From Asterella californica (taxonomy: Eukaryota; Streptophyta; Marchantiopsida; Marchantiales; Aytoniaceae), in NCBI GenBank assembly GCA_036924285.1, contig JAYKYS010000005.1, positions 1,922,001 through 1,986,000 of the forward strand: a DNA stretch of 64,000 bases, given 5' to 3'. The stretch's first letter is position 1. The number at the start of each line of letters is the position of its first letter. The notes under the pieces are model-generated. The model made no database searches. It saw nothing but the letters and a program-made list of their open reading frames with translations, and was not told where the DNA came from. Below are positions 1-64,000 of this stretch, in pieces. The position numbers and the translations under genes are program-made.

Positions 1-1990
1 CAATACACGTAATCTTTGGATGGAGATAGAGCTTTCTTTTTTCTCCTTGCGATAGTATCACTCTCATCAACTTGTTGACGCTGATGAGTCTTCAAACAAT
101 TATGGCAAACTATGTAAAACATATGGTATGAACAAGTCAGACAACATCTCCATACAATGTTCATCCATGGACCTCCTGGACTACTCGTGTAAATATATAC
201 TATTGAGAGTTACACTATTCAAAGAAGAACAAGATATAAATTCAGAAAGAAATATACAATCTTTATCTTTTTCTGATCCTACATGTGATCGATCCTGTTT
301 ATTCTTCATCTGTTCGCAAAAGTCACACCTTGAAAATCCATTGTATCGTGAAATTCTCACCAACGGATAGTACCGACGACAATATCAGATTAACGAAGAA
401 AAACACAAAGCTTCATGCTGTCCTCGTCAGCTGGAGAAGACATGTCTGTCTTGTAATAATCGTAAACCTCACTCTGACAAATTGTTGTGAAGATGGTAAT
501 TGGTTGCGTTGAGCTGTCTCTAATAATACGACAAAAAAAGTTAAGTCCAATCATTCTTGTAACAAAAACCTTCATCGCTCTTCTGCGATAAGTAAATGTG
601 TTTGGAGGCTGGATGATGATTCGGATCGCTTTGGATTCTACGTAGACGATCATTACTTACACAAAAAATAACCTTGAAAGCTTTATGACACACATCACTT
701 CCACTATAAAGAATATACATCTCTGGTTTCCTTGTTGTAGAGAGTCATTTCTCAGACATCTGAAATCTAGAAAAATATATCTTTCATTGTGTTTCAAACG
801 AAAGTAGCTTTCACGTTCTAGTTTCAAACTATCAAAATCTGTATTCCACAAGCATAATTTCTTACAATAAACTTCCTTGCATCTCTCCTCACACTATCAA
901 GATTTACTTTACAATGGATGAATTTTTCATCAACTTTTCCAGGGGATGTGCGTTTGGATGGTTGACCTGAACTAAGGAAGAGAATTGCCTCGTAAAGTTT
1001 CTCTGAAGCGTTGCGTCTCTTTGATCTCCGGTGAACCACTTGTAGGAAGTAAGTCTCTTGACTGATGTGTCTCTTCGTCCTCGATAGGCACTCCATTGGC
1101 AAAACTTTCACTTATATATCTTGGAAGAGTAAAGGACTCACTGGATGTAGACAGAACGAGATAATGATCTTCCACAACTGTGGTTGCTATCTCTCGCATA
1201 TGGGAGGTCAAAGTCTAATTTCGATGACAATCCTCATCCTAGTGATAAACTCTCAGATTGAGTTAGATCATCCACGTCGCTAGTTTCTTCACTTGATGAG
1301 GAGATGTTTTTGACTGCTTTCGCTTGTTCTAGACCTGCCAGATATAAGTAAACTTGAAGGCGTGAGAGAGAATTGAAATGATGCACCTTTAGTAGCTAAT
1401 CCAGGCAGCTTGATGTTAGGTATTATAAACTGTTTTGCAGTCGTCAGGCAACCCTAGTACAACTTTCTCGGAGACAACTCCAACTCTGAGCAACGGTTTT
1501 CCGAAGTACTGTCCTCACTAATATTTGATTTGTCGGTTGAAATCTCTTCAATCTCATTGTCCGAGTCAAAAATCGATTCAAGGTGTACAACATTCTGATC
1601 TTCTTGGAGGGATTCGTTTCTCGACCAATTGGTCTAGCGGTCAAAGATAAACAACCTTCCAAAAGAGATTCGATTGGACATTTCGCTGCAGCCGCTCTAC
1701 GTGAAAGGAATGGACGCTCCATGAACTTCATAGACTCTTCCGCACCGTGGTTGCTTGACTTCTTAGAAATTCTCCAAAAGTGAGAATTTTACTGGAATTA
1801 GACAACTGCCCAAACACAAGAGCTTGCTCGTCACTAGACGCTCGACAAAGAGAGCAAAAATGATACTTGTGGTGTGTAAACTTTTCTTCTATCCTCTCTC
1901 GAATCATCAGATTCAAAATCAGAAGAATTTCATCAAAGGTCAACTTGCAGTGCCAATTCCTATCCTCTTCTATAGGAAATTTGTCTGATT
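1..1990. other. no supported gene
   Basis: I see no recognisable protein in either strand of this stretch. Several open frames of 60-95 codons exist on the minus strand (for example 824-1111 and 1728-1943) but they show no family motif and no convincing splice structure. The stretch lies downstream of the pogo-like transposase relic and may be the 3' part of that element or its flank. A short segment near 1629-1680 resembles a tRNA D-arm but lacks a matching T-arm. Confidence 0.5.
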
Positions 1991-1991
1991 T

Positions 1992-3628
1992 TCATTTTGG
2001 GCTTGCTTTATCACCAGACTTTACAACTAGAAAACTAGACATTGGCGCCACTCCAGAATCCAAGCTCAATTCTGCTGCTGAAGTAGTTGATATAATGTCT
2101 CCTCTTCCATCTGAAGGTTCGATACTTAAGTTAAGGTCAGGAAATGTTTGATCCGTTGTCACCAACTGATTGTGTTTCCAACAGTTACAAATAGTTACTG
2201 CAGAAACATCACATCTCCAAGCTTTTTCAACCATCTGTGCGGCTTCGTATATATCCACTTCCGCATTCTGAAACTGGGTAATCTGATCCAGTTTATGCTC
2301 AATCAAGTACTTTTGGTAATGTGCTTTAAAAGCACGTATGATCCCTACATCAAGAGGTTGGAAGATAGCATTAACATTTGGTGGAAAAAACTCAATCCGA
2401 ATGATGGAAATCTGTGACTGAATATTCACCATCCTGTGACCTGCCAAATTATCTAGTAGTAATAATGCATTTGTTTTTCCCGCAAGATGTAGTCGAAATC
2501 AAGCATAAACGTTTCAAATAGGTCGATGTTCATCCAAGCTCACTTGTTGAAAATGATTCTAAGATTCTAAGATTATCATATCTTTGAATGTTCCTGCGAG
2601 TGAAAGCATGCGGCCTACAATACTTATAAATCAGAAAAGGTGGAAGTTTTATTGACCCAGTCATGTTTGTGCTCAAAGCAACTGTGATCGTTCTTTCATC
2701 CATTTCTTTCTTCGTAACTGACGTGTCCAGGTAACGATTTGGCTCTAAACGATAGAATAATCTTGTTTCGTCCATGTTGAAAACAACTTCAGGATCGTAT
2801 GTCATGATCAGCGCTTTCAGACGTTCAATCTTGTCCATCACCTATTCCGTATGTTCACAGATGCAGATTCTCCATGACGAATGTAGCTCCGAATATCCTG
2901 CCTCACGGCTTTGTACAAAGAAGAAGAAAAAGACAAGAATGTTAAAAGAAGAGACGCGGAAGGACCCACGACCTTGTATACTGAAGGAAGGGGTGTGTAA
3001 AATATATATAATTCCTAACTGGGGTACAGTGGAAATTCCTAACGGCAGAAATACAGTGAAGAAAGTGAGGGAAAGGAAAAATACAAGCGCTTGGTTTTAT
3101 GAATAAAAGTCAAAGGACAAGTCTAAATTGAAACATCTAAATTTAAGTGTCTAAAATTAAATTACTATATTTAAAAACTTCAAATTTAAACATATCTTAG
3201 GCTAACGGAACACGTGGACTCCAGAGACCAAAAGAAACCATAAGTGCAATCAGTCTATTTGGAACTAAACCACTATAAGTCAAATGTATTTTACGGATGA
3301 GATGAACGTTTGAGATATTATTTACGAGCTAACCCTTCCTAAAAGAAAGATTAGCTCATAAATAACACCCGTGTACATGAGATGAATATCCTGTCTGATC
3401 CCGAATACCATGTCTCCTCTTAAATCCTTGGAACCAACCATGAGAGAACAACATTTCATTCCCATCAGGAGTTCCGACGGTGTTGTAAAACATACGTGCT
3501 TGTGATGTCACCAGCTCGTCTGACAGAGTAATGTTATTTTCTTGCATGGAAAAATACCATGCAAACAAAACTATCTCCGTATCTAGACACTCAGGTTTCC
3601 TAATCTTTTTCTCATGAATCCTTTCCAC
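1992..3628 (-). pseudogene. pogo/Tigger-type (Tc5-like) DDD transposase, broken
   Basis: This is the relic of a cut-and-paste DNA transposase of the pogo/Tigger group. On the minus strand the CENP-B/Tc5-type DNA-binding helix-turn-helix lies at 3628-3390 (key stretch SHGWFQGFKRRHGIR). The catalytic DDD domain follows: the first Asp in FNMDET (frame ending 2841), the second in LLDNLAGH near 2450-2430, and the third in QPLDVG near 2350. All three acidic residues are still visible. The coding frame is broken by at least two frameshifts (near 2845 and 2470), by stops, and by a 483-bp insertion at 2901-3383 that falls just after the GIR motif. The C-terminus ends at 1992. It is a dead copy; the family assignment is solid, the exact subgroup is not. 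Confidence 0.85.
2901..3383. mobile_element. hairpin-bearing insertion inside the pogo relic
   Basis: The transposase frame stops matching at one point and resumes 483 bp away. The two joins carry the same ten bases, GAATATCCTG, at 2891-2900 and 3384-3393. The insert has no coding capacity. Near its right end it has a long hairpin (arms about 3328-3347 and 3350-3364, around CTAACCCTT) and ends in ACATGAGAT directly before GAATAT. Other copies of this hairpin family in the window also end in GAATAT. The direct repeat could be a target duplication, or a recognition motif present both in the target and at the element end. Confidence 0.7.
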
Positions 3629-4581
3629 TCTAGAAGGATTAAGAAATGCCTCTCTTCTTTTGAGTAATCACACAGAGACATTACATGTAAACGTCGTGGA
3701 AGCCTAGTTTAGAAAAACGTGACCCAATGAATAGCAAACGAATGGGAAGACCCCATCAAGCCTAGTTGCTCAACGCTTTGTCGTGATGTCTGGATTTGAA
3801 GCACGATACTTGCAAATCTCTACACGCTGCTGATTGGTTATTTCCGTCTGAACCATCTTGCTCTCCACTGAACTCTCATGCACTCCGCATCAAAAAGCGA
3901 TAGTTACAGTAATGTGCTCAATCTGTTGTCTGTGCACGCAATCATTGACTATGCGATTAGGGTTTGATAATGATGTTGGTCTGTGTTACCTTGACCTTCA
4001 TTAGGACAAGTCTTCGGCAAGTACTGAAGTTTTGAATGTGTCACTAAGATCTCGATTAGGGCAAGTCTCCGCCAAGTAATGAGAAGTTTATCAAGTAAAA
4101 TACTGTACTATGATAACAACCATGTTTTCAGTTAAAACAACGACTTGAAAAAGTTTACTGTGTCAATTATTAAATTTTCCCAAAAAATAACATATATCCA
4201 GATGTATTAGCAACGAAACAGAATACGAAAATCATAACGGTTAACAAGTTTACGGGTATCTCCTTTACAGAGTAGCCAGATTCTAACCATTAAGATATTA
4301 TAAACATTTAATCAGGTAACGTTTATCCAGGGCAGACTGTACCTGGAAGTGCAGTGCGGAGGTTGGAATCAACGTGTGTCGTGAGCATAATCATGATCGA
4401 TCATTGTGATGGAAACATGCATCAGTATGTTCTTGTCTTATCATTTCTTTTTTGGTTTTGTTTTTAGGCCTCTTTTCGCTGTGGGGCATTCTGCAGCCGT
4501 ATGCTGCTGCCCTTGCACAACATGAGTCCTCCCGCCAGGATGACTCGACCCCACGGCGCCCAGGCTATAGGCGGATGGGGT

Positions 4582-4607
4582 AGCCAACAAGCTATTGCTT
4601 GTTGGCT
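4582..4607. repeat. perfect 11-bp hairpin
   Basis: AGCCAACAAGC at 4582-4592 is followed after a 4-base loop by its exact reverse complement at 4597-4607. Confidence 0.85.
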
Positions 4608-5344
4608 TCTTGTCTTGTCAGCTAAGCCTACTGCAGTCGGTCATAAGGCGAATGAATATAGTACCGTACTGCAGTGTGCGAGGCCAAGCTGTCTCGTCGC
4701 CTATGCCCCACCTTTGCGGCAAATTCTACTTCGCAGCAGTCCTTGGATCGAATCGTGTCTCTCTCGTTCAAGAGGCACGGCAGGATCGGACGGATGGCAT
4801 ATCGTTTCAGACTGGAATCCACCTGAAAGCTGAATTTTGTTTATTCAGGTGATCGTAGACAGTAACAGTTCATTACCATCACTCTCGATATAGTCACCTG
4901 TCCGTCCGAACAGAGATACTTCTTTATAAAATTTCCCTCTATAGTCACTATCACACTCTTTATAATGAATACAACAACATATGAATTTTTATTAACATAT
5001 ATTTAATACAGTTTTATTGATTGGAAATACTACAGTTTTAACCAGTTATCTTATCATCAACTTTATTGATTGACAGAATCCTAAACACATATAAAGTATG
5101 AACTTGAGAATTATATATAGGTTGATCATTTCTTAGAATTGAACTCTGAAACCGAAACACAAGAGAAATCACAATAACCTCCAAATTTGACCAATAGTTC
5201 AATATCACCAAGCTATTGCACTCTGGGTGAGAGTGTGATACACAGTTAAGACTAGTTAGTAGAAGAACCATTAAGATTAGCTTCAGACTATGATTTCTTT
5301 GTATATATTACTTCTTTGATTATTACTTATTTTTTCTCTGGATT

Positions 5345-5376
5345 ACTTGGATCTCACCTTTTGGTGAGATCCAAGT
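5345..5376. repeat. perfect 14-bp hairpin, TTTT loop
   Basis: ACTTGGATCTCACC at 5345-5358 is exactly reverse-complemented at 5363-5376, with a TTTT loop. It has no coding context. Confidence 0.9.
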
Positions 5377-7199
5377 CACAAATCCATATTGGTCTATATT
5401 CATAAATAGAGTAACATGGTGTCAACATAAAGGACGACATGAATTACTTGAAACAGTTTATCAAATTTATATTTAGACTTAAATATAGTTTTCCATATGA
5501 GTTAGCTGATGATTTTGATCGTGATCGTTTAGGATATGAGTGATGAACAGAGAAATATTATAATTTGAATTCATTTGATTGATAGGTATTTTTGTGAGTA
5601 TAATCTTCGACAAATTGTATTTCAATTTGAGTGTCAAATTTTGTGACTAAGATGGGGTTTGAGTTTGAATGTATGCTACAAGAAAGACTCTTCATTAGAA
5701 ATATTTATCATTTTTAACACCAAAAGATATTATTCTAAATCATTATCGTCCAAAATATACATCTTAACGACGATGCGAAAGGAAAATAGAGAAACGATAA
5801 GAACAAAACAAAAAGCTAGCTTTCAGTGGAATTTACGGGGCTATGCGTAAACGTAAATTATGTCTGGATCCATATCCTTCTTTTCTCTTTCCGGTTTTCA
5901 CAACGATTTATTCTTCTTTTCGTTACACGATAAAAAGTTTCCAATCTACGCATAGCAAAAACGGAAAGAAATTCACTATTTTGATTTGCATGTAGATGAG
6001 TTCTGTGGGGTTTTCTGGAGGACGAATATTTCAAATTATACTAGCAAAAGTTTTTCACATTTTTGCGTTCATGCCAGAGATGTCCTAAACATGGAGGTCT
6101 TTGGCAGTCTATGATTTTATAAACACCTAGAGGTTTAAATATTTAATTTTAACCTTTAATTTTAACCTCTAGATTAACATTTTCTGTTTTGGCACGTGTC
6201 TAAAAACCTGAGACAATCAGCACAACACAAGAAAATGTTATGTTTTTGTATAAATACATGGGCATGAAAAACTAAAAATTTATTTAAGACCAAACCATTT
6301 TGCAGAAACGAGTTTGATAAATAAATTAAAGTTTCTGTGTGAATGCTCCGATTCGAGATTTCCTAGAATTGCCTGATATGACATTTTTGACATATATATA
6401 AAATTTTAAAGCTTAAATATTCTTTATTTCACTAAAGAATCAGTTGCAGGTTACAGAGAAAAGCATCGATTCTTGGCGCGGTCATGAAGAAGACTGCTGG
6501 GGGTCAATGGTTCGGCAAAATGGGAGTCCAACGGAACAACCTGGTAGCCTAGTAGACTACCAAGTTTGAAGATTGAACAAGAGCGACTTCCAAACCTTTT
6601 GGTAGCCTAGTAGAGGAAAACGTACAAAGTCCCGCCGAAAGGAGTAAAGACGAGAGAGTAGAAAGAAACACCCACTCGACTGAAGATCTGCGTTCCACCT
6701 CACCCTCGGCGTGAAAGAAATAATGAGTTCCCTTCTAGAATATTAGTGTTGAGTTATATGAGGCTGTTGGTCCGGAATTTATTCTGCTTGCATGTGTTTG
6801 AAAGGATTTTGAATTTTGAATGGGCTCTTGGCTAACGGATTTGGAGTGCACTCAACATGACTGGCTCTCCCCACAGTTCTGGGAATTTTCCTTACCAACG
6901 GCAGTAAGGTTTTCCTTCTCATTCTCCTGTCAACTGCTCGAGTTTATGCGTATATTACGTGAACACGTAAACTCTTACTAATATCCTCTCAGGAATGGAA
7001 ATAATAATATATTGGTATTAGTCATTTCACCGAACGACCTAGATTCATGCAGACTCGCATCACATCCAATAAGCATCCCATCAATTAACACATACTACAA
7101 TCTTTCGCACATACTGTTTTCTGGGATACATTTTACATATTTCTTATACAGTATAGTCAGAGTTTGGTACCTTCTATCAGTGTGAAGACAGGACTGTAT

Positions 7200-7560
7200 T
7201 AGAAGAGATTTAGGTCTCGCAGCCCAATATCTTTCCCCACGGCCTTGTACAGTGAATTTCGTTTTCTCTTATAGGAAAACGTGTAAGTGTTATAAGAATT
7301 TATTTTTCTAAGTTATTATAGAAAATTAAATTAATTCGTAAATATTATATGTTACTCAGTCCTAGAGTATCTAACTCATCTGGAGAGAACCAATAAGTGA
7401 AGGGCGGGCTGCTGCGCTCATGGGGGTATAATTCCGGAGCAGTAACTGTAGAATAGTGCCATATACATGGGACATTAAATAATGTCCTAACCCTTCTCAC
7501 CGGAAGGTTTAGGACGTTATTTAATGTACACCCATGAAGTGTACATGGGTGAATATGAGT
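7200..7560. repeat. double-hairpin repeat, diverged copy
   Basis: This copy has an AT-rich left part, a central segment around GGAGAGAACCAATAAGTG, and then two hairpins. The first has arms at 7472-7495 and 7504-7527 around CCTAACCCTT; the second has arms CACCCATG and CATGGGTG at 7529-7551. It ends in GAATAT (7551-7556), as the copies at 13.6 and 21.4 kb do. It sits directly at the left edge of the Rep-encoding element. The left boundary is approximate. Confidence 0.6.
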
Positions 7561-8540
7561 ACCAAACGGCGGAACGGCGTACGGCGCGTTATAATTTCGA
7601 AAATTAGTCCTGCCCTAAGTCGAAATGTGCATTAATTTCTCTTAGCCTGACAGAGCGGCGAAAGCGCGCACTCCAAACTTGCATGTTTTTCGGGTGCGCC
7701 TGTAAAAAACGGCACAGAGAACATTGCTTCGAAAAATGGGCGGGGTTGTCGAAGGCGCGTCCGATACCCTTTTTCATAACGTGCAACTGCAGTAACGTAC
7801 AGCGACGGTGAGCCAGCGTCTCCGTCGTCTTACTTGTCGATCTGACCCGATCCTGTCATCCTCATCGTGCTGCCCTGTTGGACCTGCTTTGTCCACTGAC
7901 CCGATCTGTCCGCATTTCTAACCTCTATCGCTCGCCGTCGTCTTTCTTCTCGTGGATCGCTCTTCTCGTGTTTAACGTGTTGCCCTGTTCGTTCTCGCCA
8001 TGCTGCTCCTGCCTTGTGCGTTCTGCGATGTCCGGATGAGAGATTTGCTCGGTTTCATGATTTTTGGGTTGCTTGCTTCGTCTTCGCTTGCACGGTCTCT
8101 TGCTACGTTTTGTATGTTTTTCCTCCTACTATCCTGCTTACTCTTCTTACGCTACTGGCATCCATCGCATCATCGTCCTCAAGCCCTCATTTCTCCTTTA
8201 GGTGCGTGCTCGACCTTCGTTTTTTCTGTCTTCTTTCTTGCTGTTGCCATGTTCTCTCGTCATTTGCAGGCACCTTGTTAGCGGACGTCGGTTGTCGGTT
8301 CCTTGCTTCAGAGATGGGTCCGAGATGACCGCTGCCGCGACAAAACCGCGTCCAAATGTTCGTGCTGGCGCTGCGTTGTGGATATCGGATGGCTCTTCTG
8401 CTGCATTGAAGTTGGCAACTACTCGACCCGACCACGTCTTTCGCTTGCCGCCATGGTGGGAGAGATAAAATCGTCTGCAGCCTGCCTGGTACGATGCACG
8501 CTGCAGTTTCGCTTCGGTTCAAGTACTCTGCCTCTACGCA

Positions 8541-9909
8541 ATGTCCAGCGATGACAACGTTATAACTGTGTCCGATGACGAGAATGTAATAGTCGTCTCT
8601 GATGATGAAAAGTCTTCCACTCGTCTTTCCCCTTCTCGTCCTCCTAGTCCACTGCTTGTACCTTTGACCCCTCCGTCTTTGTCCTCTGATATCTCTGTCC
8701 CACTATCCCCGTCCTTACTACATGTGTCCTTGCATTCTATCGAACCTGTTTGTGTCCACGGGATAGAGGGCTACAAATATCCAGGTTTAAAATTCTCTCC
8801 ACCAACCACTGATCCCTCGCATCCTTTGATCCGTTCCGACTATCTTTCCTTTTCTAAAACAGAACTTTATCGGACTAGAAGCTACATCTATATAGACTTT
8901 CGCTTTTGTTTGAAGCCGTCCGAATTTCTTCTTTCTTTCGATTATGTCAAACTTGCCTATGCTTTCTCGGGGGCTACTGACTGCTTGCAATGCATCATTG
9001 GGCCTTTTCTGTACATCAAATCTGATGAGTTATGGCTTATCCTCAGGGATAGCAAATCTACTCTGTTCGCTTATCCCAAGTTTCTGCGCCATGAGAATGA
9101 CGACAAGCTTCTTAAACCTGTGGTTTCTTCCGTCTACAGATTGAAGTTTTTGACTTGTGTATGCAAAGCCGTTAATACTAGACTCTATAGGATAGGTTGT
9201 AGGCATTGTCGTTTTCCCTCAGATGCAGATGAGACAAGCTGCTCGCGCGAGCAATCCACCTCTTCCTCGCTCCAGAAGAAGTGTCTGTCTGAAGAGTCTT
9301 GAAGTTTCTGTTACTATCGGACAAACTGGTGGGGATCTTGACTTGTCTTGTTGGGGGTCTCTTTGTGCGTTTCTGCAACGCGAGTGTGATAGTGGTCTCA
9401 TCTCGGTCGAACGAGGAGGAGCTCTGTTACATCTCCACGTGCAAGGTGTTCTGTCTTTGCAGGCCAGCAGCCTGGTGGATGTTAAAAATCGATTGCTGAC
9501 TGTCCTTGGTTGGAAGGGGACTGCTAGACCGCTGGGAGCTGAACTATGTGTTAAGAGGCTGAATAACAAGGGCCTTCATACCTTTGTAGGTATGATAGGC
9601 TACTGTATGAAGGATAAATCCGAGTTGCATCATCGATGTTGTATGAAAAACATTTCGAATTCTATGCTTGCAGATGGCGATGAGTTGTTCACACTTTTAG
9701 GAGCCGCTGACACTAAAAACATGGTCGAATTGAACAGTAACAATATATTTCAGCGCGTTCTCCAGTTCAATAAGTACAGGTGCCGACATCCCCTGGGTAG
9801 CACTCTTCGTACGTGTCTTCGCTCCATGATCCGCTGTGATAAATATTCACCGTCTTGTAAATGGTTGATGGAGAACGGTATACAGCGAGCGAGGAGTGAG
9901 GCTCTGTGA
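8541..9909 (+). CDS. HUH-endonuclease replication initiator (Rep), two exons
   Basis: Exons 8541-9158 and 9223-9909 join across a 64-nt intron (GTATGC at 9159, CCCTCAG before 9223), phase 0, giving about 434 residues. The first exon starts with an acidic stretch and an unrecognised domain. The second carries the three Rep motifs in order: a motif I-like strand VSVTIG, motif II HLHVQG with both metal-binding histidines (codons 9430-9438), and motif III YCMK with the nicking tyrosine (9601-9603) and following lysine (YxxK). A single tyrosine and the YxxK form match CRESS-type Reps and Replitrons, not two-tyrosine Helitrons, and I see no helicase domain. It would nick one DNA strand and stay linked to the 5' end. 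No internal stop breaks the joined frame, so it may be intact. The splice junction is my inference. Confidence 0.7.
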
Positions 9910-9939
9910 AAATCGATTGTCCACTCGTAGACAGTAACG

Positions 9940-10496
9940 ATGGGCGATATCGATACTATCTTCTTTTCCAAACGGGAGGATCGCCGCCGATACTTTACTA
10001 GTCAAACTCCTCAAGAAGAGGAACAGTCATTGGATCTGCCTTCCCCGCCAATGAATGCTTGTCCCCTTTTTGAAGCGGTGCAAGCTTTTCCAGACTACAT
10101 TCCTCTTTGTAGCGCTCTACTTCGTGACAGGACAACACAACGTGCCGCTGAAGGTAAATTTTTTCCTTCATTATACCTCGCATATTTTTCTTGTTTTTCT
10201 GAATTTTCACTACCTCGCTCGTGTAGACTGTGCTATGGCAGGAACCGAGGAAGGCGCTGTACGAGGAAGCGGAGTGGAGACCGTTCAGATGGTCGCTGTG
10301 GCAGGAAGCAGACTGGAGACTCTTCTCTGAGCAGATGGCCGCTGCGGCAGGAAACGGTATCGTGTCGGATATTTTGTGCGTGAAGGATGTCCAGGAAAAC
10401 GCGAGGTTCCTGGCTGTGGAGATGCTGTGTGCCAAACAGAGACAAGACAGAGAAGAACAACCACGAAAAGGAATGCTGCGATATATACCACTCTGA
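9940..10496 (+). CDS. second open frame of the Rep element, function unknown
   Basis: An open frame starts at ATG 9940, in the same frame as Rep exon 2 but beyond two stops. It is followed by a possible 73-nt intron (GTAAAT at 10154 to CTCGTGTAG at 10226) and a tryptophan-rich open stretch to the stop at 10494-10496. The phase across this intron does not fit the tryptophan-rich frame, so either the splice differs or a frameshift has occurred. The end of the frame (from about 10375) is also found at 39430-39560, which suggests the segment is a conserved part of the element. I do not recognise the product. Confidence 0.35.
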
Positions 10497-10947
10497 AAGT
10501 ATGTACACTGTCGATTCTTTCTCCAAACAGCACAAAACTGAGGAAAAGACCAGAGCGGTCTGTAACCTACTTCAGAAGCCCTAAAACAAACCCCTGAAAC
10601 GTAACCCTAGTCTGAAATCGCCAAAACGTAGCTCAAAGCAAGAGGAACTTCTCTTTGCTAACAACTAGAGCCACAACAGTATCATGCGATCCAAACCCAA
10701 GTCCAAACCACATCCACACACTAGCTCTTGGCTAAAGCTAGCTATCACAAGCCATACACAACCAACTAAGTCCTTAACGAACTCAAAAGGACGAAACCGG
10801 TAGCGAAGGAACCGAAAAAGACCTATCTGGGAACTTTCTCCTTTCGCCAAACGATCTTCAAATGTTGATAGGGTCTCCTTCCCTGACTCCGTTGGCCCAA
10901 GAAACCTTCAGATCCGACTCCCGATAGTCGAGATATCGTCGATTTTC
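10497..10947. other. 3' non-coding part of the Rep element
   Basis: No coding signal. This stretch aligns by eye with 39560-39860 and then with 43991 onward, so it is a repeated non-coding segment. The second copy is interrupted at the point equivalent to about 10796 by an LTR element. Confidence 0.6.
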
Positions 10948-11690
10948 GGTCGCAGGTGACCGAACCTTCAAAAATTCCTCCCTGCGGCTTAAAACCGCTC
11001 ACACCGCACAAACGGATCGTCTAAACTGATATCCGTCTTCGCTGATAGGTAGATCTGGCTACTCTGAACCCAACAAGACTCCAAACAAGCCGTTTGGAGT
11101 TCCCCTTGCAAAACTACTCGAGAAATTTGGTCGCAGGCTACAAAAAACTGACGTAAATCGGCTCCCTGCGGCTCAAATTTGCTCACCACACCCAAACCAA
11201 CAATCCAATTCACTTACAGTCTTCTCCTATGCGTACATGAGGACTCCCTGATCGCGTAGGCACCAAGAATGAAGAGCTTGGCTCACCGATCGCGAAGAAC
11301 AATCCAATCTCAGGTCGCAGGCGATGAAAACCTGACGCAAGCGCTTCCCTGCGAGCCAATTTCTCTCACAACTCTCAAACCGCCCGATAAAACTTTGTAT
11401 CGTCTTCAATTTCCTGAAGAACTCGTTGTTCTGATCCCGATGGATCCAAGGACAGCAAGTTTGGACTCCGGAACGGTCCGAACGGTCCAACTCTCCTTCA
11501 CAGGTAACTGAAAATCCCAATTCTGCTCCCTGCGTCTCAATTTCTCTCAGAACACAACCCCTGATCCATCTCTTCCCAAACCGTTTGAACCAGTGCGTAG
11601 CCTGCACAGATCTGAACCCAACGACGCCTTGCGCGTTTGCATTGGACTTCCAAATCTCCCGCACCGTCCGTTGACAGGTCGCAGGCGCAA
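10948..11690. repeat. about 180-bp degenerate tandem array with internal inverted arms
   Basis: The motif GGTCGCAGG recurs at 10948, 11129, 11313 and 11678, with a degenerate unit at about 11500, giving a period near 180 bp. In each clear unit it is followed 25-35 bases later by TCCCTGCGGCT, whose CCTGCG is the reverse complement of CGCAGG, so each unit can fold into a stem-loop. The array lies downstream of the Rep gene. The equivalent first unit is present at about 44151-44205. Confidence 0.75.
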
Positions 11691-11820
11691 GCAAGCCCCT
11701 TAAGCAGCCCCCTTGTTACAGTCTGTACGTACGAAGTTCAACCCTCAATAATAAGAAGCAGGCCCCTTGCGTGTTTGATATAACGCCTGAAGCCCTAAAT
11801 ACCCAGTCAGCAAGTAACTA

Positions 11821-12300
11821 GGGGCCTAGCTTGATTTTACCTTTTTCCGAATCGCATAACTTCTTCTCTGGATGTCCAAACGAAATAAACAAGATGCCCA
11901 TGGAAAGCTGACAACAAGCTCTATCCATCTATGCAATAAAAGTAAAGATCCGAAGTTGCGCCAAAAGCTCGTAAGCTGGGGCCTAGCTTGTTTTCTCCAT
12001 CTTTCGAGTCCTGTAACTCCTTCACTATGCGTCCAAACGAAGTAGACAAAGTGCCTATGGAATGCTGACAAGGAGCTCTATCCACTGGTGCGATAAGAAC
12101 GAAGATCCGAAGTGGTGCCAAAAACCCGTAAGCTGGGGCCTAGCTTATTTTCTCCATCTTTCGAGTCCTGTAACTTCTCCACTAGGCGTCCAAACGAAGT
12201 AGACAAAGTGCCTTTGGAAAGCTGACAAGGAGCTCTACACATCTATGCGATGAAAATGGAGATCTGAGATTGTGCCAAAATCCGTAAGCTGGGGCCTAGC
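11821..12300. repeat. 157-bp tandem array
   Basis: GGGGCCTAGCTT recurs at 11821, 11978, 12135 and 12291, giving three full units of 156-157 bp that each contain GTCCAAACGAA and AGCTGACAA. The units are well conserved, so the array is younger than, or better maintained than, the neighbouring 180-bp array. Confidence 0.9.
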
Positions 12301-12660
12301 TTGTCTTCTCATGAGTGTCTTTGGAGCGACAAGCATCGAAGTTTGTATTTCAGGTACGAGCCGGTCCACGACACGACAACGGAGTGCAGACCGTTTATGC
12401 GGATGGCCGAGCGCTTCTCCATTTCTCTACAGTGGGATACTGTACCGGAATGGATGTTTTTGCTTCAGAACAGTATGCCAAGTATCATACACATATTCTT
12501 TTACAACACATGCTGTGACGACGGCTCGTCTGCTCCACTGCTCCACTCCTTTTTTCAGTTTTGTAAACTCTCTGTTATAAACGCTGCAGATGGTATATAG
12601 GCTTTCCTCGCTTTTCTAAACCTCATGTTCTGTACAGCGCGCATGTAGCTGCCACGGCCC
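12301..12660 (+). other. open frame after the array, not recognised
   Basis: An open frame of 99 codons (12301-12600) includes a possible acceptor TATTTCAG before 12353. The translation has no motif I know. It could be a further exon of the Rep element or chance. Confidence 0.25.
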
Positions 12661-12679
12661 CTGTGCCGAGTATCGTACA

Positions 12680-12878
12680 GTTCTTTTCAGTTTGTCGTTG
12701 CTGTGTACTCACGGTTTGAACACACAGGCTTAACGACTATCATATAGTTCTTTTCAGTTTCTCGTTGCTGTGTACTCAGTTTGTACACACAGTTTTTCTA
12801 CCTTTCGAAACTTTATTTTATAAACACTGCACGTGGTTTTTCTACCGTTTGAAACTTTATTTTATAAACACTGCACGT
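12680..12878. repeat. two short direct duplications
   Basis: A 32-bp phrase (TTCTTTTCAG...GTGTACTCA) occurs at 12680 and 12747. A 43-bp phrase (TTTTTCTACC...CTGCACGT) occurs at 12792 and 12836. GTATATAGGCT...CCTCGCTT also flanks the block at 12594 and 12876. Confidence 0.8.
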
Positions 12879-13290
12879 ATATAGGCTACCCTCGCTTCAG
12901 TCAGTAGATTCTATGTTCACTGACGTCCGAAATTTATGTCTACTACCACTGTACAATGAAATAAAACTGAAGATGATCATTTTTTGCCACCGCTCGTTGT
13001 ATCGTTGTCGTGGAGACTCGCAAGCGGTTTTTGCTTGGAAACAACGTAACCGGACAGCTTGCAGTAGGAACGGACCGCTTCCAGAAGAAGTGCGGACTAC
13101 AGTTAAAACTGGACTGCTAGCAGTAGACAAGTAGAAGTGCAAACTGCGGTTTTAAGAAATCGGAAAAACGATGAAACAGCACCAGATATTCGCCCAAAAT
13201 AGCAAGGAGGAAAAGCGCGGCTGTGAAACATCCTTTTTTTTTGAGCCGTGGAGCGAAGTTTTTTTGTACCCCTTTAGAATCGACTACAGA

Positions 13291-13652
13291 GAATATGCAT
13301 GCTGGATGAACTCCGGGGGAACTTTTGCTCGCTTCATGTTATCGGGAATATACATAGGTGTTATATAAAAAACATATACTAAGTAAATATAAAAGATTAA
13401 AATATTTTATAAGTGTTATATGTTACCTATGCCTGGAAACCCGGGGAAGGTAGAAGATAACCCATAAGTCTGGAGTTGACTGTTGCGCTTCACAAGGTAT
13501 ATGACCGGGACCCCATAGTCGTTAATTCATTAAAATACAGTGATGTTTAATTTAATACCTAACCCTTCCTACCGGAAGGGTTAGGTACTAAATTAACCAC
13601 CTGTATATTTACCTCCTCCATCGAAAGATGGAGGAGGTGAATATGCAGGTGC
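13291..13652. repeat. double-hairpin repeat, best-preserved copy
   Basis: Shares its whole length with the copy at 21031-21386. The right end has two consecutive hairpins: arms 13547-13569 and 13574-13596 (23 bp, loop TACC), then arms 13598-13622 and 13627-13651 (25 bp with three mismatches, loop GAAA). GAATATGCA occurs at 13291-13299 and again at 13639-13647, a direct repeat at the two ends. It has no coding capacity. Confidence 0.8.
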
Positions 13653-16600
13653 TCTGAATAAAAGAAAATCCTGCTTCCAAAAACCAGAAGAAACACACAT
13701 AAAGCGAACCCAATTTCGCTCTAGAAAGAATCTCGGGGTTTTTTTCATCGAAGGTCAACTTGGGTGAATATAGCACGAATATATTGCTTTGACTGAAGGA
13801 TCAAAGGAGACTCGTTGGTAACGGAGACTGACGAGAGAGCTAGGAAGTAATCTCAACGAACTGACTTCCATCAGATATGATAATGAATAAGCATGCATGA
13901 ATCACAGTGAAAAATCAGTAGTCAGAGTCAATGAAGTGGGAGAGTATTGGGTTATTGGATACATTGTTCACTCAAGAGTATCGGGTTTCTTCCTACGAGC
14001 TCCGGGAGTTGTTCATAGCCTTTGCCAAAGCAGCGAAGGATGTATATTCCATGGAGAACCAACGAGTAGTTCTAGATAACGACCATGAGCTCTTGGGTGC
14101 ATTGGAGGTTTTCTTTTTGAAAGATGAACCTAAGAGATAAAGATTTCAGGTGTACAAAGCTGTTGCTGGTGTCCTTGGATTTGTCTACTAAACAGAACTT
14201 CATATTTTCTTAGAGCAGGCCATCAAGCTGAGCTCTCATACGAGGGTGAAATCTTCATGGGAGTTATTTGCTGAACCTTTATTTTCTAGTCTAACATTTT
14301 CTTTTTTGACTATTTTTGCACAAGCGGATTGGATGTTTTGAACTTTGATGTCAGACGTGGCAAATGGTCTTGTTTATGAATTATTTAATTTTCCTAGCAG
14401 CTTGTGAGTTATTTCGTTGTTCTTGGTAGCCTTGGTATTTCCATTGTAACAGTTATAATATCTAATTTTTACTGAATACATATGCGATTTTTTCACTATT
14501 TGTTTGATCATATTGCATCTGTTCTTGCGCGAATGATGTTACATCTTAGACATTCATTTTGCACATGGAGTAGTCAGTTCGGGAGCTGACTGAAGCTCTC
14601 CGGAAACACCACCTCGGTCTGGCCATAATGGGTTCAATCCTCAGTGGTGTAACATATTTTTTTTAGTCAAACAACTTGGAGATCGTAATGTCAATACACA
14701 TATAGTACAATATCACATAAATCATCAGAATTGAGCACCAAACAGAACACTCGCTACCGCATGCAAGAGACCTCAAAACACTTAGAATTTTTTGTCATTT
14801 TCCCGCCCGAAGAGGTCTAACTAGCAAAAAGACATATCGAAGGGAGATGATATGCTCGTGAAATAAACTGACTACTATAAGACTCAAAAGTAAATTCACT
14901 GAGATAAAGTTTCTTCTTCTTATGTATATGCAATCACAAGTAGAACTGAATATGACTAATGAGTATTCTAAAACAATAAAAGTTTCACAGCGACCGTACC
15001 ATCGAGAATCCTACTATCTCTTGTCTAAAAAGTTCTATTATCTCGCAAGTAGGATTTGTACCTAAAAACATAAAAAGTAAATTAGTGAGAGTCAAAATAC
15101 AGACAAAAGTGCATTATATCGACTATCCATAATGAAAAAGAGAACTTTACTAACCCACTGATCTTCAGTACCGAAAATGCATCAATGACTGAACATGTAT
15201 ATCCGGTGCTCATCTTTTCACATGGACGTGCGACGTATGAGAATCCGGTTGAAAGCTAGACGTCTTTGAATTGTGGAATCATTGATCCGATGTTTTCATC
15301 TCAAGATGATCTCTCGCAAATATTGTTGTTCTAATCCATGGACGTGCAAGCTAGTCAGACTTTGTGCGATTGATCCTAATGGATCATATTTGTTGCGAAC
15401 TTGTTGATGACGGAATGTAACGTCTTACTCGCACGAGTGTAATACATCATCTTAACGGATGTGAAGTGTTTTTCAAGAAAGGCTGCGACAGCAAGATGAG
15501 TACGACTAGAATGAAGAAACATGCATCTATCCCGGACGTTCGGTCTGAACACCATCAATCTCCAAAGAGGATCCGAAGATTTGAATGATCACACGTCCAA
15601 TGCGAAACAGCGGTGAGGATGTCAAAGAGCATCAGGTGTGGCTGCTCGTCACCTTTGAAAAACATGACAAATCAGCTTGTGCAAAATCAAGACACATTGA
15701 TAATAGAAATCAATGATATCCAGACAACAACTAATTCAAAAGATACACAAAACAATGCATGTAGTCGCTATCCGTCTCATGCAGCACGAGTGCAAGTATA
15801 GATCCATGACTTCAACTTGTAGGCAATACAATTTACGGCTAACTCAGGGTATCTAAATCCTCGAGTTCGCTCAAGTTCCTAAAAAATCCTCGGCAAGAAC
15901 GTCCAAATCTCCAACTACATGATTGACAAGTACCGCCTTACTGCTGTTAAGAGGATGTCCTTTGGTCATACAATAAATCTTCAATGCTGCCACAAAAAAA
16001 CACAGAAAGTTCTTTCATACTCCTTGACCGTTCAATTGTATGCTCGGACGATATCATCTTTACATTTTGCAACTCGTCCTTGAACTTCTGCAAAATGTTC
16101 TTTGCTTTGTGTCATAGATGTTCTCGTTCTGGTTGCAAACGTCTACGACCAAGAAATACATATCAGTAATCTGAAAGGGATCTAAAAATGAAGCTTTACA
16201 TACAAAAACATGCAATAAAAGAATGCATGCAGAATCTAAAAAATCAATAATGATATCCACGATGTGGTTATCATCATGGATTATTTTCGGAGATGACGAG
16301 CCCCTTGTCTAGAAGGTTAGCTATCGCCACCTCTATCTCCCATGAGGTGTCGCATTCAACACGAGTCATGGTGACCATCTCAAGGACCCAAATGTTTGCA
16401 ACATTGATGAACGAAATGGTACCATAATATCCATTATGAGGACGAGTCCCGCTGACAATCCACGTACAAGACCAAAGGCTATGCGCACCATATGTGCGTG
16501 ATAATAAGCTCAACTGGAATTTTCTAAAAGTATAAAAAGTAAATAATAAACGAATAAATGATAAATAATGCTCATTGTCTTATCATTAGAGATCAAAAGA

Positions 16601-18228
16601 GATGTCACAATATTGTCGTTCTCTTTGTCCAATAACCCCTTGGCGGTGTCACACCACCCAATGATACGTCATGTGTCGCTCTGGAAGTCATACCAAAGAT
16701 TCTTTGTGAGGCTATCTAGACGCATGCTTCCAACGTATCTGCAGTGCTCGTGTAGCTCAAACCAGCACACAAGGTAGCATGATACAACTCACATATCAAC
16801 TGACGTACTTCATCTCTCCAATCGTAAAATCGTCTTGTGGTCAAGATCACAAGTAAACTTCAGCTGCCAACACTGAGAAGACAATAAGCTTGGATGTTGG
16901 ACGGAAGACAATAAAAGACAAACTCTTTCCGGGGACATTTCACATGGAAGAGATCACAAAAATCTAAAATCTTTCCTCTACCTCACATACCATAGTCAGC
17001 CTCCATGGATATAAGCTCATCCTTGACCTCAAAAAGTGATATTTCTCATAACCAACGGGGATGTCCTGAGCGGACTCCACTACCATAACTCTCTCAGCTC
17101 GTGCCCTCTCTAAGCCCTCTATATGACTTGAGGCTCTATCTAACAACCACTTCAAACATTCAGCGTGCGTAACAATAAGACATAACGCACAACACAACTG
17201 ATTATAATTTGTCTAGCAGGTCCTCGGGAATTCTAATTACATGAGGAGTATTCGATCATCTACTTTCATGGTAGTTGATCTGATCACTTGAGAATTGACC
17301 TCAGCGTATCTCGGTCATGGCTAAAAATGTCCAAGAAAAGAAGAAAAATGAGGTTAATTTCCACACAGTTTTCTATCTTAAATATAATATTGTTTGACGA
17401 TCAGTGCCACATACATACTACTTCCATGCAGAAAATAACCAATATTTTCATAAAAAATAACCCACACCAGTGTATAAATACCTTAGTGAAGACGCGTGCA
17501 AAATAATTTCTTCTCTTTCTAGAACTGATTCTGCGTCACCAATTATCTGCAATGATAAACTGTAAACTAAAATCATATATATGAAGACAAGTTTATGGAA
17601 AGAACCGACTACTACAGAACTCTAGGAAGAAAAAAAAATTGTGCTAAGTTAAACATGCTAAGTGACAAAACCTGAATACAAAAATAATTCCGACTACATA
17701 CAAAGGAATTGCCCAAAGGTAGGAAGGAGAAAAAATACCTTGTGTGGAGAGGAGAGTTCGCATCACTGTGCGACGTGCACAACAAAAAATTCAGCGAGGG
17801 GTTCTGTTTTACCTCGTCCGCATGCTTGGACAGCATGAGGAGGAGGGGCAAAATTCAAAACATGTAGATGACAGGCTGTGACAGTTGGCAGCTTCCAGAT
17901 TCCCCAAATGTCGGACGGTTGACGTATGCCAAAATATTTTGAACTTTGAATTTTGCTTGCTCGAGGGCTGCCGTGAGGCTTATGTGGCTGAGGGTGCACT
18001 CACATCGTGAGGGTTTTCCGGATTACGGAGGGTTCCGGAGAATAATGATTCCTTCCGGAGTTTTTTAGATTACCGGCTTACGTCGGTTAGAATGTTGTTA
18101 TACACCGGATATAATAAGTCAAGATGCTTCAAGAGATGACGGGCGTGAGCGTGTTGGTGAAAGTCTTATCGTGTTTTAACAGTTACTTCCCCTGTTCACG
18201 TTGTAATAACTATGAAGAGACTACTTGC
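13653..18228. other. no confident gene; a few unplaced frames
   Basis: The stretch has no recognised gene. A 70-codon plus-strand frame at 13931-14140 has coding-like composition but upstream stops and no known motif. Minus-strand frames at 16274-16513 and 16964-17197 read smoothly but match nothing I know. A tRNA-arm-like fragment lies at about 14617-14655 (GGGTTCAATCC enclosed by ACACCAC and GTGGTGT). Otherwise it is AT-rich and repetitive. Confidence 0.4.
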
Positions 18229-18277
18229 ACCTGCACCAAGGTGCTCTGAAGATACTACCTGCACCAAGGTGCTCTGT
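18229..18277. repeat. 29-bp direct duplication
   Basis: CCTGCACCAAGGTGCTCTG occurs twice, 29 bases apart, and contains the palindrome CACCAAGGTG. Confidence 0.8.
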
Positions 18278-18329
18278 ATGCGCTTGAATATTTCGACTTC
18301 TTGACACGGACAGAGATGAAATTGGCCGC

Positions 18330-18548
18330 TGGTGCTTGTAGACTGTTTTCGAGCGGAGTGATTGGAGAAACGGCGTGGTGTGGTGGTTGCAAGAGATATA
18401 CGTGATGGAGAATCGTTGGAAGCGGGAGGTGTTCAGGCTCATTTACGAGCACATCAAGGACGTGGTTGACAAGAACTCTTCCATCAAAGGAATCCGTTTG
18501 TTCGTGGACGCGACCAACAAAACTGTAGCTGTAACTTGGAAACCGTAG
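18330..18548 (+). pseudogene. GNAT-family N-acetyltransferase fragment
   Basis: In one plus-strand frame the translation runs DWRNGVVWWLQEIYV and continues with the segment around FRLIYEHIK and GIRLFVDATNKT before a stop at about 18546. This order (substrate-side strand WWLQEIYV, acetyl-CoA loop and helix, strand RLFV, then N-T) is that of the C-terminal half of GNAT acetyltransferases. The pyrophosphate-binding loop, normally RxxG, reads RWKRE here, so the acetyl-CoA site is damaged. No N-terminal half is visible upstream, and the C-terminal YEKLGM-type strand is lost. Confidence 0.6.
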
Positions 18549-21030
18549 AGAGCAATAACTCTGGGAGTGCACATCACTGCATTGGCAGAAAACAGTGGTG
18601 TTACGCAAGACAATTTAAGACAATCATAGCTCCATTCGATCGCTCTGTCAACGAATGCGATCTATTGCGTCCCTTGGATGATGCTTTGGCTCTTGCAAAA
18701 CACAACAATGCGATACTAACAGTCATGACATGTCTGTTGAATTTCCCATGGGGGATTAAGGGATTATATTATCTTTGGTCGGAGAGCTGATTATTGCACT
18801 CCGGTGCAGGTGATTCTTAGAGAACCCCTTTGCAGCTCGTGCAAACCATCATGTCAATGGCAAGAAGACTTGAGGCAGCGGATGAGTGAGTGCAGAGAGA
18901 ACTCGAAGGCTGGCTGGCAACCCCTAGTAACAACCGAGCATAAGTCACCACCACCTCAATCGCCATCGGCCACCAGCTTGCTACAGTTCGCAGTTGCGAG
19001 TGAGGACGGGTCAAGCATTTCGATGATTGTCGAGACTGCTTGCTGAACTTGCTTGCTTCTGAACTTGCTCTTGTGATTCTGCTCGTCATACTATTTGTAC
19101 GGTATCCCCCTTGACCTCTAAGCTCTAACAAAGTGAACTCTGAGTATTCAGTTCTTCTCGTATTGCAAGTGTTGGATGAACTGCTCTCAACTCGAGCTAT
19201 GACGCACCTTCTCGTTGTAATTTGCTGGAGTCCCAATAGCTTTCCAGTACAAGTAAAGGAATGGTGTAAACAAATTGTACTTTCTCGGTGTTTGGGATGT
19301 CATATGTGAAGGGAATAAATAACTAGAACAGGTGGAGAAAGACCCCACGGCGGAGTACAAAGTGAGACTACGTAGAAAAATGTTCAGCTCTGGCGCATCC
19401 AGAGAGCCATCTTAGGTAGTCAGAGACTAGGTTCAGAAAGCGTGAGTGAGTATAACAATATTTAAGGACCCAAAGAATACACGCGAGAGTGAAGTCTATT
19501 TTCCAAATTGCTTTACGGAGAACTAATGGACTTGAAGGTGAGAATATTCTATATCTGGTTGGTGCAAAGTACATAGCTGCAGAAAAAAGAAGATACACTT
19601 TATTCGTCCCTTTATCCCCGCATACATTTTATTCTTCCCTTTATACCCATGCAGGTAGTTTAACGACTCCAAAGTGACAATATCATTCATAGAGAATAGT
19701 TACATGATCAAGAAAATTATGATGTTCAGCTTTCGCTTGGATCCACAAATCGTCTCATGCTGTGTGTGTATCGTAGAGTTTCAGACGTTTTTCTGAATGC
19801 TTTTTTAGCTTTACGAAAGAGAAACGCTACATGAAGCTCTCCCCCTTGACATGACACGTTACTTGCAGTTTCAAGTTGGTTCTATACCGCTCTCAGTCTA
19901 GTTTCAGCTGGTAGCTAGTTACTTTTCCATGGCACGTTTTGTCTACTCCACTTCCCCTACTGGTCCTCATTGGAACAGACAAGTCCCATAGACGCTTTAT
20001 TTGCATATGTTCCCCATACTGTGATTCATCACATTCTCCAGAATATACCATATTCACTTTTTCACTTTGACGATTTTCCACGTTTCAGGCTTTCAAGGGC
20101 CAACTCCATCACAGCAAAGAAGTTTCCCCGTTATCAAATGGGGAAAAAGTCATGGTTCGAGCAGTTCAAATTTTGAATAATGTGAGCGCATTTCATACAG
20201 GGACGGAGTGATTGGAGAGTATCGGTTGCGGTCTGATTTGCAAGTACACATTCCTGCTTCCCGGCGAATAAGTTCGGTCAGAGACACCCATCAACTTTTG
20301 TGTACACTGGGTATGAAGGATTTTTAACTTCGTTCTTCATTCAGCTTCCTCTGATGCATAGGAAGACGTGTAATTTAACTTTGAAAGAAAAGTTGATTTT
20401 TAGTTAACATAAATTTATTTCTAATTATTACATGATAACGAGTTTGACTTACGAGTTGAACTTATTAACAGGGAACCTTCACGTCTTGTCTTGATACATA
20501 CAAGTCCTCATGGATACAATAGACTTTTGTATCGCGTTACATCAATACTGGGATACATAGAATTGGGAAGACATTTTGTCTATGACGATCCATCTCGAAG
20601 AGGATTCTGAAGATTCTATTATTATATTTTTGACACCGATCATCGAATCTATGATGTTGACTGCTGTTCCAAGGAAGAGAAGATGGTGGATATTTCCAAG
20701 AGCAAGGACATGGTGGGAAGTAATTCTCGAGAATTCGAGAATGTTTCCGCTCCTTGTATATTGGATGGAAAAAGTTCTTTTTCTGCAAGAATTGTAGGGC
20801 TTGAGAATGTCCGGACGGCTCCGGAATCCGTTTTTGCAAAAACTCTGGGTAGCCCAGAATTTAGCTTTTACTAACCGCGGTTATAGAAAATGGGATCTCT
20901 GGGTAATTCAGAGTCCAGACCCATGTACTCGGAAGAGGGTTAGACCTGAATATTTATGCATCCAAAGTGTACATCTCGCCAGGAAAGGAAACGACGAGCG
21001 GATTAGTGAGGATAAAAAATTAATGTTCCT
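18549..21030. other. no gene seen
   Basis: Open frames here are short and unrelated to any family I know. I find no splice-consistent model, RNA gene or strong repeat. Confidence 0.45.
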
Positions 21031-21386
21031 CATATGCATGCGGGATGAACTCTGGTTACTTTTGCTCATTTAATGTTATCAAAAATATATATATGTTAAA
21101 TAAAAATATATATTAAATAAGTATAAATAATTAAAATATTTTATAAAAGTATCTGTTAGCTCATGCCTGGAAACACGAGGAGAACAAAAGATAAACCATA
21201 AGTCTTGGCTTGCCTGTCGCGCTTCAGAAGATACAAGTCCGGTAAACTATACTCATGAATACAGTTAACTTGGCAGAGTTTAATTTAGTACCTAAACCCT
21301 TCCTGTTGAAAGGGTTAGGTACTAAATTAAACGCCTGTATATTTACCTCCTCCATCGAAAAATGAAGGAGGTGAATATGCAGGTGC
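21031..21386. repeat. double-hairpin repeat, second well-preserved copy
   Basis: Aligned by eye over its length with 13291-13652: shared start ATATGCATGC, shared middle TGCCTGGAAAC and CCATAAGTCT, and shared right-end hairpins (arms 21278-21301 and 21310-21332; then about 21334-21384). It ends GTGAATATGCAGGTGCTCTG like the other copy. Confidence 0.8.
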
Positions 21387-21397
21387 TCTGAATATAG

Positions 21398-21452
21398 TTC
21401 CAGTCACATAACGAATGGCTCATTCTTTGAGCCATTCGTTATGTGACTGGAA
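21398..21452. repeat. perfect 25-bp hairpin, 5-base loop
   Basis: Arms 21398-21422 and 21428-21452 are exact reverse complements with the loop TTCTT. It begins 12 bases after the double-hairpin repeat and is absent from the sister copy at 13.6 kb. Confidence 0.95.
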
Positions 21453-21459
21453 ACTGACT

Positions 21460-22150
21460 ATACGTATATCTGAAAGTGTAAGTACACAAGTTAGAGAAAA
21501 TTTATCCCTTAAAATATACTTTCAGTGGACTAACTGTGATACAGATTTCAGGAGGAGGGGAAATCTTTTCATTTATTCTATGCATTCTAAATACAGTAAC
21601 GAGTGATCAGAGTATACTCTAATTATTCATGTACTATACTCAGAGTAGAATAATTAAATACACAATCTGAAGTTATCACAATGATAACTGGACTGGTTAA
21701 CACTCAAACGTTGGGTGTTCAAACCGGACTGAGGAGATTTGAAGAGAATTATCTTAACACGATAATATTTCATTAATACAGAGACATTAGTGAGACTAAA
21801 GATTTAGAAGAGTATCTGAACTATTAAATAGTGACCAAAGAATATCAAGAGCACATCTGATTCATTCTCAACAAAAATAATTCACTGTAAATAGAAGATA
21901 CTCTAATACATGAAACGAAGTAGGCTCAAGTGGTAATGCAAGGATACTGCAATCCACTGAAAAACTGCACACAATCTTGACCTCCCATATATTACCACCT
22001 CTAGTGAGTTTTCTTTTGGCAGTTTAAACTGTAAGTGCAAAGTACCTCTTAATGCATGCTGTAATTTAACGTGGGAGGTAGATGAATGGACTGCACTTTG
22101 ACATTTTCCCCATGACTCGTTATCGCACCGGCAGGTAATTATTTTGTATG
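21460..22150. other. no gene seen
   Basis: AT-rich, with stops in all frames. A tRNA-arm-like fragment lies at 21683-21725 (ACTGGTTAACACTC then GGTGTTCAAACC). Confidence 0.45.
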
Positions 22151-22154
22151 ACGG

Positions 22155-22361
22155 ATGCTGCACAAACGATTCTTTAATGGCCGTAGAGTTTCACTTGTTT
22201 TGCGCACTACTCAGCATTGTTCTACTTGTGGCCATCATGACGAAGATATTTACCCTATCTTCTTCACTTGCCCACTTCGGGCTTCAGTGTGGTTCATTCT
22301 GCAGGGCCTCGATCTCGTCCATGCGGACTGCTGTAAGCACAGTGTTGCAACTGGGGCCTAA
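22155..22361 (+). pseudogene. LINE-type retroelement fragment (zf-RVT)
   Basis: The frame from 22155 contains CSTCGHHDEDIYPIFFTCP followed by VW. This is the C-x2-C...FF-x-C-P zinc-binding pattern found just after the reverse transcriptase of plant LINEs. No reverse transcriptase motif is visible upstream, so this is a truncated fragment. Confidence 0.5.
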
Positions 22362-22551
22362 TCTACTCAAAAATGTTAGTGGTCTCCCTAAGGCGCAAGC
22401 ACAATTGATGCTCTTACTTTTCTCGACTCTTTGGCATTGGCCCTGGCTGGACTCACAGATGTGCTTAAGTAGACGTATCGTTTAAGTAACCAATTTGCTC
22501 AAGCGTCGGTCTAGTATCTATTTTCCTTTGTTCAACCGTTGTATCTCACAC

Positions 22552-22731
22552 TTGATTCCACTCGTTTACTACCGTCCACATCGATGACGTCACATCACCA
22601 GCTACTGCTAACGGAAGTTATTCATCAACTTGGTGCTCTTCTTGACTTCACTTGTTTACTACTCTCCACATCGATGACTCACACCACCAGCTACAGCTAA
22701 CGGAGGTTATTCATCAACTTGGTGTTCTTCT
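22552..22731. repeat. 90-bp tandem duplication
   Basis: Two units starting CTTGATTCCA (22552) and CTTGACTTCA (22642) share CCACATCGATGAC and GTTATTCATCAACTTGGTG with about ten differences. Confidence 0.85.
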
Positions 22732-22739
22732 GCTCATCT

Positions 22740-24030
22740 TTCAACGACAGCAACATCGCACTGCTGTCTAGATTTCGGCTTGTCTTTCTAGTATGTTTTT
22801 CTTAGCTTGCGGCTCACTCCGTCACCACTTTTGCTAGCTTCCTAGTTTGGTGATCCCATGGGCGTTTTCTTCGGCTGGGTTTACTATCTCTACCAATTGT
22901 GCTGTCGATGGCAAGAATCTGTCAAGAACTTTACAAGCCTCACTTAATCAAATCTTAAGAGGCTTTCACTGCTACTGTTTTTGCTTCTCGCTTCACTCTT
23001 ACTGTACTGCTACTGTACTTGCTTCCCTCTTTCTAACAAGTTCAGTGGTATACCGTTACCCTCCCAGTTAAAAGAACACAGTGTTCAGGTGATCGTATGT
23101 GAGTAATTAGTTGTGAAGTGAATCAGATAACTGAAAGCTTTCGAAAAGCTTTGACTGAAGTCATTACTTAACAGATTCTGTTCTCACAGACAGTATCTCT
23201 GGACAAATGTATGTTGGGTATAATGGTTAACTTTCTTGGTTCGCAAACATCCCACCCATAGAATGAAGTCCTGGTTACAAATCATATTTACAAGAGCACT
23301 TGGACTTTGATTCCTTTATGAGAAGAAACTGAACTGATGATATTATATCCATGCAAGATTAACTTCTGAGAAACTTTTGCCCGCTTGTTGTTATCAGGAA
23401 AAATATAAATATTAGTGAAAATTGTATACTAAATTGAAAAAATCTAAATTATCTCTAAATATTAAGTAAAAACGAACCTGAAAATACGAAAAGATCCAGA
23501 CATAACTCACAATCAGAACAAGAACAAATGCACTTTTGACACTGCATCCTGAAGAGATTGATCATTAACACATCACATTTTCCTTGATTATTTAAAATTT
23601 ATTACTTAAGTTTTAATTGAAAATTAAGGTGCAATTTAATTTAAATAGCTTATTACTTTAATTAAAGTAATTACTTACTTTAATTCGAAGATGAATAAAA
23701 CGCAAGGAAGTCTCCTTTTTGAATAAGTTCTCTCCAAAGTTTTTGCGTAAAGATTACCGTGAGAAAGATCGTGCCATGGTTTGGGGATGCTTTGAGTCGT
23801 TATTTCGCCAGGAATTCTATCTGTTATTGGAAAAAGAAGTTCGAAGTTAAAAACATATTCTGGCAAACTTTGCCCATAGGAATACGATTTGCTTTATTCA
23901 TTGACATCGAATATATATGCATATGCAGTGTAGTTTTGGGTAGAAAAGAGAAAAAAGAAAAGGGAAAAAGACAACCGGCAAATGAAAAGTAAGAAAACGC
24001 TATTGGAGCTACTGGACCGGACACAACAGT
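22740..24030. other. no gene; partial double-hairpin repeat
   Basis: No coding feature recognised. At 23360-23410 the phrase ACTTTTGCCCGCTTGTTG matches the left part of the double-hairpin repeat (13331 and 21058). A tRNA-arm-like fragment with GGTATAATGGTTAAC and GGTTCGCAAAC lies at 23215-23258. Confidence 0.4.
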
Positions 24031-24405
24031 GAGAGTGCAATGAAAATGTTACCGGGAATTTTATAATTATTAGAACGACATTCCAGTATTTTTATTTCAA
24101 AATATATATTATAAATTAATATCATATATTAACTATAGACCGCATACTGGACTCTCCGGGAAGAACCCATCGAAAGGGTGTTTGTAGCGCGCGTCTAGAG
24201 ACATAATTGTGTCCTATTGAGAGTGCAATGAAAATGTTACCCGGAATTTTATAAATATAAAAGCAAATTTCCAGTATTTTTATTTCGAAATATATACTAT
24301 AAATTAATATCATATATTAACTGTAGACTGCATACTGGACTCTCCGGGAAGAACCCATAGAAAGGGTGTTTGTAGCGCGCGTCTAGAGACATAATTGTGT
24401 CCTAT
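24031..24405. repeat. 187-188-bp tandem duplication
   Basis: Units 24031-24218 and 24219-24405 are nearly identical, both starting GAGAGTGCAATGAAAATGTT and ending in ATAATTGTGTCCTAT, with scattered substitutions. The shared core CTCCGGGAAGAACCCAT resembles the middle of the double-hairpin repeat. Confidence 0.9.
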
Positions 24406-24424
24406 CCAAATTCGGTTCTTCGCA

Positions 24425-24486
24425 ATGTTTAATTTTCCCGCCGGAAATGTTAGGTGATAAATTAAGGTGATAAATTAAACACCTTG
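24425..24486. repeat. hairpin end of a diverged double-hairpin repeat
   Basis: TGTTTAATTTTCCCGCC pairs imperfectly with the following GATAAATTAAACACC, and GATAAATTAAG is duplicated within it. Placed after the duplicated units, it has the layout of the other hairpin copies. Confidence 0.5.
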
Positions 24487-24489
24487 CAA

Positions 24490-25302
24490 ATATATATATG
24501 GAATCTTCACCCATAGTACAGCGGGCCCACTTGCTTCGGGTGACGAGAAGATCCGTCAGAAACTTCGACGAAACAGCAGATAAAGTGGGCCTTACTTAGA
24601 GCTAAGTCTCCACGACAGGTCAGTACTATCTGAATGCCGATAGTCAGCAGTCGGGCGGTGCATGCCATTTTCCTTCGAAGAGCACGAAGATGGAGAAGCT
24701 CCATGCTCTTCTCGGTGCTGCTCATTGCGGTCGAGCAGTCTGGGACACATTCTAATTTGTACTTGGCCGAAGTTGAGGTGAGTTGTGGTTGAGTCACGGC
24801 TGGAATATACATAATGCGTATGGAGCTTCCCACGCATAAAGGAGAGGTTGCAATTATCTCAGTGGCTTCAGACAATCTACTAGCACCTGCTGTTGAGTTA
24901 CACCCAACACCTGCGGCAGACATCCCTCATCTCAGCGTGAGACTGAGGTAAAAATTTGTCAATGATGCCCTAAAGCTCCTTCCACGTAGAAAGGTGTTGT
25001 TTGTCCGTGAGGCAGCTGTTACCACTGCCAGTGTTGTCTTGCGCCATCAGTTTATACGAATTCGACATCCCTCGCAGCCTAGGAAGGACTAAATCTTGCC
25101 ACGGCCCAGCACATAAACGGCAGATCTGGTCGATTGAATTGGTGCTTATCAATACAACCGGTCGTCAAGACTTTTCTCTTGATGCAACTGAAAAAGAGTC
25201 TCTGGCTTGAAAAGCGTTGTGCTGCGGTGAGAAGAAGCAGATTCGCTGCAACTGAGCTCTTCGTATAGCACGTAGCATATGCTTAAGATTTATATATTTC
25301 GC
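24490..25302. other. no gene seen; 3' flank of the PAP12-like gene
   Basis: This stretch lies downstream of the stop codon at 25303. It is GC-richer than the sequence to its left and has a 138-codon open frame (24507-24923, minus) with no motif I know. It may include 3' UTR or an unrecognised gene end. Confidence 0.35.
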
Positions 25303-28300
25303 CTATGGTCCTCGAACATGCACAAACATACTACCTTTGTTACCCCGGCTGATTTTGAGCTTACTGTCCAAGTATCTGCATCAAGGGAAAAAACGCCCGA
25401 GGGTTATGTCTCTAAATTACAGGTGGTTCAGTGACATCCACAGAAAAGTTAGACGCAGATACTTTGCCAACCAAATGTTAAGCTAAGGGACACCTTCTCC
25501 ATCTGGCAGACAGGAATGCACTAAAATGGTCGCCCACAATTGGAATCTGAATATGAGCCACGTCGTAACCAAAACTGGAAAGCAGTGTAACGCTATGTGC
25601 GTCAAAAGCAGCAATGCGAAAGAGAAGGGGTTGGAGCGCACAGTATATCTACGTAGCCTTCTCCAGTGATACCGACTGGTATACGGAGAGGTCCCAACTC
25701 CAAAGATGCACCTTTAATGTTCACATCTTGTCGTTCTTCTGAAGTAGGCCTGTACATCAAGAGCACGAGACATTCGAACTCATGCGGTGCTTTGGGAGCT
25801 TGTGAGTGAGTATGCCGTTCAAGTTGAGAGCGTTGATAATCGAAGAATGTCGCAGACAAAGACTTCAGAAGTGTGTAAGAGCAAGGGTATAAAACTTACA
25901 CAACACTGGCTCCTGCCCTTAAACTGAGACCGGGTAAGAATTCCACCAAGTTCTCGAGTCTTTCGCCGTCGTAATATATCTTCAACCGAGACGCGCTAAC
26001 GTTAGAGAGTCCTTGTGCTTCTCCTTTCCGGAGCGCAGGAGGAAGCAAGAACGAAAATACTCGTACTTGCTCCTTTCCTGAACCAAAAAGATACCAACAC
26101 TGATCCTCGTGAAATCAAGAGCTTAACTGAAATAATGTAGAAAACTTACCTGCCAGTTTTTAAGCCTGGCAGAGGATTTTTGTATCCAATTTGCGTTTTC
26201 TGCCTGTAACAGAAGTTTGTGTAGTGTTAAGACTCGACGTGAAATCTGTCAGCAGTTCACTCGTCATGAAGTTTGACTTTAAGGCGCTGGTGGTGTACGT
26301 TTCGAGGTAAATTTATACCTGAGAGCTCCAAAGTAATCGCCACTGACCTATTAAACCACTCAACTCCGCGGGATTCCGGGATGGATTGGTGTAGACGAGT
26401 TTTTCTACGGCCTGTAAACAAGGTACAAGAAACTGTCAACTTTAAACTTTGAGGCAGATAGATGGATCAAAGCTTGCAACGCGGGTTGTACCCAGACCTC
26501 ATACTCCACAAGCTCATGTCTTGCATTTTACCAAAAGATTGCAACTACATGATAATTTCAAGCTGCTACTGGGTTCGAAGTCTACAGAAGCGCATATGGA
26601 TGGTGTAACCATTAGATGCTAGAACCTTTTCAACATCAGTCCCCGTTGCTATAGCCTGAAGAAGTTCCTGACGGGGATCCAGCTTTTTCTGGAGAATAAA
26701 TGTGGACCCCTGCACTCCTTATCCACAGACAGAACGCTGTGAGTTACCGGCAGGCTCATCGATGCGGATTCCAGTGTGCATGCCTAAAGAAGCTTCCTAT
26801 GTGAAGATTTAAGGGTTGCAGAAAGTGAACGAAGTAAGAATGCGTACTTTGTTGCCTTTCGATATCCTTATCTTTCCCGATGGAGATAGGTATGTAGTAT
26901 CCAACCATCCTTTGGCTTCATCTCCAAGAAGCTTGAATGGCACCGGGTACGGCACCTTGAACGGTAGAAATTTAAAATCAAAGGCAGCTTTGTCGAAGCC
27001 AAAAAGTATTCGCTTTCCACTCTCCCTGGATGCAGCTGCCTGCCAACTCCAAGCAGAGGAAATCAGGCTTCGATAATGCAGACAAGAAGCCACTAGTGCG
27101 AGGCAAATCAGATTAGTTAGTATTCTCATCAGTGATTCTTCTGCTATCAGTCACCTTCATCGTAACTTCATACAATTGTCCAAGGAGAAGAAATCTAGAA
27201 TCGAAGATTTTCGCGCAGACTCTGCCTTGTGGCTATCATTCGACAGAGCCTAATCAAAACAGATGCTGGAGCTCTGATCAAGTTCCTTACAAGCACCTGG
27301 TCAAGAGAGCACGAAACTTCTACATCAAGAAACTCCTGAACTCAGGTACAGCATACGAACTGAGTACAACACTTGGCATCATTCTTCAAGGTTCGATACA
27401 CTGGAATTCACTGGAATCAGGAAAACGTTGTCTCACCTCAACTTTCAACTCCCCAATAGATTCTGAGGCCCGAACTATGTTGCTTACTCGAGGATCCGCC
27501 GTGTCACTCAGGGCGATTTCCTGGAAGACAGTAAATGCATCCACACCTACAAATGTCCGCTGCTCGCACAATCATGTTCAACCAGAAAGTGGTTTTCAGT
27601 ATAATCCATTATAGTCTTTGTGCCATAGCCTTGACCTTCGAATTGACAGTATTTCCTTTCGAAAGAACTTTCCACGGTGGTACGAACCTGAATCGGTGAT
27701 GCAGTTCCAGGCCTTGTGGTGAACATGAGCTGCCAACGCCCTTCAATTAGTGGTGAAAATGTCTGCTCCAGAAGATCCAACAACAATTGCACTGGGTGAT
27801 GGAATGATCGCATCCAGAAAGACAAGTTCTAGAGTTATTCTTATGTCGCAATATTGTAATACTGTTGCATAGACTCACAATCAGCTGCCAGGACGAGGTC
27901 CAAAACGGGTTAGCAACGAAAAATCTCGAAGAGCTCACGATGAGGAACCTGTTTTACAAATTTGCGGGTTAAAGAACAGAATTTGTATTCTAGATGCCCA
28001 GGCCTTTCCAGTACGACCAAGGACTTCAAACTGCCAGTCATTCTTGTCACAATGCCCACATGATAAATCAACAGGTACGTTTTGAGGTCTTACTGGATCT
28101 TGCACGCCACGGACTTCTTCCAGAGCTTCAACAGCTTGGCGAACTGCCTGTACGTAACGTCAACAAAGGCGAACTTCAGACACCCCATGTAGTCCGCTTC
28201 ATTCTCAAGGTAATTGTCAAAAGTAACTAGCAATTCAAAATGCCTTTCACAGAGGTGTTTCAGGATCATCCAAAACAATAGACAACAGACACTCCAAGTT

Positions 28301-28805
28301 CTTCTAATGATAGCAGTATGCTTGCTGCCACTCTCTTCTCGTTTGCACTGCAGAATTTGAACTGAACCGTTCATGCCCAAAGAATGGCGGTTGAATTAAG
28401 TTATGCGCGGACAAAATATTCGTCAACTTCTACGTGAAGGTGTCCTTGTGAGGCGGAGAGCGATCATACTTCCAGCTGCTGAGGGGAAGCAACACGTCCT
28501 CGACCTTGAATCCCCAACAAGGCTTCAATCAGAGCCTGTTCTTCTTTGCTCTGAGCTATGTCCTGAACGGCAGAGCTTACCGACGCAGCACATTTCACAG
28601 TCCTGTTCGTAGTAGACGCAAATCTATATCGATTCTCATTCTTCTTCACAGCTCTACGGCAAATCTGACCCCTGTTAGAGCTGTGAACATCACACAGAAT
28701 GATTCTTTCACCGGCACGCACGGCACTGGAAGCAGAACTGCGACCTCGCCATCTGCCACTTGTGCCCAGAAATGAAGGTCCCAAGGCCTGCAATGCCACT
28801 ACCAT
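25303..28805 (-). CDS. PAP12: plastid-lipid-associated protein / fibrillin, PAP12-like
   Basis: Fibrillins bind plastid lipid bodies and thylakoid membranes. I assembled eleven exons on the minus strand: 28805-28470, 28147-28094, 27828-27688, 27559-27437, 27039-26848, 26709-26626, 26411-26319, 26203-26150, 25979-25900, 25749-25642, 25375-25303. All use GT-AG, the phases agree and the sum is 1338 nt (445 residues plus stop). Exon 1 starts MVVALQALG and is Ser/Arg-rich, as a chloroplast transit peptide. Diagnostic stretches are ALLGIQGRGR (exon 1), IEGRWQLMFTTRPGTASP (exon 3), RTFVGVDAFTVFQE (exon 4), FLPFKVPYPVPFKLLGDEAK (exon 5), LIGQWRLLWSSQ (exon 7), GASLELGPLRIPVG (exon 10) and KISRGNKGSMFVHVR at the end. 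The two lipocalin-like PAP repeats make this the PAP12/FBN10 subgroup. The left border of exon 3 is the least certain. Confidence 0.92.
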
Positions 28806-30487
28806 TTTCACCGAGCTTTCGGCCCTCACCCACACTTCCCTTACACACTTGTTTTGATGTAGTCCCAACCTTCCATCCGAAAGTGATCATATCACCCCTC
28901 GAACCAACTTTTTCCTTCCCTACTAAGCACTACAACACTCTCCAGACGTTGCGTCTTGCGTCGATACTGCAGGTGAGGCTATGATTGGCAGTCGAACTTG
29001 GGCGTGATAATTTGCGGCTAGGAATAGTGCATCGCCATCCAGTACGACACATCAGAACCTTGCGGGTCCCATGCAAACAACAACGAGGAGGAACAAGAAA
29101 AGTCGTTGTTCGTAAGAGCGAGGTCACTCACTCCGAGTAACCTGCGTCCGCGGGAACTGCTCTGGACCGTGTGAGTCCTTGGCTGCTTCGTGGCCACAAA
29201 ATCACTCACTTTGCAGTGCTGTTTCTCAGTATGCGCACCTGTATAAAGTGGTAAACAACTGACAAAAAAGAACTTAGTCAGTCCAGACCAAAAGGATCCA
29301 TTACCCAAACACCCAAATCCTCAAGTCTTTTACTTGAGAAACAGATATATCGTACCAAAGCGTCGTGTCAGTTTTGCCAGTACTGTATGTCGTTCGCGCC
29401 ATCGACGCTTTTCCCCATTTCAATCTCGGGCAGGTATCGTTCGATAGTTTAACTCTTTCCCAAGAGTGAACTAAGTTCAGCTAAGTGGACACAACAGGTT
29501 TAACGACCTTCCGGAATAGACTTCTTTTTCATTTTCGGGTTATCAACAAGATGCCATTGCAAAGATCAAAACTCATCATAATTCCACGCTCCGGAATACC
29601 GAATGCGTATACGGCCATATTTTAGACGGGCGCGCGGCCAGAGACAATTCTGGAACTGAAAACAAATTATGTAATCTTCATGATTGCATCAGACTTCGGT
29701 CCCGGTAATGTTATAGAATAGTACTACTGTAGGCTCTGAAGCTCTGCAGAGTCCGTCCGTCAGCACTGTCCTTGAGGTCTGCGTTGCCCAATCATGTAGC
29801 AGACAGGTATATTCGCCTACAAACTGAAGGGAATTGGAGAAGGACCAAGGTCATGGTCTGCGAGACTAACCTGATTGGACTTCTGATCACATCTGTGGTT
29901 GTTTCAGTCGGGGTGACAACAACGGCTTCCGGATGTGCTTTCATCCCAACTTCCTTATCGAAACTTAGATGAGAACATTCGAGATGGATGTGTTGGTTCA
30001 GTTGATAATTTGTCTTAAAGAATAGAGTAATTCACACATGCGATCTGGAGAGAAGGATCACTGCCGGGAGAAGCAGAATACACAAAATGCATTTTCAGAC
30101 AAGTAAGAAATTTTCTTTTGGCATTTCCACTTTTTCCAACCGTCTTGAGAACGCAAGATTGGACTCCCTGGAATCCTAGTGTCACATCAAGGTCGACCAT
30201 GTCCCTAACGTCCGTCGACAACTGGATCCATGAATTTCGATGTCCTGTAAGCTGTGCAGTCACGCCAAAATGGTGATACACTAACCTAGTATCAGGAAGA
30301 TACGTGAGGGGTGCCCAGCACGAACACGTTCCACTTCTTTTAGCACTATAGGCTCTGCACCGTTCTTATATATGAGGCTCTGGACATTGATAGCTGCAAT
30401 CTTCTTCTGGACTGATGTGGACTTGAAGCTTGCAAGACTCTAGGTCTCACCTGAATGATTATTATGAAGCAAAACTATGAGATGATT
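28806..30487. other. intergenic; one coding-like minus-strand block
   Basis: This stretch separates the PAP12-like start from the uL23m stop. The minus strand has a smooth open block at 30440-30293 (VQKKIAAINVQSLIYKNG and onward) ending at a possible donor GTTAGT, and another open block at 30281-30015. Their phases do not join simply, and I do not recognise the product. They could be exons of a small gene or 3' UTR. Confidence 0.35.
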
Positions 30488-31385
30488 CTATTCACTCTTC
30501 GCAGCTGCCTGTGGTGACTGAAAATTGTCGACAGCATTCAACGGGAACACGTCCGCCGGCAGTGTTACTGGATTCTTCAGGACAACGTACGCCTTCTTGT
30601 AATCAGGCCTTCTGATGTACTTCTTTGACTTCCTGCTTACTTTCTTCTTCCCCTCCATGTTGAGGGTGTGAACCTTTTCTACCTCCAGTCCATAGACTGA
30701 CTCCAGAATTCTCTTGATCTCAATCTGCAAGTAATAGCCAAAAGGAACAAGGCGGCCACGTTTAGAGTCCAAAAATGATTTTTCATCGGCCGTGCATTCC
30801 AGCGCTTTAGCATCAACTTCTAAAGCTTATCTCTGCCGAGATGATTCGAAAACTCGGCCCAAATTTTAAGATCACATAAAGTGCCTGATATCCTAGTGTT
30901 GCTCCGGATGACAGATCTCTCACAGACGAATTTACTGCACACCAAATACACGGAACGCTTACATCTCATCACGACGGGTGCACTGTCGTAGAGTAATCTG
31001 TCGCTGTAGTACACACAAACACAAAGAACTGTAACGATCGAGCTCATGCGTTGAGCTCGCCCGACCACTAGACTAAGTATCTTGCCACCACGGTTATCAT
31101 TCTAGCTCTGGCGCTTTATCTAATTACAATGAGGATCACTCGAAATTCATCACATCTTTCATCAATGACTCATCTCCTAGTATAGAACAAACCGCTTACC
31201 GACTACCCATTCCGCTGGACGAAAACAAGGACAGGGTTCACCGTGCGCACTCATACCTTCGATGCGCTAGGAACAGTCTTGAACGCAACCTCCTTAATAT
31301 TCTCTCGTTGATTTGGCATCAGCAACTTCAACGGGAGATTCGCAAAATGTATCACTCTCCCTAACTTCTTCGCGACCGATGCCAT
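30488..31385 (-). CDS. mitochondrial large-subunit ribosomal protein uL23m
   Basis: Exon 1 is 31385-31257 (43 codons, start MASVAKKLGRVIHFANLP) and ends at a GTATGA donor. Exon 2 is 30724-30488, after CAG, and ends at TAG; both are phase 0, giving 121 residues. Diagnostic are NLPLKLLMP and KTVPSASK in exon 1, and EIKRILESVYGLEVEKVHTL followed by MEGKKK and DYKKAYVVLKNP in exon 2. This is the uL23 fold: the helix IKRILE and strand VEKVHTLN that contact 23S rRNA near the tunnel exit, then the basic loop and final strand. Plant mitochondrial L23 has this same order. The bacterial-type YKKAY strand excludes cytosolic eL23. It is divergent to DPH2, with starts 724 bp apart. Confidence 0.9.
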
Positions 31386-32109
31386 CTTCCCTTCCGGTAG
31401 AGTCTTAAACCCTCGAAAGTTCTTACACCAGGCAGGACAGGCAACGGAATATCTATCGATAAATCGAGCGGTCCCCTAAAGACCCTTGCCTTTCTTTCTC
31501 TTTTCGCCCTAACGAAGGACGCTTGCTTCTTGAGCTTGCTCAAAGAGCCCCGCGAGCAACTATCCCTGTAGAAGAACGTACTCAATAGAGGAACGGGAGG
31601 CCTGTACTGTAAAGCTCTTTACAAGAACAAAAGTGACAATGCGATTTGTACTCTTGTCAATTTTGTTCTTGTAAAGAGCCCGTGGCATGAGACGGAGTTC
31701 TGAGGGTTTTAGAAAGCCGTGAGCTGAAAGCGTAGGAGCGGACAGGCAGATAGCTGCTCAGCACAGCATATCCCATGCTGTAATATTGTACTTTGTCAGC
31801 TATTTAAGCAGGAAAGAAGAAGATTTGACTCGAGGACGAAGCTGTGGATACTCTGTTAGCAGAGTCTCAATCTTTCCAGCGGGTCCGGACTTTAAAATCT
31901 GGAAAGAGATGGCGGAGGGGCATCGTTATAGGAAGGTGGTGTGAAGGGATGGAATCCTTTTTCATGGACGTGAATTGTTGCTGTGGTTGCTTTAGATCAC
32001 AGGCTCCAGCAAATGGGCCACAACGTGGAAGGCTCTGGATCAGAGACATGTAATCGTAGAGGGAGAGGACGAAAGGCAGAAGAACTATCCATCAAACAGG
32101 AGGGGAGTG
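31386..32109. promoter_or_regulatory. intergenic region between divergent uL23m and DPH2 starts
   Basis: The two start codons point away from each other across 724 bp, so this stretch should hold both promoters and 5' UTRs. I see no clear TATA box. A plus-strand open frame (31844-32053) looks incidental. A large hairpin (31614-31679) sits in the middle. Confidence 0.5.
31614..31679. repeat. 19-bp perfect hairpin with an inner 6-bp stem
   Basis: GCTCTTTACAAGAACAAAA at 31614-31632 is exactly reverse-complemented at 31661-31679. Inside, after one mismatch, TGACAA pairs with TTGTCA around a 14-base loop. It lies between the divergent uL23m and DPH2 genes. Confidence 0.9.
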
Positions 32110-35100
32110 ATGGACCAGAAGGTGTTCTTGGAGCAGTTTGATATCGCCGGTACGGCTGCGTTCATTGTTTGCAACCGCTTCCAGCGCGTTGCGCTTCAGG
32201 TACATTCCTCTTCTGCGTTTTTGGCCTTGTTGCGCCCCGTTAATTTTATTCAGATGACGCATGATAATCCGTAATTGGTGTATCCTAGGTGCGGAGACAT
32301 ATAATTGCTTCATAAACACGATTTGATCTAAGAGCTTCTTAAAGGTAACGCAATTTTGATCTAAGACTTGGAATGCACTTTATGTTTGGTGCGTCCCGTG
32401 GGAAGCCTGGCATCGTGAGCTGAGAAGGTCCTAAGTAGTATACGGACTCCAGGATATGAAGAGAGAGGGATCTAAAGCTGAAATCTGGCTTTAATTATTG
32501 CTGCCTCTGAATTGCCATTCTTGAATACACGACATTTGGTGCCAGTACAGAGAAGTCTTTGAGATGCTGGATGAATCCAGAGCTGACAAGTGCTAACTGA
32601 AAGCCTCACGTTAATCTGATGAAGCACTTCTTGTCATCGCATAAGCGAGGATGCAACCTGCTCTTCTAGACTTCTGCTTCCGTTTGTCCTACAAATGGAG
32701 GCCAGCCAAGTTCAGAATTGCTGCTGATGCAGAGGATATTTACTCGATGATTGCAGTTTCCGGATGCGCTACTTAGGCACAGTGTAGCAGTAGCGGTAGC
32801 TCTAACGAAAGAGCTCGGAAAGCAACGCAACTTAAAATTTCCAGAGGAATCAGAGAATGCTCCAGCCAAGCTCTTTGTAATGGCAGATACCACCTTTGGG
32901 AGTTGTTGTGCCGACGAAGTTGCTGCTATGCACGCTGATGCGCAGTGTATTGTACACTACGGCAACGCTTGCCTGAGCAAGTGAGAGTTCCTCCCATTAG
33001 AACTGGGAGTTAAGGGATTTTTGTAAATTGTACATTCACTTGAATGCTTGGACAGATACGGTTGAACGGCGTAAAATTAGTATTCTGACGTCTTTTGTCG
33101 AATGGGACAGGACATCGAGGCTACCGGTGTGGTTTGTCTTCGGGAGGGCAGCTTTGGATGTGGATGACTGTACAACTCTACTTGTAGACTATGCATCGGC
33201 TATATCAAAGCCTCTATTGGTACTTCGTTTTTTCAACGATACTTTGGTGTTTTCTTACAAGTGTATAACTAATTTGAAGTGATCTTCAGGTTCAGGAGCT
33301 ACAGTGCTTTTGCGTCACCCGGGTATGAAGAAAGCTCGATAGTGTTGAAAGCTCTTTCTTGACATTCCATGCTGCCTTAAATGTGCAGGTAATGTTTGGG
33401 CTCCAGTACTCCCATGAAATTCCCAACATTCAACAACGTTTAAGTACTGTTCAAGACAGAAAGTTGAATGTCACTTTTGCAGACATCCCCTCGCAGTGCA
33501 TGAAGCCTTCTTTAAGCACCGATAAACGCGAGAACGGTGATGCAAATTCAGTGTCCTGTCCAAAGGGGCCTGAAGCGGGGAGGGTTGACGCCGAGGGCGA
33601 GGAGGAAGTAGCAAGTACTTGCAGCGGTTGTGATAGTAACTTGAGAGATAGTCATTCCATTACAGCAGTGGAAGTTTCAAGCTTCACCGGGCAATCAGTT
33701 GTCTGTGAGAACACCGTATCTACATCTGGAAGCTCGCATTACACGCTAGGAGGACTCAGATGGACAGTGGAAAAAGGCACGACCATGGAGGACTATGGCA
33801 TACTCTGGATTGGGGATGATTGTCCAGGGTTAACAAATGCAGCACTGGTCTTTAATACCTCAACTGTAGGTATTGTACTCTATGTAGGGACCTAGCTTGA
33901 TATGTAAGGTTTTATGACGTTTAAGACCCCTTGGAAGTTGCTCGTTCATGTGGGAAGAAGAATCTTACTTTTCTTGTTTTTTCTGCAGGTTGTCAGATAC
34001 GATTGTTTCGACAGAAGACTGGTGACGGATGTAGCAAATCAGTCCAAAGTTTTGAAACGAAGGTATGTAATCTTACTTTCACTTATAGAGTTCAAGTTCA
34101 AGAGCAGACCTGGTCAAGAAAATTGTTGTGCAGACTGGCCAGGAAAAATGTGAAGATGGGTTTGTTTGCATTTACTTTACTCGTGACACTTTGCGCGGAG
34201 CACGAGAAGGTTTGAAAAGCTCAAAGAAATTGAACCATTTTAATGATCATATTTTCAGTCACGTTGAGAGTGCGGCAGACGTTGCCTCCAAGTAGTTACT
34301 TCGAAGGTTAAGCCAATTGCAAGCTATTAAGCCTTGAATCTGTGGGTCAACTTTGTGGAGTCTTTTGGAGGGCAGCCTATGTAAGAAGGCTCTAGGATCA
34401 CTTATGCTAGTCATTCATAACCACATGGGCTTCTCTGCTGCTTTCGTTTCACAAGCAGTTTGAAAGCTTAGCACCGCTTTGCGGTTCCTTTCAGATGTAA
34501 TCCGTTGATTGTCATCAAGACAGGTACTACTGTGTGGAGCGAGCAAAGGACGCAAACGTGGTGGGTATAGTTGTCGGTACCCTCGGCGTTGGTAAGTTTT
34601 TCCGCTTGTTGCTAAGTAAGCTATGTTCTGACCTGAATTGTAGGATTCATGATATACACATAGAATGCATTCTTTGCACTGTGGCTACTGCACAACATGT
34701 ACAGTTGTTCGTTGGACTTACTTCTTTCTGGTTCGGTTCCCACGATACGATGGACCATTGTTCACGGTTAGGCGTGGAGTTAATTAACATCTTATTCTGA
34801 AATCTTGGGTTTTCAGTATTTTGGTTTATGCTTGAGTGATCTGCTTTTCGTCCGAATTTACGAAGAAATCTATGGTTGTACCTCTTGTTTTGGTCTTTGA
34901 AAATCTTTCGGTATGATTTTATGGAAGTTACCTGAGTTTTTTATTGGAAACATATGGACTCTGCGAAACATGTCGGAGTTTCCGACCTATTTTGTCCCTG
35001 ACGAGAGTTTACCCTGAAGAACCTGGCTTCAAGACCTACCTTAGAGGTACCCCTACTTTAGGTAGTGGGCTGACGTGAAGTTTTGGATACCAGGAAGAAT

Positions 35101-37223
35101 AAAATGAACCAGCAGACTAAGGTACACGTGTATTCTGTGTGAAGAAGGGGACGAAGACACAGTGCGTGATCTGTATAATACACGCAGAGCAAACCCATTC
35201 AGTAAATTAAGAAAGCTCATACCCCTGGAGTCGAAACCCAAAGCAGCTGCCTTGTTGTCCAACTGGTTTTAGGGTCAACTTGACAAAGTTGCTTCTGTTG
35301 ATGAACTAGCCCTTCCTTGCTGAAACTAGGAAGGTGAGGACGAATGTCCTTTACGGTAAGTCGTCCTACAACTGAGTAAGTCTCCCCTTCGTCAGGTAGC
35401 TGTCTCTTCTGCATTGTCTTCTTCTTGACCCATCCTTGTTTCTAGCACCGTCCAGCCAGAGCGCGGGGTCTATGGTCAGAAGGCTACGACATGCAATCTT
35501 TATGTGTACATCTTCTGTTGGTTACCGTAAGTGTACGTCGGTAGTTTTTGTACTGCTTTCCACCAATGCCGAACTTTCTGGCGTAAAACTCAGATTCATT
35601 TATTACAGGATACATGGAAGCAGTTAAAAGTTTGCAAAGAATTAACATATCCTACATGTTTTCATTGCTAGGAGATTCAGGTAACTTAAGCGTACATTTA
35701 GTACCTCTTCCCCTCTCTGTACTTCAAGAGGTGTTTATGTCATGGGTTCCCCTAAGTGAAGTTAGTTAGCTGTGCAATCAGCGACGGATCATCATACCAA
35801 TATATTGCATTGGACTCTTTATGATCCCCGGTTATGATCTAAAGTGGCGAGGTATACTAACCAATTGGACTTTCTGTGCAGCTGGCTACGTAGACGTTAT
35901 TCACAAAATCAGACGAATGGTAGAATCAGCTGGGAAAAAAGCGTACACGTTGGTGATGGGTAAACCCAACCCGGCCAAGCTTGCTAACTTTCCAGAGGTT
36001 TCTTACACGTCTCATCTTGAACTTCTTTACTTGCCCACTATTCTTGCATGCGTATTTGCTGCTACATATATGTAGAACGTACTGGATGCGGTGAAAGACA
36101 AACAGCTTAGAATGTCAGACTCTCAAGGTATTGTGAGTCTGACATTCTAAGCTCATCGTAGTCGTAAGAATACTTCATCTGCATCAACTGTAGAAGTTGG
36201 ATGAAATATGGGGCTTGAACTTCTGTTGTCCTCCGCTGAATTCCTCTCCTTCCGACTGTTATTGCAGTGTGAAGTGTTCGTGTTGGTGGCATGTCCACAA
36301 ACAGCGCTAATCGATAGTAGAGACTATCTTGCTCCAGTGCTAACTCCCTTTGAAGCCGAGCTAGCATTCATCGAGTGAGTTTCTATATATGAAAAACTTA
36401 CCTACAGGTTCTCGTGACTGCCCAAGTTCTGAACTCTAGAAAAGAATATATGGTTTTAATGCTCAAGATTTTTACTTAATTCAATATCCGTTTCGTCGAC
36501 CTTTCGATGTATGGATGGGCTTGTGGCCACGTAGAGGAAAACAGTGGACAGGAGCATACCGCTTGGAGTTCGACAACGACATGGGCACTCCGTCCACCTC
36601 AGAGAACATTGTTGAATTGGAGAGGGATGAAGCACGATATTCTTTCTTCTCCGGCGGTTACGTCGGCCAGAGTTGTTTTGAGACCCGAGGTGAGCCTTCA
36701 TACCGTCCGCCAGCAGCTTTGACGGATCATTCCAAGCTCTAGAAACTTAGTTGCAGGTTGTCATCCAGTTGGTTGACTTGATGGTCTAACAAGCCAAATG
36801 AACAAGGCCCTGATGGTCGATGCTTATCTATCTAAGTTGAAATTTCCTTCACATTTCCAGCGGATGAAATACCTCGGTCAGGTTTATTTTCACAACTTGC
36901 ATATAATATCATCTCCCTTTTGACGGAGTAGCTGGCTAATGGAGTTTTATTCGTCGGTTTGTGAAGATGTAGAAGATGTCTCGTCACAGGAAATTGTACT
37001 CTCTAAATCTTCAGAACACGCTCTTCAGCTCCTGTCAGACCCTTCATCATCAATCATCACCACAGAAAGAGCTGCGTTGAATATAAAGTCTGGTGCGGAG
37101 TATTTGGCGGCAAGGACTTACCAGGGACTTGACATCAACGAGGGTGGTGATCATGACTTTTCAGCAGTTCCAGGCAGGAAAGGTCGTGCAGCAGGCTACT
37201 TGGATGAGACCACTGACTCATAA
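32110..37223 (+). CDS. DPH2: diphthamide biosynthesis protein 2 (DPH2)
   Basis: DPH2 partners DPH1 in the Fe-S radical enzyme that starts diphthamide synthesis on elongation factor 2. Eleven exons fit GT-AG and phase: 32110-32199, 32757-32980, 33111-33219, 33389-33865, 33989-34062, 34524-34591, 35882-35997, 36268-36374, 36535-36689, 36861-36881, 36973-37223; sum 1692 nt, 563 residues. Landmarks are NRFQRVALQ then FPDALL; DTTFGSCCADEVAAMHADA with its cysteine pair; LPVWFVFGRAALDVDDC; YGILWIGDDCPGLTNAALVF; DANVVGIVVGTLGV; AYTLVMGKPNPAKLANFPE; CEVFVLVACPQTALID; LTPFEAELAF; and SGAEYLAARTYQGLDI near the end. These follow the DPH1/DPH2 domain order through to the DPH2-type C-terminus. The start could lie further upstream, since the frame stays open to about 32003. 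The 21-nt exon and the last acceptor are inferred from phase only. Confidence 0.92.
36104..36153. repeat. perfect 19-bp hairpin in a DPH2 intron
   Basis: Arms 36104-36122 and 36135-36153 are exact reverse complements with a 12-base loop. It lies in the intron 35998-36267. Confidence 0.95.
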
Positions 37224-38570
37224 CGAGTTGTCCTTTACAAGTCTTTCATCATCTTGAGATAAATTGATCTATAGCTTTCACGCGCAAGGTTGAAGTGACA
37301 CCTTAGCAAGGGCAGTACCTCGGTTGTGTACTCACAGATATCACCTCTGATTGCTTGTGGGTCACTCGACACCACGAGTTAAGAGTTCACTTCCTGTCCT
37401 TGGACTATGTTTTACACCTCGACAACAGTAAACTGGGAAGGGAGTATCGGTTGTTTCCTCAGTCATCAGTTTTACACACTTGAATGTGATTGGGGAGTAA
37501 TGGCAAGATGCGCGATGAGGCTTAGTTTAGAGGTCGAGCGCCGATTTCCATCGAAGATAGAAGCACCCTTCTGATTTATTGAACTCGAAGGAGCCAAGGA
37601 TGTGGGTCTTGAATGGTTTGGACGAATCACGCTGCCGTGTTTGAATCATGTGTTCGACTTGTGGGAATCATGGGCGTATACCCCAAATCTCCGACTTGTT
37701 GGAATACGAACACCTTTTATATCCGAGATTTAAAGAGTTAGAAAACAGACTTGTCGGTAATTGCTAGAATTTCAAATATGTTGTCATGTCTGAATAAATT
37801 GCTAAAATTCGAAGTACACTATAAGTGGCGACTTGTTGTGGAAGTTTTTGAAAACGGCCTCTAACGATTTGTCATGTCTTAATGGACTTCCACAAGACAT
37901 ATAGCATTCCGGATAGTATATGGAATTGAAACACTAGTATCAGTGGAATATATAGTCCGAAGTCTCCAGATAGTAACTGAATAAACCTGAATCCGGATAA
38001 GGTACTACAACAACGACTAGAATAACTTCTGAAGCTAGAAGAAGAAAGAGAAAGAGGACTTAAATGAAAATACCATCGAAAAGAAGTTTGAAGGAATTGA
38101 ATTAATTATAACAAAAGATCTAACAAATTCAAAGAGAGAAAATCAGTTCTAATGTTTACCCAAATGGATAAGATTAAGAAAGGAAAGTTGAAATATAGGT
38201 GAAAAGGATCTTATATCATCTATCAAATTTTCAAAAATGGAATCTGTGATAGAATGATGTACAGTTTGTAAATGAAAATAGGATAAATTTTTTTTAAGGG
38301 AAGATAATTCAAAAGACATATTGATCTGGCAAGTTGAAGACTTGATCCGATTAACCAATGATACAAGTAATACGGATCTGGAGAAAGATCCAGAAGACGA
38401 CTCAGATGATGATACGAAAGAAGATGCGAGTATTCACGTGTGGTCGATTCCATTAACAGAAAGTACAGAAACACGAATCAAGAAATAGAAATGCAACAAC
38501 AGTATTAGAGCTGACGGGTAATTCGAAACGAATCTATCACACAACAAGAACCACGACCAAGAGAACAAAG
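37224..38570. other. no gene seen
   Basis: 3' flank of DPH2, then AT-rich sequence with stops in all frames. The phrase TTGTGGAAG...CTTCCACAAGACAT near 37840-37905 is a loose inverted repeat. Confidence 0.5.
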
Positions 38571-39420
38571 ATGGCACGGACTATTAAGGAAAAATCATCA
38601 AGAAAAATACTAAGTTTTTTTGAAATCCTCGATGGAGACAAAGGCGATAACAAGAGAGCTCTTAGACCTCCAAGTGAAGCAATCTCTCTTGAGAACGCAA
38701 AATGTTTGAACAATTTGATTCAAGAACGTGTATGCAAGGACCAGTGGTGTGAACAAGAATCAAAGATGAGACCTACAAAGTGCATGAGGGTAGACACGGT
38801 GATGGAGCTTCTGAGAACCTATCTGTGCTATGAGGCATGAGAGAAATGGATCGAAGGCAACAAATCATTGACATCAATCCAAGAACGAAGGAGTACGATT
38901 GAGATGAAGACGACGCACATGAAGCTTGGATGGAGTATTTTGAATCTATGTTTATGTTAAAAATCGTTCATTTTTTTCGTGCGAAAATACTACATATCGC
39001 AAGTAGTAACAATTCGGAGATATGTACATTTAAATGTGAAGACAAGGAGGTGTATCTTGATGAGACGTTGGTAGCAAACAGTTTCGGCTTGATAGAAGAA
39101 GGTTCACTGTCAGAAAACCGACAAGAAATATCCATAGAATGACATATGAAAAATTATCTGGAGGTCGTGTCGAACTAGGCTACACCAAGCTACTACTCGA
39201 ATGCATACATTGATCTCGTGTGGAGATTGTAGTTATCATGGATTAACCGGATCGTTCTTTTAAAGTAGGAAGGACGAGAAATGGTTAAGAACATCTTAGC
39301 ATTAGTAGTCATCAACGAGCTACAAGGAGAGATCATTGGACAAGAAGTGACATAGCGATTAAGGACAGAACTGAAGAAGGTGCACGCAACTCATGTTGAT
39401 AAGGTGACACAAACTTTTGC
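38571..39420 (+). pseudogene. degenerate mobile-element frame, product unknown
   Basis: An open frame at 38571-38840 and a second at 38930-39142 continue in readable form to about 39420 if about five in-frame stops are passed (39140, 39175 and onward). The translation includes a stretch around EVYLDETLVANSFGLIEEGS and then a helical region around NELQGEIIGQEV. I do not recognise it as Rep, gag or transposase. It runs directly into the segment shared with the Rep element's 3' region. Confidence 0.4.
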
Positions 39421-39860
39421 GGTATCATATCGAATTCTGCATGAAGGTTTTTCAAGAAAATGTGAGGTTTTTGGCTGTGAAGATATCACGTGCTGAATAG
39501 AGACAAGTATTGAATAAAGACAAAGAGAAAAACAACCACGAGAACAAGCTTTGCAAGATATACCAACCTTCAATTTATATACACTCTCGCTTTTTTTTTC
39601 TCAATGAACATAAAACTTAGAAATAGACTTGAGTGGTATGTAATCTGCACCCAACCTCATAAAACAAGTATTTGAATCCCAACCTAGACCCAAAACTATT
39701 GAACCGTAGCTCAAAGTAAAGAAAATAACCTTTTGTTAACAAAAAACTTTGCATCAGTATCGCACGATTCAAACAACATCCATATACAAGCTCTTAGCTA
39801 AAACTACCTATCACAAGCCACACATAACAAACTAGAACTCTAACGACTCCAAAAGGACGA
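39420..39860 (+). repeat. second copy of the Rep-element 3' region, left part
   Basis: Aligned by eye with 10370-10795: shared phrases include GAGGTT(C/T)(C/T)TGGCTGTG, AACAACCACGA, GTAGCTCAAAG and ACTCCAAAAGGACGA. The copy is cut at 39860 by an LTR element and continues at 43991. Confidence 0.8.
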
Positions 39861-40153
39861 TGTCACGTTAGTTTGATACTTCGGTTAGGTTGGCCGAGTG
39901 CAGAGCGGCTAATCTCGATAGGACCGCTAGTGCCGTTAAGGCGAGTTCTTGGGATAGCCCACTAGAGATATACTTCACAAATAGGGCTTGGAGGCCTTAG
40001 TTCTTCGAGTTGAGCCTTCAAGCTCTTGGCTATGGTGGATAGTCTTGATGAGTGCAATCTGGATTCTCTGTGAGCAGAGAGTGGACTTGGCTCGACTTTA
40101 GTGATTGTTTAGTGCCGATTGGCATGGTGGAGTGAGTACATATCATTTATCAC
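39861..40153 (+). repeat. 5' LTR (shared part)
   Basis: The start is fixed by the TG end and the interrupted host repeat. The similarity to the right-hand copy is in two blocks (39861-39953 and 40127-40153); about 170 bp between them are missing from the right copy. Its true 3' border is uncertain. Confidence 0.6.
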
Positions 40154-40309
40154 TCAAAGAACTCGAATTGCGAGGTCTGATTGAGAGATTACAGATCGTG
40201 GATTTCTACCGGTGGTATCTTTGGAGTTTGCATATCGTTGGTATCTTCGATTCGCGGGTGCTCACGTACACGAAGTGGTTCTTTTTTATTGTGTGGGTTG
40301 ATCGTTGTG

Positions 40310-40358
40310 CAGATTAGTGGTGGTTGGACCAAGAACAGATCCAACCACCACTAATCTG
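40310..40358. repeat. perfect 19-bp hairpin
   Basis: Arms 40310-40328 and 40340-40358 are exact reverse complements around an 11-base loop. It lies in the leader of the methyltransferase LTR element. Confidence 0.95.
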
Positions 40359-40604
40359 GTCGGATTTGTGTTGAGGTAGTGTGAAAGCGCTGCTGGAATT
40401 TCCTATGACGGGTTTTGAGGTCAATTTGAGATCTGCAGAAGTGCGTCGGCTGATGTCAATAGTAGACGTGGGTTAGGAGGCATTGAGAGACTTCGAGGAT
40501 CAGAGGTGCGTGAGAAGCGGAGGCGAGATTGTGGAGACGGAGTGGAGTCCGAGTCCGCCGCAAGTCAGCTTGCTGGCGTGCGTGAGAGAGGTATGCAAGC
40601 TTCA

Positions 40605-40712
40605 GTTGTGTGAGAAGTGTAAAACTAGCAGGTCACCCATCTCAACATTATTCCTGAACTTGCACACTTAACTCTGCAGTTCTTAGCTTTGGCTTTACCA
40701 CTAGACCAATAG
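40605..40712 (-). repeat. 5S rRNA-derived module with tRNA-like D-arm
   Basis: On the minus strand, AGTTAAGTGTGC (complement of 40662-40673) and GAGATGGGTGACCTGC (complement of 40628-40643) match the box A and box C promoter elements inside plant 5S rRNA, in the right order, followed by a tail ending CACACAAC where 5S ends in CGTGTTG-type sequence. Just upstream on that strand is GGTCTAGTGGTAAAGCC (40691-40712), like a tRNA D-arm. It is too diverged to be a working 5S gene. 5S modules in LTR elements are known from Cassandra TRIMs. Confidence 0.6.
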
Positions 40713-41197
40713 CTCTTGGTGACTTCTACGGATACGTGCAAGTACTTATGGACTTGTTTAAGGTAGAAGTAGACCTTCTCGCACGTTCTTAGAGGAGTGA
40801 TAGGACTACCACATAGTACTAAAGAGAAGTTGTCGTTGTGGTAGTGTTCACTTATATCGTAGAGACGCGTATGGAGGCAGTTGGAGGTACTTTAGTTCTG
40901 ATATGAGATACGAGATCGAGAGCTGCGTAAGAGAGTCACAGATGCCACTCTTCTTAGAGACACCGCTCCGACCTTGACTGTTGTCTTTGATCTAGTTGAG
41001 CGGATTGAGCTCAACATGGTGGAGGGAGGGTGGTGACTGCTAGGTTCAACAAGGAGGCACCACATGAGACTACCACCTCTTCTCGAGGATCACATGCTAC
41101 ACAACAGCGTGGTGGTGGTGATGGTGGTGGTGATAAGGATCGTGCTGAACAGTCATGATCCCAGGGAGGTGTTGGAGGACCTCGTGGGCAGAAGCCC

Positions 41198-42400
41198 ATG
41201 CTGTCCTTCTTTAATCAGCAGCAAGTGGGTCCTTGCTGGACGTGTGATGGTCCTCATCAACAGAAGTATTGTCAACAGAGGAGAGGTGGTTATGAGACGT
41301 CTGAGACATCTCAAGCGGTGCCTAGACAGTGTGAGCATTGCAAGCGATCAGATCACAATAGTGATCTTTATTTTGATCTCCACCCCGAGCTACGGCAAGA
41401 GAAGGCTGATCGTGGACGAGAAGGAGGAGCTTAGGGAGGCCGTGGTGGTCGAGCTGGAGGTAGAGGCCCAGCACTTGAGAAAGGACCAGTCGATCCACCG
41501 TCTGCTACGATGTCAGATGCGAGTATGGCTGCTCGAATTGAGCAGTTGGAGCATAGAATAGCTAATATGGCTATGGCTCAACAGAGATCTGATTCAAGAA
41601 TAGAGGCTTCCACGTCTTATGGAGGAGAAGGAGTTGACTTCGACTTCATGGTTGGTGTGACGCAGATTGAGACATCTACAGTACTGACTCGAGGTGTAGT
41701 ACGTGTCTTTGAGTCACGAGGTGCGTCGATGGAGTTGGATCCACAACGCGGGGAGGTTGGTAGACATGTCAGGTTTCCTCAATCATTCACGTCATCCGAG
41801 ACGTTGAAGACCACGTCTATGATTCCTAAACGGCCTACCGATGGTGCAGTGGAGTTAGAGACATCGACATCCAAGAGTGGGGGTGATGCGAGTCAACTCT
41901 CGATGTCTGTGGATGCAACGTCAAATCCAATGTTGAGGACGACTATAGTAGTTTTGCGAGTCTCACTATTTTCAGCCACGGATATGAGGGCACTGGGAGC
42001 CAGCTTGGCTCTAGTATTCCAGTTGACGGTCACGCTCAGTGAGAACGAAGATGTAGTTATCTCTAGTGATGAGGTGGTTCACCGAGAGACTATAGATGTG
42101 CCCACGGAGTCGAAGATCATGACAACTATCAGTGGTACTTGGCAAGCAGTGGCTGCCATGTTAGATGAATTATCAGCTAGGCCGGCGATTGACCGTGTTG
42201 GTTTGGCACCAAGTGTGATGTTGTTGGACAACAGAAGTGATATCTTCTGTTTGATGACACCTTCAGGCAAGGCGTCTCGACCATAGAAAGTCTTGTTGGA
42301 CTCTGGAGCCCAACCGTTGATGTTGAAGAAGACGACGTGTATTGGTTTCGGTCTGAGAAAATCCGAGGTGGAGAGATGTTGATTTTTGCCACAGACATCT
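41198..42400 (+). pseudogene. retroelement gag zinc knuckles and aspartic protease
   Basis: One frame runs from 41198 through 42400 with stops at 41432 and 42284. It begins with two zinc-knuckle-like motifs, CWTCDGPHQQKYC and CEHCKRSDHNSDLY (the last Cys replaced by Tyr), then a Gly/Arg-rich stretch and a heptad-like helix ARIEQLEHRIANMAMAQQR (from about 41530). It ends in the retropepsin-type active site VLLDSGAQPLML (near 42289-42330), where D-S-G is the catalytic triad. The two stops and the altered knuckle mark it as inactive. It is the N-terminal half of the polyprotein whose other half is the methyltransferase. Confidence 0.75.
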
Positions 42401-42417
42401 CTAGGAGGATCATGAGG

Positions 42418-43553
42418 TACTACAACGATACTTGTATGTGGAGAGAGATGAGATTACGAGACGCATCTCATGGCGTCATATGACACGTTTGGTGTAGAGA
42501 TATCTTGAGTTGTTGTCTATATAAGCCGTTAGAAGATACCAGCAAGCATTATTGTCGGATATTTCGCTGTTAGAGGCGCAGGATCTCACGTTTGTTGACA
42601 TCATTCACTTGATGATAGCCGGGTGGTCATGTCCAGGTCACACACGTGCTGAGAGAGGTCATGGTTTACACGACCCGCAATCTAAGATGGTTTGAGACAT
42701 GTTACGGATCTTACTACATCTCCAGATGCATCAGATGGATTCTCCAGCGTACATCTTGGAGAAATTTTCTTTGTTAGATGATGCTAGTACACAGATGATA
42801 ACGAGTGTGCACCAAGTGCGGTCTTGGGTTTGATCGGCAGTGCTGTTAGATGCAACGAGAGTGAAATCTCATGCACATCGTCCACGGTTGTGGTGGACGA
42901 ACTTGTTATCGAGAGAGGTGCTTAAGCGTGCACACGATGGAGTGGGACGACCAGCGCACCTCACGGTTGAAGACATCTTGGATGCAAGACGACGATCTCA
43001 AGTAGTGAGAGTCGTCCATGACAGTGGTGAACCTAGTGAGACGACCCATGACAACGTTGCTCACGTTGGTGAGCTTTCCAACGTCATATGCTTACAGAGA
43101 TGAGGACTTGGGCTTGTGTGGGATGCTCTGTTACAGCAGTTGGTGGAGCTCAATGCCGATGAGAGAGAGCAAGCAATGAGTTTCCCTACGAATACGACGG
43201 CAATAGCTTCGATGTCAGAGACTTCAAGTCGTCGGGTGTTGAGTCAAGCAATGGACTTTAACTGCTTGACATGGATTGTTAGTCTTGGATTGACTGAGCA
43301 GCGTCGAATACGATCGACGAGTGTTACTTCTCGAACATTTCTGAGCTCTTTGTCTACCGGATTGGTGGAGGCAAAGGCTGGGGGTAAGGCGTGTGCAGTT
43401 TGTCATCCTTGGACATCATGGGGTGTCGTAGGAGAGAGTGTGGAGCTTGCAGCTATGACTGTAAGAGTTTTTTGCACAGTGGAGGTGGAGGTTTTTGGTG
43501 GTGCTTTGCGTGGTATGGATTACAGACAAACGACTAACGATGAAGCGATGTAG
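42418..43553 (+). pseudogene. cytosine-5 DNA methyltransferase domain of the LTR element
   Basis: Five in-frame stops (42495, 42522, 42693, 42831, 43101) interrupt a domain with the C5-methyltransferase motif order. RYLYVERDE (42426) fits the motif II acidic strand. IAGWSCPGHTRA (Cys codon 42630-42632) is motif IV with the nucleophile; the usual PCQ reads SCP. YILEKF is motif VI, normally ENV. AHRPRLWWTNL (from 42873) is motif VIII. AMSFPTNTT (near 43177) matches motif IX GFP, and QAMDFNCL (near 43245) motif X. Motif I, the S-adenosylmethionine loop, is missing: the protease part is followed almost directly by motif II, as if about 250 codons were deleted. The C-terminal tail ends at 43553. 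It is dead in this copy. The class assignment is by motif only. Confidence 0.75.
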
Positions 43554-43655
43554 CACCCGGCCTTCTGATCCTTGCATCCATGAAGGTGTATATCACATAG
43601 TTCAAATATGGGGTTATCTGGAGTTAGAGGGACCTAACCGTCAGTTAGGATGACG

Positions 43656-43990
43656 ATTGTGGTACACTTGTGTATGTGTATAACCTCGTCCATGTGTTAT
43701 GTGTATGTGTGGTGTATCTCTGACAGCGATGTATGTTTTGTAACGATGTGTATGTGCACGACAGCTGTCACGTCAGTTTGGTACCTCGACTAGGTTGACC
43801 GAATGCGGAGTGGTTAATCCCGGTAGAACCGTTAGTGCCATTAGAGCGAGTTCTTGGATGGAGTGAGTACATATCGTTTATCATTGTGGTACACTTGTGT
43901 ATGTGTATGACCTCGTCCATGTGTTATGTGTATGTGTGGTGTATCTTTGACAGCGATGTATGTTGTGTAACGATGTGTATGCGCACGACA
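43656..43990 (+). repeat. 108-bp repeat twice, second copy as the 3' LTR end
   Basis: ATTGTGGTACACTTGTGTAT...GCACGACA occurs at 43656-43763 and again at 43883-43990. The TGTCACG LTR start (43766) lies between them, two bases after the first copy. The right LTR (43766-43990) thus ends with the same 108 bp that precede it, which suggests either tandem LTRs or an LTR recombinant. Confidence 0.8.
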
Positions 43991-44215
43991 ACGAAAATCG
44001 TAGTGAAAGAACCGAAGAAGGTATATCTAGAAACTTTTTCTCTTTATCAAACGGTCTTCATATGTCGATAGGGTCTTCTTTCTTAACTCTATTGGCTACA
44101 GGAACTTTCAGATCCGGGTTCTGATGGTTGAAGTATCTTTTTATTTTCAGTCGTAGGTGATCGAACTTTCAAAACCTCCTCATGTGGCTTAAAATCATGT
44201 ACACCTAGGAAAGAT
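43991..44215 (+). repeat. second copy of the Rep-element 3' region, right part
   Basis: Continues the alignment with 10796-11010: GAACCGAAGAAGG, GATAGGGTCTTCTTTC, GAACTTTCAGATC, and the array motif TCAGTCGTAGGTGATCGAAC. Similarity ends at about 44210. Confidence 0.8.
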
Positions 44216-44929
44216 GAGCTAGTCGACCTTCCAAGACACACGAACATGGAGATACGAGGAGATCAGGATAAGGATGCAGAGCTAAGTACGACCATAGATG
44301 AGTACTTAATCCGGATATCCAAGTGAGCTCGTAGAAGCGGGAGAGGTAGATAGCATGTGATTACATACATCATGGATCTGTAACGAGACGACGACTGCGT
44401 CAATAGAAGCACACATTGAGCACTTACGCGCGAGTAGATGAATCTGTATGATCACGCGGTGGACCAAGGACAGAAAATAGAAGTAGATAAACTCTTTGAG
44501 ATAGAGAGCAAGCCAAGCTATCTATCCCATTACAAGAACAATTACAAGTGTTCACAGAGAATACCCATACGTTTTTTAGTTACATGACTTCTACGTTCAG
44601 TTTGATGCAAGAATTGTACATGATATACTTGCACATCACGGAACAAGATGAAGCATTGAATCAATTACGAGAAGAGTTAGTATTGATGATCAGAATGATC
44701 GCACACTTTATCAATAGGATGTCAAACGTTTGAACTCTAGTTCGGGTGTTGTATGAGTTGATGAATCTGATGAATCCAAAGAGGGATAGAGACGATGCTG
44801 AAGCCGGACCTTTCAAATGACCCAAACCAGATTCCAAAGGATCAACACGATTTTGTAAGTAAGAAGACGGATGATTGAGGACAGTCATGAAACAGAGAAG
44901 GGTGTAAATGTTAGCTTAGTCTTCACTTA
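44216..44929. other. no gene recognised
   Basis: The stretch holds a 61-codon open frame (44548-44733) rich in Leu, Ile and Met without known motif. It may be internal sequence of the element to which the following LTR belongs. Confidence 0.4.
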
Positions 44930-45375
44930 CGAATTTTAGAGGAGAATCCGGAAATATCATCCAAAAATGTGTCACGGATAAGTACACAAGTAAGTCCAAA
45001 TACATACGGTAGGATTGTCAGGATATATGTTGTAAATCCAGAAGTTATAATCGGATATGGATTAGTCCGGATTATTATCCTTACGGGTTGAGGTTTGGAT
45101 ACGTCCGGCCGTTAGACAATTAGGAGATTCTTGATATTGTCCTAACTTTCTAACCACGAGTTATTTTACGACTAGTATATAAGGAGACCTTGTCTATGAG
45201 GATCGCAGTCTTCGATCGATCAATGAAATGTATAGGAGAACTTTATATAAATGAGATTTATAATTTTGAGAGAAATTTGTGCACTATATCTGAATGTCAT
45301 GTTGTATGAATGATCCAGATTTGTTTACAAAGGACTCTGACGTACTAGTGTGAATCACGAGTAACTCGATCGTCA
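44930..45375 (+). mobile_element. solo LTR of the gypsy family also at 57975-58431
   Basis: This stretch matches the reverse complement of 57975-58431 through most of its length: AATTTTAGAGGAGAAT, TCACGGATAA, GGAGATTCTTGAT, GATCGATCAAT, ATGAGATTTATAATTTT, GAATGTCATGTTGTATGAAT, and a CA end at 45375. No gypsy coding sequence adjoins it, so it is a solo LTR. Its left end is diverged and approximate. Confidence 0.8.
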
Positions 45376-47927
45376 ATTTTCTAACGAGATGGACTGAGTT
45401 TTATGTGAGAATGAATTTCTGGTCTCTTCTTTGATGCTCCAACAACACTTCACGGATTGAGTTTTTTTCTCTGCTATATTCTCTAAGCATACCAAAGCAT
45501 GAGCGGCAAATTAGAAATATTTATACTGGATCTGTCATATTATGTAAGCACAACACAACATGAGCAACAACTCTATGGCAAATGGTCTTTATTCACAAAG
45601 ATATATCACAAAACATTATTACCACAATATTTATATTATCTGACTACAAGAGATCTTTCGGAAGATGACATTCACCTTTGTGCCACAAGAAAAATATACT
45701 CTTGATTCCTGTAGAAGCTGCTCCCTAAAGAGAGTTCACGACTATTGAAGATAGAGCTTCATGAAACAACCCTCTCTTAGGTTTAGAAGCTGGTCCGTGT
45801 AAACTCGCTATAGCTATGAGAAAACGTAAAAACAACTTCTCAACGTGAGAAAACGTAAAAACAATAAGCGGATAAAAACCATTACCAGTGCAAGAAAAAG
45901 CATCAATTTTCGAAGAAAAATAAATGACAAAGTGACAAAAACTGCCCGCACACCGCAACAAAAAATGCTTGAACAAACTTCAAAGAGAAATATCAAAAAA
46001 TAAGAACAAACTGATATGACGAGCTTGCTCAACTATACGCGAAGAGAAAAAAAAATTACCAACAATCTACTAAGAAAAAAATTCCAGGGCCATGCGAAAA
46101 AAGCAAGAGAGAGAACAATAGCATGAAATAATCCCAATCACTACCTTTCTGTAAAAAACATCTTAATCACACTGCTTTCCCCTAAAAACAAAATAGACCA
46201 ACGAACAAAAAAGTATATCATCGCCCCTCCATCCTCCAGGGGCCCTTAACGTTTAAGAGTGCTTATTCGCAGAAAAATATTAGGTGAGAGTGCTTATTCA
46301 CAAAATAAGACAAAAACTGAGAATTTTCTTGGAACAGAGTAAAATCTTCTCTTCAAACTCAAATACCACTGTCTGCAAAAAGAAAATTCCCTTCCATGCT
46401 TTTATACTCATACTCGTGGGTTTAATTACGATGAACAGTGTAATAAAAAGAATCAATACATTCTAAATAAATTATCATTCATTTTATATGAAATTCCGTA
46501 ATTTTAACTCACTTGTAAATATTCACAAAACGAGCATAGAATTTATGTAGAGCATAAATGCTCTCCGTACAAGAGGGGCCGTGGGGGGACGGCGTCTCAG
46601 ATTGAAGTTCACCTCGAGACGACATTCAAACCGAGAACGATGAACATCCATGGTACATTGGTAAAAGCGAAAAAGGCATTAAATCCGCATGGAATCAGCA
46701 TATAGTTCAGCGAGGTTTTAGGATCTGCTCTAAAAAGAAACAATTTAGAGCAGATCGAAAGCATGCTGCAATCCTATAAAGAGATTCCCACAGCGACGTT
46801 ACTAGAAGCAATAACGACAAAGCAAGCAGTGGCACAGGAAATTCATGTGATTTCGAACGCCTGGAACACTAATGATTTAGCTCGAACCAAACGATGTAGC
46901 CGAGACCAAAATTTAAGCTACGCATGCATCCATGCTTGACATATCTTTCGACAGGCTTTTTGACCGAGCCTGCACTACCTAAAATCTGAGGTAATAGGCG
47001 AGTGTGCACCTAGTCCCAGCCAATAGCAACGCGGTGGCACAAGTGCCCTCCACTCCAACGACCTCGGGATCGATTTCCAACGAACGATGCAAGGTTAGGC
47101 CCATGTTCCTCCGAGAAGTGCAAACCGAAGTTCAACATTCCAGGGAGGTAACACTGTCCTACTATGCCATGCGAATTTCTGCCTTGGTTCAGACAACACC
47201 ACCAGACTATGACTTCCACGATAGTTGCCTGACGTAACTCGTGTGTTAGCAAAATCGTGAGGAATCTGGAACTAAATGGCTGCAAACAGTTTCCAGGTTG
47301 TAGATCACACTAACACCTGAAACTATGCGATCATCTCAAATGGAAGGACAAATTCACTTCGAACCAGAAAACAAGAGAACGTCGGCCGCAAACATATCGC
47401 CGAAGTGTGGACCAGAAATGTAGTCTGCCAACTTGGATCTATTCATGCTACTTCGACGTGAAAAGTGGATCTTACATATTACGTGGAGAGACGGGAATAG
47501 TTTCTCGGTGTGACTTGACTAGCAAAATAATGATTTCACCACGAGCCGTAACAATACTGCAAAGGTTCCTCATACACAGTATCTGAACTTGTCTACACGA
47601 GTCAACAAAGAATCTGTTAGCCACCACAAAGTTATCATCCTCGTACAAACAAGTGTCAGGCGAACAGAGAGCACGAACTTCGTCTGAGCGAATAAAGGCA
47701 GAATACCTGAACCCATCGAAACTCCTCCTCCTGCCGCCAAATTTCTCTCGACCTCGCTATGTGACTAGGTCGTCGATAAGTCTCTGCCAGCTTCAGATGC
47801 TAGTAGTGATGGAATAACTCTACTCTGTTCTCAACCTCAAGACTAGGTTCCTGATTCGTTCTGTTACTCTTCGCTTTCGTCCGAACAGTCTGCCTTACAC
47901 GTCTAAACCTTTTAGATGGAGGATCCT
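45376..47927. other. no gene recognised
   Basis: AT-rich at the left (45.4-46.5 kb), more balanced from 46.6 kb. Open frames are short. A hairpin lies at 46722-46756. The right part, from about 47 kb, could contain 3' exons or UTR of the minus-strand gene at 47928, but I cannot place any. Confidence 0.4.
46722..46756. repeat. perfect 13-bp hairpin
   Basis: GATCTGCTCTAAA at 46722-46734 is exactly reverse-complemented at 46744-46756. Confidence 0.9.
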
Positions 47928-48383
47928 TCATCTGACGTAAGAGTCCGAAGATGATGAAGTCAATACTCTTCTTCGTTCGTAACTCTCAGTAGTTGTAGAG
48001 GTTGAGGTAGAAGGAGATGGTGATGATTCCGTGGACGCCCTAAACGACACCTCCGGCAGTTTGACGACTCTTCTGCTAACATCAAAATTCCAAAGGGATG
48101 CTGAGTCCACCACTACCCCTTCAACTCCAGTTCTCGTCGTCGTTCCTATGCGTCCCACCTGGAAACCAACCAAAAGGTAAATCATACCTCCTAAAAAGGT
48201 TCAGGTATTTAAATGTTGGGGCAGGCAAGAGACACAGCCAGTGTTAAAGTTCTACTTACTTTGTGAAATCTCTGATATGTAGCTACTACTTGGAGTCCTC
48301 CCTCGAGCTTAACAAATGCTCTTTGATAGCCAAAACAAGTAGCGATGTAGACCCCCACTTCTCGACCATTTTCATGCTCCGAT
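47928..48383 (-). CDS. unrecognised spliced gene, last two exons
   Basis: An exon at 48383-48260 has a strong pyrimidine-rich acceptor (TATCTTTTCGCAG) and a consensus donor (GTAAGT). It reads through 41 codons, including GVYIATCFGYQRAFVKLEGG. It joins in phase to 48158-47928, which follows GGTTTCCAG and reads VGRIGTTTRTGVEG and onward to a Ser/Thr-rich tail and stop. The matching phases and good splice sites make a real gene likely. Exons upstream of 48383 are not settled. I do not recognise the protein. It lies on the same strand as the glycosylase gene, about 450 bp beyond its stop. Confidence 0.5.
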
Positions 48384-48826
48384 CTGCGAAAAGATAAAAA
48401 ATGTCATGACGTCGTGAAAGGTCTTCCAGCTCCTCAACGATGGTACAAACATAGGAGCACTCCGTATCAAGCTATGTAAGACGTGACAGAAACCGGAGGT
48501 TTACGAGCTAAGATGGTACGATCAAAAAATTTCAGTTGACCATACATTTTGATTATTGTCGTCTTCATACAGGGAACATTGCATACCAGAACACTGGTAC
48601 ATATATATCAACAAGTACCATTTTTTTTGTTTGGTTTGTCTGCTGGTCCCTGGCAAAGATAGTGAAAATGCCATCGTCGAAGACACTCAGTTTGGCCCAG
48701 GGTCTAAATCAGCACGATCGTCTGTCATTAAAGTGGTATCGACGAGATAACTGCCAAGAACGAGATGATCCTGCGGTACCCTTCAAAAACTGAGTAGGGA
48801 GGTTCGTATATGCAAGTGCTAAAATT

Positions 48827-49900
48827 CTACTCATTCTGCATCGGTCTCAATGTCGAACGCGGAGCACTGACCCAGAGACTATCAGCCACCGCGAAGCGCC
48901 ATAACGCAGCCACATCTTCCGGTTTAGCATAATCGATTCCCACCCTGGGACCGACTAGTATGTTTTCAGCCGGGGGTGCATCGAGTATTTCCAAACCCCC
49001 GGGGGTGTAGAGAGGATGATTCGTCCAGTCTGTAGTTAAACCGAGGGCCTGACCAACTTTGCCCGGTCCAGTTAGAAGTATCGGTTTTTCAGTGGCTTGA
49101 CCCCTTCGATCCTGTATGGTTTTCAATCCTGCAACTGGAGAGCACGCTCTTATGAGGACCGCTGCTCCGACATCGACACTATCAGCCACCACGTTCAGCA
49201 TAAAGTGCAACCCGTAGCAGAGGTAGACGTATGCATGACCTGCAGGACCGAATAATGGCTCGGTGCGAGCAGTCCTGCCCACTCGAGCGTGGCATGCCGT
49301 GTCGTTAGGTCTGTAAGCCTCTACCTCAGTAATCTGCAGTATCACATCATCTCGCCGGATAAGCTTTCTAAGAAGTTTGGGAGCCAACTCCAAAGCATCA
49401 CACTCGAAAAAGCTTGCGTCCAGCCTCCTGTAATCGTACGAGTTACTGCTACAAAGTGCTTCTTGCGCCTTCCCTGCTGTAGGAAATGAATGTATGCCGC
49501 TTGAAGGGACTAGTCGATCCTGAGCCTCCGAGGAAGTAGCATTCGTTGAACAACGCTTGACACGCGAAGATCTTGCCGTCGCTGCACATCTGGTCTCGGT
49601 ATGCTCATCTCTTTCAAAATTGTCAATCTTGACCGCTTTCGTTGTGGCCCTCTGCAAATCCCCTCCGCAGTCCGATTTTAGGACTCTCTTGCGCAGGGAG
49701 GAGCGAACGCTCTTCCTTAAAGAATCGGTCAAAGCAAACTGGGACAATTGTTGCGTCCTGAGTGATCGCCTCTTCTCCCCTTTACCTCCGATCTCTACCT
49801 TCGCGGAGTTCACACTGGGCGATGGCAGTGCCTGCTGCCCCACAGCAGCAGGTGATTTTGTCATGGAAGTGTCGTTCTCTAGGGAGCGATTGAGTTTCAT
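48827..49900 (-). CDS. 3-methyladenine DNA glycosylase (AAG/MPG type)
   Basis: This glycosylase removes alkylated purines, such as 3-methyladenine, in the first step of base-excision repair. The frame is a single uninterrupted exon. An upstream ATG exists at 50005, but the stretch between is weakly coding-like, so I start at 49900 (MKLNRSLEND), giving 357 residues. The core starts about 160 residues in with DASFFECDALELAPKLL. Residues matching the human active site are visible: ITEVEAY (catalytic Glu and stacking Tyr), CHAR (His), GLHFMLNVV (Asn) and AVLIRA (Arg). GPAGHAYVYLCYG and PILLTGPGKVGQALGL are typical of the plant/bacterial form. The N-terminal 150 residues are basic and Ser-rich, without domain, and probably disordered or targeting. 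I see no sign of decay. Confidence 0.93.
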   Translation of the reverse strand: MKLNRSLENDTSMTKSPAAVGQQALPSPSVNSAKVEIGGKGEKRRSLRTQQLSQFALTDSLRKSVRSSLRKRVLKSDCGGDLQRATTKAVKIDNFERDEHTETRCAATARSSRVKRCSTNATSSEAQDRLVPSSGIHSFPTAGKAQEALCSSNSYDYRRLDASFFECDALELAPKLLRKLIRRDDVILQITEVEAYRPNDTACHARVGRTARTEPLFGPAGHAYVYLCYGLHFMLNVVADSVDVGAAVLIRACSPVAGLKTIQDRRGQATEKPILLTGPGKVGQALGLTTDWTNHPLYTPGGLEILDAPPAENILVGPRVGIDYAKPEDVAALWRFAVADSLWVSAPRSTLRPMQNE

Positions 49901-50005
49901 TTGGACAGTAAGTAGAAATAAGTCACAGCAAAGGAAACTCTTGTCAACCGTGACAGTCCTTCGGAATTTCGTCGAATGCCGACGTTGTTCAGGAGTTGAC
50001 CCCAA

Positions 50006-50805
50006 TTGTCAAAGTCAGCATCTACTGGGCAGATCTTTTTCCCGGGGGAACAAGACACTCACGGGGTAGCTCCGGACTCGAGAGGTATCCCGATCAAGGT
50101 TCGGGGAGGTTGCTTAGGAAAAACTGCTTTTCGCCGGAAAATAATTACAGGAGATCGGTGGCATTGTTTTACTTCCCACTTCCCAAGAAATTTAACGTAA
50201 AGCATACACTTTCCGATGATAATTAAAGAGATTAAGGATTTTTCCAAAAATGTAGTTTACTTCCGCAAAGTTTCTGATTGTTTTTCTAAACAAACAGTTT
50301 TTCCTGATTGCAATCTTTCGGAAGTCTAAAAAAATTTGAAGTCAGTTTCTTCGATTCCACCACTATCAAACTCGTGTGTTTCTGTGAGTACTACGCAAGA
50401 CTCACATATATGTCTGTTTATAACAGAACTTGTGACTAAAAAATACTATACATATTGAGAATGTAAACACTTATTGTGAGAACTGAACACGAGAACGCTC
50501 TAACTGGGGCAAGAGATCCAATCCCTTTGGAATACAACTGAGAGCTGTATTAATGAGAGGGTTCCCAAGAACTCCCACACACATATTGAAATCACAGAAA
50601 AGATAAAATATTCAGTCGTGACGCAACTCTTGTCAAACAACTAACTTTCAGACACTGGAACAGTAACACTACAAGAATCTCGATTCGAAGAAGCTGAACT
50701 CAAATGCACAGCAGGATGCGTGTCCAGGTGCTTATACTCTATGTTATTTTTTCACAGAAATAACTTCAGAAAGAAATTTTTCGTCTCCTCCAGTATCTTC
50801 TAAAC
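50006..50805. other. no gene seen
   Basis: 5' flank of the glycosylase gene, where its promoter should lie. It becomes AT-rich toward 50.8 kb. I see no motif worth naming. Confidence 0.5.
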
Positions 50806-52032
50806 TCATTCGCATTGTGACTTCAAGATGTTTGGTTTGTAGTTTATTTCTAAACTTATCGCTAAGGCTGTTGAAGGCATCAAAAGAGGGTTAAAAACCT
50901 TGAAACAGCTAATGAAAAAATTATCTTCGAACCTCTCCTCAAAAGTAGTGCATACTGCTTGAGAAAAATCTTTTTGTAACAACAAAGCACTCTCCAAATC
51001 TCTGTCAATACGATCCCTCTCCAAAGTCACAGAGTGAAAAGTTTTACCTCTTAGTTCAGAAGACAGGCGTTGAGATCTGTGATCTCCGCTAAAAGTTAAC
51101 ACCAATCTCAATAATTGTAGTACTCACTAGAGGACCCACATTAGAACAATCAATGGAGAGACTCTCAAAGACTTTGTTCAATCTCGTCAAGCTATGTAGA
51201 ATATCAACCAAATAATGCAAAATGTACAACATTCTGAAAGACCCAAGCTTCTGGAACAAAGATTTTTTCACACAGCCGTCAGATTTTTGCAACATCACGA
51301 AAATAAACTAAGACCGACTCGTAACTATCACAAACACTGGTAATAGCTTACTAATGGATTAGCCGTCGGATCTTCAAGTATCACTTCATGCACTTTTGGG
51401 CATCATTCAAAACTTCTTGCAATGATGACAGACTTGCCTTATGCTTGGAATTGCTCTGGAAGTAAGATGCAAGTCTATTTAGGATGTTATCCACATTGTC
51501 ACTAATATCTTTGCAGCCAAGAGTTTTAGCTGCAGCTAGACTCACCAAGTTAGTTCGATGTGCGATGCAATGTAACGAAAAGCATGTAAGGATTAACCAT
51601 TCTTTTCAAATGCGTCGCGATGTCATTTCGAACACCGATCATGGTGCTCGTCCATCCGAATCGAACCCCATAAAATGATTGAACTCCAAGTTACAATCAG
51701 AAATAAGACGTACAATTTTAGAAGTGATAGCTTTGGAGTGTTTGAATTCAATCGCATTTGCAACAATCTGAGAAAAGCATATTTCACTACACCTTCGTCC
51801 AAGAAGGTGGCAAAGACCACGAGATGATGAGACGAATATGTTCAACCATTATTCCAAAGAAAGAAAACTTTCTTATCTTGTCCAAGACACGCTTGTGGAT
51901 AATCTGATTAATACATAAGATAATCTTAGCACAACAATGTGCATGTCTAGTCTCAAGGTATAGGAATCTGGATATGTGTGGGACAACTCGGTCGATCAAA
52001 ATGCACGAATATGTGTGTCTCTCTAATCTCAA
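50806..52032 (-). pseudogene. hAT-superfamily transposase relic (ZNF862/DUF4371-like)
   Basis: Minus-strand frames, broken by several frameshifts and stops, line up as one hAT-like transposase: RKFSFFGIMVEH (near 51860), VFATFLDEGVVKYAFLRLLQ (near 51815), DCNLEFNHFMGFDSDGRAP (near 51690), LHCIAHRTNLVSLAAAKTLG (near 51570), a conserved LNDAQKCMK then RR (near 51400), and FQKLGSFRMLYILHYLVDIL (near 51240). The FDSD aspartate and the CIAHR block match the catalytic core layout of this group. C-terminal conservation fades at about 50.8 kb, so the end is approximate. Confidence 0.75.
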
Positions 52033-52930
52033 GATATTAGTATCTGGATATATGCAAGATTGCTCGGTCGATCCAAAAATGGATATGCATGAGCTACTTG
52101 ATCATCTACACACCATACATCTTGATGTCTTCCTTGCTCCACACTGGATATGTCTACCTCTCCTGGACTCAAGATAGTGCATGTTGTCTAATAATGGATA
52201 TATGTGGAACTGCATCTTGCACCTAGATCTCTTCATTGCCTCCACATGAGATAAGTGTGTCTCTCTGACCTCATGGTAGTGCATGCTATAAATAACAAAT
52301 GTATGTGTCTCTCTGATTTCAAGGTACTAGAATATGATCTAATAACAAATATGTGTGTTATTGCTCAACCGTCTGCATACTTTCGCTCCGGATGTCTTTC
52401 TTTTATGCATATTGGACATGTGTACCTCTTTGTCCTCAAGATAATACATGATGTCCAATAACAAATATGTGTGAGAGTGGTTGATCGTTTGTCTTCCTTA
52501 CTGCCTAATAACAAAAATATGTGTCTCTCTAGGTTTAAGGTACTAGAATATGATCCAATAACAAATATGTGTAAAACTGCTCGATGGTTTGCACACCTTA
52601 CCCCATCACTGGATGTGTATGTCTATATGACCTCAGGATACTGAAATCTGATCTAATAAAAAATGTGTAGGATTCTTTTATCGTTGGGATATCTTGTCGT
52701 TATAGTGGATATGTGTGTCTCTCTAAACTTAGTCTTAGGATAGTGAAATCCATACTGTCTAATAATAAAATTGAACAGTATATAATCCAATTTTATTATT
52801 GGATATACTTGTCCATGTCTTTGGACTTCAAAATGTTGTTTCTATCTCATCTACATTCGTTTGTCCCCTCGTTGGACATGTGTGCTTCTCTAGTCCGAAG
52901 TCCAACCTTGGCTTATCCATGCCTTGGAGC
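51940..52930. repeat. degenerate 60-100-bp tandem repeats
   Basis: Phrases such as ATGTGTGTCTCTCTAA, CTCAAGATA, and AATAACAAATATGTGTG recur about ten times in the same order from 51.94 to 52.8 kb, with variable spacing. No coding capacity is seen. It lies between the hAT relic and the gypsy element. Confidence 0.75.
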
Positions 52931-53236
52931 TTCTTTGTGCTCTTGAGATGTGATTCAGCATCAACATCTGATTATCATTTGCTTATGCCCTCAGATCCTA
53001 TATCCATCTCTTATTTTCAGTAAAAAAATTCATTTAAAGAAAAGAAAAGAAAAGCTAAAAGAAAAGAAATAAAAAATGCAAATTGTACAGATTTTATACT
53101 TGATGATTACAAGGACATCCATTCATAGCATATTTTTGAGTGTATGGCATGAAATGTAAGAAACTTTCAAGGCATTCGGTGTCTTCTATAGTACAGAGTA
53201 TGTAATCAAAATAGAGACTTGTCGACCTAAGGGAAG

Positions 53237-53238
<2 letters not shown>

Positions 53239-53271
<33 letters not shown>
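53239..53271. repeat. (AG)n microsatellite
   Basis: About sixteen perfect AG units. Confidence 0.98.
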
Positions 53272-53273
<2 letters not shown>

Positions 53274-53379
53274 AATTGGATACAATGAAAACATACAGTT
53301 TACTGAGACATGACAAGTCGTCTCCATGTTTGCTATAGTACATAAGATATACTTTTTCTATGTAAAATGAGTGGATTGA

Positions 53380-54640
53380 TTGATAGGTCCTATGAAAAGA
53401 ATTCACTTTTGAAAGATATCAATAGGAAATATTGGGCGTAAGGGCATTCCTTCTTTGAAGCCTGTACTTCTTTGACATTCATCGTGCGTTTGAACGTGTT
53501 CTTTACAGTCTTTGAATATGGTAGGCCACCATAGTCCAGATTGTAGTATCTTGTGTGTTGTGATGTCTCTTACAAAGTGTTCTCCGGCTGGTCCTTCATG
53601 AGCTTCCTCCATGATATTGGTTTTTTGATGTTCGGTAGACATCTCCTGAGAATGTCATCGCTTCTTTTTTTGTAAAAGATTTTTTCAATGAGTGTATAAT
53701 TCTTTGTGTTGTGAATGAACTTCCTTCTTCTGTGAAGTGAAACATATGGGTGTATTTTTCTCTTCTCAAGATACGTGCATATCTCTTCTTGCCAATCTTC
53801 TTGTTATGGATCTTCATCAGAATTGTCTTCTTGTTCTTCGTTTGTTTCTCCCTCGTCTCTATAGTTTTAGATGTCTTCATCTGGATTCGTGTCTCTTAGT
53901 GGTGATGATGTGTGATCGCCAAGATTTCTTCATCTAGAAATGAATCATCCTCCTATTCTTTTACGCGTCTTGTTTTAACTCGACTCCGTTGGTCAGTTAA
54001 TATGTTTTACCTTGCCGGGTATAGATGACTGTGAAGTCAAATTCTTAGAGGAGTAAAACTCAATGAGCTATTCTTCATGTGATATGTGCTTTAATTAACT
54101 AAATAAGTTAATGTTTGATGATTAACGAAGAAGATGAATTTGTTACTTAACAAATAGTATTTGAACTTCTTTACTGTATATATCATTGCTAGTGCTTCTC
54201 GTTCTATGATCGTGTAGTTTCATTCGGTCGAATTTAGAATCCAAGATGTAAATAAATGGATAAATCTGTTTTTGGTGTACTTGGTTGTGCCAGAATTGCC
54301 CTTATGACTACACCGGATGAGTCAGTGTGAAAGTGAAAAAGTTTTTTCCAGTTTGGAATTTGAAGGATTGGTGCTTGTGATATTACATTCTTAATTGTTT
54401 GGAATGATTTCTCACATTCCTCTGTCCAAATGAACTCCACTCCATCCTTGTTTAAATGATTCATTGGTTGAATAAGTTTTGCAAAATGATAAATGAATCA
54501 TTGATAGTAGCTTGTCATCTCGTTGAATCCTCGAATTTCTTTTCTGTTGGTTGGTGGAGGTTGGTCTACTATTCAGATGACCTTTTCGAGATCCACAAGT
54601 AAACCTTTTCTCATGTTCTCCTTGAACTGTCTGTGTTGAG
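53380..54640 (-). pseudogene. gypsy pol: RT thumb, RNase H and integrase remnants
   Basis: From 54640 the minus strand reads LLVDLEKVI and PPPTNRKEIRGFNEMTSYY, the end of the reverse transcriptase, then the RNase H start DGVEFIWTEECEKSFQ and PILQIPNWKKLFHFHTDSSG, with the catalytic Asp in HTDSSG. From 53640 it reads the HHCC integrase finger: AHEGPAGEHF, THKILQSGLWWPTIF and CKEHVQTHDECQ. The frame then hits a TGA where a Trp codon is expected, just before the first integrase Asp, which is itself lost. Frameshifts and stops are frequent. Confidence 0.8.
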
Positions 54641-55330
54641 ATTATTTTTGTTAGACAGTCTTCTCTCCGTCTAAAAGAAATTCAAACTCTTCACTTGTGG
54701 AAGGTTCTCCATATCCTTTTGTTCTACCTGGAGCTCTTTTTCGTGCATGCAGGTTATCAAGATCCCGGATGACATCTTGTACAATTCGATCTTCTTTTTC
54801 TCAGAGTGGTACTTCACTTTCTCCTTTGTCTTCAGAAGGAGAGTCTGATCTAGATGAGTTTCTATCTTTGAAATTTTGTCTTTTCATTTCTTTGGTCATG
54901 ATCTTACATTCTTGTATCTCCTTTTCTTATACATAAACAACATTAGTTGTAGTCATCTTATCTTCTTCTTCTGTTCATTGTCTGATGTTAGTAATAAAAA
55001 AAGATATTGCGGACCTCGGATGTATCTTTTCTTGTAAGAGTAAAAGTCGGTCATGTTTTCCACATTAGGTAACGATGTGTTTGGATCTCTGAGTCCACCA
55101 CCTCATCCTCTATCTCGTCCTCTTCCTGTGTCATTTGTTCTCTTTGTTTGTTCTCCATCGTTCCTCATAAGCTTATTAAACTTAAGTATTTCTTCTTTCT
55201 TTTTATCTATATTTTCTTGTTTCTTCTTTTTTGTATCCTGACTGTGTCACTATCCACTTCTTCTTTTCCGTTAAAGAACTGGTATATTTCTTCATCTGCA
55301 TATCCATCTCATAATGGCAAGGGCTCTTTG

Positions 55331-55794
55331 TCATTGACATAGTCCATCTTCTAGCTCATCTATATTTGTGTAACCTCTATCCTCCACCGGATGTAAGTAT
55401 TTATATCGTACTACACTTCGTAACCAAGTGATATAGAGGTAACCCAGGCCAAGTGTGGTTAGATGTGATGATACTTTTCGGAAATGGGTTAAGAAATCAT
55501 TTATGTTTTCTCTTTCTCCTTGTTTCATGTTATCGAGTTTCAACATGATATCTGCATCCTCTTTGGCTACTCTAAATCTGTTTAGAAACAAGGTTTCTAC
55601 TTGATCTCAAGGTGTGGTTTTACTGATTCCACTTTGAGTGTACATCCAAATGCTTGATTCTTCAATGTACATGAAAACAAAGTTGCTTTATCAGTTGCGT
55701 CTTCTTTGTTTAGAGACATATAGCGCTCGAAAGCTGCTATGTGCAGGTCTGGCTGAAAGTCATCCATGCTTTTGAAGAAATTCTGAGTCCTCAT
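55331..55794 (-). pseudogene. gypsy gag remnant
   Basis: Two minus-strand frames (55794-55597 and 55591-55331) give a capsid-like region: FFKSMDDFQPDLHIAAFERY, then MFLNRFRVAKEDADIMLKLD, MKQGERENINDFLTHFRKV and a helical tail. The MKQGE...V..F...F pattern is the usual retrotransposon gag core. One stop separates the halves. Confidence 0.75.
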
Positions 55795-56017
55795 GTGGTT
55801 TTCTTTTGAATAGTGGCATGGGCATTTGGAGTCGTGACATCGTTCTGGTTAGATTTGCAGTTGGTACCAGATTGAGTTGATAGTAAGAATTGGACTTGTA
55901 GTAGGTTTTCGATTGGTTTTGAGGATTAAGACTGAGGATGGATTGTGGTGAGAATGTTTGTGTATTTCTAGTTGCAGTAGTATTTCCAGTTGCAGTATTT
56001 GGAGGTAGAGGAACAGT

Positions 56018-57117
56018 TCATGGATTGGTCGTGGTGTTGGTAGGTGTTGTTTGATTGATTGGTGAGGTTTTCTGAGTAGTGCTTGGTGTGCATAAAGTAC
56101 TTGGTTTAATTAGAGTGATAGGTGTTATTGTTGGAGAAAGAATTGAGGAAGGTGATCGTAACGGTGTTTTAGCTTTTGTGCTAGATGGTGCCTTTCTTCT
56201 TTTTCTTGAATGTGGGTAGGATAGTAAGTTTTTTTGTACAACATTCAATCTTGAAGTTACTTCCAGTGATTATGATGTGAGTAAGCCTCTATGTTGAAAC
56301 TTCTCTATTGAATGTGTAGGATAGGTGGGAGGTGGCGACAATGTTGTCAACAGTCTTGAAATACCACTCTTTTGTCGAATGATGTCTAGTAAACGAAGAG
56401 CTGTATGATAGCAAACACAGCGTCTAAACTTGCCCCGGAAACATTGTAAGCCACCGCTACGGGTACGAGCAAACTAGCCTCCGCAGTTGTGGCTGGAGGG
56501 ACGGTCAACATTGCAACCATTAAGATGATCACGAACTCAAAGGAAGAAAGCATGGGTGGAGATAATGAATTATTTTCTACCAAATAGTATTTGGTAGGTT
56601 TTATGTGCTTCATTTGTAGCTTAGCACCAAGGCTCGTAATAAAGGGACCTTACTGGCTAGCATATCCTTCCATTTAGAAATATAAACAAAATAGAAAGGC
56701 TGATGCACTTCGTTGTCATACGAACTTTATCAAAAATTCCAAAGCTCTCAAAGCAAAGTCAAATTCTACTTTTTCTGTAGACCTGAAGGACCAGAGTGCC
56801 CGCATGCTTTTTTCATTTGAAAAGACATGTCGTGACTGGAGACTTAATCCATTCAAAAGCTAGAAAGACAACCTCGTCGTCGGTCATCACTGCACTGACC
56901 ATAGTAAACACCTTCTCATTTAATAAAAATGAAAGTCTGATTTAAACCAGTCTGAACCAGGTACACCATCACATTTTACACCTAAGGAAGGTACAGCCCA
57001 ACTATGAAGTTCTTCTTTTTCCAGTCTGGATACGGATTCAAAGAACTCCTCCGGATTTGTTTGAGAGATGGTAGCTTCAGAACCATTTGTCACTTGATAC
57101 CCAGATTTCAATTTCAA
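56018..57117 (-). other. gypsy 5' internal region with low-complexity and one unusual frame
   Basis: Minus-strand frames here are Pro/Ser/Thr-rich (56018-56248), hydrophobic (56386-56613) and gag-like in position only (56920-57117). The hydrophobic frame is GC-richer than its surroundings, with FEFVIILMVAMLTVPP and an Ala/Val-rich stretch. I cannot name any of them. Confidence 0.35.
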
Positions 57118-57630
57118 GCATTTCTTCTCTTCTTTAGGTGCTTGCTGTTTGTTGTATTTCTGTAGGAGGAGAGTAAATTTTTCTCATAGTCCTCTCATAT
57201 CTTCATGGTTCTTAAGTCTTTGTTCGGCTTCCTTGATCAATAAGACATCCAATACACATGTAGATTGGTTTTAATTTTCATTCAAGATCTTCTGATGAAA
57301 AGTTCATCTGCTGGATGTTTTATATAACTGGTTGAAGTCAACCTTCCGGATTGATTTTATATCATCTTCTGACGTGTCTCTAGACATTGTTTCTGACGAG
57401 TAGCTTGATTGTGATTTTCATGTTTCTTGAGATTAGTTCAAAGACTCCGTGTTTGATCTCGATCTAGAACAACATTCCACTGTGAATCTTTATATTGTTG
57501 GATAACAACTTTCATATTCCTCCAGCAGAGTTGTAGTATGATGTTAAGATCTCCTTCTTTCATATTACGCAGCAACATGTTATCAATATGAAAATTGTTT
57601 AAGGATGAGAATAGAACTATATAGAACTAT

Positions 57631-57674
57631 AGTCGTGACATGGTCAGTGTAAAAACACGGACCATGTCACGACT
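57631..57674. repeat. perfect 15-bp hairpin
   Basis: AGTCGTGACATGGTC at 57631-57645 is exactly reverse-complemented at 57660-57674. The loop itself contains GTGT and ACAC. Confidence 0.95.
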
Positions 57675-57974
57675 CTCCGATGATAAGGAATGTAGTTTGT
57701 ATCAAGAGTTAGGGCTGACATTCTGTTCGTAAGTTCTCTGTATTGTAGCAATTTTGCTTCTTCATCCGTGCTGTAAACTAATTCTTCTGGTATAAGTATA
57801 TTTCAATAATTTCCCGTTCTGGTTCTTCATCCGACCATGTCGATCAGTTTTCTCTCATTCACTCGCTTAATTATCTTAGTGTCTCTTCTTCTTCCAGGTT
57901 ACAAATGATCTACTCCAGGCCCGTCATTCAAAGATCTCACTGGTTACAACTCGCGCTTGTTGAGTTTCCCAGTA

Positions 57975-58431
57975 TGATCATCAAAATATTACTCATGATT
58001 CACACTAGTACACAAGAGTCCCTTGTAAACAGATCTGAATCATTCATACAACATGACATTCAGACATAGTGCACAAGTTTTTCTAAAAATTATAAATCTC
58101 ATTTATACAAAGTTTCTCTATACACTTGATTGATCGATTGAAAAATACGATCCTCAAAGGCAAAGCCTTTTATATATTAGTCGTAAAGCAACACACGATT
58201 AGACCGTTAGGACAAGATCAAGAATCTCCTAACTGTATAAGGACTGAATGTATCCGGACATCAACTCGTAAGGACAATAATATAGACTAATCCATATTAG
58301 ATTATAATGTCTGGATTTACAACATGTATCCGGATAATCTTACCAGATCTATTTGGACTTACTTGCGTATTTATCCGTGATATATTTTTAGATGATATTT
58401 CCATATTCTCCTCTAAAATTGTTGAGAGACA
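57975..58431 (-). repeat. 5' LTR of the gypsy element
   Basis: On the minus strand it begins TGTCTCTCAACAATTTTAGAGG (58431) and ends ATGATCA (57975), so it has TG...CA ends and is about 457 bp long. It matches the solo LTR at 44930-45375. Directly after it the minus strand reads TACTGGGAAACTC, a possible primer-binding site start. Confidence 0.75.
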
Positions 58432-61400
58432 TCTTTTTTTGGGACACCCGTGAAGATATTTTCCATGCAATGGAAAGAAGCCGTACAAATTTCAAAAACA
58501 TAGTAACAAAATATTGAAAGCCTCGAAATCCAAGCCTTCTCGAAAATAAGAATCCCTGTTGGTCTATCCAGACACCCACTCAGACCAAAGTAAATACTAG
58601 TTGTAGTTTGTTTTGAGATGAATCATAACTTGTAAAGCTAGTGGATAGTGTCAATTTGATTCTTTATTTTACATATTTTAAGTTAAGATGAAAATATAAT
58701 AACAAAAAATATTTTTTACATAACGGTTAAATTTCTCAGTTATCTGACAGTGAACTTAGAAAATAAAGTCGTTTGGGTCACCGTGTGCTCTTGTAGTCAT
58801 ACTAGGGTTGTAGTCATACTCGGGTTTAAGTTGAGGTTTTATGAAGTCAGTGCAAGTATTAGTTTGGTTTACATTAATTGTTAATTTATAATCATACTTG
58901 TGAGAAAAATAATTAGTGTGAATTATTCTAATCTGAATGTTCAAAGTCAGTGTTCAATCAATGGTAATCGGTTCATGAATGAATGGCTAAAGTACTATAT
59001 TTTTTCACCTTGTTGATTATATTTTGAGATAAAATTATATATCGGAAGAGTAAATAAATTTAATCCATTCATACGAATATATTTTAGTAATGCTCAAAAT
59101 AAAATCTGAAAAAAGAAAATACATGACTTATATGTAAGTTTACATATTCATATTAATTTTAAATTTATGTTATGTACGAATATATATGTATAACTTTGTG
59201 AGTTACTGCATATCAAAAGGTTCGTGTGACTCAATTAGTGGAGGTTTTAGATGAGACTACAAACTTCCTATTGAAGATGGAATAACGTTAGAAGACGAAG
59301 ACACACATGAAGATATTCGTTGGTATGCATCCCAACATACGGAAGTCATAGATGTTAATAAAAATTTCTAGATTTTATCTTTAACCACATTTGGTCTTAG
59401 AGCGTAACCGCACCTCCGGTTTCAATTTTGATTGTTGGAGATTGTTCCATATTATTATACTGTGTCAAACCTGTGAAACTACTATCATTTTTGCTACGCC
59501 TCTTTGCTTAATCTGAAAGAGCACCACACAGACAAGCCCGCAATTTCATGTACGTGCGAATATCAAAATCCATCATTGCCTTTGCATATTTCAAGACTTC
59601 ACGTTCTGCCACGCAACCGCACATAGAAGCTATCGTTCGTGCAGAAAGACTCGAACATGCCAAGCTGGACAGCCATGTCACATTACCACTATATCTCAAC
59701 TTCGGTCGATTCACAAGGTAGGTGCTCGAGATTGAGAATGAGTCGATGAGAAAACACTGTATTTGGAGAAACTGAAATTTCGTGATATCTCTAATGTCCA
59801 TCTATCAGCTCTAGTGTCGACCTCGGGTAGTGGTTTACATGCAACCCCGCGCAGTGCCTTCCGTGATGTAAAGCTCATAGCAAAAATCGACTGGAATGAG
59901 ATAAAGTCAAAGCGATTGAGGACGTCTAGCATAGATACAACATGTATCATCTAGGACATTGAGCAAGAAATAGTGGATTCTAATATTCCAAACAGATTAC
60001 ATAATTCATAGCACATGATAAAGAGGTCTACGACATTGCTTGAGGGAGACCTGGTGTGTTCGTGTTCGTCTCTGCAGACAGATCTGTCAGAGTTTTTGAT
60101 TTGAGAGACAAGACATTCAACAATTATCTACAACAATCCAGTTCCAAATACACTACATATATATGAATAATAGCCATGTAAGATGATGACAGTTCGAAAG
60201 TCATCATCTTAGATATTCGATTTCTCATGCTCCTAGTTGTAGAGCTTCAGAGGCAGCAGGCCTACGTGAATGCTATTGCATGGGCACTTATAGTCCTTGC
60301 CACATTTGACCGTAGGATATGACTCACAAGCGTTGATTTGAGATCTATCCTCCATGAACCAGCCTATAGATGGAGGTTTGGACCCAATCTTGGCTTACAC
60401 GGCAGGAGCGGAGATAAACCAACTATAGTGGTTGTAATGACGTGAGATTGCTCCTTTTGCCCATTTAGTATACAAGATATCATTCCCACAGAGGATTTGC
60501 ACAAGTATCGCTGCTCTAAGTTCTAAGACCTGTTCAAACACATAAACACACGGGTTTTATCTAGAAATCCCATCTTCTCACAAAACCACACGGCTTCCAG
60601 ATGCTTCAGAAGGTGCTATGGACCTAAACAAACAACTACCACCTAAAATATCACATAAATATATACAGGGAAGTTCGGGAAGACGCTTCTTGCTTCCAGA
60701 TCACTTCTTCCAGTCTTCTCAACACAATCTTCTCGAAACAATTCTCGGCTTCTGGAGGTTCAACTCGGCTTCTCACACCTCCAGAAGACTGCTCCTGCTT
60801 CGTAGACGCCAAATTACCAATGTCTATCACACATTGCTCTTCCAATTCCCAACAAAGTTAGATCAATCACAAGGTGTATGCCCCTTGTAGCCTTCCTAGG
60901 CTTCTGCCTACGAAAACTGTCTTCCTGCAGCACTACAACGACATTCATCTTCACGGAAGCTCAATAGAAGTCTCGGAAGCTCACTAGAAGAAGATAAGAA
61001 GATGGGAAAATGAGAGAAGATGAGGAAGAAGAGAAAATCCAAACAAGAGAAAACAAGATAAGAATGAGAAATTAAGAATCCGACGGGCTTCTAGTCTGGA
61101 TCCTGACTAACAAGCCATCCTTGCTTGTAGTTATTTGGGGAGAAAGACAACAAATTCGCTTACAATTACACAGTCTTCTACTCAAGGATGTCGTCTTCTG
61201 CTGTGGAAAGAAGACTTCTTTCTTCTTCTGTCGTTGCTTAGACTACTCCGTCTTCTGGGATCGCTTACACATAAGACCATCCGTACGTGGATCCTAAGTG
61301 CTCCACTGGATGAGACAAGCTTCGACTCTGCACAACTTCTAACAATCACCGCCACTCCAGAAGAAGACTTCCCATGCACAATTGGGTGTGAATTCGAGGA

Positions 61401-62069
61401 AACCCACTGCTCAGAAGACACAGACAAAGCTTCTGCACTCAAATCCAAAATCCATTCCCCGAGAAGAAGGTAAATTGGTGTTGGGAAGCTCACTCCCTCT
61501 ACTGTCTGTTCCTACTCCTCGACACACCAGCTTAGCAACATGACTACACGAGGATGCCGTTCTCTGCTCTAAACTGTCCACTACCTCTATCTACATCTTC
61601 AAACCATTGATGGCAACAGAAAAATGTAGACCCCTCCTATGTAATCCCAATCTATTCGTATGTCTCTAACATCAGGTGTAGTGTGTATACACTGTACATA
61701 CTGTGTAACTACTTGCATAGTGAAATGTCTCTCGTGTGTAATGTATAATGTGTCTGCATCGTAAAATGTGTGTGTGTGCATGTCAATTCCTACACTGTAG
61801 TCTAACTTATACATCTGCTTTGAGGCGCAAGGGAGAGTTCTCCTCCAATCCTCACTTGCAATCCGGGAGATGAGGGGTTGTCAGAAGGCCACCACCTCAC
61901 ATGCAGTCGGCTCCCTGTCTTGGTTTAGAGACTTAATTCCTACTCATGCGCTGCCTGCACTGTCACATGGACAGTCATCTAAAATTACAAGTAAACTACC
62001 ACCTCCTAAGATAGCAATTTTGGTTCCTACTAAGTTTAGACAAGTTAACTTGTCTTCTTAGCTTGTTGT
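58432..62069. other. no gene recognised
   Basis: AT-rich to about 59.4 kb. Minus-strand frames at 59508-59801 and 59711-59950 read smoothly but match no family I know. Around 60.6-61.5 kb the sequence is purine/pyrimidine-skewed (CTTC/GAAG-rich), giving open frames on both strands by composition (60618-60890, 61135-61473). A perfect 11-bp hairpin lies at 60180-60210. Confidence 0.4.
60180..60210. repeat. perfect 11-bp hairpin
   Basis: AAGATGATGAC at 60180-60190 is exactly reverse-complemented at 60200-60210. Confidence 0.85.
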
Positions 62070-62820
62070 CTACTCTAATTCGCGAGGTGCGATCTCCTCC
62101 TGATCGGCTCCTACCTGAACTCCTAACTCGGCTTCTAATAAGATGAGAAACCCTACGAGTACCTCGGGTGTCACTGAGGTGGTTTCCTCCTCAACATTTG
62201 TGGCTGACTCAACTGGTGCGGCTGCTGAAGACGGAAGCGTCTTCTGAGAAGCTGAGTCGACTTGCGTTTCTTCGCTCTTCTGAGGTACTTGTTCGATGTT
62301 GGGAGCGGTGGTGACCTCGCAGTGGTCCGAGGAAGTCACCTCCTCCACTCAAAACACCTGGGAAGACAACTCTTCTTCTTGTCTTCCAAAAGACACCTTG
62401 TCTTCCAGGGCTTCTTCTGTAATCTTCTCGGCTTCCAACGTTGTCACTACCAAGTGGAAAGCGAAGTCGAACTCCTCCTTCTAAATCTGTCTCGCTCGCT
62501 GGTCCTGGAGTATGGGAAGATGTAGCCGCTGGTGGTGGAATCAAAGGAAGACCATAAAGCGTCTTCAAGTCCTCAATCTGCCGATTCAAGTAATGGAACA
62601 TACTCTCCTTGCACTCCACTAGCATCGCTCTGGACTCGTCATCCCACTCCCTAGCTAGGGTGAGAAGCTTCCTACCCACGGTGTCGAGGCGAGAGTTTCC
62701 TGGGAAGGGCGGACCTTCTAGCTGTGATACGATCGTGAAGAGGAGGGCAAAAATCACACACGAAATACGGACCGCAAGAAAACACACCACCACGATTTCG
62801 ATCCGGCCAAGATAAAACAC
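62070..62820 (-). CDS. hypothetical protein, possibly retroelement gag-like
   Basis: A 203-codon minus-strand frame (62820-62209) starts with a hydrophobic segment followed by a helical stretch, LLTLAREWDDESRAMLVECK and HYLNRQIEDLKTLYGLPL, then a Pro/Ser/Gly-rich part. A second frame (62348-62070) overlaps its end with an acidic Glu/Val-rich sequence. A frameshift could join them. The helix plus low-complexity tail resembles retroelement gag N-termini, but I see no decisive motif. Confidence 0.35.
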
Positions 62821-63430
62821 ACGGCACGCAAGTAGATCTTCAACTCCAGATCATGCAGATTGCAAAACTCACGCTCAGTAACTCAGAATATCAGAAAACT
62901 GCTCCTGTGAAGCACCAGCGCGTTCACCTAGAAGCTTCCCGTTTTCTTTTCAGAAAAGTATGCGTACAAGTTCTTGGTCTCCTCTCTACTCAATTCTGTT
63001 CCCTACTCTCAGATAGAAGTTCTCTTCAGACGTAACCTCTGTGTAAAATTTCTCCTAGCTCTTCGATTCACTCTACTCGATAGTCTCCGCACGGTAAACT
63101 CTACACTGCTCGATGATCGACAAACTGCGATAATGCGATAATGGCTTGAGAATTCTCTCTCCCCGGAGTACACCCCTCTGGGTTTTCCTCCACCCTACGT
63201 AACCTTCAGTCACCTGGCAGGGGTAAAAGATGCCCTAAACAGATGGCAGCAGAAAAACAAATCACTGATAATAAATTTACACGTAAGAAGACTATTTCAC
63301 TAAGCTTCGCAGGTTCATCTGTAGACGGAGACGTCCCGCATTCACGGTACGTTTAAGGGACATCTAGTGTCCCGCCCCTAGGCAACTTGGTGCCCCTCAT
63401 ATTCCCCCGAAGGGGCCAGCCTACTCCAAG
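62821..63430. other. no gene seen
   Basis: Upstream flank of the hypothetical frame on its left. No RNA gene or repeat recognised. Confidence 0.45.
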
Positions 63431-63514
63431 CCGGTTGTGAGTCTGAAGGGATTTGATCCGGAGACCTCCTCCCTACAAGTTTCTCAGCTACACCACGGAA
63501 GCTGATCTCACAAC
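63431..63514 (-). repeat. tRNA-like repeat (SINE-type pol III boxes)
   Basis: On the minus strand GGTGTAGCTGAG (box A-like) is followed after about 30 bases by GGATCAAATCC (box B-like, near GGTTCGANTCC). The block is enclosed by CCGGTTGTGAG and CTCACAACTGG, which could pair like an acceptor stem. A small hairpin, ACTGGTTTTGAAGACCAGT, follows at 63513-63531. The T-arm does not fold canonically, so it is tRNA-derived, not a working tRNA. Confidence 0.5.
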
Positions 63515-63531
63515 TGGTTTTGAAGACCAGT

Positions 63532-64000
63532 TTCTAAGCTAATATGCTAGAAAGCTGCGGTATTTCATCTTTCCTTTGCTAACACGAAGTGCCATAACTT
63601 TCTCTAGACATGCTCTTTCTGTACATTTCGAATTTTAAACAAATACTACATACTACAATCTACATGGGAAAAATCTAAAAAGTATTTTTCGAACTCACTC
63701 AGATTTATGGTAAATTTCCCGGTATCAGAAATCTTGTAGAAGAACCCCAAGTAACTTTTCGCCTGCAACTCCGTTTGCAACTTCTGAACATACCACGGTG
63801 ATCAGCGCGACGAGACCTACGCCGTGGTGTTTTCAGATTTTCGAATGCTCACTTCCTCCAGAATCGACTTCTCTGAGATCTTAACTTTCCTCAGAGAGAC
63901 TAACTTCAAACTGAGAGATGAATTATTCACTATGTGGAATAATTCACATCACGACATCCACCCCCTCCAAACCTGCACATCCTCTGGCTTGTACCAACCT
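63532..64000. other. no gene seen
   Basis: No open frame of interest, RNA gene or repeat recognised up to the window edge. Confidence 0.45.

Follow-up and report, generated by a model that had tools for sequence, protein, structure and literature searches.

Why would a transposon carry an enzyme that normally silences it? The question is raised by an element at positions 39861-43990 of the window (the whole 64,000-nucleotide stretch of Asterella californica DNA analysed here), which the initial annotation described as a non-autonomous LTR element encoding a protease and a cytosine-5 DNA methyltransferase but no reverse transcriptase (RT) or integrase. A real element does fill this interval, bounded by TGTCACG-type repeats and flanked by a 4-bp target duplication. 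It belongs to a high-copy, recently active liverwort family of Ty3/gypsy type, of which it is a decayed copy with internal deletions. A neighbouring glycosylase gene places the host among the liverworts, to no finer level; rbcL was located as well.

The repeats of the window copy do not form the simple LTR pair first assumed, but are arranged as A ... B, shortened A, B; these repeats and all remnants and motifs described below read on the + strand. Repeat A1, at the left end (39861-40152), starts with TGTCACG, and its end was placed from where A ends in copies L013 and L016; over 39861-40096 it matches the A1 of intact copies from this genome at about 79-81% identity. At the right are B1 (43656-43763), A2 (43766-43882), which has lost its middle, and B2 (43883-43990), which ends in CGACA at the element boundary and is 96% identical to B1. 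The duplicated ACGA is read directly at 39857-39860, and the same four bases follow B2 at 43991-43994. Since each end is present and the target duplication is perfect, this copy must once have transposed as a unit. ARAGORN found no tRNA gene within the window.

Between the repeats lie remnants of a longer element. A leader remnant upstream of gag (40472-40887) matches, in parts, the corresponding leader in intact copies at 78-86% identity. It is followed by the C-terminal part of gag with a linker remnant (40894-42283, ending at the stop at 42284), of which the aligned part, 41435-42283, shows 70% identity to P0002, an intact ORF1 protein, over residues 467-725 of the latter. The gag zinc knuckles of the initial annotation were borne out in part: knuckle 1, CWTCDGPHQQKYC (41234-41272), is a complete CX2CX3HX4C, whereas knuckle 2 (41330-41371) is damaged, its last Cys being replaced by Tyr in comparison with P0002. 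The protease is represented by its active-site stretch, DSGAQPLML (42299-42325). A DNMT3-like methyltransferase remnant, which includes the start of the ORF1 tail, occupies 42421-43503 and retains the regions of motifs IV (42591-42650, SCP here versus PCQ in an intact copy), VI (42747-42776, EKF versus intact ENV), VIII (SHAHRPRLWWTNL, 42867-42905) and IX/X (LNADEREQAMSFP ... RRVLSQAMDFNCLTWI, 43149-43277); motif I has been deleted. This remnant shares 86-87% nucleotide identity with intact copies and, over 341 aligned residues, 68% protein identity with an intact family protein carrying PF00145. A 3' untranslated remnant (43504-43655) lies within a stretch 89-90% identical to copies L029 and L030.

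Remnants of gag, protease and methyltransferase are thus present as described, and RT, RNase H and integrase are indeed absent. They are not in one frame, however: the gag/protease frame has 4 stops (41432, 42284, 42380 and 42413), and the methyltransferase, in a different frame, has 5 (42495, 42522, 42693, 42831 and 43101), 9 internal stops in all. Pieces of the window copy matched nothing in Pfam (E up to 1) or PDB, and PHROGs yielded nothing beyond families without an assigned function (best 0.0014); the remnants could be recognized because intact relatives were available for comparison. With motif I deleted and the frames broken, the copy can produce no methyltransferase and cannot modify DNA. 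By itself it is dead, an inert and unremarkable relic.

Those intact relatives came from a PF00145 search of the genome, which returned 1250 first-look candidates; 123 were scored and 16 had open frames of 1367-1381 aa, a choice by long open frames that is biased to young, intact copies. All 16 encode an ORF1 (gag-protease-DNMT3), a single UAG, and then pol in the same frame. ORF2 stays open to the edge of the examined stretch in 10 copies and is interrupted in 6; the complete ORF2, in L013 and L016, is 1041 aa and, in these relatives, runs RT, RNase H, DDE integrase, PHD finger. Pfam detected PF00145 in ORF1 of L009 (4.5e-9), RT (4e-33), RNase H (2e-36), H2C2 (8e-17) and rve (1.7e-14) in ORF2 of L013, and in L029 a PHD finger (1.1e-11) that ends the integrase ORF. 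Only PF00145 was found in ORF1 by Pfam, gag and protease being identified by eye. The methyltransferase profile, which the initial annotation had proposed as a check, scores in the intact relatives but not in the window pieces. The two members traced from end to end measure about 10.0 kb and read A, ORF1, UAG, ORF2, B-A-B between 4-bp duplications; the B-A-B end was not present in the 4 kb examined beyond L009, and was not found when looked for at L023. In 11 copies A1 and A2 are identical at 290-294 of 294 positions, indicating recent insertion.

The window copy differs from these relatives by three deletions. Junction 1 (40888-40893) removed about 1.33 kb, the start of gag; junction 2 (42420/42421) removed 671 bp, comprising the remaining protease, the linker and methyltransferase motif I, and changed the frame; junction 3 (43503/43504) removed the end of ORF1 and the entire RT-RNase H-integrase-PHD ORF. 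The last is not the exact product of splicing, as its junction is not GT...AG.

The family enzyme belongs to the DNMT3 class, and the claim of a C5 methyltransferase inside a land-plant LTR-type element is upheld by PF00145 in the intact relatives. In these, motifs I, IV (PC), VI (ENV), VIII and X occur in unrearranged order on a DNMT3 fold. PDB sequence matches of the family enzyme are to DNMT3A/B/C (down to 2.6e-5), then to HaeIII (0.0073) and DRM (0.0078), and among the 50 Foldseek matches listed all are DNMT3-family entries by title. An alignment search of viral contigs gave 14 loci, which, from weak similarity and their source, we take to be phage methyltransferases; the protein piece of the window had no relative among viral contigs. 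In a midpoint-rooted tree with 13 of these loci as outgroup, 45 retroelement DNMTs form one clade (support 100/98) apart from the viral-contig enzymes, with a merely tentative place relative to DNMT3 and DRM (88/49) and many long branches. For this tree 44 of 47 database proteins passed the coverage rule, and no CMT, MET1, DNMT5 or named K. nitens DNMT was among its sequences.

Could the window copy nonetheless represent a true non-autonomous family, keeping protease and methyltransferase and mobilized in trans? Its two ends and perfect target duplication show that it moved as a unit, and its deletions could have arisen in reverse transcription before insertion; junction 1 carries a 6-bp microhomology, the intact sequence having GGCAGT on either edge of the lost segment. 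Nevertheless, the three junction searches each listed 39 other places, and at none of these is the junction of this copy spanned. The searches scored the best 40 out of 3199, 2594 and 2312 first-look candidates, so that strongly diverged sharers might have escaped. In addition, a copy that lacks motif I and has broken frames could yield no methyltransferase. We regard a non-autonomous family as extremely improbable. The absence of RT and integrase here is a deletion, as the intact relatives hold RT, RNase H and integrase and none of the scored matches has a junction in common with it; far from being always absent, pol follows ORF1 in frame after one stop codon in all 16 intact members, and by the refutation that the initial annotation itself named, the non-autonomous methyltransferase element originally proposed is not sustained. 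It might also be supposed that the domain is catalytically idle, or merely binds nucleic acid in the particle, given that motif IV reads PCQ where DNMT3A has PCN. Yet across 26 aligned relatives the PCQ, ENV and HR.R residues are either invariant or conserved in at least 90%, and pN/pS of the DNMT equals that of the protease (0.19 each, against 0.24 for gag and 0.50 for the linker). Moreover, retrotransposon DNMTs are reported to methylate CG de novo in an earlier study (PMC5890265). An idle domain is therefore very unlikely. Separately, the last 75 ORF1 codons have low synonymous divergence (pS 0.016, pN 0.026).

The stop between the ORFs has the context UAG-CAG-UCA in all 16 copies. This agrees with the type I readthrough consensus, UAG_CAR_YYA, as given in PMC3542737, and the frame beyond is open to the examined edge in the 10 copies noted above. 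Under uniform bases the six-base signal would follow UAG by chance about 1 time in 500; several pol stretches are as low in diversity as the stop, and much of the junction region is also unchanged. Most ribosomes would end at the UAG, giving a Gag-protease-DNMT product, and a minority would pass it to make a fusion with RT and integrase. As most ribosomes would stop there, the methyltransferase would be made at the level of Gag. It would probably be packaged in the particle, where it could methylate new cDNA before or at integration, and the PHD finger would direct integrase to particular chromatin. We infer both the readthrough and the role of the enzyme from sequence features of this kind.

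Two alternatives bear on these steps. ORF2 might instead be reached by splicing, a 78-nt intron (GTGAGC...GTGACAG) removing the stop while preserving the frame, so that unspliced RNA would give the DNMT alone and spliced RNA the RT-integrase product. The database proteins Marchantia P0009 and Sphagnum P0022 continue from DNMT to RT without a stop, as if across such an intron; P0022, however, also lacks essential DNMT parts elsewhere and so looks like a prediction artefact, and splicing would leave the unchanged readthrough signal to chance. We consider splicing unlikely. As to the target, the enzyme might have host chromatin as its substrate, and not the cDNA of the element itself, and so spread or relieve silencing near insertions. 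An enzyme under selection and made at Gag level could act anywhere in the nucleus, the integrase ORF ends in a PHD finger, and effects on the host epigenome are suggested by de Mendoza et al. (PMC5890265), but sequence features do not separate methylation of host chromatin from that of cDNA. Taking CHH as the reference (116 of 1265 sites), C-to-T decay among family copies is elevated at CHG (64 of 437) but shows no clear increase at CG (45 of 380). The lack of a clear CG excess speaks against the host-chromatin reading, and it also fits poorly with heavy, lasting CG self-methylation. Action on host chromatin is thus rather doubtful. Strand-biased editing of cDNA is not supported either: the rate of G-to-A changes per G does not differ from that of C-to-T changes per C.

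The preferred reading, a deleted Ty3/gypsy-type copy from a family for which readthrough, particle packaging and cDNA methylation are proposed, is highly probable. On this view the window copy completed such a cycle at its own insertion; its three segments, among them the SAM-binding motif and the whole of pol, would have been lost either later or during reverse transcription.

The route of replication may be less conventional. Intact relatives have the Ty3/gypsy domain order (gag, PR, RT, RNase H, integrase), with the DNMT between PR and RT, and combine a DDE integrase with a short target duplication; the 4 bp are exact in 12 of the 14 copies with both ends seen, the window copy included, the remaining 2 agreeing at 3 of 4 positions. 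The element order is A-coding-B-A-B, with A at the left end and B at the right, rather than the same LTR at both. Such split direct repeats are those of DIRS-type elements, which have a tyrosine recombinase and no target duplication; here target duplications are present, and scanned ORF1 and ORF2 pieces gave no Pfam match to a tyrosine recombinase, rve being found instead. The A...B-A-B repeats are unexplained by standard LTR reverse transcription, and because they occur with a DDE integrase and 4-bp duplications, replication may be neither classical LTR nor DIRS. It is possible, and we put it forward tentatively, that this is an old streptophyte lineage active in liverworts, combining TMV-type readthrough, a DNMT3 packaged at Gag level, methylation of its own cDNA and such non-LTR, non-DIRS replication.

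For the stop codon, the nearest comparison is the type I readthrough of tobamoviruses, described in PMC3542737, in which UAG followed by CAR-YYA likewise precedes an in-frame extension bearing the polymerase; the liverwort family is known here by the signal alone. Relatives of the family occur in Marchantia, Sphagnum and Closterium, with DNMT-part identities of 76% and 68% for Marchantia P0003 and P0004 and 50% for Sphagnum P0022; Closterium P0228 and P0241 have DNMT and then RT. Database labels for these DNMT-bearing gypsy-like proteins are hypothetical or unnamed, and our literature search found no description of DNMT-bearing elements from liverworts or mosses, so methyltransferase-bearing land-plant retroelements seem to have been little noticed. 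As Marchantia is a model plant, the family offers a tractable land-plant setting for methylase-carrying transposons. The closest known system is KnitGypsy-Dnmt3 of Klebsormidium nitens (de Mendoza et al. 2018, PMC5890265), to two proteins of which species, P0215 and P0231, the family Pol is 47% and 45% identical. As defined in that paper, KnitGypsy-Dnmt3 combines Gypsy-type domains, a DNMT3-class methyltransferase and DIRS-like A-coding-B-A-B repeats, all of which the window family shows, and its DNMT too is under purifying selection. It differs in that its DNMT is described there as lying within the Pol ORF, whereas that of the window family lies in the Gag-protease ORF, before the UAG-CAG-UCA stop; the window family is further distinguished by its liverwort host, demonstrated 4-bp target duplications and a PHD finger after the integrase. 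The dinoflagellate elements SymbioDIRS-Dnmt3 and SymbioLINE-Dnmt, as portrayed in PMC5890265, are also retroelements with their own C5 methyltransferase, and SymbioDIRS shares the repeat order. They are tyrosine-recombinase or LINE elements, however, whereas the window family has 4-bp duplications and an integrase of the DDE (rve) type and is a clear case of split repeats joined to such an integrase, outside standard models of reverse transcription.

The initial annotation described an LTR element with gag, protease and methyltransferase in one frame between TGTCACG-type LTRs. The element spans 39861-43990 and is flanked on each side by ACGA. As read from the sequence, its left end is indeed a terminal repeat, A, beginning TGTCACG, but its right end consists of a second repeat, B, a shortened A, and B again; the two B copies (108 bp) are 96% identical. 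All three coding regions are present as remnants, but in two frames: gag and protease share one (4 internal stops) and the methyltransferase lies in another (5 internal stops). Pieces searched singly against Pfam and PDB gave no match. Compared with ORF1, the gag-protease-methyltransferase frame, of the intact copy L009, identity is 70% to residues 467-725 and 68% to residues 1021-1359. Relative to intact copies, three segments are missing from the element: approximately 1.33 kb in gag, a 671-bp stretch reaching from protease to motif I of the methyltransferase, and the sequence from the end of ORF1 up to the 3' untranslated part. In its leader, two perfectly matching 18-bp arms of an inverted repeat enclose an 11-nt loop (40311-40357); 13 bases of either arm were absent from the five intact-copy loci checked. 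Directly to the left of the element, 39613-39828 matches positions 13-239 of locus L016 at 78%, a repeat near two copies.

We searched the host genome (516.7 Mb in 773 contigs) for intact members with the C5-methyltransferase profile PF00145, scoring 123 of 1250 first-look candidates. Sixteen of the 123 scored matches have open frames of 1367-1381 amino acids, and all 16 loci were retrieved. In every one, ORF1 is closed by a single stop and pol (ORF2) follows in the same frame, which, by the test set out in the initial annotation, refutes the reading as a non-autonomous element. ORF2 is open up to the edge of the retrieved DNA in 10 copies and interrupted in six (L009, L012, L018, L022, L023 and L024); in the two copies followed to its end, L013 and L016, it encodes 1041 amino acids. 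Locus coordinates give a length of about 10.0 kb for each of these two complete copies. Pfam matches in L013 are RT, RNase H, H2C2 and rve, with a PHD in its continuation, L029; in L009 ORF1 DNA_methylase is the sole match, and the gag knuckles and protease were recognised by eye. When the DNA across each of the three deletion junctions was searched against the genome, the window alone spanned it among the best 40 of 3199, 2594 and 2312 candidates, the 39 other places listed per search matching one side only; the search with the third junction also returned the window's own right-hand B. The loss of reverse transcriptase and integrase therefore looks private to this copy, given that a sharer of a junction is expected to outrank one-sided matches, though a much diverged one could escape.

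The C5-methyltransferase proposed initially is borne out by the PF00145 match in ORF1 of an intact relative; the enzyme is of the DNMT3 class, conserved, and located in ORF1. PDB sequence matches are to DNMT3A/B/C (best 9.3e-10, weakest 2.6e-5), followed by HaeIII (0.0073) and DRM (0.0078). An AlphaFold2 model of the related database protein P0005 averages a pLDDT of only 56.5; in ten-residue means it reaches 67-92 at residues 541-640 and 54-87 at 661-770, but falls to 40-47 at 641-660, around motif IV. The top 50 Foldseek matches to this model (of 125 at E <=0.001) are DNMT3-family structures by title. Conservation of the motif residues extends over 26 relatives. Within the set of 16 copies, pN/pS is lowest in methyltransferase and protease (0.19 each), followed by gag (0.24) and by the knuckle region with the linker after it (0.27); it rises to 0.50 in the linker preceding the methyltransferase and to 1.67 in the short ORF1 tail, which has a very low pS. 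When motif I-VIII segments are placed in a midpoint-rooted tree, 45 retroelement methyltransferases form one clade (100/98), apart from 13 viral-contig enzymes; their placement beside host DNMT3, DNMT3A and DRM is unsettled (88/49). By our reading, P0033 has the order PR-DNMT-RT-RH-IN-PHD in a single ORF. In P0035, P0037 and P0046, database proteins of related elements which group together within a nested 12-row group (100/99), we read the methyltransferase between RNase H and integrase, not between protease and RT, with a PHD near the end.

The junction of ORF1 and ORF2 reads UAG-CAG-UCA in 16/16 copies, which fits the type I readthrough consensus UAG_CAR_YYA given in PMC3542737. Alternatively, the stop might be removed with an in-frame 78-nt intron, as database proteins of Marchantia and Sphagnum hint. 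The 120 nt surrounding the stop vary little, at 0.011-0.014 per site compared with 0.018-0.046 in the remainder of the 1.5-kb stretch of ORF1 analysed. Several 60-nt stretches of ORF2 reach equally low values (0.010-0.016), however, so this does not tell readthrough from splicing. By either route, synthesis of the methyltransferase is possible without RT, at the level of Gag. Synonymous divergence falls to 0.016 over the final 75 codons of ORF1, versus 0.055-0.077 in the rest of it, with pN of 0.026; this may reflect either a constraint at RNA level ahead of the stop or the small numbers involved.

From the sequence we infer the activity of the methyltransferase, its packaging, readthrough and its target. 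Across 2193 sites invariant in intact copies, C-to-T change in the window copy affects 27/144 CHG, 48/555 CHH and 14/164 CG sites, a count in which the exclusion of sites variable among intact copies may hide CG change. Singletons of the 16 copies give 64/437, 116/1265 and 45/380, respectively. C-to-T change is raised at CHG in both sets, which speaks against simple CG self-methylation.

Elsewhere in the window are a methylpurine-DNA glycosylase gene (48830-50008, minus strand; PF02245, 2.2e-52), a transposase fragment with a DDE_1 domain (1995-2498, minus; Pfam 5.4e-19) and a partial ribosomal protein L23 gene (30491-30826, minus; 8e-13). Going by match scores, liverwort proteins are the nearest to the glycosylase: those of Marchantia (67% over 88%), Riccia (63-64% over 88%) and Calypogeia (61% over 79%). 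Two odd matches score higher than these or close to them; one bears the name Cornus florida, at rank one with 618 bits and a best local match of 74% over 31%, the other Quercus suber, at rank four with 472 bits, and contamination or misannotation is a possible cause. The genome also holds seven complete rbcL copies with equal scores on six contigs (C73, C281, C367, C394, C759 and C773), probably plastid DNA that the assembly contains more than once.

Pol relatives occur in Calypogeia fissa (83% identity over 92% of the query), Riccia (81% over 61%), Marchantia (two proteins, 82% and 68% over 52% and 72%), K. nitens (42-47%) and Closterium (up to about 45% over nearly full length). A list restricted to proteins 0.55 to 1.75 times the query length holds 118 further Pol relatives, 11 of which are hit by a DNMT query as well. 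A liverwort is thus the most likely host. The literature searched, mostly outside subscription papers, yielded no description of DNMT-bearing retroelements in liverworts or mosses. A 2019 perspective presents land plants as without them (PMC6338049), and a 2025 paper, citing the 2018 work of de Mendoza et al., refers to reports of DNMT3 in retrotransposons from streptophytes and dinoflagellates (PMC12344493).

In L013 and L016 the left and right A repeats are identical (294/294) and the order is A-coding-B-GC-A-B. Right ends were sought in twelve further copies; that of L023 was not found, nor was that of L009 within 4 kb. Both ends are readable in 13 copies (all but L009, L023 and L024) plus the window's. 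In 12 of these 14 the four flanking bases are identical on the two sides, and in L010 and L017 three of the four are. In the 11 copies with both A repeats measured, these agree at 290-294 of 294 positions, so the insertions are recent. Both the rve domain and the 4-bp target duplications indicate a DDE integrase. DIRS elements share the A-coding-B-A-B order, as does KnitGypsy-Dnmt3 according to the account in de Mendoza et al. (PMC5890265). In the Asterella californica family, a methyltransferase that can be produced at Gag level contrasts with a position in the Pol ORF.
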